Of a stretch of 64,000 bases of DNA, positions 1-64,000 are shown in pieces (the stretch's first letter is position 1; each line of letters begins with the position of its first letter). The DNA comes from Pseudomonas putida (lineage in GTDB: Bacteria > Pseudomonadota > Gammaproteobacteria > Pseudomonadales > Pseudomonadaceae): NCBI RefSeq assembly GCF_005080685.1, contig NZ_CP039371.1, forward strand, positions 1,798,001 through 1,862,000, given 5' to 3'. The position numbers and the translations under genes are program-made. The notes under the pieces are model-generated. The model searched no databases and had not been told where the DNA came from. It saw only the letters and a program-made list of their open reading frames with translations.

Positions 1-1106
1 TCTCGATGGCCCGGCCATTCCTCGCCGACGCCGACTTCGTCAACAAGGCCGCCGCCGGGCGCGGCGACGAGATCAACACCTGCATCGGCTGCAACCAGGC
101 CTGCCTGGACCACACCTTCGGCGGCAAGCTGACCAGTTGCCTGGTCAACCCGCGCGCTTGCCACGAGACCGAGCTCAACTACCTGCCGGTGCGCGCAGTC
201 AAGCGCATCGCCGTGGTCGGCGCAGGGCCAGCTGGCTTGGCGGCGGCCACGGTCGCTGCCGAGCGTGGGCACGAGGTTGTGCTGTTCGATTCGGCCAGCG
301 AAATCGGCGGCCAGTTCAACGTGGCCAAGCGGGTGCCGGGCAAGGAAGAATTCAACGAGACCCTGCGCTATTTCCGCAACAAGGTGCGCACCACTGGCGT
401 CGAGCTGCGCCTGAACACCCGGGTGGATGTCGAAACCTTGTTGGCCGGGGGCTATGACGAGGTGATCCTCGCCACCGGCATCGCGCCTCGTACCCCGGCC
501 ATCCCGGGGATCGAGCACGACAAGGTGCTGAGCTACCTGGATGTCCTGCTGCAGCGCAAGCCGGTCGGCAAATCGGTGGCGGTGATCGGTGCCGGTGGTA
601 TCGGCTTCGATGTGTCCGAATACCTGGTGCACGAGGGTGTGGCCACCAGCCTGGACCGCGAGGCATTCTGGAAGGAGTGGGGGATCGACACCCACCTGGA
701 GGCCCGTGGTGGGGTGGCGGGCATCAAGCCTGAGCCCCATGCACCAGCGCGTCAGGTGTACCTGCTGCAGCGCAAGACTTCGAAAGTGGGCGATGGGTTG
801 GGCAAGACCACCGGCTGGATCCACCGCACGGGGTTGAAGAACAAGCGGGTGCAGATGCTCAACGGCGTCGAGTACCTGAAGATCGACGATGCCGGGTTGC
901 ACATCCGTATCGGCGAGGCCGAGCCGCAGTTGCTGGCGGTGGACAATGTGGTGATCTGCGCAGGCCAGGAGCCTCTGCGCGAGCTGCAGGATGGGCTGGT
1001 GGCGGCGGGGCAGTCGGTGCACCTGATCGGTGGCGCGGACGTGGCGGCGGAGCTGGATGCCAAACGGGCGATCAACCAGGGGTCGAGGTTGGCGGCGGAG
1101 CTTTGA
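1..1106 (+). CDS. fadH: 2,4-dienoyl-CoA reductase (NADPH), C-terminal part
   Basis: This is the 3' portion of a gene whose start lies before the window; the frame is open from the first bases, so the ATG at 6 is internal. The product would reduce 2,4-dienoyl-CoA intermediates during beta-oxidation of unsaturated fatty acids, using FMN, FAD and a 4Fe-4S cluster. Visible marks are the family phrase SMARPFLAD, the cluster cysteines in CIGCNQACLD and SCLVNPRAC, and the FAD/NAD-binding VVGAGPAGLAAA about 70 residues in. A second glycine-rich nucleotide motif (VIGAGGIGFD) follows at about residue 195. The match to FadH is strong; the N-terminal TIM-barrel domain is outside the window. Confidence 0.93.
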   Translation, partial: SMARPFLADADFVNKAAAGRGDEINTCIGCNQACLDHTFGGKLTSCLVNPRACHETELNYLPVRAVKRIAVVGAGPAGLAAATVAAERGHEVVLFDSASEIGGQFNVAKRVPGKEEFNETLRYFRNKVRTTGVELRLNTRVDVETLLAGGYDEVILATGIAPRTPAIPGIEHDKVLSYLDVLLQRKPVGKSVAVIGAGGIGFDVSEYLVHEGVATSLDREAFWKEWGIDTHLEARGGVAGIKPEPHAPARQVYLLQRKTSKVGDGLGKTTGWIHRTGLKNKRVQMLNGVEYLKIDDAGLHIRIGEAEPQLLAVDNVVICAGQEPLRELQDGLVAAGQSVHLIGGADVAAELDAKRAINQGSRLAAEL

Positions 1107-1136
1107 GGGGGCTGGCTGGGGATTTGTAGCGTGGCG

Positions 1137-1325
1137 GATATCGAGCGCCGCCCGCGCGGCGCATCGCGGAGTGTGCGCTTGGGAGTTGGGGTGCCGCCGA
1201 AATCGAGCGCCGCCCGCGCGGCGCATCGCGGAGTGTGCGCTTGGGAGTTGGGGTGCCGCCGAAATCGAGCGCCGCCCGCGCGGCGCATCGCGAAGTGTGC
1301 GCTGGAGAGGTGTGGTGCCGCACAC
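1137..1325. repeat. 62-bp direct repeats leading into palindromic element copy A
   Basis: The core ATCGAGCGCCGCCCGCGCGG begins at 1140, 1202, 1264 and 1326, so the spacing is exactly 62 bp each time. The first three units are nearly identical, including the spacer GTGCGCTTGGGAGTTGGGG. The fourth core is the left arm of the 308-bp element that follows. Each core is itself a GC palindrome (GCGCCGCCCGCGCGGCGC). The array lies just after the fadH stop. It contains no convincing gene: the open frames through it arise from the stop-free GC-rich repeat. Confidence 0.9.
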
Positions 1326-1604
1326 ATCGAGCGCCGCCCGCGCGGCGCATCGCGACGCAAGGCCGCTCCCACATTTGTTGCAACGTGCCACTGTCTGTCA
1401 GGCCATGGTTGTTCGCCTTTGGGGGCACCACGGAATATCGGGGTGCGCCCTGCGCCAACACAGATATCGCACCGGGCCCGCCAGGCTGACCACCATGGCC
1501 TACCAGACAAAATTGGCCCGAAACAGATGTGGGAGCGGCCTTGCGTCGCGATGCGCCGCGCGGGCGGCGCTCGATGTGTGCGGCACCACACCTCTCCAGC
1601 GCAC
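1297..1604. repeat. 308-bp palindromic element, copy A
   Basis: A left arm of about 80 bp starting GTGCGCTGGAGAG is repeated in inverted orientation, ending at 1604. The loop of about 145 bp is conserved in copies B (15971-16278) and C (21966-22272). The inner parts of the arms carry GCAAGGCCGCTCCCACAT and its complement, a REP-like signature. The arm stretch between the terminal GTGCGCTGG and the common ATCGAGCGCC core differs from copy B, yet both arms of copy A match each other without a mismatch. The loop holds a smaller inverted repeat, GGCCATGGT/ACCATGGCC. No coding gene is evident, and the rest of the gap between fadH and 1680 holds nothing else I recognise. Confidence 0.85.
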
Positions 1605-1679
1605 GCATCCGCGAAGCGCCGCGACCCTTCTCAAAGCAGGCGCAGCCCAATCCAACCACCCCTGCTAAGCTGCCGCCCC

Positions 1680-2573
1680 ATGAATCCCGACGATCTCCCC
1701 CAAGCGCCCCTTCAACCCCTGAACCTCCCCTGGCTCCACCAAGCCAGGATCCAGGTCGCCATCCTGCGCCTGGACCTGATCGACCCGCTGATCAGTGGCA
1801 ACAAATGGTTCAAACTCCGCCATCACCTGCAGCACGCCCGGCAGTCCGGCGCCTCCGGCCTGATCAGCCTCGGCGGCAACCATTCCAATCACCTGCACGC
1901 CCTGGCCGCCGCAGGCAAGCGCTTCGGTTTCGCCACCGCCGGGCTGTTGCGTGGCCATGCCCAGGATACCCCCACGGTGCGAGACCTCCAGGCCATGGGC
2001 ATGGAGCTGCACTGGCTGGGCTACGGCGGCTACCGCGAACGCCATGCGCCAGGTTTCTGGACACTCTGGCAGGCCCGCTACCCTGGTTGGCACTGTATCC
2101 CCGAAGGCGGCGGTGGCCTGGCAGGCGCCGAAGGCTGTGCGCTGATCGTCGATCAGGCCCGGGCGCAACTGGCGACACTCGGTTGGCCGGACTACCACGC
2201 CTGGTGGCTGGCCGCAGGCACTGGCACGACCCTGGCGGGCCTGGTGCTGGCGGAAAGCGGCAGGCACGCGGTACACGGTGCGCTGGCGGTGCCGGCCAGC
2301 CACGGTGTGGCGCAAACGGTGGAGGCACTGGCCGGCAGTAGCGGCTACCAGTTGCACGAGGCGTGTCGGGGTGGTTTCGCCAGGCTCGACGATGACTTGC
2401 AGGCGTTCATCGCCGACAGCGAGCGGCACAGTGGCGTGCCATTCGAAGCGCTGTATACCGGCAAGGCCTTGCTGGCGCTGCGCGAGCAGGTCGAGGCGGG
2501 CCTGTTCGCCGCCGGTACGCGGTTGATCTTCGTGCATACCGGCGGGTTGCAGGGGCGACGCGGTTACTTGTAG
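1680..2573 (+). CDS. PLP-dependent ACC deaminase/D-cysteine desulfhydrase family protein
   Basis: A 297-residue fold-type II PLP enzyme. The likely PLP lysine is in SGNKWFKLR (about residue 42), followed by the cofactor-binding SLGGNHSNHLHALAAAGK and a glycine-rich WWLAAGTGTTLAGL. Relatives cleave D-cysteine or 1-aminocyclopropane-1-carboxylate; the substrate cannot be read from sequence. The ATG at 1680 was chosen because the same frame stays open a further 183 codons upstream only through the GC-rich repeat, which has no protein character. The stop overlaps the convergent cytochrome b561 stop by 10 bp. Confidence 0.85.
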   Translation: MNPDDLPQAPLQPLNLPWLHQARIQVAILRLDLIDPLISGNKWFKLRHHLQHARQSGASGLISLGGNHSNHLHALAAAGKRFGFATAGLLRGHAQDTPTVRDLQAMGMELHWLGYGGYRERHAPGFWTLWQARYPGWHCIPEGGGGLAGAEGCALIVDQARAQLATLGWPDYHAWWLAAGTGTTLAGLVLAESGRHAVHGALAVPASHGVAQTVEALAGSSGYQLHEACRGGFARLDDDLQAFIADSERHSGVPFEALYTGKALLALREQVEAGLFAAGTRLIFVHTGGLQGRRGYL

Positions 2574-3109
2574 GGCAGCATGCGCAGCAGCGTGTTATCG
2601 CGTTGCACGTAGTGGTGGTACAGCCCGGCCAGGGCATGCAGCCCGATCAGCCAGTAACCCCAACTACCCACGCGCTCGTGCCAGCCCTTGATGAACTTGG
2701 CCTGGTCGGGGTTCGGGCCGATCAGGTGCGGCAGTTCCAGGCCATAGAACGGCACCGGCTTGTCGGCGGCACTGAGGATCAGCCAGCCGGCCAGGGGCAG
2801 GCCGATCATCAGCAGGTACAGCGCCAGGTGCATCAAGTGCGCAAGGCCGGTCTGCCAGGCCGGGGGCTTGGGCACGATCGGCGGGGTCGGGCGGCTCAGG
2901 CGCACGGCCAGGCGCAGCCAGACCAGCACGAAGACGCTCAGACCGAGCATGAAGTGCAGGTCTTTCATCAGGTTGCGTTCGGCGCTGTCGCGGGGGAACT
3001 GGCCGCGCAACTCGATGCAGGCGTAGACGGCGGCCAGCAGTATCAGCATCAGCCAGTGCAGGGCGATGGAGAGCCGTGCGTAGTGGGCCGGTGGGTTGGA
3101 TGACACCAT
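2564..3109 (-). CDS. Cytochrome b561 family membrane protein
   Basis: A 181-residue protein with four predicted membrane helices (about residues 12-32, 52-70, 92-115 and 148-166). Histidines suited to binding two b-type haems lie in ALHWLML, KDLHFML, LAHLMHLAL and GLHALAGLYHHY. The length and pattern fit the bacterial CybB/YodB-type cytochrome b561 family, proposed to carry electrons between the quinone pool and a partner, including superoxide oxidation in E. coli CybB. It is a stand-alone gene, convergent with the PLP enzyme. Confidence 0.88.
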   Translation of the reverse strand: MVSSNPPAHYARLSIALHWLMLILLAAVYACIELRGQFPRDSAERNLMKDLHFMLGLSVFVLVWLRLAVRLSRPTPPIVPKPPAWQTGLAHLMHLALYLLMIGLPLAGWLILSAADKPVPFYGLELPHLIGPNPDQAKFIKGWHERVGSWGYWLIGLHALAGLYHHYVQRDNTLLRMLPYK

Positions 3110-3233
3110 GGGTTTTCCTCTTCATCAGGTCGATGGTGGCGCTCTTTTTGGCGCTCGGGGGTAACTGTAATCGCTGTAGGGATTAAAGCTTTGCGCCAGG
3201 TCGGTGAAAATTGTGTCGTTTGCGCGGGCCTCT

Positions 3234-4169
3234 TCAGACGCCAGGTAGATGCGGCCAGCTGTCGGCCACCAGAAATACCCGCTCGACCTCTTGCCAGGCG
3301 CCATCGGCTTCCTGTTCCAATCTCACCAGCAACTGCGCTGGGGCACGTTCCGGCAACGCCGCCAGCCACTGCGCGAACTGTGCCGGCGTCCAGCATTCGT
3401 CGGCCATGACCCGTACGGGCGCCAGCCAGGCCTGCCGCGCCACAGGCTGCCAGCGCGCCTCATCACCCAGTGGCCAGTCCCGCCGACGCACCCAGCGCCC
3501 ACGTAAATGTTCGGGATTGGCCCCCGCAGGCGCGTCGGCATGCCCAGGCCAGGGATAGAACAGGTAGCCTCCCAGCCACAGGTGCGCCTGCAACTGCCCG
3601 ACGCCAAGCCCGGCCAGCATTTCGCGACTGCGCGCATCGCCCGACATCGGCAACTGGTGCCCGGCCACGTGCGCCAGCTTGCTGCCCAGGCGGTCATGAC
3701 ACCCCGGTCCCAGCCATTGCGCGGCATCGCGCCCGTCCCCTTCGGTGGGCCCGAGGTAAAGCTTGATCGCCAGTTCCAGGTGGTGGGTGCCGTCGCCGTC
3801 GCGCAGCAGGATGTCCAGTTCACCCAGGGTGCGACCCTCGGCGCGAATCGCCAGGTTGGCGGCCAACAGCTCGACCCCCGGCGCCTGCGCCAGGGCAAAT
3901 TGCCACAGGCCTTCGTAATACAACCCCAGGCGCCGGCTGGTGATGCGCGCCAGCCAGGCATGCAGAGCCTGGGCATCGTCGTCCAGGGCCAGCAACCAGT
4001 CGTGCAGGCGCTGCGGGTCGGCCGCCCAGGCACTGCCGGCCAGGGGGTGGCGCTGGGGGCAGGGCGGGGTGTCGAGCAGCGGCGGCGACAGCAGCGCCCA
4101 CGCCAGGTCGCGTACGGCAGGCTGGCGCAGTTGACGGGGCAGGTGCTGGAGTGCGGGGAAGGGCATCAT
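3234..4169 (-). CDS. DUF1853 family protein
   Basis: A 311-residue protein of the DUF1853 family, whose biochemical function is unknown to me. Conserved-looking stretches include GLYYEGLWQFAL near the N-terminal third, LGELDILLRD and HLELAIKLYLG. The acidic-lysine arrangement ELD...E-x-AIK resembles a restriction-endonuclease-like (PD-(D/E)xK) core, which is an inference only. The start is the first of two adjacent ATG codons at 4169. The frame extends 130 codons further upstream across the start of nadK, but that part overlaps nadK in antisense and is rejected. Confidence 0.78.
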   Translation of the reverse strand: MMPFPALQHLPRQLRQPAVRDLAWALLSPPLLDTPPCPQRHPLAGSAWAADPQRLHDWLLALDDDAQALHAWLARITSRRLGLYYEGLWQFALAQAPGVELLAANLAIRAEGRTLGELDILLRDGDGTHHLELAIKLYLGPTEGDGRDAAQWLGPGCHDRLGSKLAHVAGHQLPMSGDARSREMLAGLGVGQLQAHLWLGGYLFYPWPGHADAPAGANPEHLRGRWVRRRDWPLGDEARWQPVARQAWLAPVRVMADECWTPAQFAQWLAALPERAPAQLLVRLEQEADGAWQEVERVFLVADSWPHLPGV

Positions 4170-4187
4170 GCTGCGAGCATAGCCGGT

Positions 4188-4217
4188 TTGCCGCTGCCCG
4201 GTCGTTTCGCCCATAAT
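4188..4217 (+). promoter_or_regulatory. Candidate sigma-70 promoter for nadK
   Basis: TTGCCG at 4188-4193 and CATAAT at 4212-4217 are separated by 18 bp and lie about 40 bp upstream of the nadK start, in the short divergent gap with the DUF1853 gene. Assigned by eye only. Confidence 0.4.
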
Positions 4218-4257
4218 CCCGGCATAGTCACCCGCCGCAGAGCCTCGCAGGAGCCCC

Positions 4258-5148
4258 ATGGAGCAATTTCGCAATATCGGTATCATCGGACGCCTCGGCA
4301 GCTCGCAGGTGCTCGACACCATTCGCCGACTGAAAAAATTCCTCCTCGAGCGCCACCTCCACGTGATCCTCGAGGACACCATCGCCGAAGTGCTGCCCGG
4401 GCACGGCCTGCAAACCTCGACGCGCAAGCTGTTGGGCGAGGTCTGCGACCTGGTCATCGTGGTCGGCGGCGACGGCAGCCTGCTCGGCGCCGCCCGCGCG
4501 CTGGCGCGGCACAACATCCCGGTGCTGGGGATCAACCGCGGCAACCTGGGCTTTCTGACCGACATCCGCCCGGACGAGCTTGAAGAAAAGGTCGCCGAGG
4601 TGCTCGACGGCCATTACCTGGTGGAGAACCGCTTCCTGTTGAGCGCCGAGGTACGTCGCCATCACGAAGCCATCGGCCAGGGCGACGCGCTCAACGATGT
4701 GGTCCTGCACCCTGGCAAGTCGACCCGGATGATCGAGTTCGAGATCTACATCGACGGCCAGTTCGTCTGCAGCCAGAAGGCCGACGGCCTGATCGTCGCC
4801 ACGCCGACCGGCTCGACCGCGTATGCGCTGTCCGCCGGAGGGCCGATCATGCACCCCAAGCTCGATGCCATCGTCATCGTGCCGATGTACCCGCACACCT
4901 TGTCGGGTCGGCCGATCGTGGTCGACGGCAACAGCGAATTGAAGATCGTGGTGTCCAAGGACCTGCAGATCTACCCGCAGGTGTCCTGCGACGGCCAGAA
5001 CCACTTCACCTGCGCCCCCGGCGACACCATCACGGTGAGCAAGAAAGCGCAAAAGCTGCGCCTGATCCATCCGCTCGATCACAACTACTACGAGGTCTGC
5101 CGCACCAAGCTCGGCTGGGGCAGCCGCCTGGGAGGTAGGGACGACTGA
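4258..5148 (+). CDS. nadK: NAD kinase
   Basis: A 296-residue ATP-dependent NAD kinase that makes NADP+. It has the diagnostic GGDGSLLGAAR at residues 69-79, the conserved GINRGNLGFLTDI, and the C-terminal catalytic-domain signature TPTGSTAYALSAGGPI. The ATG at 4258 fits the family N-terminus (MEQFRNIGIIGR). The gene's stop overlaps the next start (TGATG at 5146-5150), so it is probably co-transcribed with the metallophosphoesterase and rhomboid genes. Confidence 0.96.
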   Translation: MEQFRNIGIIGRLGSSQVLDTIRRLKKFLLERHLHVILEDTIAEVLPGHGLQTSTRKLLGEVCDLVIVVGGDGSLLGAARALARHNIPVLGINRGNLGFLTDIRPDELEEKVAEVLDGHYLVENRFLLSAEVRRHHEAIGQGDALNDVVLHPGKSTRMIEFEIYIDGQFVCSQKADGLIVATPTGSTAYALSAGGPIMHPKLDAIVIVPMYPHTLSGRPIVVDGNSELKIVVSKDLQIYPQVSCDGQNHFTCAPGDTITVSKKAQKLRLIHPLDHNYYEVCRTKLGWGSRLGGRDD

Positions 5149-6119
5149 TGCTCGATCCGGCGCGAAGTTTCGACATCATCGGCGATGTTCACGGTTGTGC
5201 GCACACCCTCGAACGTTTGCTCGATGCCCTCGGCTACAAGCGTGTCGCCGGTGTCTGGCGCCATCCCCGGCGCCAGGCGCTGTTCCTTGGCGACATCGTC
5301 GACCGCGGCCCGCGCATCCGCGAGGCGCTGCACATCGTCCATGACATGGTCGAGGCCGGCCAGGCGTTCTGCATCATGGGCAACCATGAATACAACGCCC
5401 TGGGCTGGGTCACCCCGGCGCTGCCCGGCAGTGGCAAGGCCTTCGTGCGCGAGCATACGCCGCGCCATGCGCGCCTGATCGACGAAACGCTGACCCAGTT
5501 CGCCCAGCATCCTGGCGACTGGCATGACTTCCTGCAGTGGTTCTACGAGATGCCACTGTTCGTCGACGCCGGGCGCTTCCGCCTGGTGCATGCCTGCTGG
5601 GATCCGCGCCTGATCGAGCCGCTGCGCCAGCAATACCCCGATGGCTGCATCGACGAGCATTTCATCCAGGCGTCGGCGGTGTCCGGCAGTTTTGCCGCCA
5701 CGGTGTGCAATCGCCTGTTGCGCGGCACCGACATGCGCCTGCCCGATGGCCTGACGCTGACCGGTGGCGATGGCCTGACGCGGGCGTTCTTCCGCACCAA
5801 GTTCTGGGAAGAAGACCCGCAGACCTACGGCGATATCGTCTTCCAGCCCGATGCTCTGCCGGAAGCTGTGGCCAGCACGCCGCTCGACCCCAAGCAGAAG
5901 AACGCCCTGTTGCGCTATGCCGAGGACGAGCCCTTGCTGTTCGTCGGCCACTACTGGCGCAGCGGCCGGCCGTCGCCGATCCGCGCCAACCTGGCGTGCC
6001 TGGATTACAGCGCGGTGCTGTACGGCAAGCTGGCGGCCTATCGGCTGGACGACGAAACCCGTATCGACCCGCACAAGTTCGTCTGGGTCGATGTCGAGCG
6101 CCCGCAGGTGCAACCATGA
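5148..6119 (+). CDS. Calcineurin-like metallophosphoesterase
   Basis: A 323-residue phosphoesterase with the metal-binding series GDVHG (residues 12-16), GDIVDRG and GNHEYN, followed by C-terminal histidines in HACWD and VGHYWRSG. These are the dinuclear-metal ligands of the PPP/ApaH-like superfamily. The substrate cannot be deduced. It overlaps nadK by one base and the rhomboid gene by four (ATGA at 6116-6119), which indicates a translationally coupled operon. Confidence 0.88.
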   Translation: MLDPARSFDIIGDVHGCAHTLERLLDALGYKRVAGVWRHPRRQALFLGDIVDRGPRIREALHIVHDMVEAGQAFCIMGNHEYNALGWVTPALPGSGKAFVREHTPRHARLIDETLTQFAQHPGDWHDFLQWFYEMPLFVDAGRFRLVHACWDPRLIEPLRQQYPDGCIDEHFIQASAVSGSFAATVCNRLLRGTDMRLPDGLTLTGGDGLTRAFFRTKFWEEDPQTYGDIVFQPDALPEAVASTPLDPKQKNALLRYAEDEPLLFVGHYWRSGRPSPIRANLACLDYSAVLYGKLAAYRLDDETRIDPHKFVWVDVERPQVQP

Positions 6120-6993
6120 ACATCGTCGAGGTGATGCGCCTGCCGCTGCAGCAGGACCTCAGCGGGTTCGTCGACCTGTTGCAGCGCCTGAGGCTGCCGC
6201 ACCGGGTCAGCGTCGAGGGCGAGTCGCAGGTGCTCTGGGCGCCGGACACCCTCGCCGAGCAAGTCAGGGAGCTGTACCGGCGCTTTCCCGACGGCAATGC
6301 CGACGTGACCGGCCCGGTGGCCACGGGGGGCCTGCCGGGCCGGCGCCCCAGCCGTCTCTGCTGGCCCAGGCCCGCGCCTGCAAGGTCACCGCTGCCGTGC
6401 TGCTGCTGTGCCTGATCGTCGCCGGTATCACCGGGCTGGGCGACAACCTGTCGACCATCCGCTGGTTCACCTTCCTCGACTTCGACGTGCAGGGCGACTA
6501 CCTGTACTTCACCTCGCTGGCCCAGGGCCTGGGCGAGGGCCAGTGGTGGCGGCTGATATCGCCGATGCTGCTGCATTTCGGCGTGCTGCATCTGGTGATG
6601 AACGCCCTGTGGTACTGGGAGCTGGGCAAGCGCATCGAACTGCGCCAGGGCGCCTGGATGCTGCTGGGGCTGACCCTGCTGTTCAGCCTGGTGTCCAACC
6701 TGGCCCAGCACTACGCCAGTGGGCCGAGCCTGTTCGGCGGCTTGTCCGGCGTGCTCTACGGCCTGCTGGGGCATGTCTGGCTGTTCCAGTGGCTGGCCCC
6801 CAACCGCTATTTCAGCCTGCCCAGGAGCGTGATCGCGATGATGCTCATCTGGCTGCTGGTGTGCCTGAGCGGCCTGGTAGACCAACTCGGCTTCGGCCAG
6901 ATCGCCAATGCCGCCCACGTCGGTGGTCTGCTCATCGGATGCCTGACAGGGCTCTTGGGTGGATGGCTGGCCCGGCGTAAACTGTCGGCTTGA
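6116..6993 (+). pseudogene. Rhomboid-family intramembrane serine protease, frame disrupted by one base
   Basis: The reading frame starts at the ATG at 6116 (MNIVEVMRLPLQQDLSGF) and breaks at a run of six G at 6325-6330. It resumes in the -1 frame with KVTAAVLLLCLIVAG and continues to 6993. With one more G the product would be 292 residues, normal for Pseudomonas rhomboids. The downstream part has the protease hallmarks: HFGVLHLVMN, the active-site serine in GGLSGVLYGL and the catalytic histidine in NAAHVGGLLIG. The same kind of single-base loss occurs in three other genes here, so a sequencing error is more likely than a dead gene. A GGGGGGC slippery heptamer sits at the break, so programmed slippage cannot be excluded. 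Confidence 0.85.
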
Positions 6994-7006
6994 TTGAGGA
7001 GACGCT

Positions 7007-7267
7007 ATGTCCACTTTTGCGCAAATGATCGAAAACATCACCCCGGAAATCTACGAGAGCCTGAAAACGGCCGTGGAAATCGGCAAATGGTCGGACGGGC
7101 GCAAGCTCACTGCCGAGCAGAAGGAGCTGTCGCTGCAGGCGGTGATCGCCTGGGAGATGAAGAACCTGCCCGAAGAGCAGCGCACCGGCTACATGGGCCC
7201 GCAGGAATGCGCCTCGAAGTCGGCGCCGATTGCCAACATCCTGTTCAAGTCGGACTCGGTACATTGA
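7007..7267 (+). CDS. YeaC-like DUF1315 family protein
   Basis: An 86-residue soluble protein matching the YeaC/DUF1315 family (MSTFAQMIENITPEIYESL, then WEMKNLPEEQRTGYMGP). Function is unknown. It follows the rhomboid gene by 13 bp and overlaps the DUF2797 gene start, so it is likely in the same transcript as both. Confidence 0.85.
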   Translation: MSTFAQMIENITPEIYESLKTAVEIGKWSDGRKLTAEQKELSLQAVIAWEMKNLPEEQRTGYMGPQECASKSAPIANILFKSDSVH

Positions 7268-8094
7268 TCGAACTCGCTCGTGGCTCCTTGAGCAAGATGG
7301 CGGTGCGCCTCGAAGCCCCGCTGGTGCAGTACAGCTTCCGCCTGGGTGACACGCAGGTGCCGGTCAACCCCATGATCGGCCAGCGCCTGCGCCTTGAATA
7401 CCTTGGCGCCATTCATTGCAGCCATTGCGGCAAGCGCACCAAGACCAGCTTCAGCCAGGGTTATTGCTACCCGTGCATGACCAAGCTGGCCCAATGCGAC
7501 GTGTGCATCATGGCCCCGGAACGCTGCCACTACGACGCCGGCACCTGCCGCGAGCCGTCGTGGGGCGAGCAGTTCTGCATGACCGACCATGTGGTGTACC
7601 TGGCCAACTCTTCGGGCATCAAGGTCGGCATCACCCGTGCCACGCAGTTGCCCACCCGCTGGCTCGACCAGGGCGCCAGCCAGGCGCTGCCGATCATGCG
7701 CGTGGCCACCCGCCAGCAATCGGGCCTGGTCGAAGACCTGCTGCGCAGCCAGGTGCCTGACCGCACCAACTGGCGCACGTTGCTCAAAGGCGATGCCGAA
7801 GTGCTCGACCTGGTCGCCGTACGCGAACAGATTTTCGACGCCTGCGCCGATGGCCTGCGCGAGTTGCAGCAGCGTTTTGGCCTGCAGGCCATCCAGCCGC
7901 TGCCCGACGCCGAAGTGGTGCAGATGAAATACCCGGTCGAGGCCTATCCAACGAAGATCGTCAGCTTCAACCTCGACAAGAACCCCGTGGTGGAAGGCAC
8001 GCTGCTGGGCATCAAGGGCCAGTACCTGATCTTCGACACCGGCGTGATCAACATTCGCAAGTACACGGCCTACCAGCTGGCCGTGCTCCAGTAA
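7264..8094 (+). CDS. DUF2797 family protein with cysteine-rich zinc-ribbon-like region
   Basis: A 276-residue protein of the DUF2797 family. It has three CxxC-type pairs, CSHCGKR, CYPCM and CDVC, followed by isolated cysteines at CHYDAGTC and FCMTDH, which suggests zinc binding. A GIY-YIG-like stretch follows (VVYLANSSGIKVGITR...RWLDQGASQAL), an inference from the motif pattern. The TTG at 7264 overlaps the stop of the DUF1315 gene and gives the family-like N-terminus IELARGSLSKMAVRLE; the ATG at 7297 is the alternative. Function unknown. Confidence 0.8.
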   Translation: MIELARGSLSKMAVRLEAPLVQYSFRLGDTQVPVNPMIGQRLRLEYLGAIHCSHCGKRTKTSFSQGYCYPCMTKLAQCDVCIMAPERCHYDAGTCREPSWGEQFCMTDHVVYLANSSGIKVGITRATQLPTRWLDQGASQALPIMRVATRQQSGLVEDLLRSQVPDRTNWRTLLKGDAEVLDLVAVREQIFDACADGLRELQQRFGLQAIQPLPDAEVVQMKYPVEAYPTKIVSFNLDKNPVVEGTLLGIKGQYLIFDTGVINIRKYTAYQLAVLQ

Positions 8095-8106
8095 AAGGAC
8101 CTGCAC

Positions 8107-10779
8107 ATGCGCACTGAACAACCGCAAGTGATCTACCTCAAGGATTACCGGGCGCCCGAGTACCTGATCGACGAGACGCACCTGACCTTCGAGCTGTTCG
8201 AGGACCACACCCTGGTGCACGCGCAATTGGTGATGCGCCGCAACCCGGCGCGCGGTGCCGGCCTGCCGCCACTGGTGCTCGACGGCCAGCAGCTGGAGCT
8301 GCTGCGCGCCTCCTTGGACGACGAGGAGCTGCAGGCTGGCGCCTACCAGCTCGACGCCGACAGCCTGACCGTGCAGCCCAAGGCCGAGCGCTTCACCCTC
8401 GATACCAGCGTGAAGATCCACCCCGAGAGCAACACGGCACTGGAAGGCCTGTACAAGTCGGGCAAGATGTTCTGCACCCAGTGCGAGGCCGAGGGCTTTC
8501 GCAAGATCACCTACTACCTCGACCGCCCGGACGTGATGAGCACCTTCACCACCACGGTGATCGCCGAACAGCATCGCTACCCGGTGCTGCTCAGCAACGG
8601 CAACCCGGTCGGCAGCGGCACCTTCGAGAAGGGCCAGGGCGAAGATGGCCGGCACTGGGCGACCTGGGAAGATCCGTTCATGAAACCGGCCTACCTGTTC
8701 GCGCTGGTTGCCGGTGACCTGTGGTGCGTCGAGGACACGTTCGTGCGCCAGTCGGGCCGCGACGTGACCCTGCGCATCTACGTCGAGCCCGAGAACATCG
8801 ACAAGTGCGACCACGCCATGGTCAGCCTGAAGAAGTCGATGCGCTGGGACGAGGAAGTCTATGGCCGTGAGTACGATCTGGACATCTTCATGATCGTTGC
8901 GGTCAACGACTTCAACATGGGCGCGATGGAGAACAAGGGCCTCAACATCTTCAACTCCAGCTGCGTGCTGGCCCGCGCCGAAACCGCCACCGACGCCGCC
9001 CACCAGCGCGTCGAAGGGGTGGTCGCCCACGAGTACTTCCACAACTGGTCGGGCAACCGCGTGACTTGCCGCGACTGGTTCCAGCTGTCGCTCAAGGAAG
9101 GCTTCACGGTGTTCCGCGATGCCGAGTTCAGCGCCGACATGAACTCGCGCACGGTCAAGCGCATCGAGGACGTCGCCTACCTGCGCACCCACCAGTTCGC
9201 CGAGGATGCAGGCCCGATGGCGCACCCGGTGCGCCCCGACAGCTTCATCGAGATTTCCAACTTCTACACCCTCACGGTGTACGAGAAGGGCGCCGAAGTG
9301 GTGCGCATGGTGCGCACCTTGCTGGGTGCCGAGGGCTTCCGCAAGGGCAGCGACCTGTACTTCGAGCGCCACGATGGCCAGGCGGTGACCACCGACGACT
9401 TCATCAAGGCCATGGAAGACGCCAACGGCGTCGACTTCACCCAGTTCAAGCGTTGGTACAACCAGGCCGGCACGCCGCGCCTGGAAGTCAGCGAGGCCTA
9501 TGACGGCGCCGCGCAGACCTACAGCCTGACCTTCCGCCAGAGCTGCCCGCAGACCCCGGACAAGGCCGAGAAACTGCCGTTCGTGATCCCGGTGGAACTG
9601 GGCCTGCTCGACGCCGAGGGCAATGACCTGGTACTGCAATTGGTCGGTGAGGCCGCTGCTACCCAGACCAGCCGCGTGTTGTCGGTGACCGAGGCCGAGC
9701 AGACCTTCACCTTCCAGGGCATCCAGGCCAAGCCGCTGCCGTCGCTGCTGCGCGGCTTCAGCGCCCCGGTCAAGCTGAGCTTCCCCTACGACCGCGACCA
9801 GCTGATGTTCCTCATGCAGCACGACAGCGACGGCTTCAACCGCTGGGAAGCGGGGCAGCAGTTGGCGGTACAGGCGCTGCAGGAGCTCATCGGCCAGCAC
9901 CAGCGTGGCGAAGCGCTGGTGCTCGACCAGCGTCTGATCACCGCTTTGGGTACCGTGCTGGGCAACGCGTCGCTGGACCCGGCCATGGTCGCCGAGATGC
10001 TCTCGCTGCCGGGCGAGGCCTACCTTACCGAGATCAGCCAGGTGGCCGATGTCGATGCCATCCACGCTGCCCGCGAGTTCGCCCGCCAGCAGATCGCCAC
10101 GCAGCTGTTCGATGCCTTGTGGGCGCGTTACCAGGCCAATCGCGAAGTGTCGCGCCAGACGGCCTACGTGGCCTCGGCCGAACACTTTGCCCGCCGCAGC
10201 CTGCAGAACATCGCCCTGTCCTACCTGATGTTGAGTGGCCAGGCGCAGGTGCTGGAGGCGACGTTGGAGCAGTTCGAGCATTGCGACAACATGACCGAGC
10301 GCCTGACCGCGCTGGCCGTGCTGGTCAACTCGCCGTTCGAGGCCGAGCGGGCCAAGGCCCTGGAGGCCTTCGCCGAGCACTTCAAGGACAATCCGCTGGT
10401 GATGGACCAGTGGTTCAGCGTGCAGGCGGCCAGCGCCTTGCCGGGCGGCCTGGCCCGTGTCAAGGCGTTGATGCAGCACCCGGCGTTCACAATGAAGAAC
10501 CCGAACAAGGTGCGTGCGCTGATCGGTGCCTTCGCTGGGCAGAACCTGGTCAACTTCCATGCGGCCGATGGCTCGGGCTATCGCTTCCTGGCGGACCTGG
10601 TGATCGAGCTCAATGCCTTGAACCCGCAGATCGCTTCGCGTCAACTGGCGCCGCTGACCCGCTGGCGCAAGTACGACGATGCGCGTCAGGCGCTGATGAA
10701 GGGCGAGCTGGAGCGGATTCTCGCCTCCGGTGAGCTGTCCAGCGATGTGTATGAAGTGGTGAGCAAGAGCCTGGCGTAA
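8107..10779 (+). CDS. pepN: Aminopeptidase N (M1 family)
   Basis: A 890-residue zinc metallo-aminopeptidase that removes N-terminal residues from peptides in the cytoplasm. It has the substrate-binding GAMENKG at about residue 273, the zinc motif HEYFHNW at about 308, and the third ligand glutamate in SLKEGFTVF. Length and domain order fit E. coli-type PepN. It starts 12 bp after the DUF2797 gene and ends with a strong hairpin followed by T6. The protein has no signal peptide. Confidence 0.97.
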   Translation: MRTEQPQVIYLKDYRAPEYLIDETHLTFELFEDHTLVHAQLVMRRNPARGAGLPPLVLDGQQLELLRASLDDEELQAGAYQLDADSLTVQPKAERFTLDTSVKIHPESNTALEGLYKSGKMFCTQCEAEGFRKITYYLDRPDVMSTFTTTVIAEQHRYPVLLSNGNPVGSGTFEKGQGEDGRHWATWEDPFMKPAYLFALVAGDLWCVEDTFVRQSGRDVTLRIYVEPENIDKCDHAMVSLKKSMRWDEEVYGREYDLDIFMIVAVNDFNMGAMENKGLNIFNSSCVLARAETATDAAHQRVEGVVAHEYFHNWSGNRVTCRDWFQLSLKEGFTVFRDAEFSADMNSRTVKRIEDVAYLRTHQFAEDAGPMAHPVRPDSFIEISNFYTLTVYEKGAEVVRMVRTLLGAEGFRKGSDLYFERHDGQAVTTDDFIKAMEDANGVDFTQFKRWYNQAGTPRLEVSEAYDGAAQTYSLTFRQSCPQTPDKAEKLPFVIPVELGLLDAEGNDLVLQLVGEAAATQTSRVLSVTEAEQTFTFQGIQAKPLPSLLRGFSAPVKLSFPYDRDQLMFLMQHDSDGFNRWEAGQQLAVQALQELIGQHQRGEALVLDQRLITALGTVLGNASLDPAMVAEMLSLPGEAYLTEISQVADVDAIHAAREFARQQIATQLFDALWARYQANREVSRQTAYVASAEHFARRSLQNIALSYLMLSGQAQVLEATLEQFEHCDNMTERLTALAVLVNSPFEAERAKALEAFAEHFKDNPLVMDQWFSVQAASALPGGLARVKALMQHPAFTMKNPNKVRALIGAFAGQNLVNFHAADGSGYRFLADLVIELNALNPQIASRQLAPLTRWRKYDDARQALMKGELERILASGELSSDVYEVVSKSLA

Positions 10780-10794
10780 GCTTGCTGGATCCTG

Positions 10795-10920
10795 GGGCTG
10801 CTGTGCAGCCCATCGCAGGCAAGCCAGCTCCCACAGGGACAATGCACTGCTCGAGCGCGGCGCTGTACCTGTGGGAGCTGGCTTGCCTGAGATGGGCCGC
10901 GCAGCGGCCCCAGTTTTTTG
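10795..10920. terminator. REP-type inverted repeat and pepN terminator
   Basis: Two REP-like arms face each other: GCAGGCAAGCCAGCTCCCAC at about 10815 and GTGGGAGCTGGCTTGCCTG at about 10871. The end of the block is GGGCCGC-GCA-GCGGCCC followed by CAG and six T, an intrinsic terminator for pepN. The rest of the gap to 11059 shows nothing else clear. Confidence 0.75.
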
Positions 10921-11058
10921 GCGGTTAACAAAACATAACGTCCCGTTCGTTGTATTCGCGCAACGTTCCCCGATACGATCGGCCCAGGCTGCTGCGAGCC
11001 TCTATCGCAGGCTTTTCACAGCACCCACCCACCAAAAAGAACACAACAGGGGACGGTC

Positions 11059-12087
11059 ATGAGGGAGCGGGCGATGACGCAGGCCAGGCGAGGCGCCTGG
11101 CCGTTGGCGACCGGCGCGATGCTTGCGCTGGCATTGGGAATGGGGGCCGGGTCCGCGCAGGCGGCCGGCAACGATGCGTATTCCAGCGAATCGGCCAAGG
11201 CCAGCCAGAGCCTGCTGATCGATGCCGCCCATGCCGGCAAGCGCCTGGTGGTGGTCGGCGATCGCGGCCATATCCTGTTTTCCGACGACCAGGGCAATAC
11301 CTGGACCCAGGCGCGGGTGCCCACCCGACAACTGCTCACCGCCGTGACCTTCGTCGACGACAAGCGCGGCTGGGCCGTCGGCCACGACGCGCAGATCCTC
11401 GCCAGCACCGATGGCGGCGCCACCTGGAGCAAGCAGTTCGAAGACCTGGCCCGCGAAGCGCCGCTGCTCGACATCGGCATGCTCGATGCCCAGCACGGCT
11501 TTGCCGTGGGCGCCTACGGGGCGCTGCTGGAAACCACCGATGGCGGCCAACACTGGCAGGATGTCGCCGAGCGGCTCGACAACCCGGACCAACTGCACCT
11601 CAATGGAATCGCCCAGGTCGCCGGCAGCGGCCTGTTCATCGTCGGCGAGCAGGGCAGCATGTTCCGCTCCGCCGATAACGGCCAGACCTGGGCCAAGGTC
11701 CAGAGCCCCTACGAGGGCTCGCTGTTCGGCGTGATCGGTACCGGTCAACCTCATACCCTGCTGGTCTATGGCCTGCGTGGCAACCTGCTGCGCTCCAGTG
11801 ACTTCGGCGACAGTTGGCAGCCCATCGCCCTGCAAGCCAGCCGTGGCACGTTCGCCTTCGGCCTGGCCAGTGCCAGCCTGCTCGACGACGGCTCGTTGGT
11901 GCTGGTCGGCAACGGCGGCAGCGTTCTGCGCAGCCATGACCAGGGCCAGAGCTTCACCGTCTACAACCGCGCCGATCGCATCGCCCTGGCCGGCGCCACT
12001 GGCCTGGCCGGTGGCGGTCTGCTGCTGGTGGGGCAGGGTGGTATCCACTTGGCCAGCGCCGAAGGCGCCACGCAGGTACGCCCATGA
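11059..12087 (+). CDS. Exported YCF48/BNR-repeat beta-propeller protein
   Basis: A 342-residue protein with an N-terminal signal peptide (hydrophobic core LATGAMLALALGMGAGSAQA, cleavage likely after AQA). It has about six repeats built around D-x-G-x-T-W (DDQGNTWTQ, TDGGATWSK, TDGGQHWQD, ADNGQTWAK, SDFGDSWQP, HDQGQSF). This is the YCF48/Hcf136-like propeller fold, here periplasmic. The stop overlaps the start of the RND/MMPL gene (ATGA). In pseudomonads this pair is commonly found with DUF1302/DUF1329 outer-membrane genes, which are not present in this window. Its partner is presumably the transporter next door. An AGGGGA ribosome-binding site precedes the start. Confidence 0.82.
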   Translation: MRERAMTQARRGAWPLATGAMLALALGMGAGSAQAAGNDAYSSESAKASQSLLIDAAHAGKRLVVVGDRGHILFSDDQGNTWTQARVPTRQLLTAVTFVDDKRGWAVGHDAQILASTDGGATWSKQFEDLAREAPLLDIGMLDAQHGFAVGAYGALLETTDGGQHWQDVAERLDNPDQLHLNGIAQVAGSGLFIVGEQGSMFRSADNGQTWAKVQSPYEGSLFGVIGTGQPHTLLVYGLRGNLLRSSDFGDSWQPIALQASRGTFAFGLASASLLDDGSLVLVGNGGSVLRSHDQGQSFTVYNRADRIALAGATGLAGGGLLLVGQGGIHLASAEGATQVRP

Positions 12088-14483
12088 CCAGTCGTGAAAG
12101 CATTGCCGTGCATCCGCACCGCCAGAACAAGGCATCCTTGCTCGAACGGATCATCTTCAACAATCGCCCAGCGGTGATCGTGCTGTGCCTGCTGGTCAGC
12201 GTGCTGCTGTTCTGGCAGGCCACGCAGATCCGGCCGTCAACCAGCTTCGAGAAGATGATTCCGCTCGAGCACCCGTTCATCGAACAGATGATGGCCCACC
12301 GCAACGACCTGGCCAACCTCGGCAATACCGTGCGCATTTCGGTGGAGGCGGTGAACGGCGACATCTTCGACCCGGCCTACATGGAGACCCTGCGGCAGAT
12401 TCACGACGAGGTGTTCTACATCCCCGGCGTCGACCGTGCCGGGCTCAAGTCGTTGTGGAGCCCCAGCGTGCGCTGGACCGAGGTGACCGAGGAAGGTTTC
12501 TCCGGCGGCGAGGTGATACCCAACACCTACGACGGCTCGCCGCAGAGCCTCGATGCACTGCGTGACAACGTGCTCAAGTCGGGCCAGGTTGGGCGCCTTG
12601 TGGGTAACAACTTCAAGTCCAGCATTGTCGACGTGCCGCTGCTGGAAAGCTATCCCGATCCGCAGGACCCCGGCCAGCTGGTCAAGCTCGACTACCAGCA
12701 GTTTTCCCACCAGCTCGAAGAAAAGATCCGCGACAAGTACCAGGCGCAGAACCCCAACGTGAAGATCCACATCGTCGGCTTCGCCAAGAAGGTCGGCGAC
12801 CTCATCGACGGCCTGGTGATGGTGGCGATGTTCTTCGGCGTGGCCCTGGCGATCACCTGGGCCCTGTTGTACTGGTTCACCTGGTGCATGCGCAGCACCA
12901 TCGCCGTGCTGGTCACTACCCTGGTGGCGGTGGTGTGGCAGCTGGGGTTGATGCACGCGGTGGGGTTCGGCCTCGACCCCTACTCGATGCTGGTGCCGTT
13001 CCTGATCTTCGCCATCGGTATTTCCCATGGCGTGCAGAAGATCAACGGCATCGCCTTGCAGTCCAGCGATGCCGACAACGCCCTGACCGCGGCGCGGCGC
13101 ACGTTCCGCCAGTTGTTCCTGCCCGGGATGATCGCCATTCTTGCCGATGCCGTGGGCTTCATCACCCTGCTGATCATCGACATCGGGGTGATTCGCGAAC
13201 TGGCCATCGGCGCCTCGATCGGCGTGGCGGTGATCGTCTTCACCAACCTGATCCTGTTGCCGGTGGCCATTTCCTATATCGGCATCAGCAACAAGGCCAT
13301 CGAACGTAGCAAGAAGGATGCAACCCGCGAGCATCCGTTCTGGCGCCTGCTGTCGAATTTCGCCAGTGCCAAGGTGGCGCCAGTGTCCATTGCCCTGGCC
13401 CTCGTCGCCTTCGCCGGCGGCCTCTGGTACAGCCAGCACCTGAAGATCGGCGACCTCGACCAGGGCGCTCCGGAGCTGCGCCCCGATTCGCGCTACAACC
13501 AGGACAACAACTTCATCATCAGCAACTATTCGACCAGCTCGGACGTGCTGGTGATCATGGTCAAGACCCCGCCGGAGAGCTGCTCGATCCACTCGACCAT
13601 GGCACCGATCGACGAGCTGATGTGGACCATGGAAAACACCCCGGGCGTGCAATCGGCGATTTCCCTGGTCACCGTGTCCAAGCAGGTGATCAAGGGCATG
13701 AACGAGGGCAGCCTGAAGTGGGAGACGCTGTCGCGCAATCCGGACGTGCTCAACAACTCCATCGCTCGCGCCGATGGGCTGTACAACGCCGACTGTTCGC
13801 TGGCGCCGGTGCTGGTGTTCCTCAACGACCACAAGGCCGAGACCCTGGAGCGGGTCACCACGGCGGCCGAGGCCTTTGCCGACAGCCATGACAAGGAGGG
13901 CCTGCAGTTCCTTCTGGCGGCCGGCAACGCCGGGATCGAGGCGGCGACCAACGAGGTGATCAAGTCGGCAGAGCTGACCATCCTGGTGCTGGTGTACCTG
14001 TGCGTGGCGGTGATGTGCATGATCACCTTCCGTTCGTTCGCCGCCACCTTGTGCATCGTCCTGCCGCTGGTGCTGACCTCGGTGCTGGGCAATGCGCTGA
14101 TGGCGTTCATGGGTATTGGCGTCAAGGTCGCCACCCTGCCGGTGGTGGCGCTGGGCGTGGGTATCGGCGTGGACTACGGCATCTATATCTACAGCCGCCT
14201 GGAAAGCTTCCTGCGTGCCGGGCTGCCGCTGCAGGAGGCCTACTACCAGACCCTGCGCTCGACCGGCAAGGCGGTGCTGTTCACCGGTCTGTGCCTGGCC
14301 ATCGGCGTGTGCACCTGGATCTTCTCGGCGATCAAGTTCCAGGCCGACATGGGCTTGATGCTTACCTTCATGCTGCTGTGGAACATGTTCGGTGCATTGT
14401 GGCTTTTGCCTGCACTGGCACGTTTCCTGATCAAACCGGAGAAAATGGTCGGCAAGGAGGGCGGGTCGATCTTCGCCCACTGA
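12084..14483 (+). CDS. RND superfamily (MMPL-type) transporter
   Basis: A 799-residue inner-membrane protein with the two-fold RND layout: one helix near residue 35, a soluble loop, five helices at about 235-400, a second helix near 435, another loop and five helices at about 630-790. It belongs to the MMPL/hopanoid-transporter side of the family rather than AcrB-type pumps and has no adaptor or TolC gene beside it. Substrates of close relatives are lipids or sterol-like compounds, so export of a hydrophobic molecule is an inference. It is translationally coupled to the YCF48 gene. Confidence 0.85.
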   Translation: MTSRESIAVHPHRQNKASLLERIIFNNRPAVIVLCLLVSVLLFWQATQIRPSTSFEKMIPLEHPFIEQMMAHRNDLANLGNTVRISVEAVNGDIFDPAYMETLRQIHDEVFYIPGVDRAGLKSLWSPSVRWTEVTEEGFSGGEVIPNTYDGSPQSLDALRDNVLKSGQVGRLVGNNFKSSIVDVPLLESYPDPQDPGQLVKLDYQQFSHQLEEKIRDKYQAQNPNVKIHIVGFAKKVGDLIDGLVMVAMFFGVALAITWALLYWFTWCMRSTIAVLVTTLVAVVWQLGLMHAVGFGLDPYSMLVPFLIFAIGISHGVQKINGIALQSSDADNALTAARRTFRQLFLPGMIAILADAVGFITLLIIDIGVIRELAIGASIGVAVIVFTNLILLPVAISYIGISNKAIERSKKDATREHPFWRLLSNFASAKVAPVSIALALVAFAGGLWYSQHLKIGDLDQGAPELRPDSRYNQDNNFIISNYSTSSDVLVIMVKTPPESCSIHSTMAPIDELMWTMENTPGVQSAISLVTVSKQVIKGMNEGSLKWETLSRNPDVLNNSIARADGLYNADCSLAPVLVFLNDHKAETLERVTTAAEAFADSHDKEGLQFLLAAGNAGIEAATNEVIKSAELTILVLVYLCVAVMCMITFRSFAATLCIVLPLVLTSVLGNALMAFMGIGVKVATLPVVALGVGIGVDYGIYIYSRLESFLRAGLPLQEAYYQTLRSTGKAVLFTGLCLAIGVCTWIFSAIKFQADMGLMLTFMLLWNMFGALWLLPALARFLIKPEKMVGKEGGSIFAH

Positions 14484-14490
14484 ATGAAAC

Positions 14491-14520
14491 GGGGCCGCAT
14501 GGCGGCCCCAACGCTATAAT
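14491..14520 (+). promoter_or_regulatory. Hairpin plus TATAAT ahead of the small gene at 14548
   Basis: GGGGCCGC-ATG-GCGGCCCC (14491-14509) is a perfect 8-bp stem right after the transporter stop, without a T tract. TATAAT lies at 14515-14520, 28 bp before the next start. No good -35 is visible, so the promoter is tentative. Confidence 0.35.
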
Positions 14521-14547
14521 GCCGCCTCATTCAAAGCGGACACCCCC

Positions 14548-14838
14548 ATGACAACCCTCAGCACAGCCCTCGCAGCCTGCGACATGCTCCTGATCGACGG
14601 CCTGCATGCCTTCGACTTCATCGCCGACGACACCGGTCTATCCATCGAATGCATGGATGGCCGCCAGCTTCGTCGCTGGCAGTTCACCGCCGAGCAGGTC
14701 GCCGCCGCGGCGCAGCAAGGGAACGACTGGCTGATCAGCGATGCCCAAGGTGAACACCGTCTAGTCTGTATGGAAGCGTTTCGCGCACCCGATGAGGACG
14801 AAGATGAACCGGACCTGGAAGAGCCTGCTGAGCGCTAG
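14548..14838 (+). CDS. Small acidic conserved protein, possibly DUF5629
   Basis: A 96-residue protein with no signal peptide, ending in a very acidic tail (DEDEDEPDLEE). It reminds me of a Pseudomonas-restricted family (DUF5629), but I cannot confirm this. The ATG at 14548 follows a short leader with TATAAT. Its last 35 bases overlap the start of the lactonase gene in another frame. Function unknown. Confidence 0.6.
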   Translation: MTTLSTALAACDMLLIDGLHAFDFIADDTGLSIECMDGRQLRRWQFTAEQVAAAAQQGNDWLISDAQGEHRLVCMEAFRAPDEDEDEPDLEEPAER

Positions 14839-15934
14839 TCTCATGAGCCTGATGATCGACACGCATGCCGCGACACTGCTGGTGGGGAGCTATACCGATG
14901 GCCAGAGCCAGGGTATCTACCGCTACCAGTTCGATAGCAAGACCGGCCATATCGACCCCAAGCCGCTGCAGGTGGTGAAGAGCGTCAGTCCGTCGTGGCT
15001 GGTGCTGTCGGCCGACCAGCGCCTGCTGTTCGCGGTCAACGAGACCAAGCAGGGCCATGCCAGCAGTTTCAGCGTGGATGACAAGGGTGAGATCAAGCCG
15101 CTCAACCAGGCGGCCAGCCGTGGTGACGAGCCCACCCATGCCAGCCTCAGCCAGGATCAGCGCTACCTGTTCGTCGCCAACTATGCCGTGGCGCCCGACC
15201 CAGGCGGCAGCCTGGTGGTGATCCCGGTGGCCAAGGGCGGCAAGCTCGGCGAGGTGGTGCAGCAGGCACGGCATAAGCCCAGTGGCGTCAACCCCGAGCG
15301 CCAGGCCAGCGCCCATGTGCACTCACTGGTGCTGGCCCCGGATGGCCAGCATGTGTATGCCAGCGACCTGGGTGCCGACAAGGTGTTCATCTATCGCTAC
15401 GACGGCGCCAGCCCGGACCGCCCGCTGAGCCCGGCTATTCCACCGGCGGTCGAGCTGCCGCCGGGCAGCGGGCCGCGTCATCTGCTGTTCGATGCCAAGG
15501 GGCGACATGCCTACCTGACCCTGGAAATGAGCGGCGAAGTGGCCATGTTCGATGTCCAGGAGCATGCCCTGGTCGAGCGTCAGCGCCTGCCATTGACCGA
15601 GCGGCAAGAGGCCGCGGCCAAGGCGTCCGGCGGCTTGCACCTGTCGGCCGACGGGCGCTTCCTGTATGTCAGCAATCGCGGCACCGCCAACGAGATCGTG
15701 GTGTTTGCCGTCGGCAAGGAAGATGGCCAGCTGACCTTCCTGCAACGGCGGTCGGTGGAAGGCGATCACCCGCGGGAGTTCGCCCTCGACCCGAGCGACA
15801 ATTTCCTTCTGGTGGCCAACCAGAAGAGCAACCAGATCGTGGTCATGCGCCGCGATCCGCGTAGCGGCAAGCTGGGCGAGACGGTGCAGACCCTGCAGCA
15901 GGATGCGCCTTCGGACCTCAAGTTCATCGAGTGA
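14804..15934 (+). CDS. Exported lactonase-family seven-bladed beta-propeller protein
   Basis: A 376-residue protein of the 6-phosphogluconolactonase (YbhE/Pgl)-like lactonase family. A short signal peptide is visible (SLLSASLMSLMIDTHA), which suggests a periplasmic location, unlike cytoplasmic Pgl. Blade repeats include LLVGSYTDGQSQGIYRY, SWLVLSADQRLLFAVNE and VHSLVLAPDGQHVYASDLG. The ATG at 14804 is preferred over the one at 14792 because GAGGACGA lies just upstream. The substrate is not known. Confidence 0.8.
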   Translation: MNRTWKSLLSASLMSLMIDTHAATLLVGSYTDGQSQGIYRYQFDSKTGHIDPKPLQVVKSVSPSWLVLSADQRLLFAVNETKQGHASSFSVDDKGEIKPLNQAASRGDEPTHASLSQDQRYLFVANYAVAPDPGGSLVVIPVAKGGKLGEVVQQARHKPSGVNPERQASAHVHSLVLAPDGQHVYASDLGADKVFIYRYDGASPDRPLSPAIPPAVELPPGSGPRHLLFDAKGRHAYLTLEMSGEVAMFDVQEHALVERQRLPLTERQEAAAKASGGLHLSADGRFLYVSNRGTANEIVVFAVGKEDGQLTFLQRRSVEGDHPREFALDPSDNFLLVANQKSNQIVVMRRDPRSGKLGETVQTLQQDAPSDLKFIE

Positions 15935-15970
15935 ACGGGTGGGGCGGGTTGGTTTGAGGGGCGCGCGGGT

Positions 15971-16278
15971 GTGCGCTGGAGAGTTGTAGTGGCGCGGATA
16001 TCGAGCGCCGCCCGCGCGGCGCATCGCGACGCAAGGCCGCTCCCACATTTGTTGCAACGTGCCACTTTCTGTCAGGTCATGGTTGTTCGCCTTTGGGCGC
16101 ACCACGCAATAGCGTGGTGCCCCTTGCGCCAAAACCAATATCGCGCCGGGCACACTAGGCGGACAACCATGGCATATAAAACATAATTGTCCCGAAACAG
16201 ATGTGGGAGCGGCCTTGCGTCGCGATGCGCCGCGCGGGCGGCGCTCGATATCCGCGCCACTACAGCTCTCCAGCGCAC
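15971..16278. repeat. 308-bp palindromic element, copy B
   Basis: Same length and design as copy A. The left arm starts GTGCGCTGGAGAGTTGTAG and the right arm mirrors it (one mismatch seen), around a conserved loop of about 145 bp that includes GCAACGTGCCACT and CATGGTTGTTCGCC. The variable arm stretch reads GTAGTGGCGCGGATATCG, unlike copy A, but is matched by its own right arm. It fills the gap between the convergent lactonase and GST genes; no other feature is seen there. Confidence 0.85.
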
Positions 16279-16294
16279 ACCAACAAGCCCCCTC

Positions 16295-16888
16295 TCACCG
16301 TCCCATCACGGCCTTGAACAGCGCCGAGTCCAGCCATCCCTCCAGCCAGCTCCGCAGTCGCGGATAAGCTGCCTCGGCGAACCACAGCGGTTCGACCCCG
16401 GCAAACTGGCGCATCAGGGGTAGCAGGGCGGCGTCGGCCAGGCTCGGGTGCTCGGCCAGCAAGTAGGGCCGGTCACCCAGCAGGGCTTCCAGCTGCGCCA
16501 GCCAAGGTTCGGCTTGCTCGCGGTAGTACGCCCGTGAATGTTCCGGGTAGCGTTCGGCGTACTTGTACAGGTTCACCTGCGCCTTGAACTCACTGTCGTT
16601 ACGGGCGATCAGCGCCTCGGCCTGTTGCGCAGCCAGGGGATCGGCCAGCAGCCGCCAGTCCTGCGGGTCGTTGCGGTCGAGCGCCCAGCGCATGATGTCC
16701 AGGCTCTCCTCCAGCACCCCGGCACCGGTGTCGAGCACCGGCACCGTACCCTTGGGCGACAACGCCAGCAGATCGGCCGGCTTGTTCTTCATCGCCACCT
16801 CGCAGATTTCCACCTCGCACCCGGCATAGCGCAGGGCCAGGCGTGCGCGCATGGCCCAAGGGCAGCGACGGAACGAGTAGAGGATCAC
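16295..16888 (-). CDS. Glutathione S-transferase family protein
   Basis: A 197-residue protein with an N-terminal thioredoxin-like domain carrying YSFRRCPWAMRARLAL. The cysteine in CPWA suits an omega/glutaredoxin-like GST, and NKPADLLALSPKGTVPVL followed by ESLDIMRWAL forms the glutathione site. The all-alpha C-terminal half ends with SLADAALLPLMRQFAGVE. The start is a GTG at 16888 that overlaps the sbcC stop (GTGA), so the gene is probably the third member of the sbcDC operon. Confidence 0.85.
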   Translation of the reverse strand: MILYSFRRCPWAMRARLALRYAGCEVEICEVAMKNKPADLLALSPKGTVPVLDTGAGVLEESLDIMRWALDRNDPQDWRLLADPLAAQQAEALIARNDSEFKAQVNLYKYAERYPEHSRAYYREQAEPWLAQLEALLGDRPYLLAEHPSLADAALLPLMRQFAGVEPLWFAEAAYPRLRSWLEGWLDSALFKAVMGR

Positions 16889-19800
16889 CCACAGACCTCG
16901 ACATCGCTCAGGCCGTTGCCTTGGCGACGCACCTGGATCTGCACCGGGATCCGCTCGTGCATTTCCTGTACGTGGGAAATCACCGCGACCTTGCGACCTT
17001 GCGCCTGCAGGCCGTCGAGCGCGTCCATGGCCAACTGCAGCGATTCGGGGTCGAGGCTGCCGAAGCCTTCGTCGATGAACAACGATTCGATGCGCAGGGT
17101 GCTCGAGGCCATCGACGCCAGGCCCAGGGCCAGGGCGAGCGAGACCAGGAAGGTTTCGCCTCCCGACAGCGAATGCACCGAGCGCAGCTCGTCGCCCATC
17201 TCGGTGTCCAGCACCAGCAGGCCGAGGGCGCTGCCGCCGCGCTTGAGGCGGTAGCGGCGGGCCAGTTGGCGCAGTTGGCTGTTGGCGTGGTGCAGCAGCA
17301 GGTCGAGGTTGTAGCCCTGGGCGATCTTGCGGAATACATCGCCGGAGGCCGAGCCGATCAGCGCATTGAGCCGCGCCCAGCGCTGCCATTGCTGGTAGGC
17401 CTGGTCGATTTCACCGGCAAGGGCCTGGTGCGCCTGCTGCCGGCGCTGGTCGTCGGCCTGCTGTGCACGCAGCTCGGCGCATTGCTGTTCGTGGCTGGCC
17501 AGGCGCTCGCGTAGCTCGTCCAGGGCTTGCTGGAGCTCCTCGGCCGAAGCGTGCACGGTCATCTGCGCGGCATGCTGTTGCAGGCGCTGGTCGCGTTCCT
17601 GCAATAGCACTCGGCCTTGCTCGGTAGCCTTTTCCGCCGCTTGCAACTGCTGGCGCAGTGCGCTCGCCTGGGCGTCATCCATGGCCAGCAGGCGATCCAG
17701 GCCGGCGTCGTCCAGTTCGGGGTGCTCTGCGCGCCACCGCGCGATGTCGCCCTGCAGTTGCTGGTGCTCTTGCTCCAGCGCCTGTTGACGTTGCAGCTCG
17801 GCCTTGAGTTCGCTGGCCAGTTGCACGCCCTGGGTGCGCAGCGCTTGCAGACGCTCGGTGGTATCGGCATCGAGCGCTCGGGCCTGCTCGAGGGTTGCGT
17901 CCATGTGCTGTTGCCAGGCTTCGGCGCTGGTGTGTTCGCCGAGCAGTTCGGCAAGCGCGGCCTGGGCCTGCTGGCGCTGCTGGTCGAGCGTGGCGAGTTT
18001 TTCCTGCAACTGCTGTTGCTGTTGCAGCCGTGCCTGCTGCTGATCGTGCAGCTTGTCCAGTTGGGCCTGGCGCGCTTGCTGCTCTTGCTGTTCGTCCTGG
18101 CGCTGTTCCATCTGTTGCAGGCGTTGGGCGATCTGTTGGTCGAGGGCGAGGAAGGCGTTGGCCGGGTCGTCGCTCAAGGTCTTGAGCACCTCTGCCGGGA
18201 GCACGCTGGCCAGGTCGTCCAGGCCTTGCTGCAACTGCTGTTCGTCGTTGGCCAGGGCCTGATGCTGCTGCTCGAGGTGGCGCTGCGCCTGTTGTTGAGC
18301 CTGCTCGAGGGCCTGCAGTTGCTGGTTGAGGCGTGCGGCGTCCTTTTGCAGGGTGAGCAGCGCAGCCTGGCGCTTCTCGTCCTGGCCGATCTGTTCGTCC
18401 AGGCGCTGCAACTGAGCGGCCAGCCAGCGGCTGCGGGCCTGGTCGTCCTGCGGCGCCAGGGCTGGCCACAGGCTGTGCGCCTGCACCTGCGCCACCTGGG
18501 CCTGCAACTGCTCGGCCAACTGCTGCTGTTGTTGCTGGTTGTCCTTGAGCTGGGCGTTGACCACGCCCAATTGGGTACGCAGCTCGACCAGCTTGCCGTT
18601 GAGTGTCTCGACCTGCTGCTGCGCTGCCGCTTCCTCGGCCTGGTCATGGCGGCCGAGGCTCTGCAACAGGGCCTCGGGCTGATGGAACGGATGTTCGGCG
18701 CTGCCGCACACCGGGCATGGCTCGCCGTCGCGCAGTTGGCCACGCAGTTCCTCGACGCTGGTGTTGCGGGCCAGACGCTGGCGCTCGAGCAACTGGCGGG
18801 TGAGGTTCAGGGCCTGCTCGGCGGCTTCCAGCTCGGCCTTGGCCGCAGTGCCTTCACCGATCAATTGCTGGCGTTGCTGCATGGCGTGCTGCTGGCGCAA
18901 CTGTTGGGCGTCGAGGAGCTGGCGCAGCTCCATTTCCCGGCCATGCAGGCGCGACAGTTCCTCGACGGCGCGCTGCTGCTTGCGGTTGTCCTGGAGCATG
19001 CCGCCGAGCAGGTCGATCTGCTCGGCCAGGGCCTGGGGTTCGGCCTTGGCTTCGCGGAACAACAGCTCGAAGGCATCGCGCTCGGCTTGCAGCTGGGCAT
19101 TGGCCTGGCTGGCCTGGGCTTGCAGGCCGGGCAGCTCTTCACGGCCCTTGGCCAGGCGCCCGCCGATCAGCATCACCTGCTTGAGTTGCGGCAGATACGC
19201 CTGCCAGGCACTGGCCAGCGTCGCCAGGTGCTCGCTGTTGGCCAGGGCTGCGTCGATCCGCGCCAGTTGTTGTTGGCTGCGCTGCTGGTGTTCCTCCAGC
19301 TGTTGCAACTGCTGCTGAGCTTCGGCGACTTGCTGTTCGGCCTCCTGGGCGCTGCTGCGTTGCGCCGCCAGTTCCTGGTCGAGGCGGGTGAGGTTGTCCT
19401 GGCCGGCGAACGCCTGGCGCAGGCGTGGGGCGTTCTCGGCCTGCTGGGCCTGGCTGTGGGCCAGAGCCTGGCGAGCGTGTTCCAGGGCCTGCTCGAGGTC
19501 GGCGGTCTGGCGGTGCAGTTCGGTCTGCTGGCGTTGCTGCTCGTCGATGCGGGCCAGCAGCGGCGCCAGTTGCGCGCCCAGGGTCTGCTGACGGTGGAAC
19601 TGGTGGCGCTGCGGTGCCAGGCGCTCCAGGCGCTGCACATCGAGGCGTTGCTCGGCCAATTGCTGCAGGTGCTGTTCGGCAGCCTGCAGCGCCGCGCCCG
19701 CTTCGGCGTGCTGGGCCTGCAGCTGCTGTTGTTCGTTGAGCCAGTTACGCTGTTGTTCCAGCAGGCGCTCGCCGGCCTGGTCGGCCTTGAGTTGCTGCTG

Positions 19801-20529
19801 CGCCTGTTCGAGGCGTTGGTCCAGCTCGACGCGTGCCTCTTCGGCCACTGGCAGCAGGTGGCTGGCGCGGTCCTTGAGCGCGCTGTGCGCTTCGCCGGTT
19901 TCGCGTGCCTTGCTGAAGGCGCGTTGGCCCAGGCGAGTGTAGATGGCGGTGTTGGTGAGCTTTTCCAGCAGCTCGCTGCGTTCCTTGTCGTCGGCCTTGA
20001 GGAAGGCGCCGAATTCGCTCTGGGCCAGCATCACCGCCCGGGTGAACTGCTCGAAATTCAGCCCCAGGCGGGCCTCGACCAACTGCTTGTACTCGTTCTT
20101 GCCGCTGGCCAGCACCTGGTCGCTGTCCAGGTCGTAAAAGCTCTGGCGACTGTGTTGCAGCTTGCCGTTGGCCTTGTCGCGGGCGCGGTTGGCTTCCCAG
20201 CGAGCGCGGTAGCGGCGCCCGTCGATGCCGACGAAGTCGACCTCGGCAAAGCCGCTGCCGGTGCCCCGGCGCAGCAGGTTGCGCGGGTCGGAAGTGGGGA
20301 TATCGCCGTCGGCGTCCGGCACCTTGGCCTCGCGGCCAATGTCGTTGAGCCGCGGCACGCTGCCGAACAGCGCCAGGCAAAGGGCGTCGAGCAGGGTGCT
20401 CTTGCCGGCGCCGGTAGGCCCGGTGATGGCGAACAGGCCGGCGCTGGCCAGGGGCTCGGCGGTGAAATCGATATCGATCGGGCCCGCCAGCGAGGCCAGG
20501 TTCTTCAGGCGAATGGCGAGAATCTTCAT
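16885..20529 (-). CDS. sbcC: SbcC exonuclease subunit (Rad50-like ATPase)
   Basis: A 1,214-residue SMC-like ATPase that works with SbcD to cut hairpins and DNA ends. Visible parts are the Walker A GPTGAGKSTLL at residues 37-47, a glutamine-rich coiled coil on both sides, and the zinc hook CPVC near residue 604. The C-terminal signature LSGGETFLVSLALALG and Walker B LFIDEGFGSLDP complete the ATPase. The start overlaps the sbcD stop (ATGA) and the stop overlaps the GST start. Its large palindrome substrates are notable, since long palindromic repeats flank this operon. Confidence 0.96.
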   Translation of the reverse strand: MKILAIRLKNLASLAGPIDIDFTAEPLASAGLFAITGPTGAGKSTLLDALCLALFGSVPRLNDIGREAKVPDADGDIPTSDPRNLLRRGTGSGFAEVDFVGIDGRRYRARWEANRARDKANGKLQHSRQSFYDLDSDQVLASGKNEYKQLVEARLGLNFEQFTRAVMLAQSEFGAFLKADDKERSELLEKLTNTAIYTRLGQRAFSKARETGEAHSALKDRASHLLPVAEEARVELDQRLEQAQQQLKADQAGERLLEQQRNWLNEQQQLQAQHAEAGAALQAAEQHLQQLAEQRLDVQRLERLAPQRHQFHRQQTLGAQLAPLLARIDEQQRQQTELHRQTADLEQALEHARQALAHSQAQQAENAPRLRQAFAGQDNLTRLDQELAAQRSSAQEAEQQVAEAQQQLQQLEEHQQRSQQQLARIDAALANSEHLATLASAWQAYLPQLKQVMLIGGRLAKGREELPGLQAQASQANAQLQAERDAFELLFREAKAEPQALAEQIDLLGGMLQDNRKQQRAVEELSRLHGREMELRQLLDAQQLRQQHAMQQRQQLIGEGTAAKAELEAAEQALNLTRQLLERQRLARNTSVEELRGQLRDGEPCPVCGSAEHPFHQPEALLQSLGRHDQAEEAAAQQQVETLNGKLVELRTQLGVVNAQLKDNQQQQQQLAEQLQAQVAQVQAHSLWPALAPQDDQARSRWLAAQLQRLDEQIGQDEKRQAALLTLQKDAARLNQQLQALEQAQQQAQRHLEQQHQALANDEQQLQQGLDDLASVLPAEVLKTLSDDPANAFLALDQQIAQRLQQMEQRQDEQQEQQARQAQLDKLHDQQQARLQQQQQLQEKLATLDQQRQQAQAALAELLGEHTSAEAWQQHMDATLEQARALDADTTERLQALRTQGVQLASELKAELQRQQALEQEHQQLQGDIARWRAEHPELDDAGLDRLLAMDDAQASALRQQLQAAEKATEQGRVLLQERDQRLQQHAAQMTVHASAEELQQALDELRERLASHEQQCAELRAQQADDQRRQQAHQALAGEIDQAYQQWQRWARLNALIGSASGDVFRKIAQGYNLDLLLHHANSQLRQLARRYRLKRGGSALGLLVLDTEMGDELRSVHSLSGGETFLVSLALALGLASMASSTLRIESLFIDEGFGSLDPESLQLAMDALDGLQAQGRKVAVISHVQEMHERIPVQIQVRRQGNGLSDVEVCG

Positions 20530-21764
20530 GGCTGCTCCTCTTCCAGCTGTACGTCCTGCAACAACAGGGCGAAGTCGGCCAGCACCTGCTCGTCCACGGG
20601 GTTGCCGTAGGCCTGTTCCCAGGCGCGGCTGAACAGGTCCTGCGGCGTCATCTGCGACAGTTCGACGAAAGCCAGGTCGTCGTCTTCCTGGTTGCCGCGA
20701 CCGAGGTATTCGGCGCTGATGCGGATCAGGCGCACGGCCTTGCCGTGCAAGGCGCTCTCGATCTGCTGGCGCAGGTCGGGCTGCGGCTCGTCCAGCTGCA
20801 CGCGGACCTCCAGCCAGGGCTGGCGGTTGGGGTCTTCGAGCAGGTCGATCACCGGCAGTTCGGCGAGTTGCACGAGTAGTTCACCCAGCGGCGCCGGGCC
20901 GATGCGCTGCAAGGCCACGGCGCGTGGCACTGGGCGCGGTTCGACGCTGACCAGCTCGGCACCGTCGAGCTCGATCTCCAGCACCTGGTGCGGGTAGTTG
21001 ATCTCGGCGAACGACAGCGGGATCGGCGAGCCGCTGTAGCGGATGCGGTTTTCCCGGTTGACCTTCTGCGGCTTGTGCAGGTGGCCGAGGGCGACATAGC
21101 TGATGGCCTTGTCGAACAGCTTGGCCGGCAGGGCCTCGGCGTTACCGATGATCAGGCTGCGCTCGGAGTCTTCGGACACCGAGCCGCCGGCCATGTGCGC
21201 GTGGCTGATGGCGATCAGCGCCTGGCCCTTCTTGCGCTTGGTCTGCGCAGCGGCGATCAGTTGCTGGTGGACCTGGGCGATGCCTTGCAGGTAGTCGTCG
21301 CCCAGCTGCGGGCCGGTGACCTCGGCCGGGCGCAGGAACGGCAGGGCCAGGCACCAAGCCTCGACCTTGCCGCGTGCGTTGCTCAGCGGAATCAACAAAC
21401 GCTCGGCGTCCAGCTGGCCTTCGTCGAGCCAGTGCACCCGGCCCAGGGCGTGGGTACGCAGGCGACGCATCAGTGCGGCGGGCAGCTCGATGCGTGAACC
21501 GGAGTCGTGGTTGCCGGCGATCATCACGATATCGAGCTTGGGCTGTTGTTCGTGGGCCTGGACGATGAAGTCGTAGAGGCGCTCCTGGGCTTTGACCGGA
21601 GGGTTGACCGTGTCGAAGATGTCGCCGGCGATCAGCAGCGCGTCGGGCTGGCGCAGGCGCAGTTGGCCCAGCAGCCAGTCGAGGAAGCAAGCATGTTCGA
21701 AATCGCGTTCCTGGCCGTGCAGGCTTTGGCCCAGGTGCCAGTCGGAGGTATGAAACAGACGCAT
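20526..21764 (-). CDS. sbcD: SbcD nuclease subunit (Mre11-like)
   Basis: A 412-residue metallo-nuclease with the phosphoesterase motifs TSDWHLGQ near the start, AGDIFDT, AGNHDSGSR and ISHAHMAGG. It forms the nuclease half of the SbcCD complex. The ATG at 21764 (MRLFHTSDWH) is the family start; the same frame continues upstream 138 codons into the repeat block and that part is rejected. First gene of the sbcD-sbcC-GST operon. Confidence 0.96.
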   Translation of the reverse strand: MRLFHTSDWHLGQSLHGQERDFEHACFLDWLLGQLRLRQPDALLIAGDIFDTVNPPVKAQERLYDFIVQAHEQQPKLDIVMIAGNHDSGSRIELPAALMRRLRTHALGRVHWLDEGQLDAERLLIPLSNARGKVEAWCLALPFLRPAEVTGPQLGDDYLQGIAQVHQQLIAAAQTKRKKGQALIAISHAHMAGGSVSEDSERSLIIGNAEALPAKLFDKAISYVALGHLHKPQKVNRENRIRYSGSPIPLSFAEINYPHQVLEIELDGAELVSVEPRPVPRAVALQRIGPAPLGELLVQLAELPVIDLLEDPNRQPWLEVRVQLDEPQPDLRQQIESALHGKAVRLIRISAEYLGRGNQEDDDLAFVELSQMTPQDLFSRAWEQAYGNPVDEQVLADFALLLQDVQLEEEQP

Positions 21765-21863
21765 GGATGACCTGTTGGTATCGATTCGGGCAAGCGGGGG
21801 CTTGGTTTGGAAGATGGGCTTTGCGGATGGCGGGTATGGTAACCCAGATGGGTTGGGTTGAGA

Positions 21864-22272
21864 GTTGCGGTGCGGCGGAAATCGAGCGGCGCCCGTGCGA
21901 AGCGTACGCTGAAGAGGTGCGGTGCCGCATACATCGAGCGCCGCCCGCGCGGCGCATCGCGACGCGTGCGCTGGGGAGTTGCAGTGCCGCATAAATCGAG
22001 CGCCGCCCGCGCGGCGCATCGCGACGCAAGGCCGCTCCCACATTTGTTGCAACGTGCCACTGTCTGTCAGGCCATGGTTGTCCGCCTTTGGCGGCACCAC
22101 GGAATATCGGGGTGCGCCCTGCGCCAGCACAAATATCGCGCCGGGCCCGCCAGGCTGAAACCATGGCCTACCAGCCATGATTGGCCCGAAACAGATGTGG
22201 GAGCGGCCTTGCGTCGCGATGCGCCGCGCGGGCGGCGCTCGAAATCAACGGCGCTGCACCCCTCAAGCGCAC
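21864..22272. repeat. 308-bp palindromic element copy C with a partial unit upstream
   Basis: The full element spans 21966-22272 (307 bp), with a conserved loop and REP-like inner arms as in copies A and B. The outer right arm (AAATCAACGGCGCTGCACCC) has drifted from its left partner, unlike copies A and B. Between 21864 and 21965 there are partial units with a diverged core (ATCGAGCGGCGCCCGTGC) and an intact ATCGAGCGCC core. The block lies after batD and before sbcD, both on the minus strand; any sbcD promoter would have to lie at about 21765-21865. Confidence 0.82.
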
Positions 22273-22280
22273 CCCCTCAT

Positions 22281-23903
22281 TCACTTCGGATACAGCGGCG
22301 GCAGGCTGCCGTTTTCCCCAGCAGGCACCACCACCTGCTCAGCCGGGGGAATCGTGCCGATGGCGCGCCACAATTCCTCACCCTGCCAGTACTGGCCACT
22401 TTCGCTGTACAACGCGCCGTTCAGGCCATCCAGCGCATCCGACAACGGCACGAAGCGCGCCGCCATCTCGGCCAGGGTTTCCGGTTGCTGGCGAGCCCAG
22501 GCGTCCAGGGCCTGGCGGGTGGCCTGGGGGTCGTTGGCCAGGCACGCGCGCTTGAGATCGTCGAGCAGCGTGCGTGGGCTCGGCCCGTTTTGCGCGGCAC
22601 GTAGCACCGCCGGCTGCGAGCGCGCCCGCCACCAGAGGGCGAAGCCCAGCAGCGTGGTCAGGGCGAACACCAGCGTGGCCAACTGCCAAGGCCAGAGCAG
22701 GGTACTGCCGGTGCTGGCGTCGCCCACCGGGGTCTCGGCGCTCAGCGCCGGGTTGTCCTGCACGTTCAGGGTTCGGGCCGGCAGGCTGCTGTGCTCCAGG
22801 TGATCCTCGCGGGTGTTCCACCAGGTCACTTCCAACGCGGGCAGGGCCAGTTCGCCGCTGTGGGTGGGTACCAGCGCCTCGCGCTCTTCGCGGTTGGCGG
22901 TCATGCCGCGTTCGTTGATGTCGTTGCGCAGCAGCGGTTGGTCGGGGTAGCGGCGCAGGCCGTTGATTTCGGTGGCCGGCAGCGGGGGCAACTGGGTGCT
23001 GGACAGGCCTTCGGCGCGCAGGGTGATGCTGCGGGTCAGCGAATCGCCGATCTGCGTGGCCTGGCTGGCAGGGTCGGGGTTCCAGTGTTCTTCCAGGCTC
23101 AGGCTGCGCGCTGGCAGCCAAGGTGTGTCAGCCGGCCAGGCCGCAGGGATCGGACGCACGGCGATGCGCAGCGGCAGCGAGCTGACTTGCACCTGGCGGC
23201 CTGTGCGGGCACTGGCGGCTTGCGGCGCCCCGTCGGCGGCGGTTGCGGTGAAGGTCAGCGGCGGTATTTCCAGGGTGCCGCTCTGCTGCGGGTAGACCAC
23301 GTAGCGTGTCTCGATCACCCCATGGCGCACGCCGTTGATGTCTTTTTCATAGGTGCGCGACTCGCCCAAGGGCTCGACCTTGGCGTTGTCCAGCTGCAGC
23401 GGGCTGAGGCTGCTATCGTCATACAGCGACACCGAATGGTAGATGCGCAGGGTCAGTACGACCTGGGCCTGGACGTAGACCTGCTCGTTGTCCACGGTCG
23501 CTTCGACGAACACTTGCCTGGCGCTGTCCGGGCGGCTGGCGTCGGCTTGCAGCACCTGCAGGTCGATCGGTTGGCTGTGCGACTGGCCCAACTGCAGTTC
23601 GGGAATGCGCAGGCTGCCGCTGTGACGGGGCAGCAGGGTGATGATCCAGCGGGTGCTGGCGCGGGTCTCGCCGTCGAGGGTGTGCAGGCTGTTGAGCTGG
23701 CGCGTGCCGCGCACCTCGAAGTCGCCTTCCAGGGCACGCAGGTCGGGCTTGCCGAACTGGGTCACGTCCTGGCTTTCGAGGGTCAGCTCGAAGGTTTCGC
23801 CAGCTTCCAGGCGGTTGCGGTCGACACTGGCCTGCAGGCTCGGTGCGGCCTGGGCCATCACGCTGCACAGCAGGCTGAAAAGAAAGACGCCGAAGCGACT
23901 CAT
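22281..23903 (-). CDS. batD: BatD-like oxygen-tolerance membrane protein
   Basis: A 540-residue protein with a signal peptide (FGVFLFSLLCSVMAQAAP), a long periplasmic region made of beta-rich BatD modules (for example SVDRNRLEAGETFELTL near the start), and a transmembrane helix at about residues 400-425 (LATLVFALTTLLGFALWW). The C-terminal cytoplasmic tail is helical. It is the last gene of the moxR-bat operon and overlaps batBC by four bases (ATGA). The family is linked to aerotolerance and envelope stress in other bacteria; the exact role is unknown. Confidence 0.85.
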   Translation of the reverse strand: MSRFGVFLFSLLCSVMAQAAPSLQASVDRNRLEAGETFELTLESQDVTQFGKPDLRALEGDFEVRGTRQLNSLHTLDGETRASTRWIITLLPRHSGSLRIPELQLGQSHSQPIDLQVLQADASRPDSARQVFVEATVDNEQVYVQAQVVLTLRIYHSVSLYDDSSLSPLQLDNAKVEPLGESRTYEKDINGVRHGVIETRYVVYPQQSGTLEIPPLTFTATAADGAPQAASARTGRQVQVSSLPLRIAVRPIPAAWPADTPWLPARSLSLEEHWNPDPASQATQIGDSLTRSITLRAEGLSSTQLPPLPATEINGLRRYPDQPLLRNDINERGMTANREEREALVPTHSGELALPALEVTWWNTREDHLEHSSLPARTLNVQDNPALSAETPVGDASTGSTLLWPWQLATLVFALTTLLGFALWWRARSQPAVLRAAQNGPSPRTLLDDLKRACLANDPQATRQALDAWARQQPETLAEMAARFVPLSDALDGLNGALYSESGQYWQGEELWRAIGTIPPAEQVVVPAGENGSLPPLYPK

Positions 23904-25621
23904 CGTGGATTTTCCTGATGCAATTGCTGTTCATACCAGAATTTGCGCCGCAGCAGCTCCGCCGGATTGTCGGGGATCTCCCGCAGCCATTGTTCCAGCG
24001 CCTGACGCTGTTCGGCGTCGAGGCTGGCGGAAGCTGGGCGTTGCGGTGGCTGGGTAATGCCGTCGTCGTCGCCACCTGGGTTGCCGCCGGGCGCGGCCTG
24101 GCTGTTGCCGCTGCTTTCGCCTGGCTCCTGCGCCGCAGCCTGCTTGTCGCTGCCGGGCGTGCCTTGGGCGGGGTTGCTGGCCGAGCTGCTGTTGCCTTCG
24201 GTATCGCTGCCTGGGCTGCCCTGGGCGTCGCTGCTGGCGGGTTGCTGTTCGGCCTGGCCTTCGCGCTGCTGCAGAAGTTGCTGCACCAGCGCCTGATTGT
24301 CCAGCGCCGGTTGCAGGTCGGGCTGACGTTCCAGGGCCTGTTCGTAGGCGTCGAGCGCGGCTTCCAGCTCGCCGCTGCGGGCCAGGGCATTGCCCCGATT
24401 GTAGTGCGCCGCGGCGCTGTTGCTCTGGGCGAATGCCTGTGCCGCGCCGGCATAGTCGCCAGCCTGGTACAGCGCCATGCCGCGCCACAGCGGGTTGCGG
24501 AAATGCTCGGCCGCGTCTGCCGGACGTTGTTGTTCCAGCAGGCGCTGGCCTTGTTGGTCGGGACGCAACCACAGGTCATCGAAGTCCATGGCCTGGCCAG
24601 GTTGCGGCAGGGCCAGCAGCAGTGGCAGGCAGAACAGCCAGCCGCGACGCCCGGCGCAGGCCGCCAGCAACAGCAGCGGCAACAGCAGCCAATAGCCCTG
24701 GTCGGCCCAGCGATCGAGCTGCAGGTTCTGCCCGTCGCTGCGCAGGCTGTGATGGGTATCGAACAGGCCCAGCCCGCGCAGGTCGAGGTCGTCGATGCGG
24801 GCATGGCGGTAGCGCCCGCCGGTGCCGGTGATGAAGGCCTTGAGGCCAGCGCTGTCCAGGCGTGGCACGAGGATGCCACCCTGGTCGTCCTTGAGGTACT
24901 CGCCATTGGCCTGGCGCACCGGCGCGCCTTCGCGGCTGCCGATACCCAGCATCAGCAGGCTCGGCCCCTGGCGGCCCAGGGCTTTGACGATGCCTTGGCG
25001 CTCATCGGCGCCAAGTGACGAGCCCACCAATAGCAGGCGCCCTTGGCCCAGGCCGCTCTGGGCCAGCAGGGCCAGGCCTTTCTGTACGGCCAGGTCGGCG
25101 CGCTGGCCGGGTTGCGGCATGATCGACGGGTCGATGGCCTCGAGCAGGTTGCGTGTGGTGCCGAGGTCGTCGGACAGCGGCACCAGGGTGTGGGCGGACC
25201 CGGCGTAGACGATCAAGGCGGTCTGGCTGTCGCGGCGGTGCTCGAGCAGATCGAGAATCTTGCGCCGCGCCTGTTCCAGGCGGTTGGGCGTGGCGTCTTC
25301 GGCGAGCATCTGCGGGGTCAGTTCGAGCAGGATCACCAGTGGGTCTGCCGGGCGCTGGCGGGTTTCTTCCAGGCGCTGCCAGCTCGGCCCGAGCAGGGCC
25401 AGCACCACCAGCAGCCAGGCCAGCCCCAGGGCGACCCACGGCAGCTTGCTGTTGCTGCCACTGCCACCGCCGAGCAATACCGGATGGAACGCCGCCGGCA
25501 GGATCATCTGCCAGCGCCCGGCGCGCTTGCGCCGGTGCCACAGCTTGAACAGCAGCCAGCCGAGCAGCGGTATCAGCAGCAACCACAGCGGGCGTAGCCA
25601 TTGCGGCCAGAGTTCGATCAT
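23900..25621 (-). CDS. Fused BatB-BatC: VWA domain plus TPR and low-complexity tail
   Basis: A 573-residue protein. Two helices at the N-terminus (about 12-25 and 62-79) are followed by a von Willebrand A domain. After a third and fourth helix (about 325-350) come TPR repeats (about 370-455, RGMALYQAGDYAGAAQAFAQ and the following unit). A Ser/Gly/Gln-rich low-complexity segment precedes a conserved C-terminal helix (AEQRQALEQWLREIPDNP). The usual VWA metal site D-x-S-x-S is replaced by ELTPQ at residues 100-104, so metal-dependent ligand binding may be lost. The start was chosen at MIELWPQWL (25621), which overlaps the batA stop; the frame continues upstream inside batA. Confidence 0.85.
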   Translation of the reverse strand: MIELWPQWLRPLWLLLIPLLGWLLFKLWHRRKRAGRWQMILPAAFHPVLLGGGSGSNSKLPWVALGLAWLLVVLALLGPSWQRLEETRQRPADPLVILLELTPQMLAEDATPNRLEQARRKILDLLEHRRDSQTALIVYAGSAHTLVPLSDDLGTTRNLLEAIDPSIMPQPGQRADLAVQKGLALLAQSGLGQGRLLLVGSSLGADERQGIVKALGRQGPSLLMLGIGSREGAPVRQANGEYLKDDQGGILVPRLDSAGLKAFITGTGGRYRHARIDDLDLRGLGLFDTHHSLRSDGQNLQLDRWADQGYWLLLPLLLLAACAGRRGWLFCLPLLLALPQPGQAMDFDDLWLRPDQQGQRLLEQQRPADAAEHFRNPLWRGMALYQAGDYAGAAQAFAQSNSAAAHYNRGNALARSGELEAALDAYEQALERQPDLQPALDNQALVQQLLQQREGQAEQQPASSDAQGSPGSDTEGNSSSASNPAQGTPGSDKQAAAQEPGESSGNSQAAPGGNPGGDDDGITQPPQRPASASLDAEQRQALEQWLREIPDNPAELLRRKFWYEQQLHQENPR

Positions 25622-26694
25622 CGCCGCCTCCTCAGGCGCAGGCGCTTGAGGCGCTGGCGCCATTCGGGGTGGGGTTGCAGGAAGCGTGGCCGGCGCAGCG
25701 CACGCTGCAGCAGGTTGTCCGGCCACAGCGTGGCCACCACCAGCAGCACGCTGAGCAGCAGTGCCAGGGCCAGCGGCCAGGCATAGAGCTCGCTGGCGGT
25801 GCGCGCCTGGGTCGGTTGCTGGGCCACCGGCTCCAACTGGTCGAGGGTGTCGCCGATGGCGTCCAGTTCGGCGCCGTCGTGGGCGCGGAAGTAGGCACCG
25901 TGGGTCAGTTCGGCGATTTCCTTGAGCGAGGCTTCGTCCAGGTCCAGGCTCGGGTTCAGCCCCAGCAGGCCCGGGGTGCCGCTGGCCTCGGGGTTGGCGC
26001 CGATGCCGATGGTATAGATGCGCACGCCTTCCTGGGCGGCCAGGCGGGCGGCGGTCAACGGGTGGATCTGCCCGCCGTTGTTGGCGCCATCGGTCACCAG
26101 CACCAGTACCCGGCTCTGCGCCGGACGCGCGCGCAAGCGCTTGACCGCAAGGCCAATGGCGTCGCCGATGGCGGTGTTCTTGCCGGCGATGCCGATCTGC
26201 GCCTCGTCGAGGAAGGTGTGCACGGTACGCCGGTCGAAGGTCAGTGGAGCCTGCAGATAGGCCTGGCTGCCGAACAGGATCAGGCCGACCCGGTCGCCTT
26301 CGCGGTCCTGGAGGAAGTCGCCGAGCAGCGCCTTGACCAGGTCGAGGCGGCTGATGTCCTCGCCTTGCCATTGCATGTCGGGGAAGTCCATCGAGCCCGA
26401 CACGTCCACCGCCACCAGCAGGTCGCGGCCGCTGGCGGCGACCGGTACCGGCTCGCCCAGCCACTGTGGGCGTGCGGCAGCGAACAGCAGCAGCAACCAG
26501 ATGACCATGAACGGCAGTTGCTGGCGCAGGGTCGGCAGGTTCAGCCGGGCACGGCGCCCGGCCAGGCCTTCGAGCTCGCGCAGGAAGCCGACCTTGAGCA
26601 CCGGTTCACCGCTGTCGGCGGGCGGCAGCAGCAGGCGTGTCAGCCAGGGCAGCGGCAGCAGCGCCAGAATCCACGGCCAGGCGAACTCAAACAT
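25618..26694 (-). CDS. batA: BatA-like VWA-domain membrane protein
   Basis: A 358-residue protein with membrane helices near residues 6-22 and 60-74, a VWA domain, and a C-terminal helix at about 310-330. The VWA has an intact metal site DVSGS at residues 97-101 and the later TDGANNG. Its basic tail (LKRLRLRRRR) is cytoplasmic. It sits in the middle of the operon, overlapping DUF4381 by eight bases and batBC by four. The intact site here against the altered one in BatB suggests they act as a non-equivalent pair. Confidence 0.87.
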   Translation of the reverse strand: MFEFAWPWILALLPLPWLTRLLLPPADSGEPVLKVGFLRELEGLAGRRARLNLPTLRQQLPFMVIWLLLLFAAARPQWLGEPVPVAASGRDLLVAVDVSGSMDFPDMQWQGEDISRLDLVKALLGDFLQDREGDRVGLILFGSQAYLQAPLTFDRRTVHTFLDEAQIGIAGKNTAIGDAIGLAVKRLRARPAQSRVLVLVTDGANNGGQIHPLTAARLAAQEGVRIYTIGIGANPEASGTPGLLGLNPSLDLDEASLKEIAELTHGAYFRAHDGAELDAIGDTLDQLEPVAQQPTQARTASELYAWPLALALLLSVLLVVATLWPDNLLQRALRRPRFLQPHPEWRQRLKRLRLRRRR

Positions 26695-27180
26695 GTTTGC
26701 GGATCCAGGTTTCGACCGCCAGGGCGAGGCCGGCGATAGCCTTGTCGTCGAGCCGGCACTCGGGCTTGTAGGCGCCTTCGACCAGCACCATCCAGCGGGT
26801 CAAGCCGGCGGCGGGGCAACGGTTGTCGAGAAACGCCAGCCACTGGCGACCGTTGAGGGTGTGGCTGTTGGCGCCAGGGTAGTGGTTGCGGCACAGGCGT
26901 TTGAGCAGGGCGTTGATCTGTTGCAGCCAGGCGCCGGCCGGGGCGCCGTCATAGGGACGCGGCAGGCGGGCGAGTTCGGCCAGGGCGGCGACGCGCACCG
27001 GGTCGAGCGGTTGCTCGGCGCGCACCACCCGGCGTTTGCCTGGGCGCCAACGGCGCAGGCGCCAGGCCCCCAGCCCAGCAGCGGCAATAACGCCAGCAGC
27101 ACCCACCAGCCCGGCGCGGGCGGCCAAAGGCCGATCGGCGGCGGGGCGATCAGCGGCTGCAACTGGTCCAGCGGGTTCAC
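26687..27180 (-). pseudogene. DUF4381 family protein, frame disrupted by one base
   Basis: The N-terminal part starts at a GTG at 27180 (VNPLDQLQPLIAPPPIG), has one membrane helix (WWVLLALLPLLGWG), then shifts frame. The remainder (RLRRWRPGKRRVVRAEQPLD to the stop at 26687) is in the -1 frame. The break is at a run of five C on the plus strand (27067-27071); six would restore 164 residues reading LLGWGAWRLRRW across the joint. This is the normal DUF4381 gene of Pseudomonas bat operons. The same defect in three other genes points to an assembly error. Confidence 0.82.
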
Positions 27181-28121
27181 GGCTGGCTCCCGGGCCGTTG
27201 GGCGTTGGTGTGTTCGCGCAGTTGCTCGATCATTTCGCTCTGGGTGCTCAGGGGCATCAGCAGGATTCGCAATTTCTGCGCCATCAGTTCCCAGCGCTCG
27301 ACCCGCGCCTCGGCCTGCTGGCGGTAGGCCTGGCGCAGGCTGGCATCCAGGGTGTCGAGCTCCAGTTGCCGGCTGCGCTGGGCGAAGCGCAACAGGCCGG
27401 CGGCCGGCAGGGCATGGTCGAGCGGGTCGCTGACCGGCATCAGCAGCAGGTCGCAGTGGCGCGAGAGCATGGCCAGGTGCTGTTCGGCCTGGTCGCTCAG
27501 CGAGCGCTCGTCGCAAATGACGATGGCCAGGCTGCCGGGGCGTAGCACTTCCCGCGCCCGGCGCAGGGCCAAGCCGAGGTTGTCCGCGTGCGGCGTCGCT
27601 TCGGTGTGCAGCGCCTGGTTGGCCCGGGCCAGGCGGTTGAGCAGTTGCAGCAGGCTCTGCTTGCTGCGACGAGGTTTGATTTCGTGGTGCTCGTTGTCGC
27701 CGAACACCAGGCCGCCAATGCGGTCGTTGTGGCCCAGCGCAGCCCAGCCGAACAACGCCGCAGCCTGGGCGGCGAGCACCGACTTGAACATCAGGCCGGT
27801 GCCGAAGAACAGGCGATGGCTCTGCTCGACGAGGATGAAGATCGGCCGCTCGCGCTCCTCGTGGAACAGCTTGGTGTGCGGCTCCTGGGTGCGTGCGGTG
27901 ACCCGCCAGTCGATGTTGCGCACGTCGTCGCCCGCCTGGTACACCCGCACCTGGTCGAAGTCGACGCCGCGCCCACGCAGCTTGGAGTGGTGCAGGCCTA
28001 CCAGAGGGCTGCGCTGGCCAGGCCGGGAAAACAGCTGGATCTCACGTACGCGGTGGCGCATGTCGATCAGCTCGGCAAGGCCGATGCGGATGCCGGGTTC
28101 GGCCTGCGGCGTGCTGGGCAT
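27177..28121 (-). CDS. DUF58 family protein
   Basis: A 314-residue protein with the DUF58 signature: SKLRGRGVDFDQVRVYQAGD followed by DVRNIDWRVTARTQEPH, then FHEERERPIFILVEQS, the start of a VWA-like fold. No signal peptide or clear helix. These proteins partner MoxR ATPases. The start at 28121 lies four bases after the moxR stop, and the stop overlaps the DUF4381 start (GTGA). Confidence 0.88.
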   Translation of the reverse strand: MPSTPQAEPGIRIGLAELIDMRHRVREIQLFSRPGQRSPLVGLHHSKLRGRGVDFDQVRVYQAGDDVRNIDWRVTARTQEPHTKLFHEERERPIFILVEQSHRLFFGTGLMFKSVLAAQAAALFGWAALGHNDRIGGLVFGDNEHHEIKPRRSKQSLLQLLNRLARANQALHTEATPHADNLGLALRRAREVLRPGSLAIVICDERSLSDQAEQHLAMLSRHCDLLLMPVSDPLDHALPAAGLLRFAQRSRQLELDTLDASLRQAYRQQAEARVERWELMAQKLRILLMPLSTQSEMIEQLREHTNAQRPGSQP

Positions 28122-28125
28122 GGGC

Positions 28126-29085
<960 letters not shown>

Positions 29086-29306
29086 CGGCGACGGTTCCTG
29101 GGATTGGGCCAGGGCGAGCGCGGAGCGCAGGCCATCTGGCGGGGGCTGATACTTTAATCTATCCGGGGGGGCGGCGACCAATGCAGGCCTGTATTTTTAT
29201 CCGGGCCCTCGGGTCGAATCTTCCCGCCTGGCGATACGTATTTGCCTATTCGCAACGCATGTGGGCTGGCGCTTGCTGGTTTCTTTTCATTGTCTGGAAC
29301 GAAACC

Positions 29307-30554
29307 ATGAGCGAGCAGCACAGACTCCACCCTGGGATGACCCTGCGGGTGGGCATTTTTTTCGACGGCACCGGCAACAACCAGTGCAACCTTGCCGTGG
29401 GCGGCAATGGCGAAGGCGGCAGCTACGGCAACGCACTCAGCAATGTCGCGTTGTTGCACGCGCTTTACCCCACCGGGCCGGTTGGCGACCAGATATTCAT
29501 CAAGCGCTACGTGCCGGGCGTCGGCACTCGTGAGGGCGCGGCCGACTCGCTGTACGGCCAGGCCACTGGCGGTGGCCGCACCGGCGTCGAAGCGCGGGTG
29601 GCCGAGGTGCTGGCGTGGTTGGAGGGCCAGCAGCTCGAGCGGTCCGTGTCCGCACCTCTGGCGTTCGACCTCTTCGGTTTCAGCCGCGGCGCGGCGGCTG
29701 CACGGCACCTGGCCAACCGGCTGGTGGAGGCGCAGTGGTCGATCAATTTCATCGGCCTGTTCGACACCGTGGCGGCAATCGTCGAGCCATTGCGAGGGGA
29801 TTTCGACCCGGCCGATGCGCGCAATGGTCGTCTGCGCCTGGGCCTGGGGCCGACGATTGCACGGCAGGTCGTGCAACTGGTGGCCGCAGATGAGCGGCGG
29901 CACAATTTTCCACTCGTACGCAGTGCGAACGACATCGTCGTGCCCGGCGTGCACGCCGACGTGGGCGGCGGTTACCAGGCGCTCATGCATGAGCAGGTGC
30001 AGTTGTGCAAACCGTTCTCGCAGCGAGTGGCACAGGCGATCCCCGCCGAGCGCACCGCAGCCTACGCCCAGGCCGCCACGCTGCTGAAGGCGTCGTTGGC
30101 CGAACCGGACGCGCCCCCGGCGCAGGTGCTGAGCTGGGAAGAGCCCGTTGTCGGGGGCGCAGCGCAGCGGTTCGTGGCGCTGAAGCAGGTGTACGCAACG
30201 GTGCAGCGCGAACGTGAGGTGCATGGGCATCTGTCGCGGGTGTACCTGAGCGTCATGCGCGAGTTCGGCATGCGTGGTGGGGTGCCGTTCGCGGCGTTGG
30301 GCGCGAACCCTCTGCATCGCTTGCCGGAGGAATTGCTGGGCATCAGTCGCAAGGTGCATGGCTTTGCCCTGGGCGATTGTCCACGGTTGCAGCTTACCGG
30401 CGAGGAGCACAGGTTGCTGCGCGGTCGGTACGTGCACACCTCGGCGCACTGGAATGCCCTGAACGGCATGCGCAGCAGCCGGTTGGATTGGATGTATGTG
30501 CATCGACCGGCGCAAGGGGGTAGCAGGGTGGTGCATGAGAACCCGCTGGGTTGA
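29307..30554 (+). CDS. Tle1-like (DUF2235) phospholipase-type protein, possible type VI effector
   Basis: A 415-residue alpha/beta hydrolase of the DUF2235 family, which includes Tle1 phospholipases secreted by type VI systems. It has FFDGTGNN at residues 18-25, the nucleophile elbow GFSRGAAAARH (Ser126), a second acidic motif LFDTVAAI and the late GVHADVGGGYQ at about 215-224. The ATG at 29307 (MSEQHRLHPGM) was chosen because the longer frame (from 29181) adds a poorly conserved hydrophobic stretch. No VgrG, PAAR, Hcp, adaptor or immunity gene is adjacent, so the effector role is inferred from family only. REP repeats follow immediately. Confidence 0.72.
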   Translation: MSEQHRLHPGMTLRVGIFFDGTGNNQCNLAVGGNGEGGSYGNALSNVALLHALYPTGPVGDQIFIKRYVPGVGTREGAADSLYGQATGGGRTGVEARVAEVLAWLEGQQLERSVSAPLAFDLFGFSRGAAAARHLANRLVEAQWSINFIGLFDTVAAIVEPLRGDFDPADARNGRLRLGLGPTIARQVVQLVAADERRHNFPLVRSANDIVVPGVHADVGGGYQALMHEQVQLCKPFSQRVAQAIPAERTAAYAQAATLLKASLAEPDAPPAQVLSWEEPVVGGAAQRFVALKQVYATVQREREVHGHLSRVYLSVMREFGMRGGVPFAALGANPLHRLPEELLGISRKVHGFALGDCPRLQLTGEEHRLLRGRYVHTSAHWNALNGMRSSRLDWMYVHRPAQGGSRVVHENPLG

Positions 30555-30566
30555 GCGAAGCGCAAT

Positions 30567-30660
30567 GGCAGGCGCGGCCCTATCGCCGGCAAGCCGGCTC
30601 CTACACGGACAGTGATGACCCTGTGGGAGCCGGCTTGCCGGCGATAGGGCCGCGCCTGCC
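30567..30660. repeat. REP pair (BIME-like) between convergent genes
   Basis: GCGGCCCTATCGCCGGCAAG on the left and CTTGCCGGCGATAGGGCCGC on the right form a long inverted repeat of about 40 bp with a loop of about 12 bp. Located between the Tle-like gene and the convergent transporter gene, it may end transcription from both sides. Confidence 0.85.
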
Positions 30661-30668
30661 TGCACCGA

Positions 30669-31997
30669 TCAGTTTTTCGACGTGGAATGCTTGCGCCCCT
30701 GATCGCACAGGGCAAACACCACCACCAGCACCCCGGAAATCGCCAGGATCACCGCCACACCGTCGGTGGAGTGGGTCGCCGAACCGGCCACCAGCGCCAG
30801 GCCGCCCAGGGGTGCCAGGCCGCCGGCCACCGCAGTGCCGATCTCGCGCCCAGTGCCGAAGCCCGAGGCCCGCGTCTGGGTCGGGAACTGGCGGCTGAGG
30901 AACGAGCCCTGCGGAGCGAACATCATCGGTGCAAGAAGCCCGGTGCCAATCGCGATAGCGACGTAGATCAGGGTCGGTTCGCCCGTGCTCAGCAGTTGCA
31001 GGAACGGGTAGGCGAACAATGCCGACAGCACCCCACCGAGCACCAGTACGGTCTTGCTGCTCCAGCGGTCGCACAGCCAGCCGAAGAATGGCACGGCGAA
31101 GATCGCCACCAGGCTCGCGATGGTCACCGACAAGGACGTGACATGCGCCTCGACGCCCTTGAACTGGGTCAGGTAGGCCAGCGAGAACGTCTTGAAGATG
31201 TAGCTCAGGGCGTTGTAGCCGATGGCCACGAAGAACACCACGGCCAGGCCCTTGAGGTCGTTCCTGAACAGCAGCTTCAGTGGCGATACCTGCGGTTTGT
31301 CGTCCTGGTGGTCGAGCTTGTTGAAGTCCGGGGTCTCGGGAATGCTCTTGCGCACCCACAGGCCGATCGCCACCAGGGCAATGCTGGCGATGAACGGGAT
31401 CCGCCAGCCGCCGGCCAGGAGGAAATCGTTGCCGTTCATGGTCAGCAGGTACACCGTCAGCGACGACAGCAACAGCCCCAGGTTCAGGCCCAGCGCCGGC
31501 CAGGCGCCCTGGCTGCCGCGCTTGCCTTCGCTGGCGTGCTCGTACGAAGTCACCGCCGCGCCGGACAGCTCGGCGCCAGCGCCCAGGCCCTGGATGATGC
31601 GGATGACCACCAGCAGGATCGGAGCCCAGATGCCGATCGAGGCGTAGCTGGGGATGAGCCCGATCAGCGCAGTGCACACGCCCATCATGCAGAAGGTGAT
31701 GACCAGCACGTGCTTGCGGCCGAAACGGTCGCCCAGGTAGCCGAACAGAATGCCGCCGAAGGGGCGGGCGATGAAGCCGATGGCGAAGGTCGAGAAGGCC
31801 AGCAGCGAGGCAACCGCCGGGTTGCTGGCATCGAAGAAGATCTTCGAGAACACGATCGCCGCCATGGTCGCGTAGAGGTAGAAGTCGTACCACTCCAGCA
31901 TCGAGCCGAAGATGGTCGCCGCCGCCACCTTGCGCAGGCGTTTGCGTTGTTGTTCTGGGGTCTCGTGTGCGGACAGCGCCGCCTCATGTACCGACAT
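30669..31997 (-). CDS. MFS transporter, metabolite:H+ symporter family
   Basis: A 442-residue transporter with about 12 helices. The start ATIFGSMLEWYDFYLYATMA, the loop motif GYLGDRFGRKHVL and GLGAGAELSGAAVTSYEHA are typical of the MHS family (KgtP, ShiA, ProP relatives). It lies 43 bp after lhgO on the same strand, so a carboxylic acid such as 2-hydroxyglutarate or 2-oxoglutarate is a reasonable substrate guess, not shown by the sequence. Confidence 0.85.
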   Translation of the reverse strand: MSVHEAALSAHETPEQQRKRLRKVAAATIFGSMLEWYDFYLYATMAAIVFSKIFFDASNPAVASLLAFSTFAIGFIARPFGGILFGYLGDRFGRKHVLVITFCMMGVCTALIGLIPSYASIGIWAPILLVVIRIIQGLGAGAELSGAAVTSYEHASEGKRGSQGAWPALGLNLGLLLSSLTVYLLTMNGNDFLLAGGWRIPFIASIALVAIGLWVRKSIPETPDFNKLDHQDDKPQVSPLKLLFRNDLKGLAVVFFVAIGYNALSYIFKTFSLAYLTQFKGVEAHVTSLSVTIASLVAIFAVPFFGWLCDRWSSKTVLVLGGVLSALFAYPFLQLLSTGEPTLIYVAIAIGTGLLAPMMFAPQGSFLSRQFPTQTRASGFGTGREIGTAVAGGLAPLGGLALVAGSATHSTDGVAVILAISGVLVVVFALCDQGRKHSTSKN

Positions 31998-32040
31998 GGG
32001 TATTCCTTGTTGTCTTTGTAGTCAGTGGGTGCAGCTGGGT

Positions 32041-33234
32041 TCAGCGGGCCTTGAGGATCTTCTCGGCGATCATCTGGCCGATGGGGATGGCCGAGGTGGC
32101 AGCCGGCGACGGAGCATTGCAGACATGCACCATGCGCGGGGTCTCGGCGAACAGGAAGTCGTGCACCAGGGTGCCGTCGCGCATCACCGCCTGGGCGCGG
32201 ATTCCGGCTTCATAGGGCAGCAGGTCCTCGACCTCCAGCGACGGGCAATACTTGCGGCACTGCTCCAGATAGCCGCGCTTGAACAGCGAGTTCTTCATTT
32301 CGGTAGTGCCGGAGCCGAGGTTGTTCCAGATGGTTTTCCAGAAACCCGGAAAACGTGCGTACTCGGCCACGTCGCGCCAGTTCAGCGACAGCTTCGGGTA
32401 GCCCTCGCGGGCAAAACCGAGCACGGCATTGGGGCCCACGGTGACGCTGCCATCGATCATGCGCGTGAGGTGCACGCCGAGGAACGGCAGCTCCGGGTCG
32501 GGGATCGGGTAGATCAGGTGGTTGACGATCTGGTTCTTGCTTGCCGGCAAGCGGTAGTACTCGCCGCGGAAGGGGATGATCTGGTGGTCGATCTTCACCC
32601 CGGCCAGACGCGCCAGGCGGTCGGATTGCAGGCCGGCGCAGGCGACCAGTTGGCGGGCACGCCAGGTCTGCTGCTGGTCAGCGATCTCGACATGCTCGCC
32701 GCGTTCCTGGATAGCCCGAACGGTGGTGGACAGGCGCACTTCGCCGCCGGCCTTCTCGATCACCCGGGCCATGGCGTCGCACACCTGCTTGTAGTCGACG
32801 ATGCCGGTGGTATCGACGAACAACGCGCCGAGGCCGGCGATGTTCGGTTCGCGGCGCTTGAGCTCGGCGGCGTCGAGTCGATCGACCTTCAGGCCGTTTT
32901 GCCGCGAGCGCTCGTGCAACGCCCCCATGCGCTGCATCTCCAGCGGGTTGGAGGCCACCAGCAACTTGCCGCAGACATCGAAGGCGATGCCATGCTCGGT
33001 GCAGAATTCCTTGGTGGCCTGGGCGCCGCGCTTGCACAGCTCGGCCTTGAGGCTGCCTGGGGCGTAGTAGATGCCCGCGTGAATGACGCCGCTGTTGTGG
33101 CCGGTCTGGTGCAGGCCGAGGCTGGCTTCCTTTTCCAGGATCAGCAAGGAGGCGCCGGGGCGTTGCTCGAGCAGGGCCATCGCCGTGGCGAGGCCGACGA
33201 TGCCGCCGCCGATGATGCAGTAGTCGTAGGTCAT
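32041..33234 (-). CDS. lhgO: L-2-hydroxyglutarate oxidase/dehydrogenase
   Basis: A 397-residue FAD-dependent enzyme that oxidises L-2-hydroxyglutarate to 2-oxoglutarate and passes electrons to quinone or oxygen. The FAD motif IIGGGIVGLATA is at residues 7-18, followed by GLHQTGHNSGVIHAGIYY, a hallmark of the LhgO family. Further family marks are PFRGEYYRLP and the C-terminal GIRAQAVMRDGTLVHDF. In P. putida W619 an lhgO is controlled by the adjacent FadR-type regulator LhgR (recalled knowledge). Here the csiD gene that often precedes lhgO is absent. Confidence 0.9.
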   Translation of the reverse strand: MTYDYCIIGGGIVGLATAMALLEQRPGASLLILEKEASLGLHQTGHNSGVIHAGIYYAPGSLKAELCKRGAQATKEFCTEHGIAFDVCGKLLVASNPLEMQRMGALHERSRQNGLKVDRLDAAELKRREPNIAGLGALFVDTTGIVDYKQVCDAMARVIEKAGGEVRLSTTVRAIQERGEHVEIADQQQTWRARQLVACAGLQSDRLARLAGVKIDHQIIPFRGEYYRLPASKNQIVNHLIYPIPDPELPFLGVHLTRMIDGSVTVGPNAVLGFAREGYPKLSLNWRDVAEYARFPGFWKTIWNNLGSGTTEMKNSLFKRGYLEQCRKYCPSLEVEDLLPYEAGIRAQAVMRDGTLVHDFLFAETPRMVHVCNAPSPAATSAIPIGQMIAEKILKAR

Positions 33235-33273
33235 GCAGGGGTACCTTGGTGCGCTTGTCGGTGGATCTGCTTA

Positions 33274-33290
33274 TCAGGTTGTCAGACTAA
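33274..33290. promoter_or_regulatory. Candidate LhgR operator upstream of lhgO
   Basis: TCAGGTTGTCAGAC begins at 33274, in the 103-bp gap between lhgR and lhgO, about 45 bp before the lhgO start. The same 14-mer occurs upstream of lhgR itself. The core TTGTCAGAC-TAA is an imperfect form of the palindrome TTGTC-N-GACAA. FadR-family repressors bind such short palindromes. Confidence 0.6.
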
Positions 33291-33337
33291 GTAGTGCGTA
33301 AAAAAGGGCGCGTCGGATCGAGCAAAAGGTCATGGGG

Positions 33338-34048
33338 TCAGTCCAGAGCGGGAAGGTCGATGCGCAGGCGCTTGGCCGAGGCGCGCAGGTGCGCTTCGGC
33401 ACAGGCGGCAGCAGCCTGGCGATCACCGTCGGCGATGGCCTGGTACAACGCCTGGTGCTCGCGGTTGGCATCGGCCGAACCACCCAGCGAATGGGCGGCG
33501 GAGTTTTCCCATGCCGTGCGCCGGGCGCTGGCCAACTGGCCGCCAATGAAGTCGTGGAAAGCCACGAAGTAGTCGTTCTTGCTGGCGGCGGCGATCGCTC
33601 GGTGGAAGGCGACGTCTGCGGCCGAGGCCGTGGCGAAGTCGCTGCCTTTGTCGAGCATGGCCTGCAGGGCCTGGGCCATGCAGGCCAGGTCCTGCGGGTC
33701 GCGACGGCGCGCGGCGATGGCTGCGGCCTGGGTCTCGATCCACAGGCGCATTTCGAACATCTGCACCAAGTCTGGTTTGCCGCCGACGCTGCCGGGGAAG
33801 CGAAACACCGTGCCCTTGGGCGTTTGCGAGATGTAAGAGCCGAGCCCGCGGCGGGCGATCAGCACGCCATCCGCCTTGAGCTGCGCCACAGCCTCGCGCA
33901 CCACCGAGCGGCTGACGTTCAGTTGTTCGGCCAGTTGCTGTTCGGTGGGCAGGCGCGATTCAGCGGCCAGGCGGCCGGAATCGATCTCGGCGCGGATGGC
34001 GCCGACGACCCGTTCGACGAGGGTGTCGGGGCGCTGGAGCTCTAGCAT
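33338..34048 (-). CDS. lhgR: FadR/GntR-family regulator, probable LhgR
   Basis: A 236-residue regulator with an N-terminal winged helix (residues about 8-75; LPTEQQLAEQLNVSRSVVRE is the recognition region) and a C-terminal helical FCD domain. The FCD metal/ligand residues appear in FEMRLWIETQAAAIAA, VAFHRAIAAAS and NREHQALYQAIADGD. It lies directly ahead of lhgO on the same strand, as LhgR does in P. putida W619, where it represses L-2-hydroxyglutarate catabolism. Matching palindromes upstream of both genes support autoregulation. Confidence 0.78.
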   Translation of the reverse strand: MLELQRPDTLVERVVGAIRAEIDSGRLAAESRLPTEQQLAEQLNVSRSVVREAVAQLKADGVLIARRGLGSYISQTPKGTVFRFPGSVGGKPDLVQMFEMRLWIETQAAAIAARRRDPQDLACMAQALQAMLDKGSDFATASAADVAFHRAIAAASKNDYFVAFHDFIGGQLASARRTAWENSAAHSLGGSADANREHQALYQAIADGDRQAAAACAEAHLRASAKRLRIDLPALD

Positions 34049-34067
34049 GGAAGCGGTTGCCTAGTAG

Positions 34068-34083
34068 TCAGGTTGTCAGACAA
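34068..34083. promoter_or_regulatory. Candidate LhgR operator upstream of lhgR
   Basis: TCAGGTTGTCAGAC at 34068-34081 extends to TTGTCAGACAA (34073-34083), a perfect 5-bp palindrome around one base. It lies 20-35 bp upstream of the lhgR start, a position suited to autorepression. Confidence 0.6.
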
Positions 34084-34140
34084 TGCCTGCGGTGGGTTCG
34101 AGTTGTCAATTTTTTCAAGGGGTTATGAGTGTGTCAGGAC

Positions 34141-34213
34141 GGGCCCATCGCCGGCAAGCCGGCTCCTACAGGTAATGCGTAATCCCTGTAGGAGCCGGCT
34201 TGCCGGCGATAAC
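34141..34213. repeat. REP pair (BIME-like)
   Basis: CGCCGGCAAGCCGGCTCCTA and TAGGAGCCGGCTTGCCGGCG face each other across about 18 bp. It follows the stop of the small gene at 34218-34571 (minus strand) and precedes lhgR's promoter, so it may insulate the two. Confidence 0.85.
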
Positions 34214-34217
34214 GGGC

Positions 34218-34571
34218 TCAAAGCTCGCTGACGAAGGTACCGGTGTCCTTGAGAATGTTGCGCAAGGTCAGCTCGACCTCTTCCAGGTCGGTCCCCGCCG
34301 ACGTCAGCTCGATCTCCAGCGATTCATCGCCTTTGAGCGCATCGCGATCCCCGGCGGCCACCTCGATCAGCAGGCGCTGGGCACTCAGCGTCACCTTCAA
34401 CCCGTCCAGCGTCGACGGCTCGTCATCCAGGGTCAGGTCGACGGTGTCTTCATCCGGATACCGGGTCAGCAGGAACATCTGCCCCTTGTCGCTGTGGCAG
34501 CACAGGGTCGCCATGTTGTCTTCCTCGTCGTCGCAAGGGGTGGCGAAGAGCAGGGCGGTCTTGATGTGCAT
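34218..34571 (-). CDS. Small acidic conserved protein of unknown function
   Basis: A 117-residue acidic protein starting MHIKTALLFATPCDDEEDNM, with no signal peptide. The pattern LLTRYPDEDTVDLTLDDEP and LSAQRLLIEVAAGD looks like a compact beta-rich fold. I recognise similar proteins in Pseudomonas but no function. The ATG at 34571 is preferred to the longer frame from 34676 on similarity grounds. It is divergent from gdhB. Confidence 0.7.
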   Translation of the reverse strand: MHIKTALLFATPCDDEEDNMATLCCHSDKGQMFLLTRYPDEDTVDLTLDDEPSTLDGLKVTLSAQRLLIEVAAGDRDALKGDESLEIELTSAGTDLEEVELTLRNILKDTGTFVSEL

Positions 34572-34845
34572 GGCAGGACTCGGGCTGAAAGAAATGAAAG
34601 GGAATTCTGACAGCCCCGTGCGCATCCATAAACGTAAAGTTGCCACCCTTTGACCGAAATTGTCGCAGCACCGCAAGCGGCGATGACCGCTCAGTCGTTA
34701 AGCTTCGGCGAGCCATGAACGTGCCTTCACGTTCAACGCCTTGGTTTTCACCGTTCGCCTTGCCACGGGTTGGCTATCGTTGATCCGTGTACGGCGCACG
34801 CATGCGACGCTCCAACTACGACAAAGCCCAAGCGGAGTACCACAG

Positions 34846-37800
34846 ATGGCGTTCTTCACCGCAGCCAGCAAAGCCGACTTCCAGCACCAACTGCAAGCGG
34901 CCCTGGCGCAGCACATCAGCGAACAGGCACTGCCACAAGTGGCCCTGTTCGCCGAGCAGTTCTTCGGCATCATCTCTCTGGACGAACTCACCCAGCGGCG
35001 GCTGTCAGACCTTGCCGGCTGCACCTTGTCGGCCTGGCGCATCATCGAGCGCTTCGACCCCGAGCAGCCCCAGGTGCGGGTCTACAACCCCGACTACGAA
35101 CGCAATGGCTGGCAGTCGACGCACAGCGTGGTCGAGGTGCTGCATCACGACCTGCCATTTCTGGTCGACTCGGTGCGCACCGAACTCAATCGCCGCGGCT
35201 ATAGCATCCACACCCTGCAGACCACCGTGCTGAGCGTGCGCCGTGGCGCCAAGGGCGAGCTGCTCGAGTTGCTGCCCAAGGGCACCCAGGGCGAGGGCGT
35301 GCAGCATGAGTCGCTGATGTTCCTGGAGATCGACCGTTGCGCCAACGCCGCCGAACTGCAGGTGCTGGCCCGTGAAATCGAGCAGGTGCTGGCCGAGGTG
35401 CGGGTGGCGGTGGCCGATTTCGAGCCGATGAAGGCCAAGCTGCGCGAGGTGGTGGCGCAGGTCGAGCAGACCGCGTTCGGCCCTGCCCAGCACGACAAGG
35501 GCGAGGTCAAGGCGTTTCTCGAATGGTTGCTGGACAACCATTTCACCTTCCTCGGCTACGAGGAATTCACCGTCCAGGCCGATAGCGACGGCGGCCAGAT
35601 GGTCTACGACCCGCAATCGTTCCTCGGCCTGCCACGGCGCCTGCGCGTGGGCCTGACCGCCGAGGACCTGCGCATCGAAGACTACGCCGTGGCCTACCTC
35701 AACGAGCCGCTGCTGCTGTCGTTCGCCAAGGCTGCGCTGCCCAGCCGGGTGCACCGCCCGGCCTACCCGGACTACGTGTCGATCCGCCAGTTGAACGCCG
35801 AAGGTAAGGTCATCAAGGAATGCCGCTTCATGGGCCTGTACACCTCGTCGGTGTATGGCGAAAGCGTGCGCTCGATCCCCTATATCCGCGTCAAGGTTGC
35901 CGAGGTCGAGCGCCGCTCGGGCTTCGACGCCAAGGCGCACCTGGGCAAGGAGCTGGCCCAGGTGCTCGAGGTGCTACCGCGCGACGACCTGTTCCAGACG
36001 CCGATCGACGAGTTGTTCAGCACCGTCATGTCGATCGTGCAGATCCAGGAGCGCAACAAGATCCGCGTGTTCCTGCGCAAGGACCCGTACGGTCGTTTCT
36101 GTTACTGCCTGGCCTACGTGCCACGGGAAATCTACTCCACCGAGGTGCGCCAGAAGATCCAGCAGGTGCTGATGGAGCGCCTGAAGGCGAGCGACTGCGA
36201 GTTCTGGACCTTCTTCTCCGAGTCGGTGCTGGCCCGAGTGCAGCTCATTTTGCGGGTCGATCCGAAAAACCGTATCGATATCGATCCGCAGCAGTTGGAG
36301 AAGGAAGTGGTCCAGGCTTGCCGCTCGTGGCAGGACGACTACACCGCGCTGGTCATCGAGAACCTCGGCGAAGCCCAGGGCACCAACGTGCTCGGCGACT
36401 TCCCCAAGGGCTTCCCGGCGGGCTATCGCGAGCGCTTCCCGGCGCACTCGGCGGTAGTCGACCTGCAACACGTGCTGGCGTTGTCGGAAAGCAAACCGCT
36501 GGTCATGAGCTTCTACCAGCCGCTGACGCGCCTGGGCGACCGCCTGCTGCACTGCAAGCTGTACCACGCCGACACCCCGCTGGCGCTGTCCGATGTGCTG
36601 CCGATCCTGGAGAACCTCGGCCTGCGCGTGCTCGGCGAGTTCCCCTATCGGCTGCGTCACGCCAGCGGCCGTGAATACTGGATCCATGACTTCGCCTTCA
36701 CCTACAGCGAAGGCCTGAGCCTGGATATCCAGCAGCTCAACGACACCCTGCAGGACGCCTTCGTGCACATCGTCAACGGCGACGCCGAAAACGATGCCTT
36801 CAACCGCCTGGTGCTCACCGCCGGCCTGCCGTGGCGCGACGTGGCGCTACTGCGCGCCTATGCCCGCTACCTCAAGCAGATCCGCCTGGGCTTCGACCTG
36901 GGCTACATCGCCAGCACCTTGAACAACCATACCGACATCGCCCGCGAGCTGACCCGGTTGTTCAAGACCCGCTTCTACCTGGCGCGCAAGCTGGGTCAGG
37001 ATGACCTGGACGACAAGCAGCAGCGCCTGGAGCAGGCGATTCTCACTGCCCTGGACGATGTCCAGGTGCTCAACGAGGACCGCATCCTGCGTCGCTACCT
37101 GGACCTGATCAAGGCAACCCTGCGCACCAACTTCTACCAACCCGACGGCAATGGCCAGGCCAAGTCGTACTTCAGCTTCAAGTTCAATCCCAAGCTGATC
37201 CCCGAGCTGCCCAAGCCGGTGCCCAAGTTCGAGATATTCGTCTATTCGCCGCGGGTCGAGGGCGTGCACCTGCGCTTTGGCAACGTCGCCCGGGGCGGCT
37301 TGCGCTGGTCGGACCGCGAGGAAGACTTCCGTACCGAGGTGCTTGGCCTGGTCAAGGCCCAGCAGGTGAAGAACTCGGTGATCGTGCCGGTGGGCGCCAA
37401 GGGCGGGTTCCTGCCGCGCCGCCTGCCACTGGGCGGCAGCCGCGACGAGATCGCCGCCGAGGGCGTGGCTTGCTACCGCATCTTCATCAGTGGTCTGCTC
37501 GACATCACCGACAACCTCAAGGATGGCGGCGTGGTGCCGCCGGCCAACGTGGTCCGTCACGATGACGACGACCCCTACCTGGTGGTGGCGGCGGACAAAG
37601 GCACCGCGACCTTCTCCGACATCGCCAACGGCATCGCCATCGATTATGGCTTCTGGTTGGGCGACGCCTTCGCCTCCGGTGGCTCGGCCGGCTACGACCA
37701 CAAGAAGATGGGTATCACCGCCCGTGGCGCGTGGGTTGGCGTGCAGCGCCACTTCCGCGAGCGCGGCATCAACGTGCAGCAGGATCCGATCACCGTGATC

Positions 37801-39711
37801 GGTATCGGCGACATGGCCGGCGACGTGTTCGGCAACGGCCTGTTGATGTCCGACAAGCTGCAACTGGTGGCGGCGTTCAACCATCTGCACATCTTCATCG
37901 ACCCCAACCCGGACCCGGCCAGCAGCTTCGCCGAGCGTCAGCGCCTGTTCGACCTGCCGCGTTCGGCCTGGAGCGACTACGACACCAGCATCATGTCCGA
38001 AGGCGGCGGCATCTTCACTCGCAGCGCCAAGAGCATCGCCATCAGCGCACAGATGAAAGAGCGCTTCGCCATCGAAGCCGATCGCCTGACGCCGACCGAG
38101 CTGCTGCATGCGCTGCTCAAGGCGCCGGTGGACCTGCTGTGGAACGGCGGCATCGGTACCTATGTCAAGGCCAGCAGCGAAAGCCATGCCGATGTTGGCG
38201 ACAAGGCCAACGACGCCTTGCGCGTCGATGGTGACGAGCTGCGCTGCAAGGTGGTGGGGGAGGGCGGCAACCTGGGCATGACCCAGCTTGGCCGTGTCGA
38301 GTTCGGGCTGCATGGCGGCGCCACCAACACCGACTTCATCGACAATGCCGGCGGCGTGGACTGCTCCGACCATGAGGTCAACATCAAGATCCTGCTCAAC
38401 GAAGTGGTGCAGGGCGGCGACATGACCGAGAAGCAGCGTAACCAGCTGCTGGGTAGCATGACCGACGAAGTGTCCACGCTGGTGCTGGGCAACAACTACA
38501 AGCAGACCCAGGCGCTGTCGCTGGCTGCCCGCCGCGCCCGCGAGCGGATCGCCGAGTACAAGCGCCTAATGGCTGACCTCGAGGGCCGCGGCAAGCTCGA
38601 CCGGGCCATCGAGTTCCTGCCCACCGAGGAGCTGCTGGCCGAGCGCCTGGCGGCCGGCCAGGGGCTGACCCGCGCCGAGCTGTCGGTACTGATTTCCTAC
38701 AGTAAGATCGACCTCAAGGAGCAACTGCTCAAGTCGCAGGTACCTGACGACGACTACCTGACCCGCGACATGGAGACTGCTTTCCCGCCGTCGCTGGTCA
38801 GCAAGTTCGCCGAGGCCATGCGCCGTCATCGCCTCAAGCGCGAGATCGTCAGCACCCAGATTGCCAACGATCTGGTCAACAACATGGGCATCACTTTCGT
38901 ACAGCGCCTGAAGGAGTCCACTGGCATGAGCCCGGCCAATGTCGCTGGGGCCTACGTGATCGTGCGCGACATCTTCCACCTGCCGCACTGGTTCCGCCAG
39001 ATCGAGGCGCTGGACTACCAGGTGCCGGCCGAGATCCAGCTGACCTTGATGGACGAGCTGATGCGCCTGGGGCGTCGGGCCACCCGCTGGTTCCTGCGCA
39101 GCCGCCGCAACGAGCAGGATGCCGGGCGCGATGCGGCGCACTTCGGGCCGAAGATCGCGCAGTTGGGGCTCAAGCTCGACGAATTGCTGGAGGGGCCGAC
39201 CCGCGAGCGCTGGATGGTGCGCTACCAGAGCTTCGTCGCCGCGGGCGTGCCGGAACTGCTGGCGCGCATGGTCGCCGGTACCAGTCATCTCTACACGCTG
39301 CTGCCGATCATCGAGGCGGCGGATGTCACCGGGCATGAACCGGCACAGGTGGCCAAGGCGTTCTTCGCCGTCGGCAGTGCACTGGACCTGACCTGGTACC
39401 TGCAGGAAATCAGCAACCTGCCGGTGGAGAACAACTGGCAGGCATTGGCCCGCGAAGCGTTCCGCGACGACATCGACCTGCAGCAGCGGGCGATCACCAT
39501 TTCCGTGCTGCAGATGGCCGATGCGCCAGAGGACATCAACGCCCGGGTGGCGTTGTGGGCCGAGCAGCACAGAGTGATGGTCGAACGCTGGCGGGCCATG
39601 CTCGACGACCTGCGCAACGCCACCGGCACCGACTATGCGATGTATGCGGTAGCCAACCGCGAGCTGGTCGACCTGGCGATGAGCGGACAGGCGGTGGTGG
39701 TGCCGTCCTGA
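34846..39711 (+). CDS. gdhB: NAD-specific glutamate dehydrogenase, large type
   Basis: A 1,621-residue enzyme of the 180-kDa class that converts glutamate to 2-oxoglutarate with NAD+. The catalytic half begins near residue 800: VEGVHLRFGNVARGGLRWSD is the substrate region, NSVIVPVGAKGGF carries the catalytic-lysine stretch, and VIGIGDMAGDVFGNGLL is the dinucleotide-binding segment. The N-terminal half holds ACT-like regulatory modules (HDLPFLVDSVRTELNRRGY). ATG 34846 (MAFFTAASKADFQ) fits the family; the frame runs 35 codons further upstream without family character. It is a monocistronic gene. Confidence 0.95.
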   Translation: MAFFTAASKADFQHQLQAALAQHISEQALPQVALFAEQFFGIISLDELTQRRLSDLAGCTLSAWRIIERFDPEQPQVRVYNPDYERNGWQSTHSVVEVLHHDLPFLVDSVRTELNRRGYSIHTLQTTVLSVRRGAKGELLELLPKGTQGEGVQHESLMFLEIDRCANAAELQVLAREIEQVLAEVRVAVADFEPMKAKLREVVAQVEQTAFGPAQHDKGEVKAFLEWLLDNHFTFLGYEEFTVQADSDGGQMVYDPQSFLGLPRRLRVGLTAEDLRIEDYAVAYLNEPLLLSFAKAALPSRVHRPAYPDYVSIRQLNAEGKVIKECRFMGLYTSSVYGESVRSIPYIRVKVAEVERRSGFDAKAHLGKELAQVLEVLPRDDLFQTPIDELFSTVMSIVQIQERNKIRVFLRKDPYGRFCYCLAYVPREIYSTEVRQKIQQVLMERLKASDCEFWTFFSESVLARVQLILRVDPKNRIDIDPQQLEKEVVQACRSWQDDYTALVIENLGEAQGTNVLGDFPKGFPAGYRERFPAHSAVVDLQHVLALSESKPLVMSFYQPLTRLGDRLLHCKLYHADTPLALSDVLPILENLGLRVLGEFPYRLRHASGREYWIHDFAFTYSEGLSLDIQQLNDTLQDAFVHIVNGDAENDAFNRLVLTAGLPWRDVALLRAYARYLKQIRLGFDLGYIASTLNNHTDIARELTRLFKTRFYLARKLGQDDLDDKQQRLEQAILTALDDVQVLNEDRILRRYLDLIKATLRTNFYQPDGNGQAKSYFSFKFNPKLIPELPKPVPKFEIFVYSPRVEGVHLRFGNVARGGLRWSDREEDFRTEVLGLVKAQQVKNSVIVPVGAKGGFLPRRLPLGGSRDEIAAEGVACYRIFISGLLDITDNLKDGGVVPPANVVRHDDDDPYLVVAADKGTATFSDIANGIAIDYGFWLGDAFASGGSAGYDHKKMGITARGAWVGVQRHFRERGINVQQDPITVIGIGDMAGDVFGNGLLMSDKLQLVAAFNHLHIFIDPNPDPASSFAERQRLFDLPRSAWSDYDTSIMSEGGGIFTRSAKSIAISAQMKERFAIEADRLTPTELLHALLKAPVDLLWNGGIGTYVKASSESHADVGDKANDALRVDGDELRCKVVGEGGNLGMTQLGRVEFGLHGGATNTDFIDNAGGVDCSDHEVNIKILLNEVVQGGDMTEKQRNQLLGSMTDEVSTLVLGNNYKQTQALSLAARRARERIAEYKRLMADLEGRGKLDRAIEFLPTEELLAERLAAGQGLTRAELSVLISYSKIDLKEQLLKSQVPDDDYLTRDMETAFPPSLVSKFAEAMRRHRLKREIVSTQIANDLVNNMGITFVQRLKESTGMSPANVAGAYVIVRDIFHLPHWFRQIEALDYQVPAEIQLTLMDELMRLGRRATRWFLRSRRNEQDAGRDAAHFGPKIAQLGLKLDELLEGPTRERWMVRYQSFVAAGVPELLARMVAGTSHLYTLLPIIEAADVTGHEPAQVAKAFFAVGSALDLTWYLQEISNLPVENNWQALAREAFRDDIDLQQRAITISVLQMADAPEDINARVALWAEQHRVMVERWRAMLDDLRNATGTDYAMYAVANRELVDLAMSGQAVVVPS

Positions 39712-39728
39712 GCGTAGCTGCAAACGAA

Positions 39729-39943
39729 AAACCCCGGCCGTGATGCCTAACGCTGTTCACTTAAGAGTGCCGGGGCTGCTGCGCAGCCCTTTCGCGACCC
39801 AAGGCCGCTCCCACATTGTCCGTGCTTGCCCTGTAGATAGAGGCTTTCACGGTCATTGTGGGAGCGGCCTTGTGTCGCGATGGGCTGCGCAGCAGCCCCG
39901 GCAATCTTAAGTGAACAGCATTACGGCCTTGATGCCGGGGGGG
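39729..39943 (-). terminator. Probable ppsR terminator split by an insertion
   Basis: Joining CCCCGGCC from 39732-39739 with TTGATGCCGGGG from 39929-39940 gives CCCCGGC-CTTGAT-GCCGGGG. On the minus strand this hairpin would be followed by TTTTT (the A run at 39727-39731), a good terminator for ppsR. In the window the two halves are separated by the 176-bp element. The reconstruction is an inference. Confidence 0.55.
39748..39923. mobile_element. 176-bp palindromic miniature element with terminal inverted repeats
   Basis: The left end TAACGCTGTTCACTTAAGA is mirrored at the right end (TAATGCTGTTCACTTAAGA when read on the other strand). Inside, GGGGCTGCTGCGCAGCCC is mirrored by GGGCTGCGCAGCAGCCCC, and REP-like GGCCGCTCCCACATTG by CATTGTGGGAGCGGCC. 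It is flanked by CGGCCGTGATGCC (39735-39747) and CGGCCTTGATGCC (39924-39936), which agree at 12 of 13 bases and look like a target duplication. It codes for nothing, so any mobility would need a transposase elsewhere. Confidence 0.65.
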
Positions 39944-39981
39944 GTCGTAGGCGACCCATTGCCGCTCCTACAGGTTGATGC

Positions 39982-40800
39982 CTACTTGAACCTGCGCTCC
40001 ACGCCTTTTTCCACCAGGATTTTCGCGGAAATCTCCTCCACCGAGAAATGTGTGGAGTTGATGTTGGGAATGTTCTCCCGGCGGAACAGGTTCTCCACCT
40101 CGCGTACCTCGAATTCGCACTGGGCGAAGCTCGAATAGCGGCTATTGGGCTTGCGCTCGTGGCGGATGGCGGTGAGCCGGTCGGGATCGATGGTCAGGCC
40201 GAACAGCTTGTGCTGGTACTTCTTCAGCACCGTCGGCAACTGCAGGCGCTCCATGTCGTCCTCGGTGAGCGGGTAGTTGGCCGCCCGGATACCGAACTGC
40301 ATGGCCATGTACAGGCAGGTCGGGGTCTTGCCGCAGCGCGACACGCCGACCAGGATCAGGTCGGCCTTGTCGTAATAGTGGGTGCGAGCGCCATCGTCGT
40401 TGTCGAGGGCGAAATTCACCGCCTCGATGCGCTCCATATAGTTGGAATTTCCACCGATCGAGTGGGATTTTCCGACGGAATACGACGAATGGGCAGTTAA
40501 TTCTTGCTCAAGTGGGGATAAAAACGTGGAAAAGATGTCGATCATGAAGCCGTTCGACGTAGCCAGGATCTCACGGATGTCCTGATTGACGATGGTGTCG
40601 AAGATGATTGGCCGCATGCCGTCGCGTTCGGCGGCGGCGTTGATTTGCGCCACCATGGTCCGCGCTTTGTCCGGCGTATCGATGTACGGACGGGTGAATT
40701 TATTGAAAGGAATGCTATCGAACTGCGCTAGCAAGCTTTGGCCCAGGGTTTCGGCCGTGATGCCGGTGCCGTCGGAGATGAAGAACGCGGTTCGTTTCAT
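39982..40800 (-). CDS. ppsR: PEP synthase regulatory protein (kinase/pyrophosphorylase)
   Basis: A 272-residue DUF299 protein that inactivates PpsA by ADP-dependent phosphorylation and reactivates it by Pi-dependent phosphorolysis. The P-loop [19 protein letters not shown] begins at residue 152 and the N-terminus [20 protein letters not shown] is diagnostic. The start at 40800 is preferred over the longer frame from 40881. It is divergent from its target gene ppsA. Confidence 0.95.
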
Positions 40801-40845
40801 TTGCGATCTGGGCCTTAAGCTGATGACAAATCTTGGATATGATAA

Positions 40846-40861
40846 GTTCGGTTTGCCGAAC
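40846..40861. promoter_or_regulatory. Inverted repeat in the ppsR-ppsA divergent region
   Basis: GTTCGG-TTTG-CCGAAC is a perfect 6-bp inverted repeat between the two divergent starts. TATGAT lies just before it (40838-40843). It could be an operator or a leader hairpin; no regulator can be named. Confidence 0.35.
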
Positions 40862-40975
40862 GTGGCTGTCGGCATTCTCACTTATTTTCCAGGTACAGGC
40901 CACAAGCGCCCGGTCAAGTCATAGAGGCAGGCCGGCGCCCTTGAGCGTTTCCCATACAGAAGTGGAGAGATCACC

Positions 40976-43351
<2,376 letters not shown>

Positions 43352-43362
43352 TGCCGTGAAAT

Positions 43363-43436
43363 GCGCAGGCGTGCCTGGCGCGCCTGCGCCTGGTTTATCC
43401 AGGGCGAGTTCCAGCAATGGATCCCGCCCTTTTTTT
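43363..43436 (+). terminator. ppsA terminator region
   Basis: A 9-bp perfect stem GCGCAGGCG/CGCCTGCGC (43363-43389) is followed by a second, weaker stem GGGCG/CGCCC (43402-43429) with seven T after it. The second hairpin contains an ATG (43417) that is the longer possible start of the hydrolase, which argues against using that start. Confidence 0.7.
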
Positions 43437-43449
43437 GTGCAAGTCATCT

Positions 43450-44442
43450 ATGCAAAGCAGTAGCACTCTATTTCCTGTCGCCCTGCTCAGTGCCGAGCGT
43501 CGCGGTGACCTCAGCGAAGACGTGTATCGGATCAAGGCAGGCAACAGCCCGGACCCGAGCGTCGAGCTGGCCATTACCCGCCTTGGGCTGGCTGATCAGG
43601 CTCGCAGCCATGGCGAGCCAGTGATTCTCCTGCACGGCAGTTTTTCCAACCGGCGCTTCTGGTATTCGCCCAAGGGCATCGGCCTGGGCGCGCACTTGGC
43701 ACGTGCCGGTTTCGACGTGTGGATCCCGGAAATGCGCGGCCACGGCCTGTCGCCGCGCAACCGTGACTGGCAGCGCAACCGGGTGGCCGACTATGCCCGG
43801 CATGACCTGCCGGTGATCGCCGCTTTCGTCCAGGAGCAGGCGGGGCGCATGCCGCATTGGATCGGCCATTCGCTGGGCGGCACCACCTTGGCCGCCGCGT
43901 TGGGCGGTGGCTACCTGAAAGCCGGGCAGGTGGCCAGTGCGGCGTTGTTCGGCAGTCAGGTGAGCCGGGTGTATTGGCCATTGAAAGTACCGCCGTTGGC
44001 GTGGGGAGCGAAGTTGTTGCTCAAGCGCTGGGGGCATTTGTCCGGTTCGCGACTCAAGCGTGGCCCGGAGGATGAGCCGATCGGCCTGGCGTTGGAGAGC
44101 ATGCGCTGGCACGGCCTGTTCGGCCGCTTCGGCGACAAGGGCGAAGATTGGTGGGCGGGGCTGGCGGAGGTCGACGTGCCGTTGCTGGCCGTGGCCGGTG
44201 CCGGTGATTTCCAGGACCCGGTTTGGGCGTGTCGCAAGCTGTTCGAGCAACTGGGCGGGGAGCGCAAGCAGTTCCTGCGCCTGGGCCGCGAGGAAGGCTT
44301 CGAGGCGTTTGGCCATGTCGACATGCTGGTGAGCAAGGCGGCGCAGGTGCAGGTCTGGCCGTTGGTGGAGCGATGGTTGCGCGACCCGTTGGTGGCGGTG
44401 CATGAAGCGACAGTGGTGGCGGAGGCGGTGCCGGCGGGGTGA
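43450..44442 (+). CDS. Alpha/beta hydrolase
   Basis: A 330-residue alpha/beta hydrolase. Marks are the oxyanion motif LLHGSFSNRRFW, the region DVWIPEMRGHGLSPRN, the nucleophile elbow GHSLGG (Ser in WIGHSLGGTTL), and a late histidine in FGHVDMLVS. No signal peptide. The substrate is unknown. The same gene follows ppsA in P. aeruginosa as I recall the order. ATG 43450 was chosen because it lies beyond the ppsA T tract. Confidence 0.82.
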   Translation: MQSSSTLFPVALLSAERRGDLSEDVYRIKAGNSPDPSVELAITRLGLADQARSHGEPVILLHGSFSNRRFWYSPKGIGLGAHLARAGFDVWIPEMRGHGLSPRNRDWQRNRVADYARHDLPVIAAFVQEQAGRMPHWIGHSLGGTTLAAALGGGYLKAGQVASAALFGSQVSRVYWPLKVPPLAWGAKLLLKRWGHLSGSRLKRGPEDEPIGLALESMRWHGLFGRFGDKGEDWWAGLAEVDVPLLAVAGAGDFQDPVWACRKLFEQLGGERKQFLRLGREEGFEAFGHVDMLVSKAAQVQVWPLVERWLRDPLVAVHEATVVAEAVPAG

Positions 44443-44471
44443 TCGTGTGTCGATCGTGCCGGGCCTTTCGC

Positions 44472-44543
44472 GGACAAGCCCGCTCCCACAGGTTCCCAGA
44501 TCGACGTGGCGGCGCTGGGCGCCGGCTTGCCGGCGACAGGGCC
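44472..44543. repeat. Two REP-like segments between the hydrolase and rraA
   Basis: GGACAAGCCCGCTCCCACAGG (44472-44492) and GCCGGCTTGCCGGCGACAGG (from 44521) are REP-type cores of two different subtypes in the 208-bp gap. They do not form a long perfect inverted pair. Confidence 0.6.
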
Positions 44544-44650
44544 GTTACAGACAAACCTGAATGACCGCCCGGTCCGGGATGACTGCACCGACCGCTCCGG
44601 TGTAGCCTAGCGCCACACCCGTTTTCGTTGTGACTGACAAGGAGCTTGCC

Positions 44651-45142
44651 ATGCAGCATTACGTTACGCCCGACCTGTGCGATGCCTACCCGGACCTGGT
44701 CCAGGTGCTCGAGCCGATGTTCAGCAACTTCGGTGGCCGCGATTCCTTCGGCGGCCAGATCGTCACCATCAAGTGCTTCGAGGACAACTCGCGAGTCAAG
44801 GAGCAGGTCGAGCTCGACGGCAAGGGCAAGGTGCTGGTGGTCGATGGTGGTGGCTCCCTGCGCTGCGCGCTGCTCGGCGACATGCTGGCCGAAAAGGCCG
44901 CCAAGAATGGCTGGGAAGGCCTGGTGATCTACGGCTGCGTACGCGACGTGGATGTGCTGATCCAGACCGACGTGGGCGTACAGGCCCTGGCCAGCCACCC
45001 GAAGAAGACCGACAAGCGCGGTCTGGGCGATCTCGATGTGGCAGTGACCTTCGCGGGCGTGACCTTCCGCCCGGGCGAATACCTGTATGCCGACAACAAT
45101 GGTGTGATCGTCTCGCCAAGCCCGCTGAAAATGCCGGAGTAA
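44651..45142 (+). CDS. rraA: RraA family protein
   Basis: A 163-residue protein of the RraA family, which in E. coli binds RNase E and inhibits it; related proteins are oxaloacetate decarboxylases or aldolases. The marks are the glycine-rich [19 protein letters not shown] and [14 protein letters not shown], whose arginine and aspartate bind substrate in aldolase relatives. An AAGGAG site precedes ATG 44651. The cytoplasmic role in this organism could be either. Confidence 0.9.
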
Positions 45143-45169
45143 CGCGCCGTACGCGCTGATGGAGCGTCA

Positions 45170-46180
45170 ATGTTCGAGGAAGACAACGCGCAGTGGGGGC
45201 TGGTGCATGCCCTGGTGCTCGATGGTAAAGGCGGCGCGCGTTCGATCGCCCGTACCGAGTTGGACGCGCTGCAACTGCAGCCGCAGGAAAGCCTGTGGCT
45301 GCACTGGGATCGCAGCCATCCGCAAACCCGTGCCTGGCTGCTGCACGACAGCGGCCTGAGCGAGTTCGCCTGTGACTTGCTGCTGGAGGAAAACACCCGG
45401 CCACGCTTGTTGCCCCTGGCTGACGAGCAACTGCTGCTGTTCCTGCGCGGAGTCAACCTGAACCCCGGAGCCGAGCCCGAGGACATGGTCTCGGTGCGTA
45501 TCCATGCCCAGGCGCAGCGGGTCATTTCCCTGCGCTTGCGTTCGTTGCGCGCCAGTGAAGAGGTTCTCCAGCAGCTGGAAGAGGGGCGGGGGCCGAAATC
45601 GGCGTCCGAACTGTTACTGCTGATGGGTGAGTTGTTGACCGAAAAGGTCCAGGCGCTGGTCAGCGATCTCTCGGAGCTGGCTGATCTGGAGGAAGAAAAG
45701 TTCGAATCCGACGAACGGTACTCTTCAAGGCGTGCCGGCGCGGAGCATGGCAGCCTGCAGCAGATCCGCCGGCGTGCAGCCGGCTTGCGACGCTTCCTGG
45801 CCCCGCAGCGGGAAATCTACGCGCAGTTGTCGCGCAGCAAGTGGAGCTGGTTCGCCCCGGCCGATGCCGATTACTGGAACGAGCTGAACAACAGCCTGAT
45901 CCGCTATCTCGAGGAGCTCGAACTGGCTCGGGAGCGGGCCGCACTGGTGCTTGAGAGCGAGGACCGGCGACGCGCCGAGCGCATGAACCGGACCATGTTC
46001 CGCTTCGGTATCATCACCTGCATCTTTTTACCCATGAGTTTCGTCACAGGCTTGCTCGGCATCAATGTCGGCGGCATTCCGGGGGCGCAGAATCCCTACG
46101 GTTTCCTGTTCGCCTGCATTGTCGTGCTGGGGTTGGCCGTGGGGCAGTGGTGGCTGTTCCGTCGCCTGCGGTGGGTATGA
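45170..46180 (+). CDS. CorA-family zinc/magnesium transporter (ZntB/CmaX-like)
   Basis: A 336-residue CorA-superfamily protein: a long cytoplasmic N-terminal domain with helical segments, then two C-terminal helices (about 275-297 and 308-328). The loop between them has GINVGGIPG, the GxN motif of the family in the ZntB form. It sits ahead of crfX-cmpX-sigX-oprF as cmaX does in P. aeruginosa. The ion cannot be settled from sequence; it lies 27 bp after rraA. Confidence 0.86.
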   Translation: MFEEDNAQWGLVHALVLDGKGGARSIARTELDALQLQPQESLWLHWDRSHPQTRAWLLHDSGLSEFACDLLLEENTRPRLLPLADEQLLLFLRGVNLNPGAEPEDMVSVRIHAQAQRVISLRLRSLRASEEVLQQLEEGRGPKSASELLLLMGELLTEKVQALVSDLSELADLEEEKFESDERYSSRRAGAEHGSLQQIRRRAAGLRRFLAPQREIYAQLSRSKWSWFAPADADYWNELNNSLIRYLEELELARERAALVLESEDRRRAERMNRTMFRFGIITCIFLPMSFVTGLLGINVGGIPGAQNPYGFLFACIVVLGLAVGQWWLFRRLRWV

Positions 46181-46237
46181 AGGTTGTGACCCATCGCCTG
46201 GCCGTCTCGTCTCTGACAGACATTGCGCGAGGTGCCC

Positions 46238-46501
46238 ATGCACGATCCGTTTGAAGAATCCTTGCGCGACCTGCTCAAGGCGTCGCCGTCCGGCCAGGAC
46301 CGGGACGACGCCGCCTGCCTGGGTCGCGTACTGAAAACCGCCAACCGCCAGGTCGGCGCTGGCGATCTGTTCAGCTTGCTTGGCCGCTGGAGCCAGGCGC
46401 TGCTGATCGCCGTGAACAACGGCTCGGCGCATGTCGCGCCGGTCCGTCGACACTCTACTCGCAACGCTGCCGCGGGCAGCAAAGCTGATAAGGCCGATTG
46501 A
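46238..46501 (+). CDS. crfX: CrfX small protein
   Basis: An 87-residue soluble protein (MHDPFEESLRDLLKASPSG, ending in a Lys/Ala-rich tail) matching CrfX by sequence and by its fixed place between cmaX and cmpX. Function is poorly understood; it has been tied to the SigX regulon. ATG 46238 was preferred to the in-frame start at 46223. Confidence 0.82.
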   Translation: MHDPFEESLRDLLKASPSGQDRDDAACLGRVLKTANRQVGAGDLFSLLGRWSQALLIAVNNGSAHVAPVRRHSTRNAAAGSKADKAD

Positions 46502-46503
46502 AT

Positions 46504-47328
46504 ATGGAACTCGATCTCTGGACCCAGAGCCTGGTCACCGCCATGACCGCCCTTTGGACCAAGGTGGCGAACTTCATCCCCAACCTGTTCGGCGCGCTGG
46601 TCGTGGTGCTGCTCGGTTTCGTGGTGGCCAAGCTGCTCGACACCCTGTTGTCCAAGCTGCTGGCCAAGTTCGGCCTGGACCGCCTGATGGCCGGCACTGG
46701 CCTGACCAAGATGCTCGGTCGCGCCGGCATCCAGGTGCCGATTTCCACACTGATTGGCAAGATCGTCTATTGGTTCGTGCTGTTGATCTTCCTGGTATCG
46801 GCGGCAGAATCGCTGGGCCTGGAGCGGGTTTCCGCCACCCTCGACATGCTTGCCCTGTACCTGCCCAAGGTGTTCGGTGCTGCCCTGGTGTTGCTGGCCG
46901 GCGTGCTGCTGGCGCAACTGGTGAACGGCCTGGTGCGTGGCGCCGCCGAGGGCATCGGCCTGGACTACGCTGCGGGCATGGGGCGTATCGCCCAGGGCCT
47001 GGTGGTGATCATCAGCATTTCGGTGGCGATCAGCCAGTTGGAGGTCAAGACCGACCTGCTCAACCATGTGATCGTCATCGGCCTGATTACCGTTGGTCTG
47101 GCCGTGGCCCTGGCCATGGGCCTCGGCAGCCGTGAAATCGCCGGGCAAATTCTGGCGGGCATTTATGTTCGTGAACTCTATCAAGTTGGCCAGCAGGTGC
47201 AGATTGGAGAGGTCGAAGGGCAGATCGAAGAGATTGGCACGGTCAAGACAACGTTGCTGACCGATGATGGCGAACTGGTGTCGTTGTCCAATCGTGTGTT
47301 GCTAGAGCAGCGAGTCAATAGCCGCTAA
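46504..47328 (+). CDS. cmpX: CmpX, small-conductance mechanosensitive-like channel
   Basis: A 274-residue inner-membrane protein with about five helices (around residues 25-45, 83-101, 118-142, 155-175 and 184-205). It ends in a MscS-like beta domain (AGIYVRELYQVGQQVQIGEVEG). Length and sequence match P. aeruginosa CmpX, which affects SigX activity and membrane fluidity. ATG 46504 lies two bases after the crfX stop. Confidence 0.88.
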   Translation: MELDLWTQSLVTAMTALWTKVANFIPNLFGALVVVLLGFVVAKLLDTLLSKLLAKFGLDRLMAGTGLTKMLGRAGIQVPISTLIGKIVYWFVLLIFLVSAAESLGLERVSATLDMLALYLPKVFGAALVLLAGVLLAQLVNGLVRGAAEGIGLDYAAGMGRIAQGLVVIISISVAISQLEVKTDLLNHVIVIGLITVGLAVALAMGLGSREIAGQILAGIYVRELYQVGQQVQIGEVEGQIEEIGTVKTTLLTDDGELVSLSNRVLLEQRVNSR

Positions 47329-47418
47329 CCGCACAAAAGCTGTTAATGTATGCCGCCGCGAAAATCGGCCCAGAGGGGCCGAGCGGCGACATTGACCTGA
47401 CTGTCGGCCAGATCCGTT

Positions 47419-48009
47419 TTGAATAAAGTTCATTCGCCGCCCATGCGTTATGACCCCCGCGAACTCACCGATGAGGAGTTGGTGGCGCGTTCGCATGAGG
47501 AGCTGTATCACGTTACCCGCGCCTATGAGGAGCTCATGCGGCGCTACCAGCGCACCCTGTTCAACGTGTGCTCACGCTACCTTGGGAACGACCGTGACGC
47601 TGACGATGTCTGTCAGGAAGTGATGCTCAAAGTGCTCTACGGGCTGAAGAACTTCGAAGGCAAATCGAAGTTCAAGACCTGGCTCTACAGCATCACCTAC
47701 AACGAGTGCATCACCCAGTACCGCAAGGAGCGTCGCAAGCGTCGGTTGATGGATGCATTGAGCCTGGACCCTGTAGAAGAGGCGTCCGAGGACAAGGCAC
47801 CGAAGGCCGAGGAAAAGGGCGGGCTGGACAAGTGGTTAGTGCATGTGAACCCGATCGATCGGGAAATTCTGGTGCTTCGTTTTGTCGCGGAACTGGAATT
47901 TCAGGAGATCGCCGATATCATGCACATGGGGCTCAGCGCAACCAAAATGCGTTACAAGCGCGCCCTAGACAAGCTTAGAGAGAAATTCGCTGGGATGGAT
48001 GAAACTTAG
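47419..48009 (+). CDS. sigX: ECF sigma factor SigX
   Basis: A 196-residue extracytoplasmic-function sigma factor. Region 2 is visible at residues about 35-105 (RYLGNDRDADDVCQEVMLKV, then KFKTWLYSITYNECITQYRK) and region 4 at about 140-190 (DREILVLRFVAELEFQEIAD). It controls envelope, fatty-acid and oprF genes in Pseudomonas. The start is the TTG at 47419, giving the family N-terminus and exact length. No anti-sigma gene is adjacent, as expected for SigX. Confidence 0.94.
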   Translation: MNKVHSPPMRYDPRELTDEELVARSHEELYHVTRAYEELMRRYQRTLFNVCSRYLGNDRDADDVCQEVMLKVLYGLKNFEGKSKFKTWLYSITYNECITQYRKERRKRRLMDALSLDPVEEASEDKAPKAEEKGGLDKWLVHVNPIDREILVLRFVAELEFQEIADIMHMGLSATKMRYKRALDKLREKFAGMDET

Positions 48010-48119
48010 TCCAAAGGAAATATCTCTAACCAACCGGCGAGTTCTGCTAGACTTGCCGACGAGTTGTCCCCCGGATGTTGGTGGGACTGCTTAACTATCA
48101 CCAGATGGGGATTTAACGG

Positions 48120-49154
48120 ATGAAATTGAAAAACACCTTGGGCTTGGCCATTGGTTCGCTTGTAGCCGCCACTTCGATTGGCGCTATGGCACAAGGTCAA
48201 GGCGCCGTCGAGACTGAAATCTTCTACAAGAAAGAGTTCTTCGACAGCCAGCGCGACTTCAAGAACGACGGCAACCTGTTCGGCGGTTCCATCGGTTACT
48301 TCCTGACCGACGACGTCGAACTGCGTCTGGGCTACGACGAAGTACACAACGCTCGTGGCGACGACGGCAAGAACATCAAGGGCTCCAACACCGCCCTGGA
48401 CGCCGTTTACCACTTCAACAACCCGTACGATGCCATCCGTCCATACGTGTCGGCTGGTTTCTCGCACCAGAGCCTGGGCCAGACCGGCCGTGGCGGTCGT
48501 GACCACTCCACCTTCGCCAACATCGGCGCTGGCGCCAAGTGGTACATCACCGACATGTTCTACGCCCGTGCCGGCGTTGAAGCTCAGTACAACATCGACC
48601 AGGGCGACACCGAGTGGGCCCCGAGCGTTGGCGTTGGTCTGAACTTCGGCGGTAGCCCGAAGCAAGCTGAAGTCGCTCCGGCTCCAGTTGCCGAAGTCTG
48701 CTCTGACAGCGACAACGATGGCGTTTGCGACAACGTCGACAAGTGCCCTGACACCCCGGCCAACGTCACCGTTGACGCCGACGGCTGCCCGGCTGTTGCC
48801 GAAGTCGTTCGCGTTGAGCTGGACGTCAAGTTCGACTTCGACAAGTCGGTCGTCAAGCCAAACAGCTACGGCGACATCAAGAACCTGGCTGACTTCATGA
48901 AGCAGTACCCACAGACCACCACCACCGTGGAAGGTCACACTGACTCCGTCGGCCCAGACGCTTACAACCAGAAGCTGTCCGAGCGTCGTGCCAACGCTGT
49001 CAAGCAGGTCCTGACCCAGCAGTACGGTGTTGAATCGAGCCGTGTTGACTCGGTTGGCTACGGCGAAACCCGTCCGGTTGCCGACAACGCCACCGAAGAA
49101 GGCCGTGCTATCAACCGTCGCGTTGAAGCTCAGGTAGAAGCCCAGGCCAAGTAA
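48120..49154 (+). CDS. oprF: Major outer-membrane porin OprF
   Basis: A 344-residue OmpA-family porin. The signal peptide (LGLAIGSLVAATSIGAMA) is followed by an eight-strand N-terminal barrel, a linker with thrombospondin type-3-like DSDNDGVCDNVDKCPDTP holding cysteine pairs, and a C-terminal peptidoglycan-binding OmpA domain (EGHTDSVGPDAYNQKLSERR). Codon use favours T-ending codons more than its neighbours, as in highly expressed genes. It follows sigX by 110 bp, where a SigX-dependent promoter is expected from P. aeruginosa work. Confidence 0.97.
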   Translation: MKLKNTLGLAIGSLVAATSIGAMAQGQGAVETEIFYKKEFFDSQRDFKNDGNLFGGSIGYFLTDDVELRLGYDEVHNARGDDGKNIKGSNTALDAVYHFNNPYDAIRPYVSAGFSHQSLGQTGRGGRDHSTFANIGAGAKWYITDMFYARAGVEAQYNIDQGDTEWAPSVGVGLNFGGSPKQAEVAPAPVAEVCSDSDNDGVCDNVDKCPDTPANVTVDADGCPAVAEVVRVELDVKFDFDKSVVKPNSYGDIKNLADFMKQYPQTTTTVEGHTDSVGPDAYNQKLSERRANAVKQVLTQQYGVESSRVDSVGYGETRPVADNATEEGRAINRRVEAQVEAQAK

Positions 49155-49173
49155 TTGGTTTGACGCTTCAATG

Positions 49174-49199
49174 AAAAACCCGGCCTCGGCCGGGTTTTT
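49174..49199 (+). terminator. oprF intrinsic terminator
   Basis: AAAAACCCGGCC-TC-GGCCGGGTTTTT is a perfect stem with A and T tracts, so it can end transcription from both directions, including from the nas cluster. Confidence 0.9.
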
Positions 49200-49234
49200 C
49201 TTTGCCTGGAATTTGCGCTGTCGGTGCCGGCTCG

Positions 49235-49435
49235 TTACCCAGCCATTGCGGCCAGGTCTTCGCCCACCTGTTCCCCAACCACCTCGCCAATCACCAGAAT
49301 CGCCGGGCTACGCAGTCCGAACGCCTGGGCCGTCTCGACCATTGCCCATACATCGCTACGGCATTCGCGCTGCTGCGCCAGCGAAGCGTTCTCGATCATT
49401 GCCACCGGCATCCCCGGCACTCCTCATCGGCAAGG
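49235..49435 (-). pseudogene. Remnant of cobA (uroporphyrinogen-III C-methyltransferase), C-terminal end only
   Basis: The frame ends at 49235 and encodes MPVAMIENASLAQQREC, then VETAQAFGLRSPAILVIGEV. This matches the last 60 or so residues of CobA/SirA-type SAM methyltransferases, which make sirohaem precursors for nitrite reductase. The preceding 180 or so residues (the SAM site and the rest of the fold) are absent. It begins within 30 bp of the end of the kinase gene, where intact relatives have nirB, nirD, nasC and full cobA. A real deletion rather than an error is likely. Confidence 0.85.
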
Positions 49436-49440
49436 CGCCT

Positions 49441-51108
49441 TCATCCCTTGAGCAGGATGAACAGCAGTATCAGGTTCAGCAGCAAGGACAGTAGCGCCAG
49501 GGTGCGCCATACCTTCAGCGGCTCGCGCTCGAGCAGCGGGCGCGGTCGGTCGGGCAGTTCCTGGCGTTCGCCGCGTTCGAGCAACAACAACCATTGCTCG
49601 GCGGTCTCGAAACGTTGCGCCGGGGCTACCGCCACGGCCTGCTGCAGGTTGTGTTGCAGCCATTCCGGCAGGTCGGGGCGATAGCGCGCGGCATTGACCG
49701 GCTGGCCGAAGCGTGGCCGTTGGAAGGCCTCGACTTCGCCGTACGGGTAGTGGCCGGTCAACAGGTAGTACAGGCTCACGCCCACGGCATAGAGGTCCTG
49801 GCGCGGGCTGGGAGGCTGCCCCTCGAACGACTCGGGGGCGATGAACGACGGTGTGCCCGGGACCTCGAACGGCAGGTCTTCGGACAAGCCTGGGCAGTAC
49901 GCCAGGCCGAAATCCAGCAGACGAAGTTGGCCATCCTGGCCCAGGTGCAGGTTGTCGGGCTTGATGTCGCGGTGCACCAGGTTGCGCCGGTGCAGCACAC
50001 CCACCGCGTGTAGGAGCTGGCGGGCTACCTCCAACCATTGCGGCAGCGGCAGGGGGCCGTGCTCTGCGAATATCTCGGCGAGGTTGCGGCCGCTGTACTC
50101 GCGCATCACGTAGTACAGGTGCTGGCGCTGGCTGCCGGCGTGCAGTTCGGGGAAATGGCGCCCAGCCACGCGGCGCAGGAACCACTCCTCCAGCAGCAGG
50201 CCCTGAACGGCACCGGGCTCTTCGCGAGTGGCTGGCAAGGTCTTGAGCAGCCACGGCTGGCCTTGTTGGTCGCGAACCCGGTAGAGCAGCGATTGACGGC
50301 TGTGCGCCAGCAGGCTGTCGACCTGCCAGCCATCGATTGCCTGGCCCTCGCGCAGGGGGCCAGGCAGCGGCCACTGGCTCAGTTGCGCCAGGGTGTCGCC
50401 AAGGTTGGCCGGACCGAGTTGCTCGACCTGCACCAGCAAGGCGCTGGCGTTGTCCTGGCTGCCATTGTGGTGGGCACTGGCCACCAGGGTATCGACGGCA
50501 ACCTGGGGGTCGGCTTGCTCGCGCAGTATCGACTGGATGTGCTGGTCGCCCAGGCTGGCCCAGACGCCGTCGCTGACCAGCAGGAAGCGCTCGCCCGCTT
50601 GCAGCTCGCCTTCGAGGTAATCGACCAGCAGATGCTGATCCAGGCCCAGGGCGCGTTTGAGCACATGCTGCATGCCGGGCTGGTCCCACACATGGTCTTC
50701 GCTCAGGCACTGCAACTGGCCGTCATGCCAGCGATAGGCGCGGCAGTCGCCGACATGCGCCAAGGTGTAGCGTCGCCCGCGCAGCACCAAGGCGCTGAGG
50801 GTGGTGAGCAGCGGCTGGCCGTTGCCTTGGGCACGCAGCCAGCGGTTCTGGGCGCTCAGCAGCCGGTCCAGGGCCTGGGGCACGCCCCAGGTCGCGGGTG
50901 TGGCGTAGTAGTCCAACGCCAGCGCCTGCAGGCTGGCCCGTGCTGCAAGGCCGCCGTCAGCGCACTGGCTGACACCATCGGCCAGGGCGAACAGGTAGCC
51001 CTTGCTCGCCGCCAGCTCCGGCCCCGGAGTGACCAGGCGCAGGGCGTCCTGGTTCTCCGCGCGCGGCCCGGTAGCGCTGGCCTGGGCGAAACTCAGCTGC
51101 AGGCTCAT
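49441..51108 (-). CDS. Fused PP2C phosphatase and Ser/Thr protein kinase with C-terminal membrane anchor
   Basis: A 555-residue protein. The N-terminal PP2C-type phosphatase (about 1-235) has ENQDALRL, LFALADGVSQCADGG and LLVSDGVWASLGD. The kinase domain (about 265-520) has the catalytic loop LVHRDIKPDNLHL and the DFG motif LLDFGLAYC followed by GTPSFIAPE. A C-terminal helix (LALLSLLLNLILLFILLKG) anchors it to the inner membrane. The protein always accompanies the assimilatory nitrate genes in pseudomonads, as I recall. The start is ATG 51108; GTG 51114 is an alternative. Confidence 0.9.
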   Translation of the reverse strand: MSLQLSFAQASATGPRAENQDALRLVTPGPELAASKGYLFALADGVSQCADGGLAARASLQALALDYYATPATWGVPQALDRLLSAQNRWLRAQGNGQPLLTTLSALVLRGRRYTLAHVGDCRAYRWHDGQLQCLSEDHVWDQPGMQHVLKRALGLDQHLLVDYLEGELQAGERFLLVSDGVWASLGDQHIQSILREQADPQVAVDTLVASAHHNGSQDNASALLVQVEQLGPANLGDTLAQLSQWPLPGPLREGQAIDGWQVDSLLAHSRQSLLYRVRDQQGQPWLLKTLPATREEPGAVQGLLLEEWFLRRVAGRHFPELHAGSQRQHLYYVMREYSGRNLAEIFAEHGPLPLPQWLEVARQLLHAVGVLHRRNLVHRDIKPDNLHLGQDGQLRLLDFGLAYCPGLSEDLPFEVPGTPSFIAPESFEGQPPSPRQDLYAVGVSLYYLLTGHYPYGEVEAFQRPRFGQPVNAARYRPDLPEWLQHNLQQAVAVAPAQRFETAEQWLLLLERGERQELPDRPRPLLEREPLKVWRTLALLSLLLNLILLFILLKG

Positions 51109-51117
51109 CGTCACGTC

Positions 51118-52329
51118 TCAGACCCGCGCCGCAGTCACGGCTGCCGAGCCCCAGGTGGTGCGCCAGCGACGCTTGACACCGTGCAGGCCGAACCAGGCCA
51201 GTACGCCGAGGCTGGCGAACAGCCACAGGCCCAGCTGGTAGTCGCCGGTGTGCTGCTTGATGGTGCCCAGGCCGGCAGCGAGGAGGAAGCCGCCGATGCC
51301 GCCGGCCATGCCGATCAGCCCGGTCATCACGCCGATTTCCTGGCGGAAGCGTTGTGGCACCAGCTGGAATACCGCGCCGTTGCCGGCACCGAGGCCGAGC
51401 ATGGCGCTGACGAACAGTGCCAGGGCCGCTGCGGCGCTGGGCAGGTTGAAGCCGACTGCGGCGATACAGATGGCGGCCACGCTGTACATGCCCAGCAGGG
51501 TGCGGATGCCACCGAAACGGTCGGCCAGGGCGCCGCCCAGCGGGCGCATGAGGCTACCGGCGAAGACGCAGGCGGCGGTGTAGTAGCCGGCGGTCACCGG
51601 GCTCAGGCCGTATTGGTCGCTGAAATAGCCGGGCAAGGCGCTGGCCAGGCCGATGAAGCCGCCGAAGGTGACGCTGTAGAAGAACATGAACCACCAGCTG
51701 TCGCGATCGCCGAGGGCCTTGAAGTAGTCGGCCATGGCTTTTGGCTTGGGGCGCTGTGGGGCATTGCGCGCCAGCAGGGCGAACACCAGCAGGGTCAGCA
51801 GCAGCGGGATCAGGGCAAAGCCGAACACGTTGCTCCAGCCGAAGGCTGCGGCCAGCATCGGGGCCAGCAGGGCGGCGAATACCGTGCCCGAGTTGCCGGC
51901 CCCGGCGATGCCCATGGCCTTGCCCTGGTGCTGCGGTGGATACCATTGCGAGGCGAGCGGCAGCGATACCGCGAACGAGGCGCCAGCAAAGCCGAGAAAC
52001 ACGCCCAGCAGCAGTGCTTGTTCATAGGTGTGCACACCCAGGTACCAGGCGCCGGCCAGGGCGCAGATGACCGCGATCTGGCCGATCAGCCCGGCGGTCT
52101 TGGGCGACAGTCGATCGACCAGCATGCCCATGGCAAAGCGCAGCACGGCGCCGGCGAGAATGGGCGTTGCCACCATCAGCCCCCGCTGCTGTGCGCTGAG
52201 CTGCAGGTCGGCGGCAATCTGCACCGCCAGAGGCCCGAGCAGGTACCAGACCATGAAGCTCAGGTCGAAATAGAGGAACGCGGCGAACAGCGTGGGCACA
52301 TGCCCGGATTTCCAGAAGCTGGTACTCAT
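51118..52329 (-). CDS. nasA: Nitrate/nitrite transporter (NNP family MFS)
   Basis: A 403-residue 12-helix MFS transporter of the nitrate-nitrite porter family. The two signature motifs appear as GIAGAGNSGTVFAALLAP in helix 5 and GLGAGNGAVFQLVPQRF in helix 11. It imports nitrate for assimilation. The ATG at 52329 (MSTSFWKSGH) is preceded by TGAGGTG. The upstream leader carries a terminator and NasT-type hairpins, so expression probably depends on NasT. It is four to ten bases ahead of the kinase gene. Confidence 0.9.
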   Translation of the reverse strand: MSTSFWKSGHVPTLFAAFLYFDLSFMVWYLLGPLAVQIAADLQLSAQQRGLMVATPILAGAVLRFAMGMLVDRLSPKTAGLIGQIAVICALAGAWYLGVHTYEQALLLGVFLGFAGASFAVSLPLASQWYPPQHQGKAMGIAGAGNSGTVFAALLAPMLAAAFGWSNVFGFALIPLLLTLLVFALLARNAPQRPKPKAMADYFKALGDRDSWWFMFFYSVTFGGFIGLASALPGYFSDQYGLSPVTAGYYTAACVFAGSLMRPLGGALADRFGGIRTLLGMYSVAAICIAAVGFNLPSAAAALALFVSAMLGLGAGNGAVFQLVPQRFRQEIGVMTGLIGMAGGIGGFLLAAGLGTIKQHTGDYQLGLWLFASLGVLAWFGLHGVKRRWRTTWGSAAVTAARV

Positions 52330-52359
52330 CGAACACCTCATTCGGCAATGCAACGGAAC

Positions 52360-52406
52360 AAAAAAACGCCGCTACCCGCTCCACGCAGGTGGAGGGGAGA
52401 GCGACG
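52360..52406 (-). terminator. Leader terminator (attenuator) of the nitrate transporter gene
   Basis: On the minus strand CGTCGCT (52406-52400) pairs with AGCGGCG (52373-52367), an inner stem CTCCAC-CTGC-GTGGAG caps it, and seven U follow (52366-52360). The hairpin ends about 30 bases before the coding start. Its 5' arm is shared with the second hexaloop hairpin, so the two structures exclude each other. Confidence 0.85.
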
Positions 52407-52445
52407 TCTTTGTCGGATGTGAGAGGGCAACCGCCGTTGGCTACC
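52402..52445 (-). promoter_or_regulatory. Tandem hexaloop ANTAR-target RNA motif (NasT leader)
   Basis: Two hairpins are read on the minus strand. The first is GGTAGCC-AACGGC-GGTTGCC (52445-52426). A 10-base linker follows. The second is CGAC-AAAGAC-GTCG (52415-52402). Both loops have six bases with A at position 1 and G at position 4, which is the published requirement for ANTAR protein binding. The second overlaps the terminator arm, as in NasR/NasT leader antitermination. The ANTAR protein NasT is encoded just upstream. Confidence 0.85.
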
Positions 52446-52459
52446 GGTGCGATATCTTC

Positions 52460-52475
52460 AGCAAGAGATGGGCCA
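52460..52475 (-). promoter_or_regulatory. Candidate sigma-54 promoter of the nitrate transporter gene
   Basis: On the minus strand TGGCCC-ATCTC-TTGCT reads as the -24/-12 element (consensus TGGCAC-N5-TTGCW) with one mismatch. A start site near 52449 would place hairpin one at about +5. Sigma-54/NtrC control is the normal mode for these genes in Pseudomonas. Confidence 0.7.
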
Positions 52476-52533
52476 ACTTGGCACCTGCGGCCTTTTGCAG
52501 GCGCGACACAAGGCCGCTTCCACAAGGATGGCG

Positions 52534-53109
52534 CTAGCCGAGCATTTCATGCATGGCGATGATCTGTTCGGCGACCTGGATCAGCTTCTGCTGGCGGCTC
52601 ATGGCCTGGCGCCGCATCAGGGTGTAGGCCTCTTCCTCGTTGCAGTCCTTCATCTTCATCAACAAGCCCTTGGCCTGCTCGATGCGTTTGCGCTCGGCCA
52701 GTTGCAGATCGCGGGCCTGCAACTGCGCCTTGAGTGCCTGGTCGCTCTCGAAGCGGACCATCGCCACGTCGAGGATCGGCTGCAGGCGCGCGGCGTGGAT
52801 GCCTTCGACGATGTACGCGCTGACCCCCGCCTGGATCGCCTGGCGCATCACCCCAGGGTCGTGCTCGTCGGTGAACAGCACGATCGGCCTGGGCCGGTCG
52901 CGGCTTAGCAGCACCACGTGTTCCATCACGTCGCGGCCAGGTGAGTCGCTATCGATCAGCACCACGTCCGGACGCACCGTTTCAACGCAGGCTGGCAGGT
53001 CGATGGTCAAGTCTGGGGCTTCGATGACCTCGAAGCCGGCCTCGCTCAGCGCGGCCTTGAGGCGGCCGAGTTTCATCTGGGTATCGTCGATCAGCAGGAT
53101 GCGCAGCAT
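52534..53109 (-). CDS. nasT: NasT, ANTAR-domain antiterminator
   Basis: A 191-residue response-regulator-like protein. The receiver domain (LRILLIDDTQMKLGRLKAAL to about residue 120, with the phospho-acceptor position at Asp53 in LIDSDSPGRD) is followed by a C-terminal ANTAR domain (RIEQAKGLLMKMKDCNEEEA, then ALMRRQAMS-type helix). It binds tandem hexaloop leaders and blocks termination when released from NasS by nitrate. The start at 53109 (MLRILLID) is chosen; the longer frame overlaps nasS. It lies 11 bp after nasS. Confidence 0.93.
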   Translation of the reverse strand: MLRILLIDDTQMKLGRLKAALSEAGFEVIEAPDLTIDLPACVETVRPDVVLIDSDSPGRDVMEHVVLLSRDRPRPIVLFTDEHDPGVMRQAIQAGVSAYIVEGIHAARLQPILDVAMVRFESDQALKAQLQARDLQLAERKRIEQAKGLLMKMKDCNEEEAYTLMRRQAMSRQQKLIQVAEQIIAMHEMLG

Positions 53110-53120
53110 GGTCGTCGTCC

Positions 53121-54335
53121 TCACCGGCCAACATGGGCGCGGGGCGCCTCGTCCAAGGCATGCAGGCGGAAGCTGCGGGCGTAGCCATGGGGGTCGCTGC
53201 CGTCCCAGCGCGTGCCGTCGATCAGCAGGCTGCTGCGCATGGGCAGTTCCGGGCAAGGCACGGCAAGGGCGCCGGCGGCTTCGCGATACAACGTCAGTTG
53301 CTGGACGTCGCGCGCCACGCCCAGGTAGTCGGGGTCGTCACGCAGCAGGCCCCAACGGCGGAACTGGGTCATGAACCACATGCCGTCGGACAGGTAGGGC
53401 AGGTTGGCCCGGCCCTGGTCGAACACCCGCAGACCGTGCGGGTCCTGCCAGTGGTTGCCGAGGCCGTCGTGGTAGTCGCCATGCAGGCGTGGCTCGATGC
53501 TGGCCAGCGGTGTGTCCAGATAGGCACTGCCGCTCAACAGTTGCGCGGTGCTGCGGCGGTTGTCCGCGCTTTGTTCGATGAAACGGCTGGCGGCAAGGAT
53601 GGCCTTGATCAGGGCGCGAGCGCTGTTGGGGTACTGCTCGACGAAGGCCCGGGCGCAGCCCAGGACCTTTTCCGGATGGTCCGGCCAAATCGACTGGCTG
53701 GTCGCCAGGGTGAAGCCCTGGCCGCGTTCCACGGCATCGGCCGACCAGGGCTCGCCGACGCAGAAGCCATCGATGCGCCCGGCTTCCAGGTGGGCGAGCA
53801 TCTGCGCAGGAGGGACCACCACGCTGTCGACGTCGTGCAGTGGATGGATGCCTTGGCTGGCGAGCCAGTAGTACAGCCACATGGCGTGGGTGCCGGTGGG
53901 GAAGGTCTGGGCGAAGGTCAGTCGTGCGCCATGTTGGTGCACTTGGCGTGCGAGTGCCTCAGGGCTGGTCACGCCCTTGCGCTGCAGTGCCGGGGACAGG
54001 TTGATGGCCTGGGCATTCTGGTTCAGGCCCATGAGTACCGCCATGGGGCTGGCCGGAACGCCGCCGATGCCCAGGTGCACGGCATAGACCAGGCCGTACA
54101 GGCAGTGGGCGGCATCCAGCTCGCCGCTGACCAGCTTGTCGCGCAGGCCGGCCCAGGAGTGCTGGCGTTTGAGGTTGAGGGTCAGGCCGTACTGCTGGGC
54201 GAAGCCCTGGGTGGCGGCGACCACCACCGAGGCGCAATCGGTCAGCGCCATGAAGCCGATATCGAGGCTGGGTTTTTCCGGGGCGTCGCTGCCGTTGAGC
54301 CAAGCCAGGGGTGTTGCCAGGGGGGACGTGTTCAC
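53121..54335 (-). CDS. nasS: NasS, nitrate-sensing NasT antagonist
   Basis: A 404-residue periplasmic-binding-protein-like sensor without a signal peptide, so cytoplasmic. NrtA-type ligand features are [20 protein letters not shown] near the N-terminus, and [14 protein letters not shown] and [17 protein letters not shown] further on. In the absence of nitrate NasS binds and blocks NasT. The start is a GTG at 54335 with GAGGAAA six bases upstream. It is divergent from pyrD. Confidence 0.92.
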
Positions 54336-54435
54336 AGGTTTCCTCGCCCGTACGGAATAGGCAGTGTGCTGGCAACGAAGCAACCCATGTGCCAAGCGCC
54401 CGGAGGATTTGCTGTCATGCCAGGCCGGCGCTGGC

Positions 54436-54441
54436 TATAAT
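54436..54441 (+). promoter_or_regulatory. -10 element ahead of pyrD
   Basis: A perfect TATAAT 35 bp before the pyrD start. The nearest TTGCTG is 21 bp upstream of it, too far to be a standard -35, so only the -10 is claimed. Confidence 0.45.
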
Positions 54442-54475
54442 CGCCCCCTCACTCACCCCCGAGCCTCGCCTGCCC

Positions 54476-55501
54476 ATGTATACCCTGGCCCGCCAGCTGC
54501 TGTTCAAGCTTTCTCCGGAAACCTCCCACGACCTCTCCCTGGACCTGATCGGTGCCGGTGGCCGCCTCGGCCTCAACGGCGTGCTGTGCAAGCAGCCGGC
54601 GGCGTTGCCGGTGAGCGTCATGGGCTTGAACTTCGCCAACCCGGTGGGCCTGGCCGCGGGCCTGGACAAGAATGGTGCGGCCATCGACGGTTTCGCCCAG
54701 TTGGGCTTCGGTTTCGTCGAGATCGGCACCGTGACGCCGCGGCCACAGCCGGGCAACCCCAAGCCGCGGTTGTTCCGCCTGCCAGAGGCCACGGCGATCA
54801 TCAACCGCATGGGCTTCAACAACCTGGGCGTCGATCACCTGCTCGAGCGCGTTCGCGCCTCGCGTTACAACGGCGTGCTGGGCATCAACATCGGCAAGAA
54901 CTTCGACACCCCGGTCGAGCGGGCTGTGGACGACTACCTGATCTGCCTGGACAAGGTCTACACCGCTTCCAGCTATATCACCGTCAACGTAAGCTCGCCG
55001 AACACCCCCGGCCTGCGCAGCCTGCAGTTCGGTGATTCGCTCAAGCAGTTGCTCGATGCCCTGGCCGAGCGCCGCGAGCAACTGGCCACCTTGCACGGCA
55101 AGCGTGTGCCGCTGGCGATCAAGATCGCGCCGGACATGACCGACGAGGAAACGGCCCTGGTCGCTGGCGCCTTGCTGGCGTCGGGAATGGACGCGGTGAT
55201 CGCCACCAACACCACCCTGGGCCGCGAAGGGGTCGAAGGGCTGGCCCATGGTGGCGAGGCGGGTGGTCTGTCGGGCGCGCCAGTGCTGGAGAAGAGCACG
55301 CACACGGTCAAGATCTTGTCCGGTGAGCTGGCCGGCAAGATGCCGATCATCGCCGCGGGCGGGATTACCGAAGGGCGTCACGCTGCCGAGAAGATTGCCG
55401 CCGGGGCCAGCCTCGTGCAGATCTATTCGGGCTTCATCTACAAGGGGCCTGCGCTGATTCGCGAGGCGGTGGATGCCATCGCGGCGATGCCGAAGGGGTG
55501 A
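54476..55501 (+). CDS. pyrD: Dihydroorotate dehydrogenase (quinone), class 2
   Basis: A 341-residue FMN enzyme that oxidises dihydroorotate to orotate at the inner membrane using quinone, in pyrimidine synthesis. The N-terminal amphipathic segment ([20 protein letters not shown]) and [19 protein letters not shown] are class-2 marks; the catalytic serine and FMN contacts lie in [15 protein letters not shown] and the phosphate site in [18 protein letters not shown] 54476 is the family start. Confidence 0.96.
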
Positions 55502-55510
55502 GAGGCGCAT

Positions 55511-55535
55511 AAAAAAGGGCCCCATCAAGGGGCCC
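55511..55535 (-). terminator. Terminator after rmf (minus strand)
   Basis: GGGCCCC-TTGAT-GGGGCCC on the minus strand is followed by six T. It is placed to end rmf transcription; on the plus strand no T tract follows, so it is weaker for pyrD. Confidence 0.75.
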
Positions 55536-55596
55536 CTGGGCCTTAGCCCGCCGCCCGGATGGGGCGCGCATGGTGACTCGAATTCAATGTCCTCGT

Positions 55597-55812
55597 TCAG
55601 CCAACGGCGTGATTTTCGTTGAGTCTATGGATGCCAGCGGTGCCAGTCATTCCGTCCCAGTTATCACCGCGACCTTCGCGCCAGCCGTTGATCCAGGCTT
55701 GGCGAACTGAAGGAAGATTGAAGGGGCAAAGTTCGCGGGATTTGCCGGTGACCCCGTATTGGTAGCCACGTGAATATGCTCTTTCCAACGGATCACGCTT
55801 AAGTCTTCTCAT
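55597..55812 (-). CDS. rmf: Ribosome modulation factor
   Basis: A 71-residue basic protein that dimerises 70S ribosomes into inactive 100S particles in stationary phase. The sequence AYSRGYQYGVTGKSRELCP and AWINGWREGRGDNWDG is diagnostic. ATG 55812 is preceded by GAGGG. Its leader has a stable hairpin (GGCCTCAGTGAGGCC, about 55850-55865). Confidence 0.94.
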   Translation of the reverse strand: MRRLKRDPLERAYSRGYQYGVTGKSRELCPFNLPSVRQAWINGWREGRGDNWDGMTGTAGIHRLNENHAVG

Positions 55813-56373
55813 AGGGTGTTGCCCTCACTTGTTGACTGTAATGTCCCGTCGGCCTCACTGAGGCCGGGCAGAGTCTTTCTGCCGGTTTGCGCTCGCTGCC
55901 GGCGTCGCGAGCTGAAAGTGCCGCCTCATTGCGAAGTGGCCTGAGACCAGTTCTATCGAAAGCAGATCGCCCTGGGAATGATCGATTTGTCATAAGGACG
56001 TAACCTTTCATAGGGTGAAAGGATAAGTAAATAAATGCGACTCAACCTTGTTTAGGCTAGAGCCGCCTATGATCGGGGTTTGCCCTGCACTGTTGGCGAA
56101 TCGCCATGGGTGTTGGGCACTGCAGGAAATATCTAGTAATGCGACGAAGGGTCACATTGGCTCCCTGTCGTTGGAAATCTTTCGTACTGCCTGATGATCT
56201 AAGCTGTTTTTGCCACCCGGCAAGCAGCCCATGCACCAGGCGGCCCGGCCTGTCCTTCGCGCAGTACGCGCGGTGGCAGCCACCCGGACGCTTGCAAAAA
56301 GAGCGTTCGGGCAAACATCGGCAAGGCGATGCGTCGCCTCGTCACTCAAACAGCCCAAGGCTCTGGAAGACTC
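55813..56373. other. Gene-free region between rmf and rlmL
   Basis: About 560 bp with lower GC in its middle. It holds the rmf leader hairpin, a small inverted repeat CCTTTCA-TAGGG-TGAAAGG (56004-56022), and presumably the promoters of both divergent genes. A TATGAT at 56068-56073 has only a poorly spaced TTGTTT before it. No reading frame here has protein-like character; a small RNA cannot be excluded. Confidence 0.5.
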
Positions 56374-58566
<2,193 letters not shown>

Positions 58567-58657
58567 GAGGGGCGGGGTTGCGCGGCTAATGGCCAATGGC
58601 TATAACTTGCTCAGGGCCAAGATAATTCGCAGGACGCTGACGTGACGAGATGGTGCT

Positions 58658-61026
58658 ATGTCCAAGGTGCGTGCGAAGTGCTCTGGCCTGGGCAGGTTCA
58701 GCCTGCCGGCCTGGGGGGTTGCGCTGGTGGCGCTGGTGGCGGGTGGCTTGCTCTCGGCGGCGCTCGCCCTGGGAGCGCAGGATCTGTACAAGCAGAAGCT
58801 GCGCCAGCGCTTCGAGTGGCTGGCGGGCGAGCGCTATAGTCGGCTCGCCGAGCGACTCGATGAGCAAGAGCAGCGCCTGGATGGCCTGCGCCGCTTTTTC
58901 ACCTACTCCGATGCCATCACGCCAAGCGAATTCGACGGCTATGCGCGGCCATTGCTGCAGCGCACCCAGGCCTATTCGTGGGCGCCGCGGGTCGAGCAAG
59001 GGCAGCGTGCCGAGTTCGAGCGTCGGGCCAGTGCCTGGCTTGGTCGCGATTATGTGATTCGGGATCGCGACGCCCAGGGCAACTGGCAACCGGCATCGGC
59101 GCGCCCGGTGCACTTTCCGGTGTTCTATACCCAGGCTGCCAATCTGCTCGGGCAACCCTATGGCTTGGACCTGGCTGGCCAGCCGCTGCGCCAGGCGACA
59201 CTGGCGCGCGCCACGGTACCAGGCAGCATGGCTGTGTCGCCACCTCTGGACCTGATCAACATGCCGCCGGAGCACACCCGTGGGCTGTTGATGGTCGCTC
59301 CGGTGTTCGCCGAGGACCACGATGGCGGCCTGCCGTTGGGCTATGTGATGGCTGTGCTGAGCATGCGCCAGCTGCTTGGCGAGGGGCTTTCGGGCGCTGG
59401 TGACGACAACCTGGTGGTGCGCGTGGTTGACCCCTCCGGCCTTGGCGGTGGCGAAGTACTGTTCGACTCGGGCAATGCGCTGGCGCCGTTGTCGTTGTCC
59501 AGCGCTTACGTGTTGCACATGGCCGACCACCAATACCGGCTTGACTTACGCCCCAGCCAGGCTTTCCTCGCTGCCAATCGCTCTTCCGTCGCGCTGGTGC
59601 TCGCCGCTCTGGGGGCTTGTTGAGCCTGCTGCTCAGTGCCTTGCTCTACAACCTCTTCAGCCAGCGGCAGCGGGCATTGGCCGTGGTCGAGCAGCGTACC
59701 GCGCAATTGCGGGTCAGCGAGCAGTCGTTACGCGATACGCACAACCAGCTGCGCAGTGTGCTCGATGCCGCTACCCAGGTGGCTATCATCGCGACCAGCC
59801 TCAAGGGCCTGATCACCACCTTCAACGCCGGTGCCGAGCGCATGCTCGGTCACACCGCCAGCGAGGTGGTGGGGCGCGTGCATCTGGAGGAGCTGGTGTT
59901 GCCGGCCGAACTCCACAGGCGTGCCCACGCCTTGCACCTGCGCCACGGGCGCGAGGGCGAGGCGTTACTGCAAGAGGGCAGTGGCGAGCCCATGGAGTGG
60001 ACGTTGCTGCGCAAGGACGGCAGCCAGTTGCTGGCCAACATGCTGGTGAGCGCGGTGCTCGATGAGCAGGGTTTGTGGGTGGGATACCTGGCGGTCTGCA
60101 TCGATGTCACCGAGCGTCGCCGCGTGCACGAGGCGTTGGCCTCGCGTGATCGCCTGCTGGAAAAACTCAGCGACGAGGTGCCGGGGGGTATCTACCAGTA
60201 TCGCCTGGATGCCGATGGCCACTCGTGTTTCCCTTATGCCAGCCAGGGGCTCTACGACATTTATGAAGTCGACCTGCAGGTGCTGCGCGAGGACGCCACG
60301 GCAGTGTTCGAGCGTATCCACCCCGACGACTTGGAGCGGGTGCGTCGTTCGGTGCGTTACTCGGCCGAGCACCTGACACCCTGGCGCGAGGAGTACCGGG
60401 TCTGCCTGCCGCGTGCCGGCCTGCGTTGGGTGCGTGGCGAGGCGACGCCTGAGCGCGGCAAGCAGCATGATTTCACGCTGTGGCATGGGTACCTGACCGA
60501 CATTACCGATTTGAAGCGGGTCGAGGAAGAATTGCGAGCGCTGTCGGTCACCGATGCGCTGACCGGTATCCACAATCGCCGTTATTTCCAAGATCGCCTG
60601 AAGACCGAACTTGACCGAGCCCAGCGCGAAGGTACGGATCTGGCGGTGATCATGCTCGATATCGACCATTTCAAGCGCATCAACGATCGCTTCGGCCATG
60701 CGGCGGGTGACCAGGTGCTGCGCAGCCTGTGCCAGCGTATTGGCCAACGCTTGCGCCGTACCGATGTATTTTGCCGGCTGGGTGGCGAGGAGTTCATGGT
60801 GTTGTGCCCGGGAGCCAGTGCCGCGCAGGGGCGCATGCTGGCGCTCGAGCTGTGGCAGACCGTGAGGGGCATGCCGGTGGAGAGCGTTGGGCAGGTCACT
60901 GCGAGCTTCGGCGTGGCGGGCTGGCGCCCGGGGGAGGGCGCCGATGCGCTGTTGCTGCGTGCCGATTCCGGCGTGTATGCGGCCAAGCAGGCCGGACGCG
61001 ACCGGGTCGAAGGCGGTCAGTCCTGA
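58658..61026 (+). pseudogene. CHASE-PAS-PAS-GGDEF diguanylate cyclase, frame disrupted by one base
   Basis: The first frame (58658-59623) has a membrane helix (WGVALVALVAGGLLSAALAL), a periplasmic CHASE domain (residues about 45-280) and stops after VLVLAALGAC. The second frame (to 61026) continues with LSLLLSALLYNLFSQRQRAL, the second helix, then two PAS domains and a GGDEF domain with GGEEF and the inhibitory RxxD site (RRTD, five residues before). One extra G in the run at 59611-59615 restores 789 residues with an unbroken helix. The intact protein would make cyclic di-GMP in response to an external signal. See the homopolymer finding. Confidence 0.85.
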
Positions 61027-61033
61027 AGACCCT

Positions 61034-61796
61034 GCAGTGCCTGGCACGGGCTACGCCCGTGTTCGCAGGCAAGCCAGCTCCCACAGGGATAGCGCAGGGC
61101 CTGGAGGCGGAGATCATCCTGTAGGAGCGGGCTTGCCCGCGAATGGGCTACCGCAGTGCCTGGCACGGGCTACGCCCGTGTTCGCAGGCAAGCCAGCTCC
61201 CACAGGGATAGCGCAGGGCCTGGAGGCGGAGATCATCCTGTAGGAGCGGGCTTGCCCGCGAATGGGCCACCGCAGTGCCTGGCACGGGCTACGCCCGTGT
61301 TCGCAGGCAAGCCAGCTCCCACAGGGATAGCGCAGGGCCTGGAGGCGGAGATCATCCTGTAGGAGCGGGCTTGCCCGCGAATGAGCCACCGCGGTGCCTG
61401 GCACGGGCTACGCCCGTGTTCGCAGGCAAGCCAGCTCCCACAGGGATAGCGCAGGGCCTGGGGGCGGAGATCATCCTGTAGGAGCGGGCTTGCCCGCGAA
61501 TGGGCCACCGCGGTGCCTGGCACGGGCTACGCCCGTGTTCGCAAGCCAGCCCCACAGGGATAGCGTAGTGCCTGGGGGCGGAGATCATCCTGTAGGAGCG
61601 GGCTTGCCCGCGAATGGGCCACCGCGGTGCCTGGCACGGGCTACGCCCGTGTTCGCAGGCAAGCCAGCTCCCACAGGGATAGCGCAGGGCCTGGGGGCGG
61701 AGATCATCCTGTAGGAGCGGGCTTGCCCGCGAATGGGCCACCGCGGTGCCTGGCACGGGCTACGCCCGTGTTCGCTGGGCAAGCCCGCCCGTACAG
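61034..61796. repeat. 119-bp tandem repeat array built of REP pairs
   Basis: Units start (GCAGTGCCTGGCACGGGC or GCGGTGCC...) at 61034, 61153, 61272, 61391, 61510, 61624 and 61743. All are 119 bp except the fifth, which is 114 bp with a 5-base loss in its REP core. The last is partial. Each unit carries two REP cores in opposite orientation (GCAAGCCAGCTCCCACAGG and TAGGAGCGGGCTTGCCCGC). Units differ by only a few bases, so expansion is recent. It fills the gap between the GGDEF gene and dacB and has no other gene. Confidence 0.95.
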
Positions 61797-61809
61797 GTGC
61801 AACGCCGCC

Positions 61810-63266
61810 TCAGTTCGCCGCAGTGCTGTCAGCCACCTTGGGCTGGCGATACAGGTCCAGCAGTACCTGATCGAGCACTTGCGAGGCCCCCCAGGGTTTC
61901 GGGTCGTTGAGGATCGCCGCTACCGCCCAGGTGTGACCATTGTTGTCCCGGCTGAAGCCGGCAATCGCGCGCACCGTGTTCAGCGTTCCGGTCTTGATGT
62001 GCCCTTCGCCGGCCATCGCGGTGCGCTTGAGGCGTTTGCGCATGGTGCCGTCCATGCCCACCAGCGGCATCGAGCTGATGAACTCCGCCGAGTACGGGCT
62101 CTTCCAGGCTGCCTGAAGCAGAGCCGCCATCTCACGGGTACTGACCCGCTCGGCCCGCGACAGGCCCGAGCCGTTCTCCATCACCAGGTGCGGCGCGGTG
62201 ATGCCTTTCTTGGCCAGCCACTGGCGCACTACTCGCTGCGCGGCTCGAGCGTCGTCGCCGTCGGCATCGGTGCGGAACTGCGCGCCGAGGCTGAGGAAAA
62301 GCTGCTGGGCCATGGTGTTGTTGCTGTACTTGTTGATGTCGCGGATCACCTCGACCAGATCGGGGGAGAAGGCCCGCGCCAAAAGGCGCGCGCTCTTGGG
62401 CACGTTCTCGACTCGGTCGCGGCCCTGGATGCTGCCACCCAGCTCGCTCCAGATCGCGCGCACGGCGCCGGCGGCGTAGGTGGGGTGGTCGAGCAGCGAC
62501 AGGTAGGTCTGCGAGTTGCAGCCATCACCCAGCTGGCCACTGACCGTCACGCTGATGCCGTCGGCCTGGGGCACCGGGTTGTAGCGCACATCGCCTGTGC
62601 ACTGCTTGGACGCCACAGGCTTGACCTGGTTGTCGATGCGGATACTGGCGATCGGCGGCTCGACCGCCACGGTAACCTTGCCACCGTCGTTACGGGTCAC
62701 GAAACGCAGGGCCTTGAGGTTGACCATCAGCGAGTCGGGCTTGACCAGGAACGGCTTGTTGACGTCACCGCCGTCGTCATCGAATTGCGGCAGGTTGGGC
62801 TGCACGAAATGGCTGCGGTCCAGCACCAGGTCGCCGGTGACCGTACGCACACCGTTGGCGCGCAGGTCGCGCATCAGCAACCAGAGCTTTTCCATGTTCA
62901 GCTTGGGGTCGCCGCCACCCTTGAGGTAGAGGTTGCCGTTGAGCACGCCGTTGCTCAGGGAGCCATCGGTGTAGAACTCGGTCTTCCATTGAAAGGTCGG
63001 GCCGAGCAGTTCGAGCGCGGCGTAGGTGGTGACCAGTTTCATGGTCGAGGCCGGGTTCACCGACGCATCGGCATTGAATACCGTCGCGGTGCCCGGCCCG
63101 TCGAGCGGCAGCATCACCAGCGACAGGGCGTTGTCCTGCAGCTTGTTGGCCTTCAGGGCCTGTTGCACCTTGGGGGCAGGGTAGTGTTGACGGCAGCGGC
63201 CTGGCTGGGCATTGCCAGCGGCAACAGCAGGCTGGCAAGAAAGAGGGGACGGAGCGTTTTGATCAT
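61810..63266 (-). pseudogene. dacB: D-alanyl-D-alanine carboxypeptidase/endopeptidase (PBP4), frame disrupted by one base
   Basis: The signal peptide (MIKTLRPLFLASLLLPLAMP, cleaved after SQA) is read in one frame from 63266; the mature enzyme is in another. The break is in a run of five G on the plus strand (63172-63176); six would give LPPKVQQALKANKLQ and 485 residues. The penicillin-binding motifs are intact: SxxK in NPASTMKLV, SxN in YSNNTMAQ and KTG in GHIKTGTLN. It trims and cuts peptidoglycan crosslinks in the periplasm. Likely a real intact gene with an assembly error. Confidence 0.87.
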
Positions 63267-63453
63267 GTGTGATAAATACCCTGCGGACGAGGGAGAAAGA
63301 CATTGGGGCTGTAAGGAATGATCACCCCAGGACGAAATATAGTGCGCATTATGCCCCAAGCGTGGCTGCGGTGAACCCTGTTCGACGGAAAAGGCCCGAA
63401 CGGCAGCGGAAACTGGTAAAGTGCCGCGCGTTAATACTCAAGAGGATTGTTTC

Positions 63454-63798
63454 ATGGCTACCAACCGTTCCCGTCGTCTGCGCAAGAAGCTGTGCGTCGA
63501 TGAATTCCAGGAGCTGGGTTTCGAACTGAACCTGGATTTCAAGGAAGACCTGTCCGACGAAGCCATCGATGCCTTCCTCGATGCATTCCTGGCAGACGCC
63601 ATGGATGCCAACGGCCTGGACTACGTCGGCGGCGATGATTTCGGCCTGGTCTGCAAGGCTGAACGCGGCTCGGTCACCGAAGAGCAGCGTGCCACCGTCG
63701 AAGCCTGGCTCAAAGGCCGTAGCGAACTGACCAAGGTCGAAGTCAGCCCGCTGCTGGATGCCTGGTATCCGGAAAAGCCGATCAACCCGGCTTCCTGA
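63454..63798 (+). CDS. yggL: YggL-family (DUF469) ribosome-associated protein
   Basis: A 114-residue protein of the YggL family (RSRRLRKKLCVDEFQELGFE, followed by an acidic middle and GGDDFGLVC). In E. coli YggL binds the 50S subunit. AGAGGA precedes ATG 63454. It is divergent from dacB across 187 bp. Confidence 0.88.
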   Translation: MATNRSRRLRKKLCVDEFQELGFELNLDFKEDLSDEAIDAFLDAFLADAMDANGLDYVGGDDFGLVCKAERGSVTEEQRATVEAWLKGRSELTKVEVSPLLDAWYPEKPINPAS

Positions 63799-63843
63799 TC
63801 CTGCTGGAGTGGCGCCAGGCTCCCATGCCGTGGCGCTGCCCCT

Positions 63844-64000
63844 TCAAAGCCCCGGCCCAACCTGCACAGGTTGGCCCAGGGCTTTTTCCACGCGGCGCAT
63901 GTGCCGCGCCAGTGCCTGCCGACGCACCCTCAACTGCGTCACGCTCAACCCTTCTTCCTCCAAGGCCGCACAGGCCGCCATCATCGGTTTTGCCTCCAGC
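63844..64000 (-). CDS. C-terminal end of an unidentified protein
   Basis: An open frame enters from the right edge and stops at 63844. Its last 51 codons read as a helical, basic segment (MMAACAALEEEGLSVTQLRV, then RRQALARHMRRVEKALGQP). There is no start inside the window. Codon choice and third-position GC look like coding DNA. I do not recognise the family; a helix-turn-helix origin is possible but unsupported. Confidence 0.5.
   Translation of the reverse strand, partial: LEAKPMMAACAALEEEGLSVTQLRVRRQALARHMRRVEKALGQPVQVGPGL

Follow-up and report, generated by a model that had tools for sequence, protein, structure and literature searches.

A probable cobA pseudogene beside the nitrate regulatory genes of Pseudomonas putida, with nitrate and nitrite reductase genes encoded elsewhere in the genome

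A short 3' piece of cobA, the gene for uroporphyrinogen-III C-methyltransferase, lies between a kinase gene and oprF in a stretch of 64,000 nucleotides of a Pseudomonas putida contig (hereinafter, the window). This locus raises the question of how the rest of the gene disappeared and whether nitrate and nitrite reductase genes disappeared along with it, in a single deletion of several kilobases that might have cost the strain its assimilatory nitrate reduction, as suggested in the first-pass annotation of this DNA.

The cobA remnant and its surroundings

In the window, oprF (48120..49154, plus strand; identified by matches to the OmpA family and named as in the first-pass annotation) points towards the minus-strand nasS, nasT, transporter and kinase genes. 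The kinase gene (49441..51114, minus strand) encodes a 557 aa fusion of a protein phosphatase 2C and a Ser-Thr kinase (Pfam PP2C_2 and Pkinase). It is followed, in the order of coordinates, by the gene for a NarK-family nitrate/nitrite transporter (51118..52353, minus strand; TIGR00886, 317.7 bits with the cut-off of 311.7), with a narK RNA leader, RF03032, located 5' of it (52401..52474, minus strand; 74.8 bits, gathering score 43.2), by the response regulator gene nasT (52534..53112, minus strand; Pfam Response_reg and ANTAR), and by a gene for an NMT1-like binding protein (53121..54395, minus strand; Pfam NMT1_2, 304.7 bits), which we take to be nasS from the gene order. Thus, the order transporter, nasT, nasS extends over positions 51118-54395. 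For P. putida KT2440, PMC7261876 and PMC7801951 disagree as to which of PP_2093 and PP_2094 is nasT. Beyond this array, an rmf RNA leader, RF01755, is detected at positions 55831-55960 (119.7 bits, gathering score 45), before a 71 aa frame (55597-55812).

The remnant itself (49235..49420, minus strand) was delineated by the match to TIGR01469 and by alignment to intact relatives. It consists of 61 codons counted from a GTG, is homologous to the CobA region that runs from about codon 187 to codon 246, and starts 20 bp past the kinase stop codon (49441-49443), within the 286 bp that separate this codon from the end of the oprF frame (49154). These values agree with the first-pass annotation, which proposed about 60 codons (58-61 are found) starting within 30 bp of the kinase stop; the span given there, 49235..49441, holds at its first coordinate but not at the second, which is that of the kinase stop. 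The 61 aa translation matches positions 190-235 of the 238 positions of TIGR01469 with 35 bits against the cut-off of 185, and a scan of the whole genome with the same model yields 31.6 bits over positions 189-235; a Pfam search with the 61 aa remnant at an E-value of 1 gives no match. Accordingly, the remnant falls short of the whole-domain score of this model, with the last 46-58 residues of CobA aligned. The N-terminal part is absent, along with the glycine-rich GAGPGDPELLTL stretch that intact relatives have in it, and the missing codons, 1 to about 186-188, make up three quarters of the protein. The alignment with the intact CobA of 25 near loci is gapless over 45 codons, and the best near locus is 86% identical over 151 bp, so the match is more than chance. 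A search of predicted proteins for the remnant produces 39 matches of 48-107 aa, none identical and the best with 83% identity; the 10 of these that were inspected are mostly pieces starting at an inner methionine of CobA. Between the remnant and oprF lies a terminator-like hairpin (49174..49199), recognized by eye and kept in 7 aligned relatives.

In the 42 relatives in which cobA lies beside the kinase gene, 556-565 bp (median 562) are present that the window does not have. The junction of this deletion of about 0.56 kb maps to 49416..49422 (minus strand), a range within which the exact bases are not fixable without the ancestor. The longest stretch common to both breakpoint zones is 4-5 bp in all 9 relatives checked, and no longer direct repeat is found in these 9. 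A search for the junction, with up to 3 mismatches allowed, among 398 genomes of the genus retrieves this genome only. The possible assembly gap at the junction that the first-pass annotation had in mind is not there: the window contains no N bases, and the junction lies inside a single contig of 6,495,886 bp (the genome, 6.61 Mb, comes in two contigs; a plasmid search found nothing). A cluster of kinase sequences, P0040 (90% level, 20 member sequences), is 99% identical to the kinase of the window.

States of the locus in related pseudomonads

The comparison covers 88 kinase loci: the window, 12 Pseudomonas loci taken from 80 kinase matches (the other 68 come from different genera or phyla) and 75 loci from 74 further genomes of the genus. 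The 75 loci come from the top of the kinase ranking among the matches listed, with some lower ones, so that near relatives weigh most. Genome G144, where kinase and oprF are on different contigs, stands outside the comparison; L155-L159, with oprF and no kinase, were left out of both the locus comparison and the tree; L053, L161, L165, L166, L171, L186 and L210 are in the tree without an interval length, with oprF lying outside the stretch. The label "operon" was set by the distance between cobA and the kinase gene, and the number of loci with nirB or nasC that lack cobA was read separately from the comparison table; the "fragment" labels of L139 and L178 were assigned by eye from the alignment and then checked by the cobA match.

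Intact cobA stands alone directly behind the kinase gene, with the flanks preserved and without nirB or nasC, in 42 of the 88 loci, and together with nirB-type genes in 21; it is absent from 22 and reduced to a remnant in 3. Thus, 25 loci lack intact cobA, and none of these is among the 21 with nirB-type genes (0/21 versus 25/67 of the others). In these 67 loci, the window included, neither nirBD nor nasC lies between kinase and oprF. Comparison of the junction with the 42 loci with lone cobA confirms a deletion with one end inside cobA, as the first-pass annotation proposed. The size proposed there, several kilobases, does not apply to this event: given the prevalence of lone cobA, the several-kilobase difference from P. 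aeruginosa appears to be older and shared. Counted from the kinase stop, lone cobA begins at position 22-31. The kinase-cobA spacer of these loci, most of which carry a GAGGA-like ribosome-binding site in it, survives in the window. We regard the remnant as a pseudogene, most plausibly produced by internal deletion.

The three remnants, those of the window, G089 and G157, have different shapes. In G089, 93 bp of the last cobA codons are kept, 91% identical to the sister locus L199; in G157, the first few codons (by eye) are followed by a stretch near the end of the gene, 33 bp at 97% identity. At the other 22 of these 25 loci, no piece of the gene is recognizable. Weak cobA matches (22-46 bp) in L138, L150, L188, L189 and L197 were read by eye as repeats because they fall at the 3' ends of frames that run into repeat-like sequence.

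Some other features of these intervals were observed in passing. At L020:8952-9034 and in several cobA-less intervals, inverted-repeat elements with a "GTAGGAGCGG"-like core are discernible by eye; they fill intergenic spaces and, again by eye, also former cobA sites. The kinase-oprF interval of L154 (G007) reaches 5.5 kb and contains intact cobA along with an insert carrying a 786-codon frame that looks, by eye, like a FAD-dependent oxidoreductase. The OprF proteins of near relatives (kinase identity of 81% or more) form two classes, about 95-99% or 82-86% identical to that of the window, which are mixed across the kinase tree; this mixing suggests recombination of oprF alleles.

Could the remnant be a working gene? 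A possible 58 aa open reading frame (49235..49411, minus strand) starts at the first in-frame ATG, which corresponds to CobA codon 189, and is open to the native stop. The GAGGAG at 49420..49425 (minus strand), which aligns where most relatives have the ribosome-binding site of their intact cobA and probably has the same role, now lies 8 nt upstream of this ATG. Constraint, moreover, is not clearly relaxed: against the 25 intact loci, the remnant has a mean pN of 0.106 and pS of 0.54, compared to 0.088 and 0.46 among these loci themselves, so that its amino acid divergence is not clearly raised, over 45 codons only, and decay after the deletion is not visible. The deletion might, then, have joined the cobA ribosome-binding site to an internal ATG, such that a 58 aa CobA tail would be made from the transporter-kinase message on nitrate and could act on the CysG methyltransferase dimer, but we consider such a chain of events highly improbable. 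Equally slim are the chances that the tail is functional in any such manner, for example, by binding this dimer: the N-terminal three quarters of the protein are gone, the junction occurs in one of 398 genomes, the two other remnants differ in shape, and most loci that lack intact cobA (22 of 25) retain no recognizable piece of the gene. The lack of clear relaxation is also what is expected of a pseudogene if the deletion is recent.

The distribution of these states was mapped on a quick gene tree of the 3' part of the kinase (88 rows), which is unrooted and does not distinguish gain from loss. Between intact cobA and its lack, at least 12 changes are required on this tree, and the starred branches alone force at least 7 changes for the label "none", numbers that come from rows that are not independent and from a sample weighted to near relatives. 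The side of the tree that contains the window comprises 63 rows without nirB or nasC, including P. vlassakiae, P. vranovensis and P. huaxiensis, and is set off by a branch with weak support (73). In all five rows nearest to the window by path, lone cobA is intact and directly follows the kinase gene. Lone cobA also appears twice on the operon side, in L163 (G139) and in L055 (P. azerbaijanoccidentalis), with the start at position 26; hence, this state arose, or spread, more than once. The presence of the operon in P. aeruginosa and in genomes named P. fluorescens, P. brassicacearum and P. laurylsulfatiphila leads us to infer that the operon state is ancestral, and the direction of the changes discussed below would follow this order. 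Away from the old operon, losses of cobA appear to have been numerous.

Nitrate and nitrite reductase genes elsewhere in the genome

The first-pass annotation advised a search of the whole genome for nirB, nirD and another cobA. Open nasA, nirB and nirD frames are found at C1:1518872-1526107 of the same genome. The remote nirB (C1:1523229-1525610) precedes the window by about 270 kb, lies about 320 kb from the remnant and scores 1062 bits with TIGR02374 (cut-off 578.35). Downstream, with a one-base overlap, is the gene for a 120 aa NirD-type protein (Rieske_2, 125.7 bits), so that a NirB above the cut-off adjoins a NirD-type Rieske protein, as in NirBD-type reductases. Upstream of nirB, a fused nasA encodes a 1342 aa protein whose domains (molybdopterin, flavodoxin, FAD and NAD) form a nitrate-reductase-like catalytic part and, after it, a CysJ-like part; none of the NCBIfam models reaches its cut-off on this fusion. 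With these frames open, the loss of nitrate assimilation was rejected, and the reductase genes reported as deleted have counterparts in a different set elsewhere; the strain would be expected to grow on nitrate. The search for another cobA yields only CysG and CobM as strong matches. The CysG frame (463 aa) is a siroheme synthase (666.4 bits over residues 3-449, cut-off 400) that carries the same methyltransferase domain as CobA. The next-best TIGR01469 match (C1:2865679-2866356) was rejected as a second cobA, being the precorrin-4 C11-methyltransferase CobM (300.7 bits, cut-off 259.65). Altogether, there are six TIGR01469 matches in the genome: CobM, the one better than it, and four after these, namely the remnant and three others, at 25-35 bits.

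The remote NirB is only 34-38% (about 35%) identical to the kinase-locus NirB of other pseudomonads. This low similarity speaks against a simple relocation of the same genes; of the earlier suggestion that nitrate reduction had moved elsewhere, the presence of genes elsewhere stands and the simple move does not. The kinase-locus nitrite genes apparently were replaced rather than moved. NirB of the window strain's own type, at 79-100% identity, is present in 68 of the 74 genomes searched (this genome is among the 74, and G072, with 7% contamination and two of the 75 loci, was left out). In 12 of these 68, for example, G089, G140 and G204, the match contains one stop codon, which could reflect an early frame end, a broken gene or a stop that is read past; two of the 12, G089 and G140, are genomes without intact cobA. 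The kinase-locus type exceeds the threshold in 13 of the 74 genomes, nearly full length in 8 and over about the first 400 residues in 5. Both types occur together in 8 of the 13, five of which have a kinase-locus copy matching about the first 400 residues, and the kinase-locus type is found alone in the other 5. A fourteenth kinase-locus copy, in G054, is seen only in the looser locus comparison. L020:9125-11746 and the kinase loci of 14 genomes thus display two deeply different NirB types within the genus. In G384 (96% complete, with intact lone cobA), neither type gives a match at an E-value of 1e-60.

The NirB and CysG searches cover 24 of the 25 loci without intact cobA, the 25th being that of P. 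vlassakiae. All 24 genomes have the own-type NirB, and all 24 have a CysG-sized frame (462-478 aa) above the TIGR01469 cut-off. In G306, one of these genomes, a second full methyltransferase match exceeds the cut-off, so CysG need not be the sole such enzyme there. In genomes on the lone-cobA side, nitrate and nitrite reduction is, by all appearances, encoded by a different, unlinked nasA-nirBD set.

These observations bear on the single event suggested originally, in which one deletion of several kilobases took nirBD, nasC and most of cobA and assimilatory nitrate reduction was lost. Such an origin would fit the presence of nirB-type genes with cobA at 21 of the 88 loci and the nirBD-nasC-cobA arrangement reported for P. 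aeruginosa in PMC8092218. It is nevertheless very hard to uphold: the five nearest rows have lone cobA with the same 5' spacer that survives at the junction, a survival that contradicts a single several-kilobase deletion, and nasA, nirB and nirD are present elsewhere in the genome. Misassembly of the junction, which is known from the assembled contig, has a similarly low probability, given that this is one place in a 6.5-Mb contig without N, that the breakpoint zones share no more than 4-5 bp in 9 relatives, and that two other genomes with different remnants and 22 loci without cobA indicate that cobA losses are common.

Origin of the remnant and comparison with known systems

The best explanation, to which we assign a probability of about 0.93, is that the remnant is a cobA pseudogene in decay, that it arose in two steps and that the nitrate genes are located elsewhere. 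In the first step, older and common to the window's side of the tree, nirBD and nasC would have been lost, leaving intact cobA behind the transporter and kinase genes. The second step, in this lineage, would be a deletion of about 0.56 kb that removed cobA codons 1 to about 186-188, sparing the sequence before cobA and the last 58 codons. CysG, with the same methyltransferase domain, could supply siroheme, which probably made the loss tolerable. Given the different nasA-nirBD set elsewhere, the truncation can be viewed as ordinary gene erosion.

Alone, the case is of little weight, being one more redundant gene in decay. For annotation, however, a cobA locus without nirBD-nasC must not be taken to mean that nitrate assimilation has been lost, given that the second, about 35% identical NirB type is present in 68 of the 74 genomes searched. 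Furthermore, because cobA has been lost repeatedly, comparisons of sister species could test how CobA and CysG share the supply of siroheme.

The regulatory genes of the window most likely still serve both places. The narK RNA RF03032 is detected also before the remote nasA (51.5, gathering score 43.2), and a P11-like match before nirB stays below its gathering score (37.9 against 70). The genome thus combines an ANTAR regulator with leader RNAs before the putative targets, and the ANTAR domain in NasT together with leaders at both places makes joint control likely: NasS-NasT would switch on the transporter and the remote reductase cluster via the RNA leaders. The RNA and domain families, together with PMC7261876, suggest that the narK RNA is a target of NasT. 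Antitermination in the P. aeruginosa nirBD-PA1779-cobA operon was reportedly described in a 2012 paper, which both PMC8092218 and PMC7801951 cite. The flanking gene order around nirBD-nasC-cobA in P. aeruginosa PAO1 follows the first-pass annotation, which compared the window with it. The operon itself, nirBD-nasC(PA1779)-cobA with cobA as the last gene named, is reported in PMC8092218. In P. putida, according to PMC7261876, NasT acts on PP_1703 and on nirBD (PP_1705-1706), and a nasT deletion strain loses growth on nitrate. PMC7801951 gives PP_2090 as cobA of KT2440, far from the reductases by locus number, with an about 7- to 13-fold increase when nitrogen is limiting.

Against the complete CobA (SUMT, TIGR01469), the window retains a sequence that aligns to the last 46-58 residues at 35 bits, where the cut-off is 185. 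In P. aeruginosa, nirBD and nasC belong to the cobA operon, according to PMC8092218, whereas in the window both are absent between kinase and oprF. KT2440, as described in the two P. putida reports, resembles the window in that the transporter and regulators (PP_2092, PP_2093-2094) lie apart from the reductases (PP_1703, PP_1705-1706) by locus number, but cobA is annotated there, whereas in the window strain it is cut to its last quarter.
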